Shown here: positions 1 through 50,528 of the stretch, piece by piece
How positions within the stretch are numbered: the first letter of the stretch is position 1
Layout of the letters: each line of letters begins with the position of its first letter
Assembly (NCBI GenBank): GCA_002726655.1
Contig: PBRP01000143.1
Location: 1 to 50,528, forward strand
Origin: Gammaproteobacteria bacterium
GTDB taxonomy: Bacteria; Pseudomonadota; Gammaproteobacteria; Pseudomonadales; Azotimanducaceae
Direction: 5' to 3'
DNA: 50,528 nucleotides
Made by a program: the position numbers and the translations under genes
Notes under the pieces: model-generated
Database searches by the model: none
What the model saw: the letters and a program-made list of their open reading frames with translations, nothing else
Told to the model about the DNA's origin: nothing

Positions 1-508
1 CTACGAGCTTGACGATGACGTGATGTTGTTTGAGGCAGCAAGGGAATCCATCGATGAAGTCTATCCTTACCTTCCCTGGTGCCACCCCGATTACAGCATT
101 GACGACTCAAGATCCTGGCTACTGGATATAAAACCGAACTGGGACGACAAAAAGTCTTTTACATTCGCGATTGTTGACAGGGTGACCGGAAAGTTCCTCG
201 GGGGATGTGGGCTAAACAGTATCGACGAAAATCCAATTGCAAATCTTGGCTACTGGGTGAGAACATCGGATACTGGCCGGGGCATCGCCGCCGAGGCAGC
301 AACAGGACTCCTGCATTTCGGCTTTGAGCACCTCGGCCTGATAAGGATTGAAATACTGATGTCCACGAAAAACGAAGCGAGCAAAAAAGTGGCGCTACTG
401 GCGGGCGGGACCTTCGAAGGCATCCTTCGCAATCGTCTGTTATTGCATGGTGAAAATCACGACGCTTACCTTTACTCTGTGCTCCCAAACGATATGATTG
501 GCAACTGA
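1..508 (+). CDS. GNAT N-acetyltransferase, RimJ/RimL type (5' truncated)
   Basis: Transfers an acetyl group from acetyl-CoA to an amine; RimJ/RimL relatives act on protein N termini, but the substrate cannot be read here. The frame is open from the first bases of the window (Y-E-L-D-D-D-V-M-L-F), so the true start lies upstream; the ATG at 20 is probably internal. Visible family features are the substrate-side LPW segment near residue 18 (counted from the ATG at 20), the strand GYWVRTSDTGRGIAAEA near residues 77-93 with the R/Q-x-x-G-x-G/A acetyl-CoA loop, and a C-terminal segment resembling the usual N-E-x-S-x-x-V-A helix. The gene ends 33 bp before the aldehyde dehydrogenase on the same strand, so co-transcription is possible. 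Confidence 0.85.
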   Translation, partial: YELDDDVMLFEAARESIDEVYPYLPWCHPDYSIDDSRSWLLDIKPNWDDKKSFTFAIVDRVTGKFLGGCGLNSIDENPIANLGYWVRTSDTGRGIAAEAATGLLHFGFEHLGLIRIEILMSTKNEASKKVALLAGGTFEGILRNRLLLHGENHDAYLYSVLPNDMIGN

Positions 509-541
509 TTCACATTTGACAGAAGAAAAACGGAGATTACC

Positions 542-1954
542 ATGAGCGATCAAGAAACCCTGCGCGAAGAAATGATGTCGATTCTCACCCGCCAGAGGAA
601 GTCTTACATTGCGGAAGGAGAAGTCTCTGCCGAAACCCGGATAGACCGAATCGATAGGGCCATCAATGTACTCGAAAAGTCCAGCGCAAAACTTTGTGAA
701 GCCATGGCTGCTGATTTTGGCCACAGATCCTTTGACCAATCCAAACTGGCTGATATCGATGGAGCCATCGGTCCGTTAAAAGACTCCAAGAAGCATGTCA
801 GAAAATGGATGCGCTCGGAACGACGAAAAGTCATGTTCCCAATGAACCTGCTGGGCAGCAGGGGACGAGTTGATTACCAGCCCCTCGGCGTAGTTGGTTG
901 TATCAGCCCCTGGAATTTCCCTGTGCAACTTACGTTTGGCCCACTGGCTGGTGTTTTCAGCGCCGGCAATCGAACCATGATTAAGCCATCAGAGTTCACA
1001 CCGGAAACCTCAGAACTGATGAAACAGATACTGGAGGAAGCCTTTGATATTGAGGAAGTTACTGTCTTTACTGGCGGTGCAGAAGTTGGCGGAGCCTTCA
1101 GCAGCCTTCCCTTCGATCACCTTCTATTTACAGGCGCTACATCCATAGCAAAGCACGTGATGCGTGCAGCTTCTGAAAACCTTGTACCACTAACACTAGA
1201 ACTAGGTGGAAAATCACCCGTGATTGTTGGCGAGAGTGCTGACATGACGCTCGCGGCAGAAAATGTGATGGCTGGAAAGACCATGAACGCGGGCCAGATT
1301 TGCCTCGCCCCTGACTACATCTTTGTTCCAGAAGGTAAGACTGACGAATTTGTCAGCGCGGCCAAGGCCTCGGTTGCAAAAATGTACCCTAGCCTTAAGG
1401 ATAACCCTGACTACACGTCTATTATCAATGAGCGCCATTATGATCGATTGAATGGCTACATAGAGGATGCCAGGTCTAAGGGTGCCGAAGTCGTTGAAAT
1501 AAACCCTGCAAATGAGGACTTTGACCAACAGCAGCATCACCGGATACCACCCACCCTCGTTCTCGAGCCCTCCGAAGAAATGCAGGTCATGCAGGATGAG
1601 ATTTTCGGCCCGGTCCTGCCCATTAAAGCTTACAAGTCAGTCGATGAGACTCTTGACTATATTAACGCTCACGACAGACCCCTTGGCCTCTACTATTTTG
1701 GTGAGGATGCGAGCGAAGAACACAAGGTACTGACCCATACAACATCGGGGGGAGTCACAGTTAACGACGTCATCATGCATGTCGCCCAGGAGGGGCTTCC
1801 ATTTGGTGGTGTCGGCCCAAGTGGTATGGGCTGCTATCACGGTCATGACGGGTTCAAAACTTTCAGCCACACAAAAGCCATTTTTACGCAGTCCAAACTG
1901 GTGGCGAAACTGGCCGGTGCATTGATGCGCCCGCCCTTCAAAAAAGCGAGCTGA
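542..1954 (+). CDS. NAD(P)-dependent aldehyde dehydrogenase, coniferyl-aldehyde-dehydrogenase-like
   Basis: Oxidises an aldehyde to its acid in the cytoplasm. The 470 residues cover a full ALDH fold: the oxyanion Asn in PWNFP (about N125), the general base in LELGGKSP (E220) and the nucleophile in GQICLAP (C254). The short length and the GQICLAPDY segment fit the coniferyl/alkanal branch (CalB-like) rather than betaine or succinate-semialdehyde dehydrogenases. The start is the ATG at 542. No lignin-type genes lie beside it. It could remove aldehydes made by the amine-oxidising enzymes further right, but nothing links it to them except distance. Confidence 0.9.
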   Translation: MSDQETLREEMMSILTRQRKSYIAEGEVSAETRIDRIDRAINVLEKSSAKLCEAMAADFGHRSFDQSKLADIDGAIGPLKDSKKHVRKWMRSERRKVMFPMNLLGSRGRVDYQPLGVVGCISPWNFPVQLTFGPLAGVFSAGNRTMIKPSEFTPETSELMKQILEEAFDIEEVTVFTGGAEVGGAFSSLPFDHLLFTGATSIAKHVMRAASENLVPLTLELGGKSPVIVGESADMTLAAENVMAGKTMNAGQICLAPDYIFVPEGKTDEFVSAAKASVAKMYPSLKDNPDYTSIINERHYDRLNGYIEDARSKGAEVVEINPANEDFDQQQHHRIPPTLVLEPSEEMQVMQDEIFGPVLPIKAYKSVDETLDYINAHDRPLGLYYFGEDASEEHKVLTHTTSGGVTVNDVIMHVAQEGLPFGGVGPSGMGCYHGHDGFKTFSHTKAIFTQSKLVAKLAGALMRPPFKKAS

Positions 1955-2123
1955 CCCCAGGCCAACGGGTCAGTAGGCCACGAGCGGGCAAGGCTTACTT
2001 CTAATCTCCGTCCAAGAAAGCTGCACCTACAGGCTGCGGCAGGTATAGCATCTGGTGAACAAGACACCTTTTTTGTGTAATCTGTATGATGATTAAGCCC
2101 AGGACGGAAAACAGGACCGAATT

Positions 2124-2585
2124 GTGAGCAGAAGCGACCGCAAGATTACAAATTTCTTACTTACCCCCAAATTCCAGCTCAAACTGACCTATTATTATAT
2201 CGGCATTGGCATGTCGATTATCATCTCTACCGGCGTGACCGTATTTTACAAGATGTCCGTAATACGCGACATCATGAATAACAGTGTTGTTACGGATTTC
2301 GGTGCACAGTCTAAAATCAGTGCAGAGATGTTTTTCATCGCCCAGGCTTCCCTCGTGGGGTTCGTAGCATTCGCTATTTCATCGTTTGTCTTCGCGCTTA
2401 TGGTCAGCCATCGAATAGCGGGTCCAGTCGTTGCAATAACGGCCGTTATCAATGCGCTCAAAAAAGGGAACTATAACTATGGTCGAAAATTGCGACCAAA
2501 TGATGAACTCACGCTCATAATGGATAACCTGCACGAACTGAAAGATGTTCTTGCAGATGAAGAGGCAAAGCAGAAAATCCAGTGA
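2124..2585 (+). CDS. Two-TM membrane protein with a HAMP domain and no output domain
   Basis: The 153-residue inner-membrane protein starts with GTG at 2124. Hydrophobic segments lie near residues 22-44 and 72-96, with a short periplasmic loop between them. A HAMP-like region follows, from SHRIAGPV (about 95) through the second helix and into a short charged tail. HAMP modules usually pass signals to kinase, cyclase or methyl-accepting domains; none is present, so the protein may work with a separate partner. Its stop overlaps the GTG of the following prepilin gene by 4 bp, so the two are translationally coupled. I infer a role in surface or pilus signalling from that coupling only. Confidence 0.7.
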   Translation: MSRSDRKITNFLLTPKFQLKLTYYYIGIGMSIIISTGVTVFYKMSVIRDIMNNSVVTDFGAQSKISAEMFFIAQASLVGFVAFAISSFVFALMVSHRIAGPVVAITAVINALKKGNYNYGRKLRPNDELTLIMDNLHELKDVLADEEAKQKIQ

Positions 2586-3088
2586 CTATCGGAGTCGCCA
2601 ATAGTAGAGGTTTCAGTCTATTCGAGTTGATGATTACTGTAGCGGTGATAGGCATTATTTCAGCGATAGCCGTTCCTGCTTACCGCAGCTATATTGAAAC
2701 TGCCAACATGACAAAAGTCACGGCCAATTTTGAAGAAGCCGTTCGGCTGGGCAGAAGCACGTTTACAAAAGACAAAACGAGGATCGCGATAGGTTTGCCA
2801 GCAACAGCACCGAATGATACCGCCGGCTGGATTGCTATATTTGACAAGAGCAACACCTCAGCGCCGGGTGGCGGTCCAGCTTTTATTCCATCGACAAACA
2901 ATAAGGATACCGGGCGGGGCGATAAAGTAACAGGTGCCATTGGGGTCAAATGGAAAGCGGCAAAAACAGGTAGTAATCCCAAGCCGGCTCGCCTGGAACT
3001 ATGGCGACCTCTTTATCTTAGCCTCGTCGAACAACGCGCTCGACTTGAAGGAGACGATATTGATGTCAAAATTCAGCGTAAACCTTAA
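2582..3088 (+). CDS. Type IV prepilin-like protein
   Basis: Pilin or pseudopilin subunit processed by prepilin peptidase. The N terminus shows a short leader ending in SRG, then FSLFELMITVAVIGIISAI: cleavage after Gly, Phe at +1, Glu at +5 and a long hydrophobic helix. The start is GTG at 2582, overlapping the upstream HAMP gene. The rest (about 155 residues after cleavage) is a small globular domain I cannot assign to a named family. No assembly ATPase, secretin or peptidase gene is nearby, so it must use machinery encoded elsewhere. It ends 12 bp from the convergent yjbQ-like gene. Confidence 0.85.
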   Translation: MTIGVANSRGFSLFELMITVAVIGIISAIAVPAYRSYIETANMTKVTANFEEAVRLGRSTFTKDKTRIAIGLPATAPNDTAGWIAIFDKSNTSAPGGGPAFIPSTNNKDTGRGDKVTGAIGVKWKAAKTGSNPKPARLELWRPLYLSLVEQRARLEGDDIDVKIQRKP

Positions 3089-3100
3089 TCCGGACAATAA

Positions 3101-3508
3101 CTAGCTGGCTACGTGAACCAGTACCTTTCGCCTGGCAACTGCATGGCGATGCTCCCACAGAAAAACGCCCTGCCAGGTCCCCAGCGCCAACTTTCCGTCC
3201 AGGATTGGAATTGACACACTGGTCGCGGTCAATGCAGATTTAATATGGGCAGGCATATCATCTGCGCCTTCCAGTGTATGGGTATAACTCGGATCTCCTT
3301 CCGGCACTAATCTGTTCAGCCACTTTTCAAGATCACGCTTTGCCGAAGGGTCGCAGTTTTCCTGCACCAGTAAACTTGCCGATGTATGCTGGATAAAGAG
3401 CGTACACAGCCCTTCAGCCAGATTTTGCTGCACAACGCAGGCGGTTACTTCCCCTGTAATGTCATGCAGCCCCTGATTTGCCACACTAATTAGCAAAGTC
3501 TTTATCAT
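3101..3508 (-). CDS. YjbQ family protein (UPF0047)
   Basis: Small (135 residues) cytoplasmic protein of the YjbQ/UPF0047 family; E. coli YjbQ has been linked to thiamine-phosphate synthase side activity, and the family role is otherwise unclear. Family hallmarks are easy to see: FIQHTSASL, the QENCDPS segment, HTLEGADDMPAH and the C-terminal GTWQGVFLWEHR. The His, Asp and Glu residues in these motifs form the presumed metal or active site. It lies 15 bp downstream of the crotonase gene on the same strand and is probably the last gene of the esterase-crotonase-yjbQ unit. Confidence 0.9.
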   Translation of the reverse strand: MIKTLLISVANQGLHDITGEVTACVVQQNLAEGLCTLFIQHTSASLLVQENCDPSAKRDLEKWLNRLVPEGDPSYTHTLEGADDMPAHIKSALTATSVSIPILDGKLALGTWQGVFLWEHRHAVARRKVLVHVAS

Positions 3509-3523
3509 TTAGGACTTAAATGC

Positions 3524-4339
3524 TTACCTGCCGATAAAATTCGGTTTGCGTCGCTCGAGAAATGCATTTACGCCTTCCTGAAAGTCTTCACTCTGGAACA
3601 TCGGGCCGAGATGAGCCATCAGGTGATCGACCGCCGTATCGTATGACTCTTCAAGCCCCATACGCATCATCCGCTTGGTGGTCTGTACCGCCATAGGTGC
3701 ATTTTCGGCAATCTCCTGCGCCCACTGCATGGCCGTGTCCATGAGTTGATCATCAGCTACGACTGTGTTGACCAGACCCAATTCAAGGCACTCTGCAGCC
3801 CCAACCGTACGAGCCCGATAATAGAGTTCTGCAGCCTTGGCCCAGCCAACCAGCCGTGGCAAAAGCCAGGTTCCACCACTTTCCGGCACCACATTTCGTT
3901 TCGCGGTAACAGCAGCCATTTTTGCAGATTCACCCGCTATGCGAATATCACAGAGAAGCGAGAGGTCCATGCCATATCCTGCGGCAGCCCCGTTAAGTGC
4001 ACAGATAATCGGTGTATCGATACTCCACATGACATTGATAGGTGCATCACGCAGATCAAAAAGCTGCCTCGGCCTGGCGCCACCCCCTTCACCACCACCA
4101 ATACCGCCCTGGCCAGCATCGACAAGATCGAGCCCGGAACAAAATCCCCGTCCAGCACCCGTTAGCACGATGCAACGAATCTCAGGGTCTTTGTCAGCCT
4201 CAACTATTTTTGCAGACAATTCACCCAGCATATCCCGACTGATTGCGTTCAACCGATCTGGTCGGTTAAGTGTAATCACGACAATATTGCCCGCTTGTTC
4301 AAGCAACAATTCGTCAGTACTCGATTCTGTTAAAGCCAT
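3524..4339 (-). CDS. Enoyl-CoA hydratase/isomerase family protein
   Basis: Crotonase-fold enzyme (271 residues) acting on an acyl-CoA thioester, typically adding water across an enoyl double bond or shifting it. The oxyanion-hole segments are visible in RGFCSGLDL and NGAAAGYGMDLSLLCD. The segment VPESGGTWLLPRLVG sits where crotonases carry catalytic Glu and the GGT loop, and its Glu is compatible with hydratase or isomerase activity. A glycine-rich insertion (GGIGGGEGGG) follows the first oxyanion segment. The C-terminal ERRKPNF is typical of the family. The likely partner esterase lies 38 bp upstream. The substrate is not identifiable. Confidence 0.9.
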   Translation of the reverse strand: MALTESSTDELLLEQAGNIVVITLNRPDRLNAISRDMLGELSAKIVEADKDPEIRCIVLTGAGRGFCSGLDLVDAGQGGIGGGEGGGARPRQLFDLRDAPINVMWSIDTPIICALNGAAAGYGMDLSLLCDIRIAGESAKMAAVTAKRNVVPESGGTWLLPRLVGWAKAAELYYRARTVGAAECLELGLVNTVVADDQLMDTAMQWAQEIAENAPMAVQTTKRMMRMGLEESYDTAVDHLMAHLGPMFQSEDFQEGVNAFLERRKPNFIGR

Positions 4340-4377
4340 CAGCTTATTCCTTCTCCGTAATTGTGATAGTAGCTCGA

Positions 4378-5193
4378 CTATACACGCTTCATCGCTTCTA
4401 CAGTCACAAAACGATTGATATCCCGAAGAACCTCACTCTTGCCAGGATAAATCCGAGACAACGAAGCGACAATGTCGATATGCCCCATCCCGTCATAGAC
4501 TTCCCTGCGGGCCATTCCGCCCACGGCTTGCTGTTTTTCCATAAGACTCTTTGAGTGGCCACGCCGTACCCGCTTATCGTCTTTTCCATGTAACAGGTAT
4601 AAGGGGGCGGCATCGGAACGAACAAAATTTACCGGTTGCGATTCCGGGTACTTTTCCGCCGGCGCGAAGAGTTCCCAGTGAGAGTCTTCTGTATAGGGGA
4701 AAAAATCGTAGGGTCCAGCCAGACCAACGAAACCGGCAATTCTTTGCGTCGATCGCAATAATCGCGCATTCAGCGTTAACAGCGCCGCGAGCTGGGCCCC
4801 GGCTGAATGTCCTACCAGGAAAATGGGTCCGAGGGTGATGGAGGACATTATCTCATCGACAGCAAGCCGTATATCGTCAAGGATCTGACCAAACCGCACT
4901 TCCGGGAACAGGCGGTAATCGGGAATGAATACGTCAAACCCAAGAGAGCAGAAGGAATCTGCCACGAATCGATAGTCCCTGCGACCACCACTCCGCCAGT
5001 TACCGCCATAGATAAATATGATTTTCGGGCGGCTGGCGTTGGCTTCCTTGTGTAGGTAACAATCATAGCGATGCCGCTCATGGGCACCATAACAACTTTC
5101 CTGCAGGACATATTCCCCGGAACGCGCAATCGTATTCATCACCTTCAATCCAGCTATCTGTGACAGGTCATGCATAATTTCTTTAAATTTCAA
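4378..5193 (-). CDS. Alpha/beta hydrolase, BD-FAE/esterase-like
   Basis: Serine esterase of the alpha/beta-hydrolase fold, 271 residues, no signal peptide. The oxyanion segment reads FIYGGNW, so the usual HGG begins with Tyr. The nucleophile elbow is GHSAGA, the acid is probably in GKDDKRV and the His in DGMGHIDI. This pattern matches the carbohydrate-esterase-like BD-FAE group (kynurenine formamidase-like folds). It is the first gene of a probable minus-strand unit with the crotonase and yjbQ-like gene, and is divergent from the ACT-domain gene. Confidence 0.85.
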   Translation of the reverse strand: MKFKEIMHDLSQIAGLKVMNTIARSGEYVLQESCYGAHERHRYDCYLHKEANASRPKIIFIYGGNWRSGGRRDYRFVADSFCSLGFDVFIPDYRLFPEVRFGQILDDIRLAVDEIMSSITLGPIFLVGHSAGAQLAALLTLNARLLRSTQRIAGFVGLAGPYDFFPYTEDSHWELFAPAEKYPESQPVNFVRSDAAPLYLLHGKDDKRVRRGHSKSLMEKQQAVGGMARREVYDGMGHIDIVASLSRIYPGKSEVLRDINRFVTVEAMKRV

Positions 5194-5303
5194 TAGATTG
5201 CAACCTTTTATTAATCTAATACAATAAGGCTAGATACTGCCTGGGCTGGTAGTTAAAACACTGTAAACTATATGCTATCCGAGCAATATTTGAAGATACT
5301 ACT

Positions 5304-5828
5304 ATGCACTACTTCATCGTGACCTTTATCGGCGATGATCAGCCAGGGTTTGTACAGTCTATAGCCGCCGTTGTATCAGACCATGATGGGACCTGGCTGG
5401 AAAGCAGAATGAGCCAGTTGGAAGGTAAGTTTGCTGGACTCGCTCGTATTGGTGTGAGCAAAGATAGCGCCTTGCTGTTAAAACAGGCGCTGCTCGACCT
5501 TTCAGAGAATGAATTCACGCTCAGCATAGAAGATGTCGCCGAGTCCGGGGCAGCAGGCAAGCAGAGATATCAACTGAGTATCCTTGGTCACGACAGGCCT
5601 GGTATCGTTCATGAGGTCACCGGTACGCTGGCAAGGGAGCAGATCAACCTGCTCGAGATGTCCTCCAACGTGGTTTCCGCAGCCATGACAGGTACACCTA
5701 TGTTCAGTGCAGATGCGACCGTTGAGGTCACCGTGGAAGTTGACATTACTGCCATTGACAATCAGCTATCTGAAATTGCAGCCGAACTAGGTGTCGACAT
5801 TCTGCTCTCTGAGTTAACTGAGCACTAA
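5304..5828 (+). CDS. Double ACT-domain protein, GcvR-like
   Basis: The 174-residue protein has two ACT domains: residues about 3-75 (FIVTFIGDDQPGFVQSIAAVV) and about 90-172 (YQLSILGHDRPGIVHEVTGTL). Both carry the D-x-P-G ligand-binding turn of the family. This arrangement matches the glycine cleavage system regulatory protein GcvR, which in E. coli antagonises GcvA when glycine is low. No gcvA, gcvH or gcvP gene is nearby, but three GcvT-like paralogues start 2.3 kb to the right, so a link to glycine or one-carbon control is plausible and unproven. About 200 bp without a gene follow it; I see no clear element there. Confidence 0.85.
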   Translation: MHYFIVTFIGDDQPGFVQSIAAVVSDHDGTWLESRMSQLEGKFAGLARIGVSKDSALLLKQALLDLSENEFTLSIEDVAESGAAGKQRYQLSILGHDRPGIVHEVTGTLAREQINLLEMSSNVVSAAMTGTPMFSADATVEVTVEVDITAIDNQLSEIAAELGVDILLSELTEH

Positions 5829-6032
5829 TCTTGATCTGACACTAATTCGCCGAATTTAAGCGGCTTGCAACTCAGGGCTATCATAAATGTCGCAAAAGTT
5901 GGGTTGGGTAGATTAGTGACAATTCACTGATTCGCTGCCACTTCCAGTATCATATGAAACCGTGAGAGCGCCTTAATGTCAGGTCAAGGCAAATATTAGG
6001 AAAACTACTCTGAATGAAACCAGCAAGGTATT

Positions 6033-6524
6033 TTACGGAGAAAACTGTTCCACACGGTAAAACCACCAGGCCGGAATCTCATTGCCGAAAACTTCAGCCA
6101 TGTCATATTTGGCATTGTATGCCTGATCCAGTTCAGCTGTGAGTGACTGATCCGTTACTTGTGTCACGACAACATCATACAGCCTGTCGTTAATTTTTAA
6201 CCTTGCCTGCGGATCCGCCTGCAGGTTGACCTCCCAGCGTTTCTTTTCCTCTCCGTAGGAGCCAATAAATAGAGATCCCTGAAAAGCCACGCACCATATA
6301 GTCGTGGAATGTGGCAGGCCGTACCAGGGCCGGGTCTCGATGAAAATTTCCTCTAGCTGGTCGGTAAATCGCCAGTCATCAACCGTCCCTGACACTTCCT
6401 CACCGCTGAGCCAAAGTCCAGGCTGCACATCTCGAGGCTCACAAGCACCGAGTAGCCCAAAAAGTAGAGCCAGTAGCACTTTTCCAAACACCAGTCGTAG
6501 CTCTGATGGACATTCTCTGGTCAT
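6033..6524 (-). CDS. Putative lipoprotein of unknown function
   Basis: 163 residues. The N terminus carries a charged start, a hydrophobic core (VLLALLFGL) and a lipobox LLGAC, so Cys27 or so should be lipidated. The residue after Cys is Glu, which fits outer-membrane sorting. The mature part (TRPWYGLPHSTTIWCVAFQG, then GEEKKRWEVNLQADP) looks like a small beta-barrel of the flavin-reductase or DUF2255-like kind, but I cannot name a family with confidence. It is 18 bp downstream of the MOSC gene on the same strand and is probably co-transcribed with it. Confidence 0.7.
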   Translation of the reverse strand: MTRECPSELRLVFGKVLLALLFGLLGACEPRDVQPGLWLSGEEVSGTVDDWRFTDQLEEIFIETRPWYGLPHSTTIWCVAFQGSLFIGSYGEEKKRWEVNLQADPQARLKINDRLYDVVVTQVTDQSLTAELDQAYNAKYDMAEVFGNEIPAWWFYRVEQFSP

Positions 6525-6542
6525 TGCAGGTCCCTTCTTCCT

Positions 6543-7112
6543 CTAACCCAATTTTGGCGGCGCGTATATTTTGACCGTTATTTCGTCACCCTTGAAAATC
6601 TCACCTGGCACATCTATCGACCCAACCACACCACGCTTCTTCCTCGCTTCAGTTAAGAATTGTTTCCTGGTCAGGGGTTCTCCAGATCTTTTTGCATATA
6701 ACCCGGCTATCTTGTCACCCATATCGGTACAAGGGGGATTGTAATCCTCAACGACCAGCACAGCCCCGGAAGGGAACACCAGTTTGGAGCCCTTCGGGAG
6801 GGCTGAAAATCCCTCAATTCCACGAATACAAACATTGGTGCCAAGGTCTTCCGCTGTCAGCGCTCGATCCAGGTCCAGTGCTTCCCGAATTTCTGCTAAC
6901 TCCTCTTCTGACACACCAGACCACTGACGATTATTTCTCCGTACAGTACCTTCCGGCTCCGTGTCTCCTTCCCAACAGACTCGCGAAAAGCCCCTGTGCC
7001 TGTCGCTAATGAACCCATCGAGTTCCGCAACAACGGAATCACAGGGTTGTTTGCTCATATCCTCCCCGGTACCAACATGCAGTGATACCAATGTCGCTAT
7101 CTGTTTTTTCAT
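6543..7112 (-). CDS. MOSC domain protein
   Basis: MOSC domains bind molybdenum cofactor or carry sulfur in molybdoenzyme maturation and in YiiM/mARC-type detoxification. I chose the ATG at 7112 (MKKQIATLVSLHVG), giving 189 residues, because the family begins with this strand; an ATG at 7172 would add 20 non-family residues. Family features are the early GFxxDRH-like segment, LGTNVCIRGI, the basic LPKGSKLVF strand and NPPCTDMG, whose Cys is the usual cofactor-binding residue. It stands alone without the ferredoxin or beta-barrel domains of larger MOSC proteins. Confidence 0.85.
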   Translation of the reverse strand: MKKQIATLVSLHVGTGEDMSKQPCDSVVAELDGFISDRHRGFSRVCWEGDTEPEGTVRRNNRQWSGVSEEELAEIREALDLDRALTAEDLGTNVCIRGIEGFSALPKGSKLVFPSGAVLVVEDYNPPCTDMGDKIAGLYAKRSGEPLTRKQFLTEARKKRGVVGSIDVPGEIFKGDEITVKIYAPPKLG

Positions 7113-7248
7113 ATCAGCAATCCGGGTGAGCCTTTCTGGTAAGGAGTGTAAAACTCGAAGAGAGCATTTCACTCCGCGCCTGAACGCTTGTAGAGGATCA
7201 GCACCAGTCAGCTATTCTCTGACGGCAGCTGGAATCGTACGGCATTTA

Positions 7249-8028
7249 TTAATTCTTCTTGGTCAACCGGTATTGGGCCGGCGTTTGTCCACATGACTTT
7301 TTGAAAGCAGCGTAAAATGCTGAATTCGAGTTGAAACCCACTTCAAAGGCTATGCTCAGTATAGCCTGGAGATGACGATCTTCCAGCCGCAGGAGTTTTT
7401 TTGCGTCTTCCACCCGGTACTGGTTCAGGTAGTCAAAAAAGCTCATATCAAACCCGGCATTGATAACCTGCGACAAATGATTCACGGGACATTCAACAAG
7501 AGCAGCCAGTTTGGGAAGTGTCAGATCCGGGTTCAGGTAAAGCTGTTCGGTCTGCATCATGGTTGCTAATTGATCTTTATAATGCTCCAACTGCTCGGGA
7601 CTCAGTCCGGACTTGGCGTACTTCTGTGAAGGCACTGAAGGATTGGCATAACCGGCATCAGATATTTGATAGTAATCGGCAATCCTGGCGGCAGAACCCC
7701 CCTCCATGGTAATGAACTCAGCACCAAACCAGGGCACTCCAACCTCTTCACCAGTATCAGGATCAATGGACGAAACCCTATACTGAAATGCAATGGTACC
7801 ATCGCCGCTCATGATCTCACCCATAACATCATAGCGGTTGTTTTCCTTGCTGAAGGCTTCACGCAGATTAACGATCAGTTCATCCTTGGCGAATTGTTTA
7901 TCTTTCGCTATATCACTATAGGTGCCATCGATAGCCAAATGATCGGCAACAAAGTTAGCATCTCTCTTATTCCATGCTTCAAAGTAGCTTTCAACGAAAT
8001 CTATAACACTTTTTTTTTGTTTTGCCAT
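7249..8028 (-). CDS. AraC-type regulator with an N-terminal NTF2/SnoaL-like domain
   Basis: I take the ATG at 8028 (MAKQKKS), giving 259 residues; the frame extends further upstream but without family sequence. Residues about 6-122 resemble a SnoaL/NTF2-like pocket (FVESYFEAWNKRD, then FQYRVSSIDPDTGEEV). Residues about 150-255 form an AraC-type double helix-turn-helix; the second unit reads ILSIAFEVGFNSNSAFYAAF and ends QTPAQYR. AraC proteins usually carry a cupin or GATase-like sensor, so an NTF2-like sensor is uncommon. The gene lies 112 bp downstream of cassette A on the same strand, making it the best local candidate regulator of that cassette. Confidence 0.85.
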   Translation of the reverse strand: MAKQKKSVIDFVESYFEAWNKRDANFVADHLAIDGTYSDIAKDKQFAKDELIVNLREAFSKENNRYDVMGEIMSGDGTIAFQYRVSSIDPDTGEEVGVPWFGAEFITMEGGSAARIADYYQISDAGYANPSVPSQKYAKSGLSPEQLEHYKDQLATMMQTEQLYLNPDLTLPKLAALVECPVNHLSQVINAGFDMSFFDYLNQYRVEDAKKLLRLEDRHLQAILSIAFEVGFNSNSAFYAAFKKSCGQTPAQYRLTKKN

Positions 8029-8140
8029 TTCACCACCCCGGGGTTCCAGATATTGTCGGCCCAGTGAGGCGTTATTACCCTGTTGGCATTCGAGTGTCAA
8101 GCCGGAGGCAAGACACATTTTACCATCAGGTGCATTCGAA

Positions 8141-9340
8141 TTAGTGGTCCAGCGGGGGGTTGGCTCTGGCTCTGGCAGGCGTCCAGAAGGGTTTATCCTT
8201 CACTTTGCAACGGGCTATCTTACTGTATTGGCGCAGTTCCTTCTCATAGTAGATTTCAGCCCATATGTCGTCACCCAAATGTTCCGTTTTGATCATCGCA
8301 AGGGCGATATTAGCCTTGACTGCCGGTGACCACATTGCAGAGGTAACGTAGCCGATTTCAAGGCTGCATTGTTTGTTACCGTACAGGAAGGACCCTCCAG
8401 CTGTTTTGTTTCCTTCTATGTCGAGTTTAGTCAGAGTATACCGGGGACCCCGCTTCTGCTCTTGCAGCAACGCGCTTCTGCCGTTGAAGTGACGCTTTCC
8501 AAAATCAACCAGCCATCCAAGGTTCAGTTCAAATGGTGTCTGATCATGTTCGAAGTGCACGGTTTTAAGCGCTTCGTTAAACTCGAAACCGGGCATGATA
8601 AAGCCTGCTTCGATTCGGGCCATATTCGTCGCCGCCTCACCGAACGGATGGATGCCATAGTCTGCACCGGCAGCATATAGAGCGTCCCAAAGCTCAAGTG
8701 CATGCTCGGGCTTGACCCAAAGCTCATATCCTAAATCACCACTGAAGCCGGTACGCGATACCATCAGTGATTCGCCAAGAAACTGAAAATAGTGAATATT
8801 AAATGGTTTAACTTTTGTGATGCCATCAAGCCCCATCTTTCGCAACACCGTACAGGAGGTCGGACCCTGTAGTGCCAGCGCTGCAATCTTATCGCTCACG
8901 TCCGTAACCGTAACATCCTTGAAGCCATAGGCACTTTTCTTCAGCCACGCAGTACAGGGGCTGCCACACACCAGCATGAATTCATCATCCGCAAGTTTGA
9001 AAATGGTTCCATCATCAATCAAACGTCCTTCGTCCGTGCACCATACGACGTAAGAGACCCTGTTTACTTTAGATTTTGTGATATCCCGGGTGACCATGCG
9101 GTTCAACATCACTTCAGCATCGCGACCCTTGATGTTGTATTTTTGCATGGGGCAGATGTCGTATGTCCCGCAGGTATTGCGCACACAAAAATATTCGTAC
9201 TCAGCATCATAGTAGGAGTCTGCAAACTTGTAGCCATTCCAGGCAGACCAGGCTTCGCGGATATTGAAGGAAGCCTGCCTCGGGTGAAAATGTGAGCGCC
9301 TTAACTGCTCCCCGCTGAAATCAAATTGCTTATTCGTCAT
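8141..9340 (-). CDS. GcvT-family tetrahydrofolate methyltransferase-like protein, cassette A
   Basis: GcvT-fold protein of 399 residues from the ATG at 9340, preceded by GGAAG at 9-nt spacing; an ATG at 9349 is also in frame. The fold binds tetrahydrofolate and moves one-carbon units (GcvT, DmdA, LigM/DesA, sarcosine and dimethylglycine dehydrogenase tails). The catalytic-Asp segment GRLIDDGTIF (D109/D110) is kept, as is the folate-side RIEAGFIMPG. It is last in cassette A, after types B and A oxidoreductases, and overlaps the type A stop by 11 bp. No lipoyl carrier (gcvH) is nearby, so canonical glycine cleavage is unlikely; I infer demethylation or methylene capture from an unknown amine or betaine. 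Confidence 0.85.
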   Translation of the reverse strand: MTNKQFDFSGEQLRRSHFHPRQASFNIREAWSAWNGYKFADSYYDAEYEYFCVRNTCGTYDICPMQKYNIKGRDAEVMLNRMVTRDITKSKVNRVSYVVWCTDEGRLIDDGTIFKLADDEFMLVCGSPCTAWLKKSAYGFKDVTVTDVSDKIAALALQGPTSCTVLRKMGLDGITKVKPFNIHYFQFLGESLMVSRTGFSGDLGYELWVKPEHALELWDALYAAGADYGIHPFGEAATNMARIEAGFIMPGFEFNEALKTVHFEHDQTPFELNLGWLVDFGKRHFNGRSALLQEQKRGPRYTLTKLDIEGNKTAGGSFLYGNKQCSLEIGYVTSAMWSPAVKANIALAMIKTEHLGDDIWAEIYYEKELRQYSKIARCKVKDKPFWTPARARANPPLDH

Positions 9341-10949
9341 AACAGTCATCTTCCGGGACGGTATTTGTACGCTTCAGATCCATCAGGATTTCTCTCGCTG
9401 CATTTGCACCGCAGGCAGCAGATACACCTCCCCCCGGATGAGTCGAGGAGCCACACATGTACATATTTTTGATCGGCATCCGATATTGTGCATACCCAGG
9501 GAAGGGTCGATTGAAAAGAAGTTGATCTATCGTCAACTCGCCCTGGAAGATATTCCCTTCGGTTAGGCCGACCTCTCTCTCAATATCATTGGCCGTCCGG
9601 ACTTCCATGTGTACAATCAGATCTTCAAATCCAGGGCAGTAACGCGCAATCTTGTCGACAACAGACTTGCCAAATTGCTCACGTTTCTCATCAGTCCAGG
9701 GTCCATCGCTAAGCTCAGCAGGGCAGTACTGGATGAAGTTAGACATCCAGTGTTTCCCCGGCGGCGCAACCGTCGGGTCCCAGGCGGAAGGTATGACTGA
9801 CTCTATAAAGGGATCGTCGGACCAGCGACCGCGCTTCCAGCAGTCAAAGGCTCTCTCCATTGTTTCCAGTGAACCGGTAAACGTCTGCCCGCCTCTACTA
9901 ATGTAGGGGTTATCAGGCACGCCAGTAAATTTAGGCATTCCGGACAAGGCAATATTTACCTTTCCTGATGAACCCCGTATCTTAAAATTTGCGGCTTTCT
10001 CATAAATCCCGGGCGGAAGGTCATTCTTATCCATAATGCGGGTGAAAGTCCGCTTTGCATCCAGGTTTGACACGACGATGCGTGATTTCAATTCTTCGCC
10101 ACTTTCCAACACTACGCCTATGGCTTTACCATTCTTGACCAGAATTTGTTCTACGCCTGCAAGTGTTCTAATCTCACCGCCATGCTCCTGGAATGCCGCG
10201 GCGATTGCGTTAGATATGGCGCCCATACCACCCCTCGCCAGTCCCCAGGCACCGATACTGCCATCAACATCACCCATTACATGATGCAGCAAAATGTAGG
10301 ATGAACCGGGGGAGTAAACGCCAAGCGCAGTGCCGATGATCCCGGCACTGGACATCGCGACTTTAATCAAATCATTCTCGAAATAGTCATCGAGAAATTC
10401 TGCAGCACTAATCGTAAAAAACCTGATGTATTCATAAATTTCTTTCTCTCCCAGTGACCAGAACTGTTTCGCCAGAAACAACAGTTCAGATATGTCGCGT
10501 GGGCGGAATGAAGTTGGATCCGGGGGTGTGCGTAGTAGAGTTTTTCGGATTAAGTACGAATAGCGGGTCAAATCAGACTGGAAGCGGTGCATGGCATCGG
10601 CATCGTGGGATGAGTGCCGTTTCAGCTCCAGGTAGGTCGACTCTTGGTTATGATAGGACAGCAGTGTACGTCCATCATCAGCGAAATTGACGGTCCCGAG
10701 GTAGGGAACCAATAGCAGCCCGTGCCTGCCTAGATCAAGGTCACGGTGCAGAGACTGTCTCATCATACTGCACACATAGGAACAGCTTGAATAGATCCAG
10801 CCCTCATGCATTTCGCGTGACACAGCAGCGCCACCAATATAGTCGTTCTTCTCAACCACCAATACGTCAAGTCCGGCCTTCGCCAGGTAAGCGGCGTTGG
10901 TTAAACCATTGTGACCCGCACCAATGATGATGGCATCATATTCTTTCAT
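9330..10949 (-). CDS. CrtI/PYROXD2-like FAD oxidoreductase, type A, cassette A
   Basis: FAD-dependent oxidoreductase of the phytoene-desaturase/PYROXD2 superfamily, 539 residues from the ATG at 10949 (MKEYDAIIIGAGHNG). The N-terminal dinucleotide fold has GAGHNG at 10-15 and the acidic end VVEKN. Where CrtI proteins show a substrate-facing FDxGPT-like segment, this one reads CSYVCS (C56, C60), shared by all three type A copies here. The C-terminal FAD motif is MYMCGSSTHPGGGV. Its ATG overlaps the stop of the type B gene by 4 bp. Carotenoid desaturation is unlikely given the neighbours; oxidation of a C-N bond is my inference. Confidence 0.85.
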   Translation of the reverse strand: MKEYDAIIIGAGHNGLTNAAYLAKAGLDVLVVEKNDYIGGAAVSREMHEGWIYSSCSYVCSMMRQSLHRDLDLGRHGLLLVPYLGTVNFADDGRTLLSYHNQESTYLELKRHSSHDADAMHRFQSDLTRYSYLIRKTLLRTPPDPTSFRPRDISELLFLAKQFWSLGEKEIYEYIRFFTISAAEFLDDYFENDLIKVAMSSAGIIGTALGVYSPGSSYILLHHVMGDVDGSIGAWGLARGGMGAISNAIAAAFQEHGGEIRTLAGVEQILVKNGKAIGVVLESGEELKSRIVVSNLDAKRTFTRIMDKNDLPPGIYEKAANFKIRGSSGKVNIALSGMPKFTGVPDNPYISRGGQTFTGSLETMERAFDCWKRGRWSDDPFIESVIPSAWDPTVAPPGKHWMSNFIQYCPAELSDGPWTDEKREQFGKSVVDKIARYCPGFEDLIVHMEVRTANDIEREVGLTEGNIFQGELTIDQLLFNRPFPGYAQYRMPIKNMYMCGSSTHPGGGVSAACGANAAREILMDLKRTNTVPEDDCYDE

Positions 10950-12484
10950 TTCAGAATCTCTTGGGCGGCATTGTGCCCGGCTCCACCCATCAACCCGCCA
11001 CCAGGGTGGCAACCTGCGCCGCAAAGGTGAAGACCACCGATAGGCGTCTGGTACTGTGCAGCACCATAGGTAGGACGCATCATTAGTGACTGGTCCAGGG
11101 AAAGTTCAGCATGGTGCCAATGACCTCCGGTAACACCATACTCTCGCTCTAGATCAGCTGGCGTCAGCAACTCATGATGCAGGATCTGCTCCCGGATACC
11201 GGGGGCATACTGAGCCAAGGTGTCTATCAAAAGTTGGCAATAGGCTTCATGGGCCTGGTCATCCCAGCCCCCCTGCAGGTGACGAGGAACATACATGACA
11301 TGAGCTGAGAGGACATGCTGGCCAGCCGGCGCCAGTGTCTCATCATGGATGCTCGGTATAACGATTTCCATTACCGGCACCTTCGAACAGTGCCCATATT
11401 TTGCATCATCATAGGCAAATTCAATGACATCCATATCCGGAGCAATCATCAATCTACCATCAGGGTTATCCAGGCCCGTAAATTCTGGAAGCCCCTTGAG
11501 AGCAAGGTGTAATTTCGCCACATAGCCATCGCCACGTAATCGGCGAATTCTGTTACAAAAACCGATCTCAAGATGCTCAACACCAACCAGGTCGAGAAAG
11601 GTTTTTTTCGGGTCCGCTGAAGATATCACACGGTCAGCTTCGATCTGCTCTCCCGAATCCAACTTTACGCCCATGGCGATGAGCCCCTCAGCATCATCAC
11701 CAATGACGATTTCTCCTACGGGAACTCCGGTTCGAATTTCAACACCAGAGGCGCTGGCTGATGAATGCAGCGCTTCTATCAGTGTCTTAACACCAGCGGA
11801 TGAAACCTGGTGAGCGGCTTTACCTGACATTCTCAGCAGCAGCGTGATCAGCGAATGATTGGGCGAACGTGGCGCCAGTTTCGAGCCAATCAGTCCATCC
11901 CAACTCAGCATCGCCTTCAGTAATTCGTTATCAAAATTCTCATCCATCAAATCCCGCATGGGCAATGTCAGGATGCGAAGAAATTCTCGCATATCGGCCT
12001 TACCCATAAGGCGCATATTCATCCCAAGATGGGCATATGACATTATTTCCGGCAGGCTGTTGTTGCCGATGGGAGGCACAGTTTCCAACCAAAATGGCTT
12101 TACCATGTCGGCAAATCGCCGCATCAGTCTCACATAATTACCGTACGACTGCTCATCGTCGGTTTCTACACCGGAGATACGCTCCCCTTGCAGAACGACA
12201 TGGCTTGCATCGGTTGAAAGACCAATCGTGGGTGATAGGTCGGCATCTACATTGAAGCCATGGGCCTTGAGATTAAGGTCTCGTGCTACTTTTTCAGAGA
12301 AATAGCCGACACTGTGGGCGACGGAGGTCTTGAATTCAGGATGGAATTCACGGACGGACGCGAGCCCACCGACCGAATCAGAGGCCTCAAGTAGCAAAAC
12401 CTTCTGACCTTTTCGCGCCAGGTAGTTCGCACAGACCAGCCCGTTGTGCCCGGCACCAATGATGATCGAGTTGTAGCGATGCAC
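10946..12484 (-). CDS. CrtI/PYROXD2-like FAD oxidoreductase, type B, cassette A
   Basis: 512-residue FAD oxidoreductase with GAGHNGLVCA at about 9-18, LLLEASDSVGG, and the C-terminal HLCGAGCHPGGGL. It has an Ala-His motif (VAHSVGYFS) in place of the CSYVCS of type A, and it groups by eye with the other two type B proteins rather than with its own neighbour. It is the first gene of cassette A on the minus strand, so this cassette runs B-A-T, whereas cassettes B and C run A-B-T. About 207 bp separate it from the divergent fhs start and should hold both promoters. Confidence 0.85.
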   Translation of the reverse strand: MHRYNSIIIGAGHNGLVCANYLARKGQKVLLLEASDSVGGLASVREFHPEFKTSVAHSVGYFSEKVARDLNLKAHGFNVDADLSPTIGLSTDASHVVLQGERISGVETDDEQSYGNYVRLMRRFADMVKPFWLETVPPIGNNSLPEIMSYAHLGMNMRLMGKADMREFLRILTLPMRDLMDENFDNELLKAMLSWDGLIGSKLAPRSPNHSLITLLLRMSGKAAHQVSSAGVKTLIEALHSSASASGVEIRTGVPVGEIVIGDDAEGLIAMGVKLDSGEQIEADRVISSADPKKTFLDLVGVEHLEIGFCNRIRRLRGDGYVAKLHLALKGLPEFTGLDNPDGRLMIAPDMDVIEFAYDDAKYGHCSKVPVMEIVIPSIHDETLAPAGQHVLSAHVMYVPRHLQGGWDDQAHEAYCQLLIDTLAQYAPGIREQILHHELLTPADLEREYGVTGGHWHHAELSLDQSLMMRPTYGAAQYQTPIGGLHLCGAGCHPGGGLMGGAGHNAAQEILK

Positions 12485-12691
12485 TTCAAATCTGCCGTGT
12501 GAGGTATCACCACAGACTATTCAATGCTTGTTGGTAGGGCTTCTCAGCCTATACGCTTAATACCGCTAAGGTATACTAACCCGATTTCCAATCTTATAGG
12601 GCAGGTGGCTAGCCAACGTCTAGTTGTTGAACATACGGGGCCTATTGATCGGACAACACTATTCAAGCGGCCCAGACCGAGAAGAACTCGA

Positions 12692-14368
12692 ATGACTGAA
12701 CCTAAAGCAGATATTGATATTGCACGTGAAGCGACGTTAAAGCCGATCGCAGAAATAGGCGCCAGCCTTGAGATTCCGGAGGATTCGCTCCACTGCTACG
12801 GCCGCTATAAGGCCAAGATTGATTTTGGCTTTATCCGTTCTCTGGAAGACAGGAAGGATGGTCAATTAGTCCTTGTTACGGCCATGTCACCAACCCCTGC
12901 AGGTGAGGGGAAAACGACTACAACGGTTGGCCTGGGAGATGCGCTCAACCGCCTTGGCAAAAAAACGACCGTGTGTTTGCGAGAACCTTCCCTGGGGCCA
13001 TGTTTCGGAATGAAGGGTGGTGCTGCAGGAGGTGGTTACGCCCAGGTGGTACCCATGGAAGATATTAACCTGCATTTTACCGGTGACCTGCATGCCATCA
13101 GTACTGCTCACAACCTGCTGGCAGCACTTGTGGACAACCATATTCACTGGCAAAACGAGGAAAGCATGGATGCGCGGCGTTTAAGCTGGCGTCGCGTAGT
13201 GGATATTAACGATCGCACCCTGCGACACATCAATACGGGCCTGGGTGGAACTGCAAACGGTGTCCCGCGAGAAACCGGGTTCGATCTCACGGTGGCATCC
13301 GAGGTAATGGCGATCTTCTGTCTGGCAAAAAACCTATCTGACCTGCAACAGAGGCTGGCAAAAATGATTGTCGGTTATCGCCGCAACGGGGATCCGATAA
13401 CGGCAAGTGAAATGAAGGCTGATGGTCCGTTGACGGCCATCTTGCGGGATGCCCTGATGCCAAACCTGGTACAGACACTGGAGAACAACCCCGCCATCAT
13501 TCACGGCGGGCCTTTCGCCAACATCGCACACGGGTGTAACAGCGTTATCGCAACCAAGACAGCCTTAAAGCTGTCCGACTGTGTAGTAACGGAAGCAGGA
13601 TTTGGGGCTGACCTGGGTGCAGAGAAGTTCTTCAACATCAAGTGTCTGAAAGCAGGCCTAAAACCTGCTGCCGCGGTTATTGTTGCTACTGTCAGGGCAC
13701 TGAAAATGCATGGCGGCGTAGCAAAAAAGGATCTGGATGCTGAAAATATTGTTGCGGTTCAGCAAGGCATTCCCAACCTAGCCCGCCATATCAGAAATGT
13801 TGGCAAGTTCGGCGTGCCAATCGTGGTGGCGATCAACCGTTTTACGAAGGACGCTGACAGCGAGATAAGTGTTGTCAAGCAAATGTGTGCTGAGCTGGGA
13901 GTGAAAGCGATTGAATCCAACCACTGGACTACTGGCGGTTCTGGTGCCGAGGAGCTTGCAACCAACGTCACCCAGCTCGTTGAGTCTGGGTCATCTCAGT
14001 TTCGCCCGCTCTATGATGAGCAAACCAGCCTCTGGGACAAGACTGAAGAGGTTGCAAGAAGCATCTACGGTGCATCTGAGATTATTGCCGATAAGAAAGT
14101 GCGCAATCAATTTCGTCAATTTCAGAAAAAATACGGACACTTTCAGGTCTGTATGGCCAAAACCCAATACAGTTTCTCTACTGACCCTAATTTAATGGGC
14201 GCACCAAGTCATCATGTTGTGCCTATACGTGAACTGCGACTGTGTGCCGGGGCAGAGTTTGTTGTCGTGGTTTGTGGTGACATAATGACCATGCCTGGAT
14301 TACCCAAGAGACCGAGCGCACACGATATTCACGTCGATGAAGCAGGCGAAATACAGGGCCTTTTCTAA
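12692..14368 (+). CDS. fhs: Formate-tetrahydrofolate ligase
   Basis: Joins formate and tetrahydrofolate to 10-formyl-tetrahydrofolate with ATP, or runs in reverse to release formate and ATP. The 558 residues from the ATG at 12692 match the usual length (about 555-560); GAGAAG lies 7 nt upstream. An in-frame ATG at 12524 would add 56 residues unlike the family. Hallmarks are the P-loop-like [47 protein letters not shown] and the C-terminal [14 protein letters not shown]. It is divergent from cassette A and close to cassette B, which supports one-carbon transfer as the theme of the island. Confidence 0.97.
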
Positions 14369-14614
14369 CTAGATCTTGTCCGGATTTGGATATCGAGCGG
14401 GTTATCCTAGGCGGCCCCTTCCTTCTTAAGTTGTTGTTTTTAGAGGCTAACGGTTTACATGTTTTGTGAATCTGGTTCAGAATATGCAATTTACGGACAG
14501 GAACTAACTAGATCGGCCCAAATGACGATGTGCCTCGCGCAAATCAGACTTGCTCCGATAACCGTTTATAGCTAAGCAGGCAATATTCAAGTTGAACATC
14601 CTGAATAAAACACC

Positions 14615-15289
14615 ATGTCATCACCGCTAAGTGATCAAAAACTAGCAGCCTTGCTGGACAGACTGCATGCCCAGAGTGATAAGCAGTTAGCTGAAATCGA
14701 TGAGTACTGCGTTAGTCTCGAACAGAAAGATGCATTCGACTGGTGCGTCTTCAATGATGATATGCACCAGTTCTTTGCGGATAAAATGGTAGCGCTTGAT
14801 CGTGACAAGGCTGAGTTCTGTTATCAACTGTGTCGAGCATTAGGTGCATCTCGTGTCGTCGAGGCTGGCACCTCATTCGGCGTCTCAACCCTCTATCTGG
14901 CAGCAGCAATTCGCGACAACCAGGCGGAAGAAGGCCTGGTCATTGCAACCGAGTGGGACCCAGGAAAGGCGGAAATTGCTCGAGGGAACTTCAGAGAGGC
15001 AGGGCTTAGTGAGTATATTGATCTGCGCGAGGGTGACCTGCGTCAGACACTTCGCAACCTTGGAGGTAGCATAGATTTTATGCTGGTGGACATCTGGGAG
15101 GTAGCAAAACCCGCCCTTGAGCTTGTTTCACCCTATCTGCGTACTGGTGCCATTGTGGTATGCGACAACACGACAGTGGATCGGGGTGAGTACGATGACT
15201 ACTTTGAATTTGTTAAGGATCCGGTAAACAGGTTCCGTACCATGACACTACCTTTTCAGGGTGGATTCGAGCTTACGGTGCGAATTTGA
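14615..15289 (+). CDS. Class I SAM-dependent methyltransferase, O-methyltransferase-like
   Basis: 224-residue soluble methyltransferase. Motif I is VVEAGTSFGVSTLYLAAA (about residues 78-95), followed by an acidic strand end in IATEWDP and by FMLVDIWE and IVVCDNT, typical of the caffeoyl-CoA/catechol O-methyltransferase-like group (Methyltransf_24). The substrate is unknown. It lies alone between fhs (246 bp upstream) and the convergent cassette B GcvT gene (7 bp downstream). Upstream bases 14369-14614 hold a weak GGATA/TATCC stem and no clear promoter. Confidence 0.8.
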   Translation: MSSPLSDQKLAALLDRLHAQSDKQLAEIDEYCVSLEQKDAFDWCVFNDDMHQFFADKMVALDRDKAEFCYQLCRALGASRVVEAGTSFGVSTLYLAAAIRDNQAEEGLVIATEWDPGKAEIARGNFREAGLSEYIDLREGDLRQTLRNLGGSIDFMLVDIWEVAKPALELVSPYLRTGAIVVCDNTTVDRGEYDDYFEFVKDPVNRFRTMTLPFQGGFELTVRI

Positions 15290-15296
15290 GGCAAAT

Positions 15297-16487
15297 TTAA
15301 TATTGACCAGGGGGTGTTGCTGATCGCCGCGGATGTGACCAGAAGGGCTTTTCCACGATCCTGCATTCGGCCCAGGTAGCTCGCCATTCCAGTTCCTTCT
15401 GATAGTAGATTTCAGCCCAGATTTCGGGTGGCTTCATCCCATTCCGATACTCAATATCAGCCATGGCGAGGTTCGCTTTTAGTATGGGCGACCAGACTTG
15501 CGAGTTTATAGTCCCTATCCGCTTGCCATTCTTGCCATCAAAAAGAAATGAATCTGCGGGCGGCTTGTTCCCCGTCACTGACATTTTTACTAGGCGTCGT
15601 TTTACAGGCAGGGAATGTTCGGCAATCAGCGCGCGTTTGCCAGTAAAGTAAGGCTTATCAAAATTTACTACCCAGCCCATACCGAGCTCAAATGGAGAAC
15701 GATCGTGGTCTGCGCGAACCGTCGTTTCCGCGGTATTGAAATCATCCCCTGGCATAATAAAACCAGCTTCAATTCTGACTATTTCAAGCGCATCCAGGCC
15801 GATGGGTCTGATGTTATACAGGTGCTGCACCGCAAAGATCGCGTCCCACATCTCGAGCGCATTAGCCGGGTCGGTCCAGAGCTCGTAACCAAGGTCACCA
15901 GTGTAACCGGTACGGGATATCATGACTTCAAAACCGTGCAAATTTGTTTGCAGAATGCGGAAAGGTTTCAGTTGAGAAAGGCCGCTAAATCCTGCCTCAG
16001 TCAAGACTGAATATGAGGTTGGGCCTTGAACTGCAAGTGCTGCTACCTCGTGTGTCTCTTGGCTGATATCAACGTCCATACCAAGGCTGGACAGAAGCAA
16101 CCAATCCAACTGATGATGCTGCGAACACAGCCGGTAGTCATTTTCCGCCAATTGAAAGATTGTGCCGTCATCCAGCACCTTACCCTCATCGTTACACCAC
16201 AATACATAAGTGACACGACCAGCCTGCAACTTTGAAATATCGCGAACAACCAACCGTGAGAGAAATGTGAAAGCATCAGGACCAGTGATGCGGTATTTCT
16301 CCATGGGCGTCAGGTCCATCACACTGCAGGAGCTGCGGATCGCAAAGTACTCCGCCGCAAGTGTGTCGTAAACCCGGGCTGTCTGATAGCCGTTCCATGA
16401 CGTCCAGTTTTTTACCATACATTGCTCATCAACCCTTGCATGAAAGGGTGTTGGCTCTAGTACTTGCTTAAAATCATGCTTCGACAT
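15297..16487 (-). CDS. GcvT-family tetrahydrofolate methyltransferase-like protein, cassette B
   Basis: 396 residues from the ATG at 16487 (MSKHDF), which matches the length of the cassette C copy; a GTG at 16505 would add six residues and overlap the upstream gene. The catalytic-Asp segment is GKVLDDGTIF (D106/D107) and the folate-side segment RIEAGFIMPGDDF. It shares the WNGY, E-Y-F-A-x-R, D-x-T-P-M-x-K-Y and LWCNDEGK blocks with the other two copies, so these are true paralogues or close family members. It is last in the minus-strand unit type A, type B, GcvT-like. The acceptor is presumably tetrahydrofolate; the donor is unknown. Confidence 0.85.
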   Translation of the reverse strand: MSKHDFKQVLEPTPFHARVDEQCMVKNWTSWNGYQTARVYDTLAAEYFAIRSSCSVMDLTPMEKYRITGPDAFTFLSRLVVRDISKLQAGRVTYVLWCNDEGKVLDDGTIFQLAENDYRLCSQHHQLDWLLLSSLGMDVDISQETHEVAALAVQGPTSYSVLTEAGFSGLSQLKPFRILQTNLHGFEVMISRTGYTGDLGYELWTDPANALEMWDAIFAVQHLYNIRPIGLDALEIVRIEAGFIMPGDDFNTAETTVRADHDRSPFELGMGWVVNFDKPYFTGKRALIAEHSLPVKRRLVKMSVTGNKPPADSFLFDGKNGKRIGTINSQVWSPILKANLAMADIEYRNGMKPPEIWAEIYYQKELEWRATWAECRIVEKPFWSHPRRSATPPGQY

Positions 16488-16491
16488 AGTG

Positions 16492-18048
16492 CTATCCGGG
16501 CTCACCCTGTATCTTCAGTATGCGCTGTGCGGCATTATGGCCCGGGATGCCTGTCACGTTGCCGCCAGGATGCGCAGTAGCACCACAAAGAAACAGGCCT
16601 TCGACGGGCGTGTCGTATTGAGCAGAACCATGAACTGGCCGCATCATAAAAGACTGATCAATCGTCATTTCGCCCTGATGCCAATGGCCACCGGTCAGGC
16701 CGTATTCTGTTTCTATATCGACCGGCGTAAGAATTTCTTTGTCCACCACCAGCTGTTCAAAACCTGGTGCGTATTCTCCGATCAGGGCAATTACATTATC
16801 CATAAAAACGGTTCGCTGCTGCTCCCAGCCGTCCTTCAATTCGTAAGGAGCATAACTCGCCGACACTGACATTACGTGATGTCCTGCAGGGGCGAGGGAC
16901 GGGTCGGCAATGCTTGGAATTGTAATTTCCAAAACGGGTGCCTGAGAAAACTCACCGTATTTGGCGTGATTAAAGGCGTGTTCAAGGTAGCGCATATCGG
17001 GTACCACCAATAACCTTTGGCCGAGTTGCGCAGGTGAAAGGTCCCTAAACTGCGGCAGCTCTCGCAACGCAATATAAACTTTCGCCACGGTGCCTCTGGT
17101 GCGTGTTTTGTTAACACGATGGGCAAACATTGCATCAAGTTCACCAGTTCCCACCAGATCCAGGAAGGTTGTTTTTGCATCGGCATTGGAAACCACGATG
17201 TCAGCATGAAGCTGTTCACCACTAAAGAGTTCTACTCCCGAAGCCTTTCCATCATTGACCAGAATCCGTTTTACTTTCTCTCCCGGTCTTATTGAAGCGC
17301 CAAAGCCATGAGCCGCATCTGATATTGCCTGTGTTACCTGCCCCATCCCCCCGGGCGGGAGCGTCTGCAAACCCTGATTTTCCCCGCGTACTCGATGCAG
17401 ATAGGTTAACACCGTATTTGGTGTGCGGGGTCCCATGTGATGGCCCAGAACTGCATCCAGTGCAATAGCCCCCTTTAATGTTTCGTTATCAAAGATCTCG
17501 TTCAGGACGTCATATATATTAATTCCGCCAACGCGCAGAAACTCCCGCATTGATTTAGCACCGAGGCCAAAACGAAGTTTCCAGCCGATTTTTGCCAAGG
17601 TAAACTTATCCTGACTGTCCATGTCCTTGAGCCGCGGGGGCTTGTTCATCATCAGCGGATCAAGTGCCGCCGCATAGGTACGAAATTCCTTTTTGAAGTC
17701 ACGATAGGCCTCAACATCTTTTTGTGAGACGCCATCGCCAGTTACCGTGTTTGCGCCAAGGGTCAGGTGCTGCCCTTGCCTGTCCAGGGAAATAGTATCA
17801 ACAGGCGGCCCAGCCTCCAGGCCAGACCCGGCAAGGTTAAGTTCCCTGCAGACTTTTGAACTCAGTGAATGAAGTATATGAGCCAGCCCAGAAACGCTGT
17901 AACCATCAGCAAAACTGACCGTGGATGCACCACCCCCAACCCTGTCTCTGGCTTCCAGAACCGTGACCTCATAGCCCGATTTAGCAAGATAAGCCGCGCA
18001 AATCAGCCCGTTGTGCCCGGCACCTACAATGACTACAGATCTAGTCAT
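16492..18048 (-). CDS. CrtI/PYROXD2-like FAD oxidoreductase, type B, cassette B
   Basis: 518 residues from the ATG at 18048 (MTRSVVIVGAGHNG); the open frame reaches 18138 but would overlap the upstream type A gene by about 100 bp without family sequence. FAD motifs are GAGHNGLICAAYLAKSG and VLEARDRVGGG at the front and LFLCGATAHPGGNV at the back. The type B Ala-His segment reads LAHILHSLSSKV. The start overlaps the type A stop by 8 bp and the stop lies 4 bp before the GcvT-like ATG, so all three genes are tightly coupled. Confidence 0.85.
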   Translation of the reverse strand: MTRSVVIVGAGHNGLICAAYLAKSGYEVTVLEARDRVGGGASTVSFADGYSVSGLAHILHSLSSKVCRELNLAGSGLEAGPPVDTISLDRQGQHLTLGANTVTGDGVSQKDVEAYRDFKKEFRTYAAALDPLMMNKPPRLKDMDSQDKFTLAKIGWKLRFGLGAKSMREFLRVGGINIYDVLNEIFDNETLKGAIALDAVLGHHMGPRTPNTVLTYLHRVRGENQGLQTLPPGGMGQVTQAISDAAHGFGASIRPGEKVKRILVNDGKASGVELFSGEQLHADIVVSNADAKTTFLDLVGTGELDAMFAHRVNKTRTRGTVAKVYIALRELPQFRDLSPAQLGQRLLVVPDMRYLEHAFNHAKYGEFSQAPVLEITIPSIADPSLAPAGHHVMSVSASYAPYELKDGWEQQRTVFMDNVIALIGEYAPGFEQLVVDKEILTPVDIETEYGLTGGHWHQGEMTIDQSFMMRPVHGSAQYDTPVEGLFLCGATAHPGGNVTGIPGHNAAQRILKIQGEPG

Positions 18049-19654
18049 CACCAAAGTCCTCAGGCGTCGTATTCTCCCTGCCCATGTCGAGGAGTATTTC
18101 CCGCGCGGCATTGGCACCCGGCGCGCCCATGACGCCACCCCCCGGGTGAGTGGACGATCCGCACATGTACATATTTTTTACCGGCCCCCGGTACTGGGCA
18201 TAACCAGGAAACGGCCGGTTAAACATTAGCTGATCGAGGGTCAGTTCCCCCTGAAATATATTGCCCTCAGTTAAGCCAACTTCTGCTTCGATCTCACGAG
18301 GAGTACGAACTTCCGCATGTAGAATCAGATCCTTGAAATTCGGACTGTAACTGGCTATCTGATTGATGACGGTCTCTCCAAACGCATCCCGCTTGGCATC
18401 AGTCCAACCACCTTCAACTTCAACCGGACAGTATTGTACAAAGACGCTCATCATGTGCTTTCCTGCCGGCGACATAGTCGGATCGTATTGTGTCGGTATC
18501 AGCGTATCTACATAAGGATCTCTCGACCAGCAATCGTCTTTCCAGTCATCATAGGCCCGCTCCAGGCGTTCCAGCGTGTCGGTAAAATGCATGTGCCCGA
18601 GGGTAAGTGGTGAGCCGATGGGTAAAGCAGGAAATTGCGGCATGCCATCCAGCGCAATATTGAGCTTTCCCGAGGAACCACGAATCTTAAAATTGCTTGC
18701 GCGTCGATAAAGTTCATCCGGTAAATCCTTCCTCGCCATGATGTTAAGGAATGTACGCTTGGCATCGAGATTCGAAACGACTACACCGGCATAAACTTCC
18801 TCACCTGAGTCTAGTACGACACCTGTTGCCTGCCTTCCCTTGACAAGTATCTGCTGCACGTCAGCTTGAGTGCGGATTTCACCACCCATGGATTGAAAAG
18901 AAGATGCAATCGCCTTTGAAACGGAGCCCATACCACCACGGGCGAACCCCCACGAACCAATATTACCGTCTACATCACCCATGGCATGGTGCAGCAGGAC
19001 ATATGCCGTGCCGGGTGAATATACGCCCAGACCTGTGCCGATGATGCTACCCCCGGAAAAGTGGGCGAGGATGGCATCGCTTTCAAAATATTCCTCCAGA
19101 TACTCTGCGATGGACATGGTGAAGAAGCGAATAAACTCATATATCTGGCTTTCTGTCAGGCGGTAAAAGCTCTTCAGAAGATAGGCAAATTCCATCGCAT
19201 CTCGAATCTTTAGCGATGCCGGGTCTGGTGGTGTACGCAACAAAAAACCACGAACCAGGCGACACCACTTCATTAAATCCGCATCAAAACGAATGGAGGC
19301 GTCCGCATCACGCTTGGAGTGCCGGGCTATTTCACGCCGTCTAACGGCGGGCTGGTGATAACTGCCAAAATAGTCACCATCCTGCTTAAAAGTCGTGCTG
19401 CCCTGCAAGGGCACCACTTCGAGGCCATGCTCACCGAGATCAAGAGCCTGGTATATTTCAGGACGAAAAAGGCTGCAGACATAGGAGCAATTGGAATACA
19501 TCCAGCCCTCATGCAGTTCACGGCTGGCAGTTGCACCACCAATATATTCATTCTTTTCAAGAACCAAGACATCGAGACCGGCTTTGGCAAGGAAAGCAGC
19601 ATTGGTTAGCCCGTTATGACCAGCGCCGATAACAATTGCGTCATATTTTTTCAT
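18041..19654 (-). CDS. CrtI/PYROXD2-like FAD oxidoreductase, type A, cassette B
   Basis: 537 residues from the ATG at 19654 (MKKYDAIVIGAGHNG), chosen because all type A copies begin here; the frame opens at 19819 without family sequence. It has the CSYVCS pair at C56/C60, an RGSSGKLNIAL segment, HAEVRTPREIE and the C-terminal MYMCGSSTHPGGGV. By eye it is closer to the cassette C type A protein than to the cassette A copy. It leads the minus-strand cassette B, and about 240 bp separate it from the divergent StcD/TMADH-like gene, so the two may share a control region. Confidence 0.85.
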   Translation of the reverse strand: MKKYDAIVIGAGHNGLTNAAFLAKAGLDVLVLEKNEYIGGATASRELHEGWMYSNCSYVCSLFRPEIYQALDLGEHGLEVVPLQGSTTFKQDGDYFGSYHQPAVRRREIARHSKRDADASIRFDADLMKWCRLVRGFLLRTPPDPASLKIRDAMEFAYLLKSFYRLTESQIYEFIRFFTMSIAEYLEEYFESDAILAHFSGGSIIGTGLGVYSPGTAYVLLHHAMGDVDGNIGSWGFARGGMGSVSKAIASSFQSMGGEIRTQADVQQILVKGRQATGVVLDSGEEVYAGVVVSNLDAKRTFLNIMARKDLPDELYRRASNFKIRGSSGKLNIALDGMPQFPALPIGSPLTLGHMHFTDTLERLERAYDDWKDDCWSRDPYVDTLIPTQYDPTMSPAGKHMMSVFVQYCPVEVEGGWTDAKRDAFGETVINQIASYSPNFKDLILHAEVRTPREIEAEVGLTEGNIFQGELTLDQLMFNRPFPGYAQYRGPVKNMYMCGSSTHPGGGVMGAPGANAAREILLDMGRENTTPEDFGDD

Positions 19655-19898
19655 GTTGACCCGGTGCGTCTCCCGCAATACTCGCGAATATATCATCGTC
19701 ACAGTACCGTTTCCTGTGCGCCGATAGGCTCGGGCTCGGGCTTGGACCCCATACTTTGTCTTGCGTGTGCCCTGAGATATAAATGACAATGCACTAGCGA
19801 GGATTTCCGGTGTAAACACTGAAGGATTCCCTCAACGAAATGGTCCGGTATCGGCAAGCCATCAGGAAAAATCTTTCACTAACTACTTGGCAAGTTAA

Positions 19899-21980
19899 AT
19901 GAACCCCAACTACTCAATACTATTTGAACCGGTCAAGTTAGGCCCCGTCACGACCCCTAACAGGTTCTACCAGGTACCTCATGCCAGCGGAATGACTGAA
20001 GCCAATCCAAGAGTCAGGGCGAAATTTCGTGCCACCAAGGCGGCGGGTGGCTGGGGCGTAGTATCAACCGGCGCTGTCTCCACACACCCCTCTTCCGATG
20101 ACAGCCCCCTCCCCTTTGCCCGGTTATGGGATGAAAATGATGTTCGATCTCATGCCCTAAGCACAGAGGCGATTCATGAGCATGGTTCCCTTGCGGCAAT
20201 TGAGCTATGGCACGGGGGTGGTGCCGTCATGAACAGGACATCACGGATACCACCCTACTCACCATCCGGAATCCCGTGGATGGCAACACATGTGGGATTC
20301 ATGGGGCAACTCCGCCCGCGGGTCATGGATAAGAATGATATCCGCAATATTGTGCAATGGCAGGTGGATGCGGCCAGGCGGGCTCAAACGGCCGGTTTCG
20401 ACATTGTCTATATTTACGCCGGTATGGGCTATCTGGGATATGAATTCCTGCTAGAAGAATACAATCGCCGTTCAGATGAATACGGTGGCAGCGTCGAAAA
20501 CCGAACACGATTCGTCCGCGAACTACTTGAGGCGACTAAGAGTGCGATCGGTAATGATTGTGCTGTTGCGCTGAGAATTTCACTGGAGGAACTGCGCTCA
20601 AGAAAAAGTGATCACTACGAGTCCCAGGCACATGAAGTAGTCTCCCTGCTGGCCGATCTCCCAGACCTGTGGGATGTGAAAATGGACTCAAGTCCCACCG
20701 ATTGTGCGGCATCACGATTTGCAGATGAAGGCTCACATGAACCAGTAATCGATTTTGTAAAACAGGTTACTGACAAGCCCGTGGTAGGCGTTGGCCGTTT
20801 CACGTCTCCAGACACCATGGTATCGCAAATAAAACGCGGCATTCTTGACCTGATAGGTGGCGCCCGACCTTCTATTTCAGACCCTTTTCTGCCTAACAAG
20901 ATAAAAGCGGGGCGCGAAGATGAGATTAGAGAATGTATCGGTTGTAATATCTGCATATCCAGCTGGCATGATGGTGTTCCAGTGCGTTGCACTCAGAACG
21001 CTACCATTGGTGAGGAATGGAGAAAGAACTGGCACCCCGAAAAGTTCGAGCCAAAAAAAAGTGATGACAAGGTGCTTGTCGTTGGGAGCGGTCCTGCAGG
21101 ATTGGAAGCAGGATTAATCGCCGCACGCAGGGGCTACGAGGTCACAATAGCAGAAAAATCACACCAGCTTGGCGGTCGACTAAATTTTGAGGAGTCGCTA
21201 CCCGGCTTGCGTGCCTGGGGGCGCCTGAAGGACTATCGCCTGTATGCCCTGAAACAAATGGCTAACGTCAGCCTTTACCCGGACAGTGAACTGGGCATCG
21301 ACGAAATCTTGTCATCGGAACATCAAAGAATCGTTATAGCCACCGGTGCTCGTTGGACCCGATCACTCTACTCACCCCTTGAAATTCCGATTGGCAGACT
21401 CGATGGCGATGAGATATACACGCCAGATGATATAGCGGCGGGGAACCTGCCAAACGGCAAAGTGCTGGTGTTCGATTTTGACAACTACTATATGGGGGGA
21501 GTGATAGCCGAGTATCTGTCAGAACAGGGAAATAAGGTTGAATACGCGACCCCGGCGGGACACGCTTCCGCCTGGACCATAATGACCAACGAGCAACCCT
21601 ACGTGCACCAGGCACTGTTCAACCATGGCATCGAGGTCCACACTCAAATGCTGCTGGAAAATTACATCGATGGGTCAGCCAGTATGAAGAATATTTTCAC
21701 CAGTGAAGCTCGGGAAATTGATGTTGATTCCGTTGTCATCGTGGGCCTGCGCCTGCCTGAAAACAAACTCTTTGATCAACTGCTTGCTGAAAATGATGCG
21801 GTTCAGGCAGGGGGCATCAAATCAGTAGATAGAATTGGTGACGCCCTGGCTGCTGGTGCGCTGGTACATGCCGTGTATAGCGGTCATGAATATGCACGAA
21901 ACCTCGATACGACTGATCAGGACAGGGTCCTGCTCAGGGACCTGCCAATCGTGGAGATCGAACCGAGACGCATTACCTGA
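19899..21980 (+). CDS. Trimethylamine-dehydrogenase/StcD-like iron-sulfur flavoprotein
   Basis: 693 residues in the TMADH order: FMN TIM barrel (about 1-340), 4Fe-4S cysteines C346, C349, C352 and C364 (ECIGCNICIS then RCTQN), then an ADP/FAD-binding region (GSGPAGLEAG at 396-405). Close relatives demethylate trimethylamine, dimethylamine or N-methylproline (StcD). Compared with TMADH as I recall it, the Cys that binds FMN covalently is Ala (NRFYQVPHAS, A29), bowl Tyr60 is Ala, the active-site His172 is Met (YAGM) and the Trp264/Asp267 loop is shortened, while Trp355 is kept (W356). It should therefore hold FMN non-covalently and use a different substrate, perhaps a secondary or tertiary N-methyl amine. 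Confidence 0.85.
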   Translation: MNPNYSILFEPVKLGPVTTPNRFYQVPHASGMTEANPRVRAKFRATKAAGGWGVVSTGAVSTHPSSDDSPLPFARLWDENDVRSHALSTEAIHEHGSLAAIELWHGGGAVMNRTSRIPPYSPSGIPWMATHVGFMGQLRPRVMDKNDIRNIVQWQVDAARRAQTAGFDIVYIYAGMGYLGYEFLLEEYNRRSDEYGGSVENRTRFVRELLEATKSAIGNDCAVALRISLEELRSRKSDHYESQAHEVVSLLADLPDLWDVKMDSSPTDCAASRFADEGSHEPVIDFVKQVTDKPVVGVGRFTSPDTMVSQIKRGILDLIGGARPSISDPFLPNKIKAGREDEIRECIGCNICISSWHDGVPVRCTQNATIGEEWRKNWHPEKFEPKKSDDKVLVVGSGPAGLEAGLIAARRGYEVTIAEKSHQLGGRLNFEESLPGLRAWGRLKDYRLYALKQMANVSLYPDSELGIDEILSSEHQRIVIATGARWTRSLYSPLEIPIGRLDGDEIYTPDDIAAGNLPNGKVLVFDFDNYYMGGVIAEYLSEQGNKVEYATPAGHASAWTIMTNEQPYVHQALFNHGIEVHTQMLLENYIDGSASMKNIFTSEAREIDVDSVVIVGLRLPENKLFDQLLAENDAVQAGGIKSVDRIGDALAAGALVHAVYSGHEYARNLDTTDQDRVLLRDLPIVEIEPRRIT

Positions 21981-22056
21981 TGAGCCTTGCTCTTATTTAC
22001 AGTAGCAGGCCTGCCGGTGATGAAACATGAGCTTTCATGAAGTGCCTAGGTCAGCC

Positions 22057-23388
22057 TTAAACGGTTAGTGCCAGATGTTCTCGTTCCCATTCAGTCACGG
22101 TTTCTGAGAAGGCAATTACCTCCTCGTTTTTCAGGTGGGCGTATAGCTTGGTGAACTTTTCACCAAATAGCTCTGTCAGGGGCTGGCACTGCGAAAGCAG
22201 GTCCAGCGAATCCCGCAGCGATCTGGGTATCGTACGGGGTAAATCCCAGGCGCTGTCTGTCACTGGTTTTCCGGGTGTCAATCCTTCCGTCAGCCCCAGG
22301 TAACCGCAGGCCAGGCTGGCAGCTATCACCAGATACGGGTTTGCATCGGATCCGGGAATCCGATTCTCAACACGTGTTGCGCTAGCCTCACTCACCGGCA
22401 CGCGAAAGCCAGTAGTGCGGTTGTCGAGCCCCCACTCCACATTAGTCGGGCAGGATACAGCACCATCAAATCTTCTGTAGGCATTTACGTTTGGAGCAAA
22501 AAAAGCCATCGCACTGGTCGTATATTTTTGTAATCCCCCCAGGTAAGCATTGAACTGCCGGCTTCTGGACCCGTCCTCATTTGCGAACAGATTCTTGCCT
22601 GAGTTCAAGTCCACCAGGCTCTGGTGCAGATGCATTGCGCTACCTGGCTCACCACTTATGGGTTTCGACAGGAAGGTCGCCAGGTAACCGTTATGCAAGG
22701 CAGCCTGCCGGGCAATGCGTTTGAAATTGAACATCTCATCTGCCTTTGTCAGTGCATCGCCATGCTTGAAGTTTACTTCCAGCTGGCCTGGACCCATTTC
22801 ATGAACAACACCGGTCGTGAATACGTTCTGCCGCCCAGCATAGTCGTATAGTGTTTCCAGGAACGGTGAATATTCTGATATTGCTTCCATTTGAAACGAG
22901 CGTGGAGTTTTCGGCTGCCGGCCAGATATGCCAGGTGCAGCCTCGAGGGGCAGTTTCGGGTCAGGGTTCTTGGCAACCAGATAGAACTCCGCCTCCTGCG
23001 CAACCAGCGGCCTAATCCCAAGCGCTTCATACAGGGCTAGTACCTTTTTAAGAATGGATCTTGGTGCAAGATCAAAAACACTGCCATCTTTGTTCAAGCA
23101 GTCACATATGCACTGCGCAGTTGATGTTCCTGACCATGGTTGAACAGCAAGTGTCGCCTCATCCGGAAACAGCGTCATATCTATATCAGCAATACCCACA
23201 AGATCTTCGTCCTTGCACCACTTCCCGAGAATATTCTGCCCAAAAATACTTTCCGGGAACCGGATATCACCACCAATGAATTCTTCAGCAGAAATGATTT
23301 TTCCTTTTCCAATGCCATGGAAGTCAGGAACCAGGCATTCGACGGATTTAACCTGGTGTGTATTTAGCCAAGCCCTAATATCAGACAT
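22057..23388 (-). CDS. Glutamine-synthetase family ligase, PuuA-like
   Basis: 443-residue relative of class III/PuuA-type glutamine synthetases, which ligate glutamate to an amine (for example gamma-glutamylputrescine) using ATP. The catalytic core shows QEAEFYL (metal-binding Glu), GPGQLEVNFKHGDAL, SAMHLHQSL and NRTTGFRVP, with RVENRIPGSDANPYL near the C-terminal side. It lacks the adenylylation Tyr region of GlnA I. It stands opposite the aminotransferase gene. With the PuuB-like oxidase at 31657 it suggests a gamma-glutamylated-amine route; gamma-glutamylmethylamide synthetase (GmaS) is an alternative reading because C1 genes surround it. Confidence 0.85.
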   Translation of the reverse strand: MSDIRAWLNTHQVKSVECLVPDFHGIGKGKIISAEEFIGGDIRFPESIFGQNILGKWCKDEDLVGIADIDMTLFPDEATLAVQPWSGTSTAQCICDCLNKDGSVFDLAPRSILKKVLALYEALGIRPLVAQEAEFYLVAKNPDPKLPLEAAPGISGRQPKTPRSFQMEAISEYSPFLETLYDYAGRQNVFTTGVVHEMGPGQLEVNFKHGDALTKADEMFNFKRIARQAALHNGYLATFLSKPISGEPGSAMHLHQSLVDLNSGKNLFANEDGSRSRQFNAYLGGLQKYTTSAMAFFAPNVNAYRRFDGAVSCPTNVEWGLDNRTTGFRVPVSEASATRVENRIPGSDANPYLVIAASLACGYLGLTEGLTPGKPVTDSAWDLPRTIPRSLRDSLDLLSQCQPLTELFGEKFTKLYAHLKNEEVIAFSETVTEWEREHLALTV

Positions 23389-23520
23389 CTCTATTCACTT
23401 ACCTAGAAAGGATCCACTTTGCCAGCCACTTCTACAAGTTGCAACGTTGCCAATACTCATTATTGATAAGCTTTATCAAAATCGATACTGTACGCGCAAC
23501 AAAGATGCATGGGCCACGCT

Positions 23521-24888
23521 ATGAACTATAACTACACTACCCAACAATTACAGGAACTTGATTCCGCTCACTACCTGCACCCTTTTACAGACTCTAAGAA
23601 ACTGTCAGAAGAAGGTAGCCGTATCATTACCAGGGCAGAAGGCATATACCTGTGGGATACCGACGGCAATCGCTACCTGGATGCAATGTCGGGCTTATGG
23701 TGTGTCAACGTTGGTTATGGACGTCGCGAAATAGCTGAAGCCGCATTCGAGCAGCTACAGGAACTTCCCTACTACAACAGTTTTTTTAAAACCGCTCACC
23801 CACCAGCGATTGAACTATCGCGCCTGGTCTGCTCACTGGCGCCAGCTCACATGAACCACATTTTCTTTACCGGCTCTGGTTCTGAAGCAAACGACACCGT
23901 AGTTCGAATGGTCAGGCACTACTGGGACTGCAAGGGAAAGCCCGGCAAGACAGTAATCATCAGCCGTGAAAATGCCTATCACGGAAGCACCATGGCAGGA
24001 GCAAGCTTGGGAGGAATGAAACCAATGCATGCCCAGGGTGGACTGCCTATTCCTGATATCGTTCATATAGGACAGCCCTACTGGTTCCAGGATGGCGGTG
24101 ACCTGTCGGCAGATGCTTTTGGCGAACAGATAGCTTCTGAACTGGAACAAAAAATTCAAGAACTTGGCGAAGACCGGGTCGCGGCATTTATTGCAGAACC
24201 AATACAGGGTGCGGGCGGGGTAATTATCCCACCTGCAACCTACTGGCCACGGATACAGGACATTTGTGATCGCCATGAAATTCTGCTTGTAGCAGATGAA
24301 GTTATTTGTGGCTTCGGGCGCACCGGCAAATGGTTTGGCTGTGACTATTTTGATATCAAAGCTGATCTTATGCCCATCGCCAAAGGGCTATCGTCCGGAT
24401 ATCTGCCCATCGGTGGCATCCTCGTGGGTGACGAGGTAGCAGACGTGCTGATTAATCTCGGCGGAGAGTTCAATCACGGCTTTACATATTCCGGGCACCC
24501 GGTCGCTGCTGCCGCCGCAATCGCCAATCTTCAAATTCTGATGGATGATGGTATTGTCGAGCAGGTTGGGCAGGAAACAGGTCCCTACCTTAAGCAGGCA
24601 TGGAGCAAACTCATTGATCACCCCCTTGTTGGCGAAGCAAGAAGTGTAGGTTTCCTGGCTGCCATCGAACTTGTAAAGGACAAGCAAAAGCGAGAATTCT
24701 TTGATGACCGTGGCGCTGTTGGCACCCTCTGCCGGGATATCTGCTTTGCCAATGGTCTCGTCATGAGGGCAATTGAGGATACGATGGTTGTATCCCCTCC
24801 CCTCATCATGACCAAATCAGATATCGATGAAATGATCACCCTAGTGACGACCTGTCTTGACCAGACAGCAGCTAAAATCAAAATCTAG
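23521..24888 (+). CDS. Class III PLP-dependent aminotransferase, SpuC/omega-amino acid type
   Basis: Transfers an amino group from an omega-amine (putrescine-, beta-alanine- or GABA-like) to pyruvate or another oxo-acid. I take the ATG at 23521 (MNYNYTTQ, 455 residues); an ATG four codons earlier is possible. Signature residues are SGSEANDT, HGSTMAGAS, the PLP-binding Asp in ADEVICGFGRTG (D259) and the Schiff-base Lys in IAKGLSSGY (K288). The opening LHPFTD is typical of the omega-amino acid:pyruvate group. It precedes the symporter by 5 bp and forms one operon with it. Confidence 0.9.
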   Translation: MNYNYTTQQLQELDSAHYLHPFTDSKKLSEEGSRIITRAEGIYLWDTDGNRYLDAMSGLWCVNVGYGRREIAEAAFEQLQELPYYNSFFKTAHPPAIELSRLVCSLAPAHMNHIFFTGSGSEANDTVVRMVRHYWDCKGKPGKTVIISRENAYHGSTMAGASLGGMKPMHAQGGLPIPDIVHIGQPYWFQDGGDLSADAFGEQIASELEQKIQELGEDRVAAFIAEPIQGAGGVIIPPATYWPRIQDICDRHEILLVADEVICGFGRTGKWFGCDYFDIKADLMPIAKGLSSGYLPIGGILVGDEVADVLINLGGEFNHGFTYSGHPVAAAAAIANLQILMDDGIVEQVGQETGPYLKQAWSKLIDHPLVGEARSVGFLAAIELVKDKQKREFFDDRGAVGTLCRDICFANGLVMRAIEDTMVVSPPLIMTKSDIDEMITLVTTCLDQTAAKIKI

Positions 24889-24893
24889 GTAAT

Positions 24894-26393
24894 ATGCAGA
24901 CCGACCTCGTTGGCAACCTGGCCATTTCTTGGATAGACCTCTCAATCGTTGGGGTCTATATCATCGCAATGCTGGGTGTCGGATACTATATTCACCGGCA
25001 GGCTCCAAGCTTTGAGGAATACCTGGTTGCTGGCCGGTCGATGACGACTCCAATCCTGATCTGCTCACTCGCATCAACCTATTATGGTCTCGATGTGCTG
25101 TTCGGTACTTCAGAGATGGGTTACAACGACGGTGTTGTCGCCTTTTTCGGGTATTCTGAGCTTTCCATCGCTATCTATGTACTGGCTGCCTTCGCGCTCA
25201 GTAAAAAATTGCATGCGGCTAAGTTCATCTCTCTTCCAGAAATACTGGAGCGCCATTATGGAATGGGGGCAGGTCTGTGTGGTGCACTCGCGTCAATTTT
25301 TTATTCCATTCCCGCGCTACCTCTATTCGGCCTGGGACGACTTTGTGAAGTCATTTTTGGTATAGATGCGATGATTGGTGCATTGCTATTAGGAAGTATC
25401 GCGCTGCTTTACACACTCTGGGGTGGGCTGTGGGCTGTCGCCATTACCGACACCATACAGTTTGTTCTAATGTGCCTGACCCTCGCTGTGGGTTTGCCCA
25501 TCCTCATGTCGAAAACCGGCGGGTTCGATGTCGTGGCCACCTGGGCTCCTGAGGGATACTTCTCGCCACTTGGCGGTATGCCCATCTGGCTGATGATTGC
25601 GTACATGGCAACGGGATTGAGCATTCTGGTCGACCCCGGGTTCTACCAGCGTATTTTTGCCGCCAAAAACTACAAGCAGGCTCGCAACGCGATGCTTATC
25701 TGCATTTTTGTATGGCTGATCTATGACTGGCTGGTCACTGCAGGCGGCATGCTGGCAGCCTCGGCGGTGAACCAGGGGATACTGCCGGAGGGTCTCCATT
25801 CCAATGATGCGCTGTTAACGGCAATGATCTACGCACTTCCCGTTGGTGTTATTGGTGTATTTCTCGCGGGTGTTCTGGCTACTGCAATGTCGACCATCGA
25901 CTCCTATTCTCTCGTGGCGGGGGCCAATATCTCCTATGATATATACCGTCCACTGCTGAAGCCTGACGCTTCCGACCGGGAACTGGTGATGATGACAAAG
26001 ATTGGTATCGTCATATCCTGGGCTCTTGGCTTCGCCCTTGCGTTCATGTTTGACCGACTGATGGCACTGTGGGTATTCATGGCAACCTTTCTAACCTCAA
26101 CCGTACTGGTACCGATCTTCATGGGGCTTTTCTGGCCAGGCAACAAGACACCAGCAGCAGGGGTTTTGAGTTGCGTCGTTGGCCTCCTAAGCGTCATAGG
26201 ATACTATCTGATAATCGGCACGATGGGTGTCGAGAACGAAATATACGGAACCTATATTTGGACCTTCTCTATCGCAGGGTCCACCTTTAGCCTCTGGCAG
26301 GAATATGCATTGTATTTCAGCCTGCCATCATCACTTCTGGCATACACTATGGGTAACTTCATCGGTGAACCACACGAGGTGAAAGCCAAATGA
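24894..26393 (+). CDS. Sodium:solute symporter family (SSS) transporter
   Basis: 499-residue integral membrane protein with about 13 hydrophobic segments. The SSS fold is supported by SFEEYLVAGRSM near residues 39-50, the unwound first-helix region (LICSLASTYYGLD) and the strongly conserved GVLATAMSTIDSYSLVAGANISYDIYRP block. Such proteins take up amines, betaines, amino acids or organic acids with Na+. It lies between the aminotransferase and a 44-residue membrane protein whose ATG overlaps its stop, so it is the likely importer for this pathway's substrate. Nothing in the sequence identifies the ligand. Confidence 0.92.
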   Translation: MQTDLVGNLAISWIDLSIVGVYIIAMLGVGYYIHRQAPSFEEYLVAGRSMTTPILICSLASTYYGLDVLFGTSEMGYNDGVVAFFGYSELSIAIYVLAAFALSKKLHAAKFISLPEILERHYGMGAGLCGALASIFYSIPALPLFGLGRLCEVIFGIDAMIGALLLGSIALLYTLWGGLWAVAITDTIQFVLMCLTLAVGLPILMSKTGGFDVVATWAPEGYFSPLGGMPIWLMIAYMATGLSILVDPGFYQRIFAAKNYKQARNAMLICIFVWLIYDWLVTAGGMLAASAVNQGILPEGLHSNDALLTAMIYALPVGVIGVFLAGVLATAMSTIDSYSLVAGANISYDIYRPLLKPDASDRELVMMTKIGIVISWALGFALAFMFDRLMALWVFMATFLTSTVLVPIFMGLFWPGNKTPAAGVLSCVVGLLSVIGYYLIIGTMGVENEIYGTYIWTFSIAGSTFSLWQEYALYFSLPSSLLAYTMGNFIGEPHEVKAK

Positions 26394-26524
26394 ACCCATG
26401 GGATGTCTTCACCTGGGCATGCAGCTTTCTCCTGGCTGCCAGTTCGCTGCTCATCCTTTACTATTTTCTAGCTGGGCTGGGAAAATTGCTTCATATGGAT
26501 GAAGAGAAAGAAGATGGACATTGA
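26390..26524 (+). CDS. 44-residue single-TM protein, candidate symporter accessory subunit
   Basis: A short open frame begins with an ATG inside the symporter stop (ATGA overlap at 26390) and runs 44 codons. It reads MNPWDVFTWACSFL, continues with one hydrophobic helix (about residues 9-30) and ends in an acidic tail (MDEEKEDGH). The coupling, the single helix and the position right after an SSS gene fit the small accessory proteins found beside some sodium:solute symporters. Its end overlaps the start of the next gene. I infer the function from context only. Confidence 0.6.
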   Translation: MNPWDVFTWACSFLLAASSLLILYYFLAGLGKLLHMDEEKEDGH

Positions 26525-27071
26525 CACACCCCTGAGGGAGCTGGGGGAAGTAGAAATTGACGCGATTCGCACAGCCATACTGGCATTGGACGGTACCGCC
26601 TGGAAGCAACAGCAACTGACGCAAAACACCCACGAGGTTCATCAGCAAACTGAGTCAATTATGCTGGTGCATACAACTGCCGCTGGCTGGCCTGAAATCG
26701 AGGTTAGCAAAGAGAACGGCTGGGATCTGCTCGCTGATGTAGCAGTACCCTTAATGCACGGTATTATAGAAACATGCTATCCCAAGGGCGGTTCCATCAT
26801 CCGCGCCATGGTCTCACGGTTACCGGCAGGTAGAAATATCAGCCCCCACATTGACCAACACCCTTCCTTCCATGCTGGCCATCGAGTCCATGTGCCGATC
26901 ACGACCAACCCACGGGTCAGATTCATGATTGATGGGCAGCGCTACAACCTTGAACCGGGCAAGGCATACGAGCTGAACAATCAAAAGAATCACAGCGTCA
27001 TGAACAAGGGCCGGGATGACACGATAAGTTTTCTTTTTGACTATGTACCACCGGCGAAACCGGCAACGTAA
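26499..27071 (+). CDS. Aspartyl/asparaginyl beta-hydroxylase-like 2-oxoglutarate dioxygenase
   Basis: About 185-190 residues depending on the start (ATG at 26499 or 26514). The double-stranded beta-helix core is visible: the metal ligands are probably H and D in SPHIDQHPSF and the His in NQKNHSVMNKG, and VHVPITTNPRVRFMIDG matches the AspH-family strand. Such enzymes hydroxylate Asp/Asn side chains or small molecules using Fe(II), O2 and 2-oxoglutarate. In an amine catabolic operon it may hydroxylate the substrate next to nitrogen to trigger N-dealkylation, but that is inference. It overlaps the small membrane protein gene and ends 200 bp before cassette C. Confidence 0.8.
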   Translation: MKRKKMDIDTPLRELGEVEIDAIRTAILALDGTAWKQQQLTQNTHEVHQQTESIMLVHTTAAGWPEIEVSKENGWDLLADVAVPLMHGIIETCYPKGGSIIRAMVSRLPAGRNISPHIDQHPSFHAGHRVHVPITTNPRVRFMIDGQRYNLEPGKAYELNNQKNHSVMNKGRDDTISFLFDYVPPAKPAT

Positions 27072-27155
27072 AGAACGGGTTTAGCCGGCAACATTTAGTT
27101 AGAGCGTGAGAGGTATACGCGCATAATGTGAATATCGGTGGAAATTGTTGATAAT

Positions 27156-27179
27156 CTTGATCCCATGGATAGGATCAAG
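27156..27179. promoter_or_regulatory. Perfect 8-bp inverted repeat upstream of cassette C
   Basis: CTTGATCC, 8 bases, then GGATCAAG form a perfect dyad in the 200-bp gap between the dioxygenase gene and cassette C, about 95 bp before the first start. No T-run follows, which argues against a terminator and for an operator or a structured leader. I did not find the same dyad ahead of cassettes A or B. Confidence 0.45.
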
Positions 27180-27273
27180 CAGATATGTGCCAATAGGCAA
27201 GGATGGAGCGAATCAACCTTTGCCACTAAACTAGCCCGCTTCATGTCAGATCCAAACAAATGCAAACTATCGG

Positions 27274-28902
27274 GTGAGTAAGCACTTGAAAAAGTATGAT
27301 GCAATAGTCATCGGCGCAGGCCACAACGGCCTGACAAATGCGGCGTACCTTGCTAAAGCCGGCCTCGATGTATTGGTACTTGAAAAGAACCCTTATATCG
27401 GTGGTGCAACGGTGAGCCGTGAACTGCACGAGGGTTGGATGTATTCCAACTGCTCATATGTCTGCAGTCTGCTACGCCCGGAAATTTCACGGGATCTTAA
27501 CCTGCCAAAATTTGGATTACAGGTAATCCCCTATGTTGGTGGTGTGACCTTCAAACGTGACGGGGATTACTTCGGCAACTACGACGACCACGAACGGCAA
27601 TACCGCGAGATAGCAAGGCATTCCAAGAGAGATGCCAATGCCTACGAGCGCTATACTGCCGATGTCACCAAGCAGACACGCTTTATACGTCCATTCCTGC
27701 TGCGCACACCACCGGACCCGACTTCCTTTAAGCCAAGGGATATCCAGGAATTACTATACCTGGCCAAGTCATTTTACAACCTTGGCGAGAAGGTGCTGGG
27801 CGATACCCTGCGATTCTGGACCATGAGTATTGGTGATTTTCTGGATGAGTATTTTGAGACAGATGTCATCAAGTGCCATCTCGCGGGCAGCGGCATTATC
27901 GGTACGGCCCTGGGAGTCTATTCACCCGGCACGGCCTATGTCCTGTTACATCACTATATGGGAGAAGTGGATGGTTCAGTTGGCGCCTGGGGATTTGCCC
28001 GGGGCGGAATGGGGTCCGTAGCAAAAGCGCTGGCCGGGGCCTTCCAGTCATTCGGTGGCGAAATTCGGGCCGACGCAGAGGTCGATAGAATCCTGGCAAC
28101 CGGGGGGAGAACGAGCGGCGTAGTTCTCGCCAACGGAGACGAGATTTATGCAGATATCGTTGTTTCCAATCTTGATCCAAAGCGAACTTTCCTGGACATC
28201 ATGGCTGAGGAGGATCTGCCGGCTTCTGTCGTCAAACAAGCCAGGAATTTCAAAATACGCGGGTCCTCGGGCAAGCTCAACATTGCACTCGATGGCCTGC
28301 CAACATTTCATGGCCTGCCAGCAAAGAGTCCATTAATGACTGGAGACATGCATTTCATTGATTCCCTGGAGCGCATGGAACGAGCCTATGATGATTGGAA
28401 GAACGGAACCTGGTCTCAGGATCCCTATGTCGATATGTTGATACCAACCCAGGTGGACCCAACGATGGCGCCGACGGGCAAACACATGATGAGTGTCTTC
28501 GTCCAGTATGCACCACCCAAACTCGCGACCGGCGAGTGGACCGATAAGGATCGAGATGCTTTCGGCAAGACCGTCATTGACCAGATCGGCACATATAGCC
28601 CAAATTTCAAAGATCTTATCCTTCATGCAGAGGTCAGGACTCCACAGGATATTGAAGATGAAGTTGGCCTGACCGAAGGTAACATCTTCCAGGGTGAACT
28701 GACTTTCGATCAGCTGCTGTTCAATCGACCTTTTCCTGGTTATGCCCAATATCGCGGACCCATAAAGGGCATGTACATGTGCAGCTCGGGAACACACCCT
28801 GGAGGCGGCGTCATGTCAGCCCCCGGCGCAAATGCCGCAAGGGAGATTCTGATGGACTTGAACCACCCATCAACAGTCCCGGAGGCCTATCCAGATGACT
28901 GA
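27274..28902 (+). CDS. CrtI/PYROXD2-like FAD oxidoreductase, type A, cassette C
   Basis: The frame begins with GTG at 27274; a TTG at 27286 reads L-K-K-Y-D-A-I-V-I-G, aligns exactly with the ATG starts of the other two type A proteins and has GGTGAG 8 nt upstream, so it may be the real start (538 residues against 537 and 539). Motifs: GAGHNGLTNAAYLAKAG, LEKNPYIGG, CSYVCS (C56/C60 in the shared numbering), RGSSGKLNIAL and MYMCSSGTHPGGGV. It heads the plus-strand cassette C and overlaps the type B gene by 8 bp. Confidence 0.85.
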   Translation: MSKHLKKYDAIVIGAGHNGLTNAAYLAKAGLDVLVLEKNPYIGGATVSRELHEGWMYSNCSYVCSLLRPEISRDLNLPKFGLQVIPYVGGVTFKRDGDYFGNYDDHERQYREIARHSKRDANAYERYTADVTKQTRFIRPFLLRTPPDPTSFKPRDIQELLYLAKSFYNLGEKVLGDTLRFWTMSIGDFLDEYFETDVIKCHLAGSGIIGTALGVYSPGTAYVLLHHYMGEVDGSVGAWGFARGGMGSVAKALAGAFQSFGGEIRADAEVDRILATGGRTSGVVLANGDEIYADIVVSNLDPKRTFLDIMAEEDLPASVVKQARNFKIRGSSGKLNIALDGLPTFHGLPAKSPLMTGDMHFIDSLERMERAYDDWKNGTWSQDPYVDMLIPTQVDPTMAPTGKHMMSVFVQYAPPKLATGEWTDKDRDAFGKTVIDQIGTYSPNFKDLILHAEVRTPQDIEDEVGLTEGNIFQGELTFDQLLFNRPFPGYAQYRGPIKGMYMCSSGTHPGGGVMSAPGANAAREILMDLNHPSTVPEAYPDD

Positions 28903-30469
28903 TAGCAACCATATCGATGTGGTGATTGTCGGCGCCGGGCACAATGGGCTCGTTAGCGCAGCTTACCTGTCTAAATCAGGCCTGAAGGTTCTGTTGCTGG
29001 AAGCCTCTAACAAGGTTGGTGGTGCTGCCACCACCAGTGAATTCAGTGAAGGCTTTTCAGTTTCTGAATGTGCGCACTTTCTTTATTCGTTACACCCTAC
29101 AATCGTCAAGGATCTGCAACTGGCCGATCACGGCCTGTCCTACGCCGCCACAGACCTCGAAACTATCGCGCTATCCAGCGACGGAAAACATATCAGAATA
29201 GCGGGAAGCGTCATCCAGGGCGAAGATGTTACCCCATCGGACATTGACAACTATCGCCAGTTCCATGCGCAAATGAAGCGGTTTGCAAAAGTCCTCGCGA
29301 CTACATTTGCAGATCGCCCGCCTCGCCTCGTGAACAACGACATGAAAGACAAAATGTCTTTACTGAAGCTAGGCTGGAATGCCAGAAAGATGGGCAAGCA
29401 GGAGATGCAGGAACTGCTGCGTATCGGCGCGATTAACATCTATGACGTTTTGAACGAAAATCTCGATAACCAACTTCTTAAAGGTGCGCTAAGCCTTGAA
29501 GCAGTTCTTGGATCCCATACGGGCCCGCGATCTCCAAATACTGTTTTGGGGCTTCTGTACAGACGGGTTGGTGAGACATTCGGATTTAACGGACCGGCAA
29601 TTCCGACTGGAGGCATGGGCAACGTATCAAATGCAATAGCATCATCGGCCACATCACTGGGGGCGACAATTCGTACCGGCAGCCGGGTTGAACGAATATT
29701 GATCCAGGAGCAGAAGGTTGCTGGAGTTGAATTAGATAATGGTGAAATCATCAATTGCAGCCGGGTGATATCCAATGCAGATCCGAAATCTACCTTTTCA
29801 AAGCTGGTAGGGTACCCTCAACTGGAAACAGGATTCTCCCGTCGCGCAGCTAACATACGCATGAAAGGGAATACAGCCAAACTACATCTTGCACTGGATG
29901 CCCTGCCCGAATTTGCGGGCCTCAACGCAAATGATATTGGTAGTCGACTGGTTATCGCACCCGATCCAGACTATGTGGAAAGTGCGTTTAATCACGCGAA
30001 ATACGGTGAATTTTCTGAACACCCAATTATGGAAATCAGCATTCCAAGTGTCCATGATACTAGCCTGGCACCAGCCGGAAAGCATGTGTTATCAGCTGTT
30101 GTACAGTACGCTCCCCATAACCTTAAGCAGGGTTGGTCAGAAGCCAACAATGAATTCAAAGCCCTGTTGATTGACCTGCTGGAGAGCTATGCTCCTGGCC
30201 TGAAGAAGCTCATAGTTGACAGCGAGCTCCTTTCCCCTGCTGACTTTGAATCCAGGTTCGGCACCACCGCGGGGCACTGGCATCATGGCGAGTTGGCCCT
30301 GGATCAATTTCTGATGTTACGGCCTTTCCCCGGCATGAGCCAGTATACAACGCCAATTGGTGGTCTCTTCCTCTGTGGAGCCGGCTGTCATCCAGGAGGA
30401 AATGTCATGGGACTTGTTGGTCGAAACTGTGCGAATACCCTACTCGAAGTTGGAGCAACAAGTGACTGA
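28895..30469 (+). CDS. CrtI/PYROXD2-like FAD oxidoreductase, type B, cassette C
   Basis: 524-residue FAD enzyme. The ATG at 28895 lies inside the end of the type A gene. The FAD fold is VVIVGAGHNGLVSAAYLSKSG and LLEASNKVGGAA; the type B Ala-His segment reads CAHFLYSLHPTI; the C-terminal motif is LFLCGAGCHPGGNV. It shares FNHAKYGEFS and the L-A-P-A-G-x-H-V-x-S segment with the cassette B type B protein and looks closest to it. The stop overlaps the GTG start of the GcvT-like gene by 8 bp. Confidence 0.85.
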   Translation: MTDSNHIDVVIVGAGHNGLVSAAYLSKSGLKVLLLEASNKVGGAATTSEFSEGFSVSECAHFLYSLHPTIVKDLQLADHGLSYAATDLETIALSSDGKHIRIAGSVIQGEDVTPSDIDNYRQFHAQMKRFAKVLATTFADRPPRLVNNDMKDKMSLLKLGWNARKMGKQEMQELLRIGAINIYDVLNENLDNQLLKGALSLEAVLGSHTGPRSPNTVLGLLYRRVGETFGFNGPAIPTGGMGNVSNAIASSATSLGATIRTGSRVERILIQEQKVAGVELDNGEIINCSRVISNADPKSTFSKLVGYPQLETGFSRRAANIRMKGNTAKLHLALDALPEFAGLNANDIGSRLVIAPDPDYVESAFNHAKYGEFSEHPIMEISIPSVHDTSLAPAGKHVLSAVVQYAPHNLKQGWSEANNEFKALLIDLLESYAPGLKKLIVDSELLSPADFESRFGTTAGHWHHGELALDQFLMLRPFPGMSQYTTPIGGLFLCGAGCHPGGNVMGLVGRNCANTLLEVGATSD

Positions 30470-31649
30470 TTCCGAGATCCCCCCTCTCCTGTTACAGACA
30501 CCATTTCACTCCCGGGTTGCTGACGCATGTGAAATAAACCTGTGGGAAGACTGGAAAGGCTACACAACACCTGCCGCCTACAGCAACGTAGAGCTGGAGT
30601 ATTTCGCCATGCGAAATTCTGCAAGCATCTTCGATATAACGCCCATGACCAAGTATCGAATCACCGGTACCGATGGACATGCTTACTTGGACCGCCTAGT
30701 CACCCGTAACCTGAAGAAACTGGATGTCGGCCGGGTTATGTACACCGCATGGTGTAACGATGAAGGCAAGGTGATAGATGATGGCACTATTTTCCACATC
30801 AATGATGATACCTTCATACTCTGCTCCCAGGAGCGGCACCTGGACTGGCTGGAATGGTCTGCATTGGGTTTTGATGTAAAGATAGAAGATGTCACGGAGC
30901 AGATCGCAGCACTTTCCTTTCAGGGACCCACCAGTTGCGCCATATTGAAAAAAATGGACCTCGAGGGTGTCGAAAATCTAAAACCTTTCGACCTGCACCA
31001 CTATCCATTTCAACAAACCGAATTAATGGTTTCACGGACCGGCTTTACTGCCGACCTCGGGTACGAGTTGTGGATTTCACCGGAGCACGCCGAAAACCTC
31101 TGGGACGCGCTTATGAAGGCGGGAGAGGATTACAATATTAAACCCGTGGGTTCTGAAGCACTGCAGATTGCCAGGGTTGAGGCGGGTTTTATTCAGGCAG
31201 GTGTTGAATTCGTTCCAGCTGAACAGGAAGTGCGTGTGGAACGTTCCAGATCCCCGTATGAACTTGGCCTTGGTTGGTTGGTACATCTAAAAAAATCAAA
31301 CTTCAATGGTCAACAGGCGTTGAAAGAAGAAAAACTCAATGGGTCTCGTTTTCGCTTTACGCGGTTAGATGTCCAGGGCAATAAGCCTGCAGAAAATTCC
31401 TTCATTTTTAATCAACAGAAAAAGGTTGTTGGGATGGTAACATCCGCAGCCTGGGTTCCAACTGCAAAGAGAAACATAGCTTTCGCCTCCCTGGAAATGC
31501 CATGGGGCAAGCCCGGAGATGAACTATGGGCTGAGATATACTACCTTCGTGAACTCAAGTGGGCTCGTGTCCTTGAGAAATGCACGGTCCTTGAGGAACC
31601 TATATTCGACCCGGAAAGAAGACACGCAACCCCTGCTCTAGACTACTAA
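30462..31649 (+). CDS. GcvT-family tetrahydrofolate methyltransferase-like protein, cassette C
   Basis: I take the GTG at 30462 (V-T-D-S-E-I), 8 bp inside the type B gene with GGAG 6 nt upstream, giving 395 residues; the longer frame from 30357 would overlap the upstream gene by 113 bp. Catalytic-Asp segment GKVIDDGTIF (D106/D107); folate-side segment ARVEAGFIQAG, with Val where the other copies have Ile. It resembles the other two GcvT-like proteins across its length. A PuuB-like amine oxidase follows after 7 bp, so this copy is physically tied to amine oxidation. Confidence 0.85.
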   Translation: MTDSEIPPLLLQTPFHSRVADACEINLWEDWKGYTTPAAYSNVELEYFAMRNSASIFDITPMTKYRITGTDGHAYLDRLVTRNLKKLDVGRVMYTAWCNDEGKVIDDGTIFHINDDTFILCSQERHLDWLEWSALGFDVKIEDVTEQIAALSFQGPTSCAILKKMDLEGVENLKPFDLHHYPFQQTELMVSRTGFTADLGYELWISPEHAENLWDALMKAGEDYNIKPVGSEALQIARVEAGFIQAGVEFVPAEQEVRVERSRSPYELGLGWLVHLKKSNFNGQQALKEEKLNGSRFRFTRLDVQGNKPAENSFIFNQQKKVVGMVTSAAWVPTAKRNIAFASLEMPWGKPGDELWAEIYYLRELKWARVLEKCTVLEEPIFDPERRHATPALDY

Positions 31650-31656
31650 CCCGCCA

Positions 31657-32928
31657 ATGATTAAGCCAGAAGAGCATACCGACTCATACTACGCGGCTAG
31701 CCGCAATGATTTAACAACCTACCCTGCGCTAAATGAAGAAACAGAAAGTGAAATCTGCATAGTCGGTGGTGGATTTACCGGTGTGGATTGCGCACTGACC
31801 ATGGCCGAGCGCGGCCACTCAGTAACTTTGTTGGAACAACATCGAATTAGTTGGGGCGCCTCCGGTCGAAATGGCGGACAACTCATCGGTGGAATCGGCG
31901 GGCGGGATTATCTAAAAGCTAAGCTCGGAGATGATGCTGTTTGGAAACTTGACTACCGGGGAAACGATATCATTAAGGAGCGAGTCCGCAAATATGATAT
32001 CGAGTGTGACCTGAAGTCCGGCTTTATTGAAGTCGCTTTCAAGCCCAGGCAAATGGAGGGGTTAAGACAAGATTATGCTGCACACGAATCAAGAGGCCTG
32101 GGTAATCATTTGCGAATGGTGGAACAGGATGAAGTTCAATCTATGCTGGGAACAAACGCCTATATTGGCGGCATGACCAATGATTTGAATGGCCACCTTC
32201 ACCCCCTCAACCTGTGTGCTGGAGAAGCCAGAGCCGCCACAAGCCTCGGCGCGGCGATTTATGAACAGAGTGAAGTGATCAATATCGAGCACGGCGAAAA
32301 AGTCAGGGTATCTACCCCTGGCGGCTCAGTCACGGCAGACAAGGTGCTCCTTGCGGGTAATGCTTATCAGCACCTGGAACAGCAAAATCTTTCCGGCCTG
32401 GTTTTTCCTGCTGGTAGTTTCATTATTGCAACGGAGCCACTGAGTGAGGATGAGATTAAGACAATCAATCCATACGATCTCGCCGTCTGTGATCTGAACA
32501 ATGTGCTTGACTACTATCGCTTTTCACCGGACAACCGACTCTTGTTCGGCGGCCGCTGTAACTACTCTGGCCGAGTACCAAAAAGTATCAAAGCAAATAT
32601 GCTGCCGAGGATGCTAAAGGTATTTCCACAGCTAGAAGGCAAGAATATCGATTATGAGTGGGGTGGCAATATTGGAATTGTAATCAAGCGCATTCCTTTG
32701 ATGGGCAGGCTCGACGACAATATCTTCTATTCAATAGGGTACTCCGGGCATGGCATTGCACCAACCCACGTCGCCGCAGAAATTATTGCAAATGCGTTTG
32801 AAGGCGATATGGAGGTGTTACAGGTCTATGAGCAGGTTAAACATTTCAGAATTCCACTGGGTCAGTGGTTCGGGAACCAGATAATTGCGATGGGGATGCT
32901 CTATTTCAGGACCCTGGACCATCTCTGA
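31657..32928 (+). CDS. FAD-dependent amine oxidase, PuuB (gamma-glutamylputrescine oxidase)-like
   Basis: 423-residue DAO-family flavoprotein. The N-terminal FAD fold is CIVGGGFTGVDCALTMAERGHSVTLLEQ-like (GGGFTG near residue 36), followed by WGASGRNGGQLIGG, a block typical of gamma-glutamylputrescine oxidase PuuB and OrdL. The C-terminal FAD segment is GYSGHGIAPTHVAAEI. Such enzymes oxidise a gamma-glutamylated primary or secondary amine to an aldehyde, giving H2O2 or passing electrons on. It is the last gene of the plus-strand operon. With the PuuA-like ligase and the aminotransferase it completes most of a Puu-like route; no PuuD-type hydrolase is present. Confidence 0.88.
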   Translation: MIKPEEHTDSYYAASRNDLTTYPALNEETESEICIVGGGFTGVDCALTMAERGHSVTLLEQHRISWGASGRNGGQLIGGIGGRDYLKAKLGDDAVWKLDYRGNDIIKERVRKYDIECDLKSGFIEVAFKPRQMEGLRQDYAAHESRGLGNHLRMVEQDEVQSMLGTNAYIGGMTNDLNGHLHPLNLCAGEARAATSLGAAIYEQSEVINIEHGEKVRVSTPGGSVTADKVLLAGNAYQHLEQQNLSGLVFPAGSFIIATEPLSEDEIKTINPYDLAVCDLNNVLDYYRFSPDNRLLFGGRCNYSGRVPKSIKANMLPRMLKVFPQLEGKNIDYEWGGNIGIVIKRIPLMGRLDDNIFYSIGYSGHGIAPTHVAAEIIANAFEGDMEVLQVYEQVKHFRIPLGQWFGNQIIAMGMLYFRTLDHL

Positions 32929-32970
32929 TTGATAAGACACCGCGTTCCCGCAGCTAACAATGGACGTTGC

Positions 32971-32995
32971 CGGCTCTGCAGCCATCACAGAGCCG
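32971..32995. terminator. 8-bp hairpin between convergent genes
   Basis: CGGCTCTG, a 9-base loop and CAGAGCCG form a perfect stem in the gap between the PuuB-like gene (plus) and the cytochrome c gene (minus). The position suits a two-way terminator. There is no T-run on either side, so intrinsic termination would be weak. Confidence 0.4.
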
Positions 32996-33076
32996 ACCAC
33001 TAATCCGAATCCTATAAGCTATTGAAATATAAGATGTTAACAGCCCATATGAGCCGTTTTATTTGAAATTTCCAGG

Positions 33077-33685
33077 CTAGTGCAATGTATTGATGTAGGC
33101 AACCACATCCTTAACTGCCTGATCATCTGCAAGCATCATTGCCATGGGTCTCATTTGCTGACCAAACATGTCCGAGGGATCGGTTCCTCTCACGCCCGTC
33201 CTGAAATTCTGAAGCTGCCGAACAAGATACCAGTCCTGCTGTGCAGTGAGGTCCGGTGAATTCATCATTTTCAAGCCCTTAGCATCCGGTCCATGGCACC
33301 CACCACACACAGCAAAAAGTGCTTTCCCGGCATCCGCATTGCCCTCGATGGTATTTTCAATTTTCTTACGCTCCATGGAACTGACGTAGGCAGAGACGCT
33401 CGCGACAGCATCATCATCTGCCAGCATCAAGGACATCGCTCGCATCTGCTGACCATAGATGTCGGCCTCATGTACCCCACGGGCACCTGATTTGAAATTC
33501 TTAATCTGGGTCTCCATATACCAGGCTTCCTGGCCAGCGATCGCTGGAGCATTCAGAGCAACATTTCCCGATCCATCCGGGTTATGGCAGGACACGCATA
33601 TCGCATAACCAGCATCTTCTGCAACAGCAGCTGATGCGAACACGATGGATGAAAAAACCCACAGAAAAGTCTTTGTTACTCTCAT
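33077..33685 (-). CDS. Diheme cytochrome c, c4-like
   Basis: 202 residues with a signal peptide (hydrophobic FLWVFSSIVF, cleavage near AVA-ED at about residue 22), so periplasmic. Two haem-binding motifs are present, CVSCH near residue 31 and CGGCH near residue 126, each followed by a methionine-rich candidate axial-ligand segment (QQMRAMSLML and QQMRPMAMML). The two halves are internal repeats, as in cytochrome c4. It could accept electrons from the flavoenzymes only through the quinone pool, since those look cytoplasmic. Its 3' end faces the PuuB-like gene; its promoter faces the HAD gene. Confidence 0.88.
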   Translation of the reverse strand: MRVTKTFLWVFSSIVFASAAVAEDAGYAICVSCHNPDGSGNVALNAPAIAGQEAWYMETQIKNFKSGARGVHEADIYGQQMRAMSLMLADDDAVASVSAYVSSMERKKIENTIEGNADAGKALFAVCGGCHGPDAKGLKMMNSPDLTAQQDWYLVRQLQNFRTGVRGTDPSDMFGQQMRPMAMMLADDQAVKDVVAYINTLH

Positions 33686-33864
33686 TGAAACTATCCTTAA
33701 TTCTATTTGTGATTAGGCTGAGCCCGGAGAAATTGCGTGCGAATGCGGAATGTAAACTTTCTTCTTACAACCTCTATCAGGGAAACGGATTGTATCAGTG
33801 CAAATATGCGCATTTCAATCATCGCATCTTGTTAAACTCCTGGTTTTTCGACTTGAGCCAATTA

Positions 33865-34716
33865 ATGCCTCCCATCAAGATGCTTGCCCTGGACCTCGAC
33901 GGCACACTTGCCGTCGATAATAATCAGGTACTTCCTGCTACCCGCTCAGCACTACAGAAGCTGCACGAGACAGGTGTAGAAGTAGTAATTGTCACGGGGC
34001 GGCGCTACCGTACCACCAAGTTTGTTATGAAAAGCCTTGGCTTCGATGTATATGCAGTTTGTAATGGCGGCGCACTGGTTAAAACACCTAATGCAGAAAC
34101 CCACCATGAGACCACCTACTCCTTGTCACAACTCGCTGATGTGGTCAGTGTTGCACGAGAGTCTAAACTAGCGCTGATCGGGCAACGGGATGCCGATGAT
34201 CGAGGCGGACCGGACTTTATCATTGATAATGCCATACCCTGGTCAGACGTCATTCATGGCTACTTTGATAGCAACAAGGCCTGGGGCATCAAGGGTGATA
34301 TACGAGCCCAGGCACCAGAATTCCTCGTCACCGCTACATTCGGGGATGAGCAGCAACTCAAAATGCTATGCAGCGATATCCACCGGTCATTCCCTCAAAC
34401 TTTTGAAACCATCACCGTTCCACAGCTTGGTACCGATAATTGGTATTGTGAAATCAGCCTGGCAAACATCACCAAATGGCATGGTCTCAGTAAGCTGGCC
34501 TCCCTATTTGGTATCGGCCCAGCCAATATTTGTGCAGTCGGTGACCAGCTCAATGACCTGCCCATGCTCAAGGAAGTCGGCCATGGTGTGGCCATGGGCA
34601 ACGGCGATGAAGCCCTTCATGCCCATGCGAAATTCGTATGCGGCAATCATGATGAAGATGGCATCCTGGACGTTGTGGAGTATATTCACAAACACAACAA
34701 GCAGATTGCTCAATGA
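33865..34716 (+). CDS. HAD-superfamily phosphatase, Cof type
   Basis: 283 residues from the ATG at 33865 (MPPIKMLALDLDGTLAV); the open frame starts earlier, at 33634, but overlaps the cytochrome gene in antisense and lacks family sequence. HAD motif I is ALDLDGTL, motif II VVIVTGRR, and the C-terminal AVGDQLNDLPMLKEVGHGVAMGN carries motif IV and the Cof signature. A large C2-type cap lies between. Such enzymes dephosphorylate sugar phosphates, nucleotides or cofactors such as pyridoxal phosphate. The stop overlaps the ChaC-like ATG by 4 bp. Confidence 0.9.
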   Translation: MPPIKMLALDLDGTLAVDNNQVLPATRSALQKLHETGVEVVIVTGRRYRTTKFVMKSLGFDVYAVCNGGALVKTPNAETHHETTYSLSQLADVVSVARESKLALIGQRDADDRGGPDFIIDNAIPWSDVIHGYFDSNKAWGIKGDIRAQAPEFLVTATFGDEQQLKMLCSDIHRSFPQTFETITVPQLGTDNWYCEISLANITKWHGLSKLASLFGIGPANICAVGDQLNDLPMLKEVGHGVAMGNGDEALHAHAKFVCGNHDEDGILDVVEYIHKHNKQIAQ

Positions 34717-35258
34717 ATGATGACCTGTGGGTTTTCGGCTATGGTTCCATCATCTGGCGTGTCGATTTTCCCTATCTTGAATCACAACCCGCCTATATCA
34801 AAGGTTGGTCTCGCCGTTTCTGGCAGGGTTCTACTGACCACCGGGGGGTACCCGGGAAACCCGGACGGGTCGTAACACTGGTCAAGCAGACCGGCGACGT
34901 TTGCAGGGGCCGGGCATATCGTGTCAGCCGGGAGCACGTAGACAAGGTTCTTACGAGCCTGGACTACCGGGAGAAAGGTGGTTACGAGCGGCTGGCATTA
35001 GATATCTATTTTGATGAAATCAATTTCACTGCAGGCGTCGCCTATCACGCGACACCTTTGAACCCAAACTATCTTGGTGAAGCACCCTGCCCCGTTATTG
35101 CAAGACAGATCGCATCGGCCCATGGCCCAAGCGGTTCGAATAGCGAGTACATTCAAAACCTATATGAAGCACTGCAACAAATGAGCGCAACTGACCTCCA
35201 CGTGGATTCCGTTTTCCAGGAAGTCCGCCTGATTGAAGAAAAATTGCCAGCAAAATAG
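34713..35258 (+). CDS. Gamma-glutamylcyclotransferase, ChaC-like
   Basis: 181-residue cytoplasmic enzyme that cyclises gamma-glutamyl groups to 5-oxoproline; ChaC proteins act on glutathione. The hallmark substrate loop FGYGSIIW is at the N terminus and the catalytic Glu lies in DYREKGGYERL (near residue 90). The C-terminal part reads GPSGSNSEYIQNLYEAL, as in ChaC. It is coupled to the HAD gene. Because a PuuA/PuuB-like pair sits 2-12 kb away, release of gamma-glutamyl amines is a tempting alternative substrate, but the sequence looks like ordinary ChaC. Confidence 0.88.
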   Translation: MNDDLWVFGYGSIIWRVDFPYLESQPAYIKGWSRRFWQGSTDHRGVPGKPGRVVTLVKQTGDVCRGRAYRVSREHVDKVLTSLDYREKGGYERLALDIYFDEINFTAGVAYHATPLNPNYLGEAPCPVIARQIASAHGPSGSNSEYIQNLYEALQQMSATDLHVDSVFQEVRLIEEKLPAK

Positions 35259-35309
35259 GTGATGCTGATACCATGAAAGATTACCAGCATCTCACGATAG
35301 GAAACAGCA

Positions 35310-35858
35310 ATGCGACTGGATACCCCACGAATAGCTCCAATCCACGAAGACTACTGGAGTGACGAAACCAGAGAAAACATGAAACAACAGCATGCCCAGG
35401 GCGAAGTTGCCAATATCTGGCGCACAATGGCCAACCACGAAAAGCTGGCAAAACGTTGGCAGGTCTTTGGCGCCCATATCCTTTCCAAATCAACCCTGTC
35501 TGCCCGGGAACGTGAAATTCTGATTCTGAGAACAGGCTGGCTATGTCAGGCGGAATATGAATGGGGGCAACATGTCGTAATTGGTAAAAATGCCGGACTT
35601 TCCGATGAAGAGATAGCGAGCATTAAGGAAGGATCATCAGCCTCGCTCTGGAGTGACCATGAAAGGCTGCTCATCACGGCGGCTGACGAACTCATTGGTG
35701 ACGCATTTATGACAACAGAGACATGGAACGGTCTGGCAGAAACCTATTCAGAGCAGCAGTTGATGGATGTCGTTTTCACCTGCGGCCAGTACAACCTTGT
35801 CTCGATGGCATTAAATACGTTCGGAGTACAGTTGGACTCGAATATTTCCGGATTCTAA
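35310..35858 (+). CDS. Carboxymuconolactone decarboxylase/AhpD-like protein
   Basis: 182-residue all-helical protein of the CMD/AhpD fold. The conserved core reads LSAREREILILRTGWLCQAEYEWGQHV, then GLSDEEIASI; the YEWGQH block is the family signature. Only one Cys is present at the AhpD CxxC site (WLCQAEYEW), so peroxidase reduction by the AhpD mechanism is unlikely and a decarboxylase- or lactonase-like role is possible. It sits 51 bp after the ChaC-like gene. A strong hairpin lies downstream. Confidence 0.85.
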   Translation: MRLDTPRIAPIHEDYWSDETRENMKQQHAQGEVANIWRTMANHEKLAKRWQVFGAHILSKSTLSAREREILILRTGWLCQAEYEWGQHVVIGKNAGLSDEEIASIKEGSSASLWSDHERLLITAADELIGDAFMTTETWNGLAETYSEQQLMDVVFTCGQYNLVSMALNTFGVQLDSNISGF

Positions 35859-35891
35859 TTTGTGCTTATCTGAATTTGAATAAATACGAGG

Positions 35892-35942
35892 CTAGCCCGG
35901 CCATTTCATGAAGGGATCGGAATTTAGGATGGTCCGGGCTAG
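35892..35942. terminator. Two-way terminator-like hairpin between convergent genes
   Basis: CTAGCCCGG at 35892-35900 pairs perfectly with CCGGGCTAG at 35934-35942; the adjacent CCAT and ATGG extend the stem with one bulged T. The loop holds the short palindrome TTCATGAA. The right arm overlaps the stop codon of the phosphotransferase gene on the minus strand. The position between two converging genes fits shared termination. Confidence 0.6.
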
Positions 35943-36994
35943 TCAATAACAACGGTCTTATCTATCTGGGCCCAGGCTAGTTTCGCCATATCTGAAGCAC
36001 CAGATCCAGCCGATTCAGCGTGCCCACTCGCGGCTGTACCATCTAATACGCGTTTAGCAATGCCCTGGAGAATCGCCGCCATCTTGAACATATTGAAAGC
36101 AATGTAGTAATCCCAGTTATCGATGCCGCTTCGACCCGTTCTACGACAATAGGCCTCAACGTACTCTTCCTCACTTGGGATACCGAGGGACTTTAGATCA
36201 AGGCCCTGCAACATGTCCCGGTAGGGTCTGCATAGATAAGCAAAGTCAGAAATCGGACACCCCAGCGTGCTCAGCTCCCAGTCAAGAATACCAATGACCC
36301 GGTTCTCTTTGGCATGCATCATCATATTGGCTATCTGAGGATCACCATGGACTATCGAGCAGGAGGCATCTTGCGGTACATTTTTCGGCAGATAATCGAT
36401 GAGATTGTCCATGTAAGGGTTCTCTTCAGTCTTTGTATACTCGTACTGACCGGACCACCGGGATACCTGGCGCGCAATATAGTCCGAATGTTTGCCAAAA
36501 TCAGACAAACCTACCGCCTCAAAATCAACATTATGGAGCTTGGCCATAGCTTCATTCGCTGAATCCCAAAACTCTCCCCGCTCAAATGGCGCATAGGGTC
36601 CGGCGGTAGAGTCCCAGATAACCCTGCCATCGAGGTACTCCATAATATAGAACCAGGTACCTATAACTGAATCATCAGTACACAAGGCATAGGTCTTTGC
36701 AGTGGGAACTTCTGTATCCCGAAGAGCAGACAGCACCCGATATTCACGATCAACGGCATGAGCCGACTTCAGTAGTATTCCAGGGGGTTTGCGACGCAGG
36801 ACATAATGTTTGCCACCTGCAGTGAGGAGATAGGTTGGATTTGATTGGCCGCCGGCAAATTCTTCAACCGACAGCTCACCTGAGTAACCTTCTACATTGT
36901 CCCCCATATATTGCTGCAAGGCTGCCGTATCAAATTGATGCCGTTCCTGGACTTCTATGGTCCCGGTGTTCTCTTGGACCTGAAAATCTGTCAT
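35939..36994 (-). CDS. Phosphotransferase family protein, ACAD10/11 N-domain-like
   Basis: 351-residue aminoglycoside-phosphotransferase/choline-kinase fold protein. The ATP-binding front reads YLLTAGGKHYVLRRKPPG; the catalytic loop is VHGDPQIANMM (HGDxxxxN) and the metal-binding segment ILDWELSTLG. This combination is characteristic of the ACAD10/ACAD11-type kinase domain, which phosphorylates hydroxyacyl-CoAs in related systems. No acyl-CoA dehydrogenase gene lies next to it. It converges with the CMD-like gene and is preceded by the ferredoxin oxidoreductase genes on the same strand. Confidence 0.88.
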   Translation of the reverse strand: MTDFQVQENTGTIEVQERHQFDTAALQQYMGDNVEGYSGELSVEEFAGGQSNPTYLLTAGGKHYVLRRKPPGILLKSAHAVDREYRVLSALRDTEVPTAKTYALCTDDSVIGTWFYIMEYLDGRVIWDSTAGPYAPFERGEFWDSANEAMAKLHNVDFEAVGLSDFGKHSDYIARQVSRWSGQYEYTKTEENPYMDNLIDYLPKNVPQDASCSIVHGDPQIANMMMHAKENRVIGILDWELSTLGCPISDFAYLCRPYRDMLQGLDLKSLGIPSEEEYVEAYCRRTGRSGIDNWDYYIAFNMFKMAAILQGIAKRVLDGTAASGHAESAGSGASDMAKLAWAQIDKTVVID

Positions 36995-37042
36995 TTATCC
37001 TCCTGAAAAAAAGCAACCAACACTATTCAATTTCAACCCTGG

Positions 37043-38059
37043 TCAGACTTCCCAGGTATGTCCGTCTCGCAGCAAGGCATTGAGGTCAGTAGTTTCCTTT
37101 CTTTCGCGTACTGCATCCCGCTGTTCATAGACTTCCGTGTGATACGGACTGGTGGGGTTACAGTAAAGAACTCCAATAGGGACCGGGAATTCCGGTGATT
37201 TGAGTTCAGCAAGCATGTGCGCCAGGACTTTGTTGGTTTCATCATGTACCACAAGGTCTTCCTCTGAAACACCGTCCTCACCAAGGTCGACCACTTCGAG
37301 TTTCAAAGCGATTGAATTCAGACGGAGACCTTTTTGATTTTCTCCCCCGAATACCAGTGGTTTACCATGTTCCAGCAGAAGTCTTGTCTCAGCGGCAGTT
37401 TTCTTATTCTTTACGTGCTCAAAAATACCATCGTTGAAAACGTTGCAATTCTGATAGATCTCAACAAATGAAGCACCAACATGATCATGAGCACGCACCA
37501 GGACCGAAGCTAGATGTTTGGCCTCTGTATCAATTGATCGGGCGACGAACCTTGCGCCAGCCCCAATAGCAAAGGTGCAGGGTCGAAGGGGCATATCAAG
37601 CGAACCATCCGGGGTTGATGGTGATTTTGTTCCTACCTTTGAAGTTGGAGAATACTGCCCTTTAGTCAGTCCGTAGATTTCATTGTTGAACAACAACAAC
37701 TGCAAATCGACATTCCTGCGAAGTACATGCAATGTGTGATTCCCGCCGATACTGAGCGCATCACCGTCACCTGTAACTACCCAGACATCCAGTTCAGGGT
37801 TTGCCAGCTTAACCCCGGTTGCAACCGAAGCCGCACGCCCATGGATCGTATGGAAACCATAGGTATTCATGTAATAGGGAAACCGGGAAGAGCAACCAAT
37901 ACCAGAAACGAATACCATATTTTCTCTGGGGACTCCCAGTTCAGGCATAACTTTCTGCACGGTCTTAAGGATGGCGTAGTCTCCACAACCCGGACACCAA
38001 CGAACTTCCTGATCAGAAACGAGATCCTTAACAGCGATTTTCTGTTCGGTTGCACTCAT
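37043..38059 (-). CDS. 2-oxoacid:ferredoxin oxidoreductase beta subunit, KorB-like
   Basis: 338-residue subunit that binds thiamine diphosphate and one 4Fe-4S cluster. Cluster ligands are expected in WCPGCGDYA (C22, C25), GIGCSSR (C56) and YQNCNVFND. The TPP motif is VVTGDGDALSIGGNH. The FYPYYMNTYGFHTIHGRA-like segment and overall length fit 2-oxoglutarate:ferredoxin oxidoreductase (KorB) of aerobic bacteria more than pyruvate-specific enzymes. The ATG overlaps the alpha-subunit stop by 4 bp, as expected for a heterodimer. Confidence 0.92.
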   Translation of the reverse strand: MSATEQKIAVKDLVSDQEVRWCPGCGDYAILKTVQKVMPELGVPRENMVFVSGIGCSSRFPYYMNTYGFHTIHGRAASVATGVKLANPELDVWVVTGDGDALSIGGNHTLHVLRRNVDLQLLLFNNEIYGLTKGQYSPTSKVGTKSPSTPDGSLDMPLRPCTFAIGAGARFVARSIDTEAKHLASVLVRAHDHVGASFVEIYQNCNVFNDGIFEHVKNKKTAAETRLLLEHGKPLVFGGENQKGLRLNSIALKLEVVDLGEDGVSEEDLVVHDETNKVLAHMLAELKSPEFPVPIGVLYCNPTSPYHTEVYEQRDAVRERKETTDLNALLRDGHTWEV

Positions 38060-39930
38060 TTCGCTGACTCCAATTGAGCACGGATAGCACCTTCAATTTC
38101 TTCAATCTTGAAGGGCTGACCCGATATTTTATTTAGTTTCTGTGCATCTAAGAGGAAGATAGAGCGTATCAGTGAGGCAAACTGCCCTGTGTTCATTTCA
38201 GGCACCAGGAGTGCATCAAAACTGGACAAAAGCTGGCCCAGGTTAGATGGCAGCGGCCACAGGTAACGAACATGAATTTGTGAGACATCCAGACCCGCTT
38301 CCCGGCTGCGTTTTACTGCCTGAAAAATGGCGCCGTAGGTTGAACCCCAGCCGACAACAGCTAGCTTGCCGCTATTGTTTCCAACTGCAACTTCCTGCTC
38401 CGGTATGTATTTTGCGATACCATCTATTTTCTTACTGCGAAGATCCGTCATCTTCTGATGATTTTCAGAATCGTAGGAAATGTCACCTGTCTCAATACTT
38501 TTTTCGATACCACCAATTCTATGTTCCAGGCCAGGGGTACCTGGTTTCGCCCAGACCCGGGCTAATGTCTCTGGATCACGGTTGGCGGGTGAAAAACCTT
38601 CTGCCTCAGTCTCAAACTTTACTGGAAAGGGTTCGAAATCATTCACGTCAGGAATTCTCCAGGGTTGAGAAGCATTGGAGAGATATCCATCACTTAAGAT
38701 CAGGACCGGTGTTGTGAACTGCGTGGCAATCCTGCTTGCTTCTATGGCGACTTCAAAACAATCGATTGAAGTTGAGGCGGCAATTACCGGCAGCATGGTG
38801 TCTGCGTGGCGACCATATAGTGCCTGATTCAAATCCGACTGTTCAGTTTTAGTGGGTAAACCCGTGGAAGGGCCACCGCGCTGAGTATTGATGACAACCA
38901 TTGGCAGTTCAGCTGCACAGGCCAGGGAAATAGCTTCACCCTTGAGCGAAATACCGGGACCCGAACTGGAGGTTACACCCAGTGAGCCCGCGAAAGATGC
39001 TCCAACTGCTGCACAGATAGCAGCTATTTCATCTTCTGCCTGAAAGGTGACGACATCAAAATGTTTTTGCATTGACAAGGTATGCAGCACACCTGACGCT
39101 GGTGTTATGGGATAGGATGCAAACACCAGCGGTAAATCCGCTAACTGACTACCGGCTATTAACCCAAAAGCCAGAGCCTCGGTACCGGTGATATTCCTGT
39201 AAACTCCAGGCACGACGTCCGCTGCTGGGACCTTGTAGACATCTACGCCACTTGGCAGTTCCGCCGTTTCCCCGTAAGTATGGCCAGCATTCAGTGCCTC
39301 TACATTTGCCTCTGCAATCTCAGGTTTGCTAGCAAATTTCTTCCTTAGTCCGTCAATTGCCTCATCGCGGCTCCGGTCAAAGAGCCACATGGTCAACCCA
39401 AGTGTCCACATGTTCTTACAACGTACGGCAAATTTATGTGACAGACCGTAGGGCTTTACGACAGCAATGACCTGCTTGGTAATATCTATGGCCAGGAGCT
39501 TGAAAGCATCCAGTGAGCCGTCTTCAAGTGGATTCGACTTATAACCAGCACGTGCGAGGTTCTTGTCAGTAAATGCATCACTATCGGCAACAATAAGGCC
39601 GCCAATCACGAGGTCCTTTAAGTTGGTAATCAGTGCCGCCGGATTCATCGCCACCAACACATCAAGATGATCGCCAGCCGTGCTGACGTCTTCAGAGCCA
39701 AAATAAATCTGGAATGCAGAAACACCAAAGGTGGCACCCGCGGGAGCACGAATCTCTGCGGGGAAATCGGGAAAGGTTGACAGATCATTCCCATAGACGG
39801 CAGTTGCGTCGGTAAAGTTGTTGCCCGTAAGTTGCATACCATCACCGGAATCACCGGCAAATCGAATGACCACGTCACTAATGACTTTATTCTCTTGTTC
39901 TCCAGCAGATGAGCTTCCGGCAACCGACAT
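38056..39930 (-). CDS. 2-oxoacid:ferredoxin oxidoreductase alpha subunit (gamma-alpha fusion), KorA-like
   Basis: 624 residues with the gamma domain fused in front: RFAGDSGDGMQLTGNNFTD (about 24-42) and FPAEIRAPAG. The alpha/pyrimidine-binding part begins near FASYPITPASGVLHTL, and QRGGPSTGLPTKTEQSDL is the classic signature. With the beta subunit it cleaves a 2-oxoacid with CoA to acyl-CoA, CO2 and reduced ferredoxin; 2-oxoglutarate is the most likely substrate from the arrangement. The tandem overlap shows an operon. Upstream, 39931-40121 holds a tandem 8-bp repeat (GAGCTACA twice at 40018-40033). Confidence 0.92.
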   Translation of the reverse strand: MSVAGSSSAGEQENKVISDVVIRFAGDSGDGMQLTGNNFTDATAVYGNDLSTFPDFPAEIRAPAGATFGVSAFQIYFGSEDVSTAGDHLDVLVAMNPAALITNLKDLVIGGLIVADSDAFTDKNLARAGYKSNPLEDGSLDAFKLLAIDITKQVIAVVKPYGLSHKFAVRCKNMWTLGLTMWLFDRSRDEAIDGLRKKFASKPEIAEANVEALNAGHTYGETAELPSGVDVYKVPAADVVPGVYRNITGTEALAFGLIAGSQLADLPLVFASYPITPASGVLHTLSMQKHFDVVTFQAEDEIAAICAAVGASFAGSLGVTSSSGPGISLKGEAISLACAAELPMVVINTQRGGPSTGLPTKTEQSDLNQALYGRHADTMLPVIAASTSIDCFEVAIEASRIATQFTTPVLILSDGYLSNASQPWRIPDVNDFEPFPVKFETEAEGFSPANRDPETLARVWAKPGTPGLEHRIGGIEKSIETGDISYDSENHQKMTDLRSKKIDGIAKYIPEQEVAVGNNSGKLAVVGWGSTYGAIFQAVKRSREAGLDVSQIHVRYLWPLPSNLGQLLSSFDALLVPEMNTGQFASLIRSIFLLDAQKLNKISGQPFKIEEIEGAIRAQLESAK

Positions 39931-40121
39931 ACTATTTGTTTCCCTCTTCTTTAACTTTATCTAGGCTGGATCCGGACATAGAGCGGGTCACTCCAGGCAG
40001 CCTCCAAGGCGGTTAGAGAGCTACAGAGCTACAGACAGGCTTTGTCCCGACACCAAACGGGCGGCGCATTTTAACAGACACATCACATTTTTGGTAATTC
40101 GCGTTATTGAGGCCAGATGCT

Positions 40122-41693
40122 TCAGGCTGATAGAACGCGGAGGTTCATTACCACTGAGCCAATAATTATCTGGTCACCACTGTCAATCGAGACCAGCCCC
40201 TTTTCTTCGATGGATTGACCGTTCACGGACGTACCATTAGTCGAACCCAGGTCCTCAATAAAGACCCTGTTTTTCATAACTCGCATCCGGGCATGCTTTC
40301 TGGATACATCAGCATGATTAATAACATAAGGAGAATCCTTCGGATTTCGCCCAATAATCACACCACCTATGTTAAGCAACTGATCACCGGATATCCGAAG
40401 CAGATAACGAATCCCATCGTCATCGCGTCCATCAAGAACAAATTCATCGAAAGCTTCATCATGAAGCTCGGTACTGACCACTGATTCTGCCACGTCATTA
40501 CTCGAAACGGGGGGCTCCTTAACTAGCGTCGGTAATGCCCTATTCCTCCTCCTCTGCAGCACGAAGATAATTGCAATGCCCAGCAACAGTACGATAGTAA
40601 TCCCAATAAGGATATTTTCCCTGAAAGCCGCAGAGCTTCTCTGTTGATCCATAGCCGATGTAAACCGCTGCTCCGAGTCCAACTGACTTTTTTCATACTT
40701 CTCTTTCATGACCCGGGCTTCTTCTTTCAGGTCCCCGGTCTTTCTAGCTAATTCAAGCCTGATTGCTTCCGCGTTCTTCTGCGCCGCTTCCGCAGCTTGC
40801 AGAGCAAAATCAGCTTTCTGGCGAGCTTCCTTAGTTTGCCTTTCCAGTGAGTCGTTCCGTCTGCTGGATTGCCGCAACTTCTTCTCCAGGGAGCTTGCCA
40901 ACGCTTGTGCTTCTAACGCACCATCCTGTGCTTTTTTCGCTTCGATTGCGGCGAACTCCGCCTGGTTTTTCGCCTGATCAACTTCTGACACACACCCTCT
41001 TGCAGCAAAGGTAATCTTAATATTCTGCGACGAAAGCAATAAACGCAGCGATGTCATATTGACGACACGAATGCTTCCATCAGAGCCAGGAGCCCTCATA
41101 TTCAAGCCAATTACATGTCCACATTCATTCAACAACACCGAGCCGAGTCCTCCTTCTCCCAGCATGGCTGAATGACTGAACAACACAACATCAGATGTGG
41201 CCATCTCGTAACTACTTCGCAATATCCCTCGTGCCAGCCCAACGGAGGTATTATCACCACCCCATTTAACGGCTGACCAAATAACGTCCCCCACATCTGG
41301 TGACTCCTGGCCAAACTCAAGTGGCGGTATATTCAGGCCATTTACCTTGAGTAATGCAAAGTCATAGGATGGTTCATTTCGCAAAACACGGGCGACCAAT
41401 TCTGCGCCCGAATTGGGAATGCTTATGGTAGTTGTATCACTGCCTTCTAGATAACTTGAATTAGTAACCACATAGCCATTAAACCTATCTGACTGCACGA
41501 CAAAGCCGGAACCACGTGTCAGTATTGTTTTTCCCTGGTACGAGTTTACTGTGACGATGCTCATATTGAGTAATGATTCACGCAACTCAGCATTCGCGGG
41601 GCTCAGCACAAGGGAAAAGACGGGCAAAAACAGCATCCACACTGACAACAAAGCAATGGGGCGATGTCCGGATATCAGTGAACTACCAAGCAA
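40122..41693 (-). CDS. Membrane FHA-domain protein with an inactive trypsin-like domain
   Basis: 523 residues in four parts: a signal peptide (about 1-35, ending SPANA), a periplasmic S1C/HtrA-like domain (40-225), a long Ala/Glu-rich coiled coil (236-350), one membrane helix (360-380) and a cytoplasmic FHA domain (440-520; GR at 448, SRKH at 464-467, STNG at 484-487). The protease triad looks broken: the VTNAH-type His is Ser (VVTNSS, 77-80), Asp111 is kept, and the GNSGGP loop reads GEGGLGS without a Ser at the nucleophile position. It probably senses a periplasmic ligand or peptide and recruits phosphothreonine partners inside. Confidence 0.85.
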   Translation of the reverse strand: MLGSSLISGHRPIALLSVWMLFLPVFSLVLSPANAELRESLLNMSIVTVNSYQGKTILTRGSGFVVQSDRFNGYVVTNSSYLEGSDTTTISIPNSGAELVARVLRNEPSYDFALLKVNGLNIPPLEFGQESPDVGDVIWSAVKWGGDNTSVGLARGILRSSYEMATSDVVLFSHSAMLGEGGLGSVLLNECGHVIGLNMRAPGSDGSIRVVNMTSLRLLLSSQNIKITFAARGCVSEVDQAKNQAEFAAIEAKKAQDGALEAQALASSLEKKLRQSSRRNDSLERQTKEARQKADFALQAAEAAQKNAEAIRLELARKTGDLKEEARVMKEKYEKSQLDSEQRFTSAMDQQRSSAAFRENILIGITIVLLLGIAIIFVLQRRRNRALPTLVKEPPVSSNDVAESVVSTELHDEAFDEFVLDGRDDDGIRYLLRISGDQLLNIGGVIIGRNPKDSPYVINHADVSRKHARMRVMKNRVFIEDLGSTNGTSVNGQSIEEKGLVSIDSGDQIIIGSVVMNLRVLSA

Positions 41694-41778
41694 GGGCGGG
41701 TCCTCATTTGTTGAAATATACTATGCTCCAAACCGCTGAAAACTCAATGAAATCACATCCTTACCTCTGTATTGAAGG

Positions 41779-41807
41779 GGCCAGGTTGTGAATAGCTCAA
41801 CCTGGCC
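41779..41807. other. Perfect 10-bp hairpin between divergent genes
   Basis: GGCCAGGTTG, a 9-base loop and CAACCTGGCC form a perfect stem in the 289-bp gap between the FHA gene (minus) and the LLM gene (plus). Because both genes point away from it, it is not an obvious terminator of either. It could be an attenuator, an operator or the end of an unannotated small RNA. No T-run follows on the plus strand. Confidence 0.55.
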
Positions 41808-41982
41808 GGTGGTACCGCTCGTCCTATTTTCACCTTCCTAGTTACTACCCGGACATTGTATGTTCTGAACTAATTTTGCGAAACACGTAATCCGTTAGTG
41901 AGAACCTGTCTTCCCCTTGTTATCAGTTCAGGAAATGGCGCACAATACCGAACATGTGCACCTAACCAAAAGGATGAAAATT

Positions 41983-42885
41983 ATGCGATTTAGCTTCTGG
42001 CCACAACCAACACAATCGTTTGAAACCATGAATAGTCTCGCGAGTCACGTGGAGAAAACAGGGTGGGATGGATTGTGGCTGGCCGATCACTTCATGCCAA
42101 ACGACAAGGACATCAGTTCGCCCTGGCCGGAAGCCTGGACCACTCTTTCAGCACTCGCAGCGGTGGTGCCAAGATTAAGAATGGGCACACTGGTTAGCGG
42201 CAACACTTACCGACACCCAGCAGTACTGGCCAAAATGGCAGCAACTGTAGACCATATATCTGGTGGTCGACTCGTGCTTGGGCTGGGTTCCGGCTGGCAG
42301 GAAAACGAGCATGAAAAATATGGCATCCCCTTCTATACCGTCAACAGTCGTTTGCGAAGACTCGAGGAAGCCTGCCAGGTCATCAGGGCTTTATACTCTG
42401 AAGACTCAGCCAATTTTCAGGGCGAGTTTTACCAGCTCCAGGATGCGCCTCTGGTGCCGAAACCGAAACAGAATACTCTTCCACTTATGATCGGTGGAGG
42501 CGGCGAGAAAGTGACGATGAAAATTGCCGCAAAGTATGCCGATGAATGGAATGTCTGGGGAACCGTGGAAACCCTCATTAGCAAGATGAACATACTGGAC
42601 AGGCACTGTGAGGATGTTTCTCGGGATGCGAGTGAAATTCAACGCTCAGCCGTGGCCCTGATGTATCTGACGGATGATGATGCGCTCGCAAAGAAAATGA
42701 ATGCGGCCAATGGTGCTGGCGGAATGGCCACCATCGCAGGAAATGTAACCCAGGTACAGGACATTGCTGGCGCCTATAAGGAGGCCGGTGTAGACGAGCT
42801 TATAGTTCCTGATTTCACAATGGGCGAGGACAAGCTTGATATTCTCGACAGGTTAATCAATGAGGTGGCACCGGTCGCAAGGTAG
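41983..42885 (+). CDS. LLM-class flavin-dependent oxidoreductase (luciferase-like)
   Basis: 301 residues from the ATG at 41983 (MRFSFWPQPTQ), with AAAGGA 8 nt upstream; earlier in-frame ATGs add non-family sequence. The fold is the luciferase-like TIM barrel: GWDGLWLADHFMP, RLRMGTLVSGNTYRHPAVLAKMAATVDHISGGRLVLGLGSG (positions about 64-104) and LPLMIGGGGEKV. Database homologues are often called F420-dependent, but FMN is just as possible and no F420 synthesis gene is visible. Substrate unknown. It is transcribed alone. Confidence 0.88.
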   Translation: MRFSFWPQPTQSFETMNSLASHVEKTGWDGLWLADHFMPNDKDISSPWPEAWTTLSALAAVVPRLRMGTLVSGNTYRHPAVLAKMAATVDHISGGRLVLGLGSGWQENEHEKYGIPFYTVNSRLRRLEEACQVIRALYSEDSANFQGEFYQLQDAPLVPKPKQNTLPLMIGGGGEKVTMKIAAKYADEWNVWGTVETLISKMNILDRHCEDVSRDASEIQRSAVALMYLTDDDALAKKMNAANGAGGMATIAGNVTQVQDIAGAYKEAGVDELIVPDFTMGEDKLDILDRLINEVAPVAR

Positions 42886-42985
42886 CTACCGGTTGCGACA
42901 AACGTCGGAACGACCAAACCTGAGAGGACATATCCCCACCAATGGGCCTCTGTATTGCGGGGTATCGCGTTCCAAAGCGAGTCGC

Positions 42986-43519
42986 TTACATTTTTAATTC
43001 TGGTTTGAATCCAGCAGCACGTGCTTCCCAGGTTTCGGAAATGGTTGCACCATAGGACGTAAGCGCCTTTTTGGATTCATCGCTATCAACTTCCTGCAGA
43101 CATCGGGCAGCGTTACTGCGCAAACGAGCATCTGGCTCCTTCAGCAGGGGAATCAGCATCGATTCGACTTTAGCCGGGTTTCGCTGTAGAAACGCTGTGC
43201 AAAAATCTTGTACCAGTTGCCTTCGTCTCAGACTATCCTTTCCCAACGTGATCTCTCGCTCAAAATATTCCAACACCTCATCATTAGGGAAAATCGTCAG
43301 CGCAAGCGCAGCCCGGGCACGAATGAAGTTAACCTGCTGCTCATCATCCGCGATTGCCAGCAGTGGCTTGTAAACATCAGGGCCAATAAGCCGCAGCTTT
43401 TCCTCGGGAAGTTGCCACTCGTAACCCTGCAGCAGGTCAATAACATCGCCATCAGCAGGAAAAGCGGGAACAGCCCAAAGGCTTGTGACGGTCAGAAAAA
43501 TTGTAATTGAGAGATATCT
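42986..43519 (-). CDS. Exported HEAT-repeat-like protein of unknown function
   Basis: I prefer the GTG at 43519 (V-R-Y-L-S-I-T-I-F-L), which has CGGGAG 6 nt upstream and opens directly with a signal peptide ending near AFPA; an ATG at 43552 would place 11 polar residues ahead of it. The mature part has helical repeats resembling HEAT/PBS-lyase units (FIRARAALALTIFPNDEV and DARLRSNAARCLQEVDSDESKKAL). About 177 residues. It probably binds a protein in the periplasm. It is 3' of glmS on the same strand, 16 bp away. Confidence 0.7.
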   Translation of the reverse strand, partial: RYLSITIFLTVTSLWAVPAFPADGDVIDLLQGYEWQLPEEKLRLIGPDVYKPLLAIADDEQQVNFIRARAALALTIFPNDEVLEYFEREITLGKDSLRRRQLVQDFCTAFLQRNPAKVESMLIPLLKEPDARLRSNAARCLQEVDSDESKKALTSYGATISETWEARAAGFKPELKM

Positions 43520-43568
43520 CACAATACACTCCCGGTCAGAATACTTAATCATTGCCCATAATATACCT

Positions 43569-45311
43569 TTATTGCACGGTTACACTCTTGGCGAGATTTC
43601 GAGGCCTGTCTGGATTAACACCAGCCTGAATACCCAGGTGGTAAGCTATGAGCTGACCAGGAATCAGCCCACAAATCGCAGCAAGCAGAGGATCTGACAC
43701 GATAGGCATGGGGACAAAGTCATCAAACAGTTCATTGTCCTCATAAGCAATACCAACCAGGTGCGCACCACGAGACTTCACTTCCGAAGCGACGTTCAGC
43801 ATATAGGAATCGTCCCTGTCGACGTATAGCATCACTGGAACTCCCTTTTCTATCAGTGCGAGGACACCATGCTTGAGCTCCCCTGCAGCGAAAGCCTCGG
43901 CATGGGAGTAGCTTGCTTCCTTTATATTCAGGGCAGCTATCATCGCGCATGGCAAAAAGAGCCCCCTGCCAAGAACGAAGATACTGTGAGCGGACACAAG
44001 CCTTTTCGTTACCTCCCTGATTTTCCACGACACTGTCCGGGTCAGATATTGACTGAGAACATGACTCAGCTGGTCAATAGCTGCCCCGCCATCCTGTCCC
44101 TTCAGCCGTTTTGCCAGCAGATAGCCGAAAGTAATCTGCGCGGTTGCTGACTTGGTAGAAAGAACACAAATTTCCGGCCCGCTATGATTGGCAAAACTAA
44201 ACTCAGACATTCTGGCCAGGGTCGACATTGGCATATTGACCAGTGAGGCCACGCGCATACCCCGCGACTCGGCCCTTTCAACGGCACTGATAGTATCCGC
44301 GGTTTCACCGCTCTGACTGACAGCCAAAACAAAATCACCCTGCCCATACAGTGCCTCCAAAGATTCAATCTCATAGGCGGGTACCGCAAGCGCCTTTAAA
44401 CCCGTCACTTCACGGAGCAACCAGGCAATCTGCAAGCAAGTGTAGTAGGCACCACCGGCACCCGTTAGCAGAAGATTGCCACGTCGTTCCAATTCCAGAA
44501 CAAAATTTCCAAGATCCGCGCCGGTGGATTTCGCCTGTCTGGATACCGTTTGCCATTGCTCCATAATCTCTTTCATCATGAAATGTGGATAGCCATCCTT
44601 ACTAAATTCTGAATTCGACACTTCCACCTGGACCCAATCGATATCGCACAGACTTAAGGTCGCATCGTACAGCGCGATACACTTTCCTTTGATTCTGACA
44701 ATGTGCTGCTCAGGGATTGGACAATAAAGCGAGGTATAGGGAGCAAAACTGATAAGGTCCGAGCTGAGAAAATACTGGCTTTCTGTCCTGCTGACCAGCA
44801 AAGGAGAGCCGTGCCGGGCAGCTAACATCTCACCGTCCGGAAATAGAACCAGAATCGTATTCCTGCCACCCAGCCTGTCAAGCACATCACGCAGTGCCCC
44901 CTCCCTTGAAGCGGCCTTGCTCAGGGCTGTCTCAAGGAGCCGAACAATAACCTGGGTATCGCTCACATCTGCACAGGTGATATCGGTTTTTCTTAGATCC
45001 TGGTAATTCTCCACGATGCCGTTGTGCACCAGTGAGAACGAATTGTCATGCGCCGAGTGTGGATGGCAATTCTCAAGACTGACGGTCCCGTGAGTTGCCC
45101 AGCGCGTGTGCCCCACAACTGCGCTACATTGAGGCAACCTGTCCCCCAGGTCTTCCAGCGGTTCCAGGCTCTTCCGCGTTTGTATAGCACCACCTGACCC
45201 GGTGACCCAGGCAAAACCATAGCTGTCATAACCCCGATACTCCAGCCGCTTCAAGCCCTCTACCGCCAGACTGCCAACATCTTCACCTGTACACGCAATA
45301 ATTCCACACAT
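43569..45311 (-). CDS. glmS: Glutamine-fructose-6-phosphate aminotransferase (isomerising)
   Basis: Makes glucosamine 6-phosphate from fructose 6-phosphate and glutamine, the first step to UDP-GlcNAc. 580 residues, slightly shorter than the usual 600-610. The N-terminal glutaminase starts MCGIIACTGE with catalytic Cys2, then EYRGYDSYGFAW and GHTRWATHG. Two SIS sugar-isomerase domains follow (LTGAGGAYYTC and SQSGETADT in the first), and the C terminus is the classic DRPRNLAKSVTVQ. No glmU is nearby. The start lies directly against an operator-like site shared with the divergent TrmB-family gene, and no clear ribosome site precedes it. Confidence 0.95.
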   Translation of the reverse strand: MCGIIACTGEDVGSLAVEGLKRLEYRGYDSYGFAWVTGSGGAIQTRKSLEPLEDLGDRLPQCSAVVGHTRWATHGTVSLENCHPHSAHDNSFSLVHNGIVENYQDLRKTDITCADVSDTQVIVRLLETALSKAASREGALRDVLDRLGGRNTILVLFPDGEMLAARHGSPLLVSRTESQYFLSSDLISFAPYTSLYCPIPEQHIVRIKGKCIALYDATLSLCDIDWVQVEVSNSEFSKDGYPHFMMKEIMEQWQTVSRQAKSTGADLGNFVLELERRGNLLLTGAGGAYYTCLQIAWLLREVTGLKALAVPAYEIESLEALYGQGDFVLAVSQSGETADTISAVERAESRGMRVASLVNMPMSTLARMSEFSFANHSGPEICVLSTKSATAQITFGYLLAKRLKGQDGGAAIDQLSHVLSQYLTRTVSWKIREVTKRLVSAHSIFVLGRGLFLPCAMIAALNIKEASYSHAEAFAAGELKHGVLALIEKGVPVMLYVDRDDSYMLNVASEVKSRGAHLVGIAYEDNELFDDFVPMPIVSDPLLAAICGLIPGQLIAYHLGIQAGVNPDRPRNLAKSVTVQ

Positions 45312-45312
45312 T

Positions 45313-45331
45313 TGTCATTTTCTATTTGACA
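45313..45331. promoter_or_regulatory. Operator-like site 1 (TGTCA-N9-TGACA) at the glmS start
   Basis: TGTCA at 45313-45317 and TGACA at 45327-45331 form an inverted repeat with a 9-bp spacer; it can also be read as TTTGTCAT and TTTGACAT in direct order 14 bp apart. It abuts the glmS ATG, so a bound protein would block initiation. A matching site lies 73 bp away, centre to centre. Confidence 0.65.
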
Positions 45332-45385
45332 TTTATACACGTTTTGAACCAATATATACAACTATATAAAGACTTCAATACTATT

Positions 45386-45404
45386 TGTCATCATTTTATT
45401 GACA
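45386..45404. promoter_or_regulatory. Operator-like site 2 (TGTCA-N9-TGACA) at the trmB-like start
   Basis: TGTCA at 45386-45390 and TGACA at 45400-45404 repeat the layout of site 1 with the same 9-bp spacer. It ends 4 bp before the ATG of the TrmB-family gene. The 73-bp centre spacing is close to seven helical turns, so both sites would face the same side of the DNA and could be bridged. Confidence 0.65.
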
Positions 45405-45408
45405 TTAA

Positions 45409-46155
45409 ATGATAATTCATGAAACCTTGCAGCAGATTGGACTTTCGGATCGACAGACCGATATATACCTGACGCTGTTAAAACAGGGACCGGGTTCAAT
45501 TCGCGACATCGCCACAGGTGCTGGCCTCAATCGCGGCACGACCTACGAAGAACTGAAAACCCTGCGAACACGTTCGCTGGTGAGCTATTTCCCAAAGGGC
45601 AAGCGAAAGTTTTTCTGTGCCGAGCCCCCGGAACAACTTGTGAAAATTGCCGAGGAGAAACAGGATGTCCTGGCGAGGGCAACCAATGTCCTGCGCCAGG
45701 ACATCCTTCCCGATCTCAGTAGCGTCACCCCGGATTCAAGCATCACTAATGTGCATCACTACGAGGGGGATGAAGGCATTGAATTTGTACTAAAAGACAT
45801 TCTTCGGACGGTAGAAACTCAATCCCAAAAGCAGTACAGGGTCTATTCATCTAAACAGATCCGCAAATATCTGTACCGTCCGTTTCCCAACTTCACCAGG
45901 CAGCGGGTTCAAAAGGGAATCTCTGTCAATGTTATAGCGATTGGAGATGGCGGCGAAGATGCCCCACTTGCTGAAAGGAAATGGATAAAGACTGAAGATA
46001 GTGGCAACACGGCCAGTTACGTTGCGATCTATCCGCCGAAATGTGCCATGATTTCCCTTGTCCATGGGGACTACCCTATCGCTGTCCTGCTAAATTCGGA
46101 CGCCATTGCACTCGTAATGCAGATTTCCTTTGACACCCTGTGGCACCGCCTGTGA
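45409..46155 (+). CDS. TrmB-family transcriptional regulator
   Basis: 248 residues. The N-terminal winged helix (about 1-75) reads LQQIGLSDRQTDIYLTLLK, then DIATGAGLNRGTTYEELKTL, the TrmB pattern; a coiled linker and an effector domain (about 100-248; YRVYSSKQIRKYLYRPFPNF) follow. TrmB proteins sense sugars in archaea and some bacteria. Divergence from glmS and the paired operators suggest it controls glmS and itself in response to amino-sugar or hexose-phosphate levels. The ATG lacks a clear ribosome site and the transcript may be leaderless. Confidence 0.85.
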   Translation: MIIHETLQQIGLSDRQTDIYLTLLKQGPGSIRDIATGAGLNRGTTYEELKTLRTRSLVSYFPKGKRKFFCAEPPEQLVKIAEEKQDVLARATNVLRQDILPDLSSVTPDSSITNVHHYEGDEGIEFVLKDILRTVETQSQKQYRVYSSKQIRKYLYRPFPNFTRQRVQKGISVNVIAIGDGGEDAPLAERKWIKTEDSGNTASYVAIYPPKCAMISLVHGDYPIAVLLNSDAIALVMQISFDTLWHRL

Positions 46156-46492
46156 TCCTCGATCGTTCAGGCAGGAAATTGCGTAATCAGACCCAAATCA
46201 GCAAAACACATAAACGTTAGCGCCTAAAAATAACAATTTGCAAAGGACTCACGCACGAGTCACTCGATGTTAGAAAATGGACGCTAGTCACTGAAAAAAT
46301 GCAGGCCCCAATTCGAGAGCACAGGGCAGATAACGAACTATCAGCCATGGAGATTGGGATGAAGGATTCGGATATCCAGGAGAAACCTGGGGACTTCTGT
46401 CTATTCAGATACTTACAAATTGTTTACATTCCATCGATTAACCTTTTGAAAATCATCTGTAAACGAACCTGTTTCCTAGTATCCTTAGAACC
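46156..46492. other. 337-bp region without a gene
   Basis: It lies between the TrmB-like gene and the repeat-tailed protein. I see only small stems (CCAGG-AGAAA-CCTGG near 46376 and GACTC-ACGCAC-GAGTC near 46242). The open frame 46299-46619 running through it overlaps the next gene out of frame and looks non-coding. The promoter of the following gene should be near the right end; I cannot place it. Confidence 0.5.
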
Positions 46493-47671
46493 ATGCCGGA
46501 TATATTGGATAAATTGGAAGGGGCCTTGTCAGAAGTTGAGGATCAGCTTCTTGCAGAATTTGAGCGCATCCGTAAAACCCTGTCTGGGGAGGCCTACAGT
46601 CCCATTGATGCTGGCGTAAAAAATGCCTTGAATGACGTCGTGATGGACCTCTGGCACCAGCTGGAACACAGTGGCGACAGGAAAAATCTAACCCTTCGTA
46701 CGGAACGACATGAAACACTGTCTGTTCGTATGATCGTGCTCAAAAAGCTGCTGGATGCAAAAATACCCACGGCGTTCCTGGCAGAGGCTCAGGAAGAAAT
46801 CGAAAGCGCCAGACATTCCGTTGAAAAGAAATCCATACCTGCCAGCAGGAATGCTGAACCAATAGCGGAAACTATTGAAGATGAGATAGGGCTTCTTGAG
46901 AAAATTATGCAGTTTTTCAGGGGCAAACCGACCCCGGAAAGCGATACCCCTGACAGCTTTGACCCAGATCAGGAAAAGGTAGAGGTGTACCTCGATAGCG
47001 TGTATACCACGGCTCAGCACCTGGCGACACTGGCTGATCGGTTCCAGACCATAGGCGACGATAAAGACATGATGGATGCTGCACTAAGTGGCAAAGCCGT
47101 GTTCGAATCCCGTGAACTAAGCTCTGGAGGACAGGAACCGGAGGAACAGGGCTCTGATGAAAAAGCCCAGTCCCCGGAAGAGATTCGGCGAAAACTAGAA
47201 AAATCGAATAGACAATCGAGCGGAGCATCTTCTTTTGAATCCCGGGAGCTGACTTCAGCTGCCCCTGCCCCTGCACAGGCGAAGCAGAAGAGGGAAGTGG
47301 CTCAAACTCCAGAAGCAATCAGGAAAAAACTGTCAGGTGCCGGACCAAGTGCCGGTGGCGCTTCAACATTTGAATCAAAAGAGTTAAGCGCAACTATGCC
47401 ACCGGCAGCCGTCAAACCAGTAGCTGAGAAAAAATCAGCGGCCAGGAAGCGCGACGTTGCTCAAACACCCGACGAAATTCGACGAAAACTCGAAGCCAGG
47501 CAGGGAGATTCAGGTTCTTCGGGTAAGGCATCATTCGGGGCAAAAGATATTGAACCCGTCGCGCCCCAGGTGCCTGAAAAACCAGACAGGCCGGTCAAGG
47601 AAGAGACGGAAAAGCGCCCCGCTGGCAAGGCAGTGTTTGAGTCAAAGGACCTTTCCACGGACAACAACTAG
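46493..47671 (+). CDS. Repeat-tailed protein of unknown function
   Basis: 392 residues, no signal peptide or membrane helix. Residues 1-190 are mostly helical. Residues about 200-392 look disordered and carry two alternating short motifs: F-E-S-[RK]-[ED]-L at 204, 248, 293 and 382 (a degenerate FGAKDI at 348) and Q-[ST]-P-[DE]-x-I-R-[RK]-K-L at 226, 271 and 324. The spacers are rich in Ala, Pro, Lys and Glu. The repeats suggest a multivalent scaffold that binds the same partner several times. I do not recognise the family. It converges with the histidine phosphatase gene. Confidence 0.75.
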   Translation: MPDILDKLEGALSEVEDQLLAEFERIRKTLSGEAYSPIDAGVKNALNDVVMDLWHQLEHSGDRKNLTLRTERHETLSVRMIVLKKLLDAKIPTAFLAEAQEEIESARHSVEKKSIPASRNAEPIAETIEDEIGLLEKIMQFFRGKPTPESDTPDSFDPDQEKVEVYLDSVYTTAQHLATLADRFQTIGDDKDMMDAALSGKAVFESRELSSGGQEPEEQGSDEKAQSPEEIRRKLEKSNRQSSGASSFESRELTSAAPAPAQAKQKREVAQTPEAIRKKLSGAGPSAGGASTFESKELSATMPPAAVKPVAEKKSAARKRDVAQTPDEIRRKLEARQGDSGSSGKASFGAKDIEPVAPQVPEKPDRPVKEETEKRPAGKAVFESKDLSTDNN

Positions 47672-47710
47672 ACCAGGCATTCTCGTGCAGCACAAGGCCA
47701 TCTGTAACCG

Positions 47711-48370
47711 TCAAATTCCGTACAGGTGGGAAGCGTCATTAAAGCCCCGAACCACCGTATTGCCTTCGTGCATGACAATGTGACTAATGGAACAATTATC
47801 TGCACCATTAAATGCGAAGGCGGTGGCACCGGTTGCCTGTGCCAGTATATTCCCGATGACTCCACCATGGACAACGGCAACCACCAGCTGGTCCGGGTGG
47901 CTGCCGGCTATCTGATTTAGTCCCCGCTGCACTCGCTCCTGCAAAGCCTGCAGGGATTCTGCACCCGGTATAAGGTCCCAGCGCTGCTCCTCCTGCATTC
48001 GCACGAATATGGGATCCTGCTGGTGAGCCTTTATTCTAAAAATACCAGCCTCCCATTCACCCAGGTGAACTTCCCTGAGGTCTGACAGAATTATTGGCTC
48101 AAGGCCTAAATGGGCACATAGGGGCGCAGCGGTCTCTTGGGTACGGCACATATTGGTAACATATACTGCATCGATGGGCTGGGATCGCAGTCTCTCCCCT
48201 ACTCTCTCTGCCTGAACATTGCCCGCCTCCGCCAGTCCCGGGTCCCCCTGTCCACCCACCAGGGGAAAGGGCTCATTCGGATCTGCAGGTTGAGACTCTC
48301 CATGCCGGACCAGCAATATCTCAGTCGCGCCTTCTGGTCTCTCAAATCGTTGCTGCCTGTATTCCTTCAT
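47711..48370 (-). CDS. Histidine phosphatase family protein
   Basis: 219-residue phosphoglycerate-mutase-like phosphatase. The catalytic His lies in LLVRHGES; the second phosphate-pocket region is TNMCRTQETAAPL, the acid is probably in LREVHLGEWEAG and the second His in VVAVVHGGVIGNIL. The GEWEAG segment fits broad-range PhoE/GpmB-like phosphatases better than glycolytic mutases. No operon partner is close; the S41 peptidase stop lies 149 bp upstream on the same strand. Confidence 0.9.
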   Translation of the reverse strand: MKEYRQQRFERPEGATEILLVRHGESQPADPNEPFPLVGGQGDPGLAEAGNVQAERVGERLRSQPIDAVYVTNMCRTQETAAPLCAHLGLEPIILSDLREVHLGEWEAGIFRIKAHQQDPIFVRMQEEQRWDLIPGAESLQALQERVQRGLNQIAGSHPDQLVVAVVHGGVIGNILAQATGATAFAFNGADNCSISHIVMHEGNTVVRGFNDASHLYGI

Positions 48371-48519
48371 GAATCCTCAACGAACTATTTTCGGGGGCGT
48401 CATACTAACCTTGATCAGCACTAAACTCACCGGCTGTCGGCGTATCACATGCAATACCATATCTTCGCAGGGGAAAATTGGCGGGATCAAAAATAAGCTT
48501 AACTACTTTGCCGCAAAAA

Positions 48520-50157
48520 CTACCGGCGAAGAATTCGATTCTGTAACCAGACTGATTTAGGTACCAGACCATTAATCGCAGACAGGGGAGGCAATGACAC
48601 TGACGCCCGACTTGCACCAGTTCCACCAGCGACAGGACAGCTTCCATCCTGCCTATATGCCAGGGCTGCTGCAAACCGGGCCTCTTCTGGATCGCCAAGC
48701 TGGTGAGTAAAGTCATCAGCAAGGGAGCAGCCGGGAATCTCGATTCCCTCAAGCTGCGCTATATTGGCGGGGGAAAACCCATTCGTATAATCGCCGAAGT
48801 TCTTGGCATTGATCCCCCTGAACTGAATACTGAAATAAGTCGTGCCACAATTGTCAAAGGGATAGAACCCATAGGGTTTTCCGCAGGTGGTTGAGCCTAT
48901 CTGCACTACCTCAACATCAATACCTCGAAGCCCATTAATGATTGATTCACTTGCAGAACAAGTTCCGGGGCCAGTCAAAACAAAGACACGTGATAAGTTC
49001 AGGCTTGGGAGCGGCTCACCAGCCGGGGCAGAGAATCCGACCGCCGATGTGTGAAACAGCGTGGGCGAGAGTGTTGCACCGGTTACCGGGTCGAAAACCT
49101 GGTGTTTATCATTGAACTGGAGTTCCTCAAATGTCCTGCCGCTCGCGGCGGCGGGACCGGCAATCATAAAGGCAAGTTCATTGGCAATATCAAGGAACCC
49201 ACCCCCGTTATAACGAAGATCGAGAACCAGATCTGTAATGTCTGCGGCTTTCAGCTGAGTGACCGCATCAATCAGTTCCTGCTCAGCAGGGCGAATGTGA
49301 TCGGTAAAAGACAGATAACCGACCTCACCGCTGCTGGTTGAAACAGTTTGAACATCCTGTACCGGTGTCATTGTAATGGCAACACTTGTTAACGTGACTT
49401 CTCTTGATTCCTCAGACCCAAGGTCGACAATTGTGAACTGATGAGTCTCACCTTCCTCTTCGGGAAACAGTCCCGCATTGAGTATGTCCACATCAGCACT
49501 GGTACTTGCGTTGGCCATATCCGTGCCATCAATACCGATTATTCTTGCCCCGCGAAGCAGGTTCACCGGGTCGCTGGTGGCAGGAGAACCTGGCTCTGTA
49601 TAGGCAACAACCACACTCCGAGGGGGTGTCGACGAAAGTATGGCAAAATTTGCACCGTAGCCAACAGATATGCCTGACTGAGATAACTCAAAGAATTCTT
49701 CTGTCGGTATGGTGAAGTGAAATCTGTCCACCGGTGATCCTGCTGGCGTCAGATCGAACGTCTTCATCAGGTCAAAATAATCCTCCGTCGAGTTTTCCTG
49801 CGGGTCCACATCCTCTATCTGGTCATACCAGAGATAGAGTTCATTGCTCCAGGAGCGGATCCAGTTTTTCTCGTCAGTAGATGTTCCTTGCGAATCTGCA
49901 AAAGGCAAGCCGGTGGAAGGGTCAATGGCCGTTCTCGGTACCTCACATAGCATCTCAAAATTGGAAAAAGGCTGGAACACACCCGGTGTAAACGAACTCC
50001 CGCTACCGCCACTATTTCCTGTATCGGTGTCGGGTGGGGTTGCGACCGGAGCAGCGCCACCACCGCCGCCACCACAACCGGCCAGCAATAGCATTACAAG
50101 CGCCAGGACCGCTGGTCCCGACAATCCCTTTCCTCCTTTTATCGGCCATAACCTCAT
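48520..50157 (-). CDS. S41-family serine peptidase, lipoprotein
   Basis: 545 residues. The ATG at 50157 overlaps the RND stop by 4 bp and gives a proper lipoprotein signal (basic start, VLALVMLLLAGC, then a Gly run); a TTG at 50124 has AAAGGAGG upstream but would remove the basic residues. An N-terminal linker rich in Gly and Thr is followed by a PDZ-like region and the S41 domain: LVLDLRYNGGG, the Ser in TCSASESI and the Lys in TTCGKPYGF. Unlike Tsp/CtpA it is short of the C-terminal helices. It probably trims periplasmic or surface proteins. Cys pairs near the end may form disulfides. Confidence 0.85.
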   Translation of the reverse strand: MRLWPIKGGKGLSGPAVLALVMLLLAGCGGGGGGAAPVATPPDTDTGNSGGSGSSFTPGVFQPFSNFEMLCEVPRTAIDPSTGLPFADSQGTSTDEKNWIRSWSNELYLWYDQIEDVDPQENSTEDYFDLMKTFDLTPAGSPVDRFHFTIPTEEFFELSQSGISVGYGANFAILSSTPPRSVVVAYTEPGSPATSDPVNLLRGARIIGIDGTDMANASTSADVDILNAGLFPEEEGETHQFTIVDLGSEESREVTLTSVAITMTPVQDVQTVSTSSGEVGYLSFTDHIRPAEQELIDAVTQLKAADITDLVLDLRYNGGGFLDIANELAFMIAGPAAASGRTFEELQFNDKHQVFDPVTGATLSPTLFHTSAVGFSAPAGEPLPSLNLSRVFVLTGPGTCSASESIINGLRGIDVEVVQIGSTTCGKPYGFYPFDNCGTTYFSIQFRGINAKNFGDYTNGFSPANIAQLEGIEIPGCSLADDFTHQLGDPEEARFAAALAYRQDGSCPVAGGTGASRASVSLPPLSAINGLVPKSVWLQNRILRR

Positions 50158-50528
50158 GCCCCGGACTTTGGCTCTAGCCGCCCTTCATGTTCCAACACTG
50201 ATTCGTATGTGTGTGTAGAGAAAACGTTTCGACTTCGATCCACATCGACCAGAATGACGTACATGCAGGGAATGAGGAACAGGGTGATACCCGTCGCAAA
50301 AAGAATCCCAAAGCCAAGGGAAACAGCCATGGGGAGAACCATCTGTGCCGACAGGCTGCTTTCCATCAACATGGGCAGCAAACCGAAGAAAGTCGTCAGG
50401 GAGGTCAATAGAATTGCACGAATTCTCTGTGTACCGGCAAGAACCGCAGAGGACTCAAGATCCAGACCATCATCAACGCCCTTATTGATGAAATCCACCA
50501 TAATGAGACTGTCATTGACCACCACTCC
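50154..50528 (-). CDS. RND efflux transporter permease, C-terminal part (cut by window)
   Basis: The frame is open to the right edge; only the last 124 or so residues are present. The conserved GVVVNDSLIMVDF, then RIRAILLTSLTTFFGLLPML and PMAVSLGFGILFATGITLFLIPCMY, are the AcrB/MexB-type transmembrane helices 10-12. Such pumps export drugs or metabolites with MFP and TolC partners, which are not in view. The stop overlaps the S41 lipoprotein ATG, so the peptidase is translated from the pump transcript. Confidence 0.9.
   Translation of the reverse strand, partial: GVVVNDSLIMVDFINKGVDDGLDLESSAVLAGTQRIRAILLTSLTTFFGLLPMLMESSLSAQMVLPMAVSLGFGILFATGITLFLIPCMYVILVDVDRSRNVFSTHTYESVLEHEGRLEPKSGA

Follow-up and report, generated by a model that had tools for sequence, protein, structure and literature searches.

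A regulator of the TrmB family probably controls glucosamine-6-phosphate synthesis locally and in a position-dependent manner, activating the gene glmS2 from one of two operator-like sites. The arrangement was found in a 50,528-nucleotide stretch of contig PBRP01000143.1 (the whole stretch analysed, hereafter the window) from a gammaproteobacterium of the Azotimanducaceae. The evidence is computational: conserved sites that are linked to the regulator, promoter elements at a fixed distance from these sites, and a predicted TrmB-like fold of the protein. To our knowledge, transcriptional control of amino-sugar synthesis is known mainly from enterobacterial NagC. NagC belongs to the ROK family.

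The second GlmS and the TrmB-family regulator

The gene glmS2 (43569..45311, minus strand) encodes a second glutamine--fructose-6-phosphate transaminase of 580 aa. The protein scores 444.4 bits against the NCBIfam model TIGR01135 (glmS), with a cut-off of 418.05, and it has the N-terminal catalytic cysteine; together, these features place it in the GlmS family. The GlmS motifs present are the MCGI start, HTRWATHG, HNGI, SQSGETADT, GELKHG and RNLAKSVTV. The first-pass annotation had called this gene glmS, which is correct as to the family. However, the gene is a second, divergent paralogue, and the canonical housekeeping glmS, which is 36% identical to glmS2, lies elsewhere in the genome, directly behind glmU on contig C28. 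The CGTS loop is altered in glmS2. All 11 aligned glmS2 proteins have GAGGA or GAGAA at this position, whereas all four canonical proteins have CGTS or CGSS. We take this loop to be the phosphate-binding part of the sugar-phosphate site, and its change therefore weakens the claim for the substrate of glmS2 but not the claim for its family. Judged from the sequence, the altered loop may confer altered kinetics or a different substrate.

The regulator gene (45409..46155, plus strand) encodes 248 aa, and its assignment to the TrmB family comes from Pfam and from a predicted structure. PF01978 (TrmB) scores 43 bits against a cut-off of 25.6, which places the protein among the TrmB winged-helix proteins. 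The predicted structure (mean pLDDT 87.6, pTM 0.56) consists of a winged helix at about residues 1-75, a long helix at 75-106 and a PLD-like effector domain at about 112-248. TrmBL2 (5bqt) and TrmB (3qph, 2f5t) have the same domain order. The predicted regulator matches 5bqt with a Z score of 13.2 over 234 residues, and its effector domain matches the sugar-binding domain of TrmB with a Z score of 11.2 and an rmsd of 3.1 over 122 residues. The alignments to 5bqt and 2f5t identify a PLD-like C-terminal domain, a fold that is common in itself and shared with enzymes that score equally high against the regulator (NucT, Z 12.2). Because the full-length rmsd to 5bqt is 19.1, the domain orientations differ from those in TrmBL2, which is termed a chromatin protein in the title of its PDB entry. 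PF11495, presumably the TrmB effector-domain family, is absent among the Pfam matches of the regulator at E 0.01. The protein also falls short of the NCBIfam TrmBL1/TrmB equivalog cut-offs (23 bits against 650, and 21.5 against 600). When orthologs were sought in 369 genomes sampled across the class, the regulator's own genome alone matched at E 1e-50, and the regulator family is therefore patchy.

Other genes in the neighbourhood encode a HEAT-repeat protein behind glmS2 (42986-43552) and a 392-aa protein with a repeated FESRELTS / AQTPEAIRKKL-like unit (46493-47671). At two related loci, L008 and L023, a similar-looking HEAT-type protein adjoins the regulator without glmS2, and the paired sites are kept with 0-2 mismatches. 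Proteins resembling the 392-aa repeat protein come after the regulator at these two loci.

The operator pair in the window

Two putative operators with the exact form TGTCA-N9-TGACA lie between glmS2 and the regulator gene. Site 1 (45313..45331, TGTCATTTTCTATTTGACA) is 1 nt from the glmS2 start codon and covers the start/ribosome-binding region of that gene. Site 2 (45386..45404, TGTCATCATTTTATTGACA) ends 4 nt before the start codon of the regulator. The chance expectation for exact matches in the window is 0.08, and two per window occurred in 0/100 shuffles. Both of the twin sites that the first-pass annotation had placed between glmS and a TrmB-family gene are thus exact and beyond chance, and its statement that the 73 bp between the two site starts come close to seven turns of DNA is correct as arithmetic. 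When two mismatches are tolerated, matches in the window (25) are no more numerous than expected (25.1), and the informative sites are therefore the near-exact ones. The genome of 3.92 Mb holds four exact sites in total. The other two have spacers richer in G+C and lie within open frames 921 and 150 codons long.

Conservation of the sites

Both sites are conserved wherever the intact gene pair was found. The window and 12 relatives make up 13 glmS2 loci, and all 13 carry both sites at 0-1 mismatch. The spacing between the sites is 73 bp in seven loci, 72 bp in one, 71 bp in two, and 92, 136 and 140 bp in one each; these are too few independent values to judge helical phasing. A fourteenth locus, L057, is cut by a contig end. 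It keeps an exact site 2, and its glmS2 ends another contig.

In other genera, the regulator faces glmU instead. Such divergent regulator-glmU loci occur in Amphritea, Neptuniibacter, Neptunomonas, Nitrincola and Marinobacterium. The site lies between the genes in 24/24 of them, G067 included, and each of these loci was confirmed to have glmU in divergent orientation. These loci usually have one near-exact site, with an exception in G067, where a second site has a spacer of 10. Marinomonas differs again: the flanks of its regulator loci are without glmS, and none of 29 loci has an N9 site within one mismatch upstream of the regulator. The single Marinomonas locus viewed in detail, L030, has the regulator near atpC. 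In this locus, from M. fungiae, two adjacent genes near the regulator (6864-7898) look atpC-like by eye. If the regulator controls glmUS, the site would be expected at glmU of Marinomonas even though this gene is not linked to the regulator, and an exact site was indeed present upstream of glmU in 28/28 Marinomonas genomes examined. In M. fungiae, the glmU site is the sole match to an extended 21-base form of the pattern (at most one mismatch) in 4.2 Mb.

The association was then counted across genomes. The regulator sample comprised matches in 12 of 97 genomes, the window's own genome included (the match in G033 is a fragment), and 65 loci from a genome collection. A genome counted as regulator-free when nothing matched the regulator at E 1e-10, and a glmU site had to lie in the 400 bp before the glmU match and have no more than one mismatch. 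Such a site is present in 34 of 48 genomes with the regulator and in 0 of 78 regulator-free relatives (Fisher 7e-20, kinship ignored). Of the 34 sites, 33 are exact; 31 are at glmU genes not linked to the regulator, and three at glmU genes divergent from it. Kinship among the genomes, with 28 Marinomonas among the 31 unlinked cases, means that the counts are not independent. The regulator-free set leaves out G008, G022 and G049, all with glmU matches. G033 is in neither group, and the short stretch upstream of its glmU is without the site. L048 was left out, G111 (= G006) has no glmU match, and G140, with a partial glmU only, was counted through its regulator locus L079.

Genomes without the glmU site tend to have glmS2. 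This is the case for 13 of the 14 regulator-bearing genomes that lack the site, and in 11 of these 13 glmS2 lies beside the regulator on one contig. In G136 the locus is cut by a contig end, and in G004/G109 glmS2 and the regulator are joined via the same site pair repeated at two contig ends. The regulator-bearing genome G041 has neither a glmU site nor a glmS2 at E 1e-110. A genome-wide search in 15 of the 34 glmU-site genomes found no glmS2, and six of the 97 genomes have it, every one with the regulator. Absence of glmS2 means no match at E 1e-110, and diverged copies could escape this threshold (the copy in G112 has 2.9e-99).

These patterns bear on whether the sites belong to the regulator at all. 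They could be bound by another co-occurring transcription factor, with the TrmB gene a mere neighbour. However, site and regulator co-occur even when they are unlinked, as at glmU of Marinomonas, and the glmU site is missing in 78/78 regulator-free relatives. We regard this alternative as improbable. Conservation at loci that keep the gene pair and co-occurrence with the regulator support the reading of the sites as putative operators tied to this TrmB-family regulator and to glm genes. The first-pass annotation had set loss of the sites in relatives with the pair as grounds for refutation, and its proposal withstood this check.

Among 30 regulators placed in a tree, the 13 rows of glmU type, which come from Oceanospirillaceae and other families, are apart from 14 glmS2-type rows. 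Three further rows (L007, L008 and L023), in which glmS2 does not adjoin the regulator, are also apart from the glmU type. The target label changes three times on the tree, compared with 9.9 times in shuffles. The two rows from Kangiellaceae/Pleioneaceae group with Zooshikella and G094 (support 100/99), and within this clade they are sister to Zooshikella with weaker support (84/80). Their placement would fit a transfer of the regulator-glmS2 pair.

Promoter geometry

Site 2 lies just upstream of a predicted glmS2 promoter. A promoter scan placed a -35 element, TTGAAG, at 45373..45378 on the minus strand, 7 bp from site 2, and a -10 element, TATATT, at 45351..45356 on the same strand, with a 16-bp spacer. 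Read on the minus strand, the order in the window is site 2 - N7 - TTGAAG - N16 - TATATT. The consensus scan returned two promoter-like sites, compared with 1.2 in shuffles. Transcription would start near 45344, so that site 2 would be centred around -51 and site 1 would span roughly +14 to +32. TATATT occupies the equivalent position at L020, L021 and L024. The regulator gene yielded no convincing promoter. The A+T-rich centre was also considered as an archaeal TATA box or a leaderless start, and this was rejected: the relatives are gammaproteobacterial, and a bacterial promoter fits.

The 7-bp distance is widely conserved. Toward the glm genes, a TTG starts exactly 7 bp past the site in 60 of 68 aligned sites, namely 8/13 glmS2 loci, 28/31 unlinked glmU loci and 24/24 divergent glmU loci. 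In the opposite direction, TTG is found at this offset in 1/44; the 24 divergent loci were too short to count. The next commonest place for TTG is offset 2, in 13/31 unlinked glmU loci. Five of the 13 glmS2 loci are without TTG at offset 7 (L028, L040, L061, L078 and L011). A -10-like hexamer (TATATT, TCTAAT, TAAAGT) often follows 16-17 bp further on, as judged by eye in the same alignment. The geometry of window site 2 relative to its -35 is that seen upstream of glmU in the Marinomonas and Neptuniibacter relatives. Beyond TTG the -35 hexamers are poor, as would be expected for activated promoters. A site at a fixed distance just upstream of the -35 suits activation, whereas repression would be the natural role of one located downstream of the promoter. 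In 12 of the 13 glmS2 loci, the spacer of the glmS2-side site contains a Shine-Dalgarno-like run (GGA, AGG or GAG); the window is the exception.

The same geometry bears on the mode of control. The first-pass annotation had proposed that both genes are repressed by a looped or paired protein. As pure repression, this would place the regulator on both sites, with the 73 bp between them looped, and keep glmS2 and the regulator gene off until an amino-sugar signal releases it. The two sites flank the predicted promoter, their spacing is 71-73 bp in 10/13 glmS2 loci, and site 1 lies over the glmS2 start region with the spacer runs just described. The glmS2 loci, with their two sites, could form such a loop. 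However, site 2 is activator-like, being 7 bp from the -35, and a repressor has no need of a fixed distance to that element. At unlinked glmU, the sites lie upstream of the predicted -35 and the promoter is not overlapped. No further N9 site within one mismatch was found at these loci save L117, and glmU loci as a rule have a single near-exact site and thus no looping partner. Furthermore, spacings of 92, 136 and 140 bp occur among the glmS2 loci. Repression of both genes thus finds partial support, and pure repression we consider unlikely.

The palindromes could also be RNA hairpins in 5' leaders that present the Shine-Dalgarno sequence in the loop and control translation. The runs in the glmS2-side spacers agree with this, and four of eight changed arm positions still pair when G-U is counted. 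On the other hand, among 52 distinct sites the arm changes are one-sided in 8/8 cases and two-sided in none, although these are small numbers. The palindrome also lies upstream of the predicted promoter at glmU, as does site 2 toward glmS2, and for this reason the glm transcript would not contain it. An Rfam scan returned no family at the gathering score. Control by such hairpins appears highly improbable.

Size of the regulon

Further targets were sought in 15 genomes with the extended 21-base pattern, allowing at most one mismatch and using the reversed pattern as a control. In most of the 15, the counts were near or below the control. They exceeded it in the window's own genome (G000; 6 vs 0), in G004 (10 vs 1) and in G006 (3 vs 0). 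Matches away from the glm/regulator locus numbered four in G000, six in G004 and one in G006. All lie inside open frames of at least 247 codons, and for this reason no further target was seen in these three genomes. In the window's own genome, all further matches to the exact and extended patterns are inside open frames. Two coding matches are shared, between G000 C11 and G002 C20 and between G006 C162 and G004 C90. In the other 12 genomes, five extra matches were viewed (L223, L226, L233, L236 and L248). One of them, in a Pseudomaricurvus genome (L233, 1502), is a perfect extended site in a 304-codon frame that resembles a LysR-type regulator by eye, with no tie to glm genes. Judged on the exact and extended patterns, the search suggests a very small regulon.

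Relation to known systems

Archaeal TrmBL1 is reported to activate from upstream and to repress from downstream of promoters (PMC4706686). This rule is largely obeyed in vitro and in expression data, and TrmBL1 may do both at one shared region (PMC4706686). TrmBL1 of Pyrococcus furiosus resembles the present system in its winged-helix TrmB domain and in a palindromic site, which is a putative operator here (PMC4706686). The differences are considerable. The window regulator is gammaproteobacterial and has 248 aa, compared with 341 positions in the NCBIfam TrmBL1 model. The TrmBL1 site is TATCAC-N5-GTGATA, in contrast to TGTCA-N9-TGACA here. TrmBL1 commands a global sugar regulon, whereas very few targets and bacterial promoters are apparent here.

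E. coli offers a second comparison. NagC is needed to activate glmUS P1 and has a site beside this promoter (PMC2806358). The proposed likeness is a glmUS operon under activator control from a promoter-adjacent site; NagC differs in having its own 23-bp site and in also repressing the nag and man operons (PMC2806358). In the one open literature library searched, no earlier description of glm control by a TrmB-type protein was found. The TrmB family, glmS and a regulator occurred together there only in a Haloferax study.

A model of position-dependent control

In the model we favour, the regulator would bind TGTCA-N9-TGACA and set the level of glucosamine-6-phosphate synthesis, presumably in response to an amino-sugar or hexose-phosphate signal. 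Bound at site 2, near -51, it would activate glmS2, and the equivalent glmU site would activate glmUS in relatives without glmS2. The same binding at site 2 would repress the regulator gene, because this site abuts its start codon. Site 1, downstream of the promoter, would serve as a second contact that damps glmS2 through a roadblock or through a 73-bp loop to site 2. These roles are assigned on the basis of the TrmBL1 position rule and of the NagC-activated glmUS. Given the Shine-Dalgarno-like runs in the spacers, binding at site 1 would also cover the ribosome-binding region in the DNA. Several observations weigh against the favoured model. Occupancy of site 1, which covers the start region of glmS2, would speak for this gene being repressed. 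Further points against the model are the five glmS2 loci without TTG at offset 7, the TTG at offset 2 in unlinked glmU loci, the genome G041, the two promoter-like sites where shuffles give 1.2, the lack of a convincing promoter for the regulator gene and the relatedness of the genomes counted.

A broader reading, which we offer tentatively and hold to be doubtful, is that the regulator and glmS2 form a compact unit that has taken over control of amino-sugar entry in several families, where glmUS is without the operator. The added operator would turn an activator of glmUS into a bidirectional governor of glmS2, and the altered loop would mean different kinetics or a different substrate.

Amino-sugar synthesis is essential. 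In marine gammaproteobacteria, it appears from the genomic patterns to be controlled by a regulator of a family best known from archaea, with a defined putative operator that accompanies glmUS in some genomes and a second glmS in others, and with a fixed promoter geometry. The system would provide a simple bacterial test case for a TrmB protein that activates or represses according to the position of its site.
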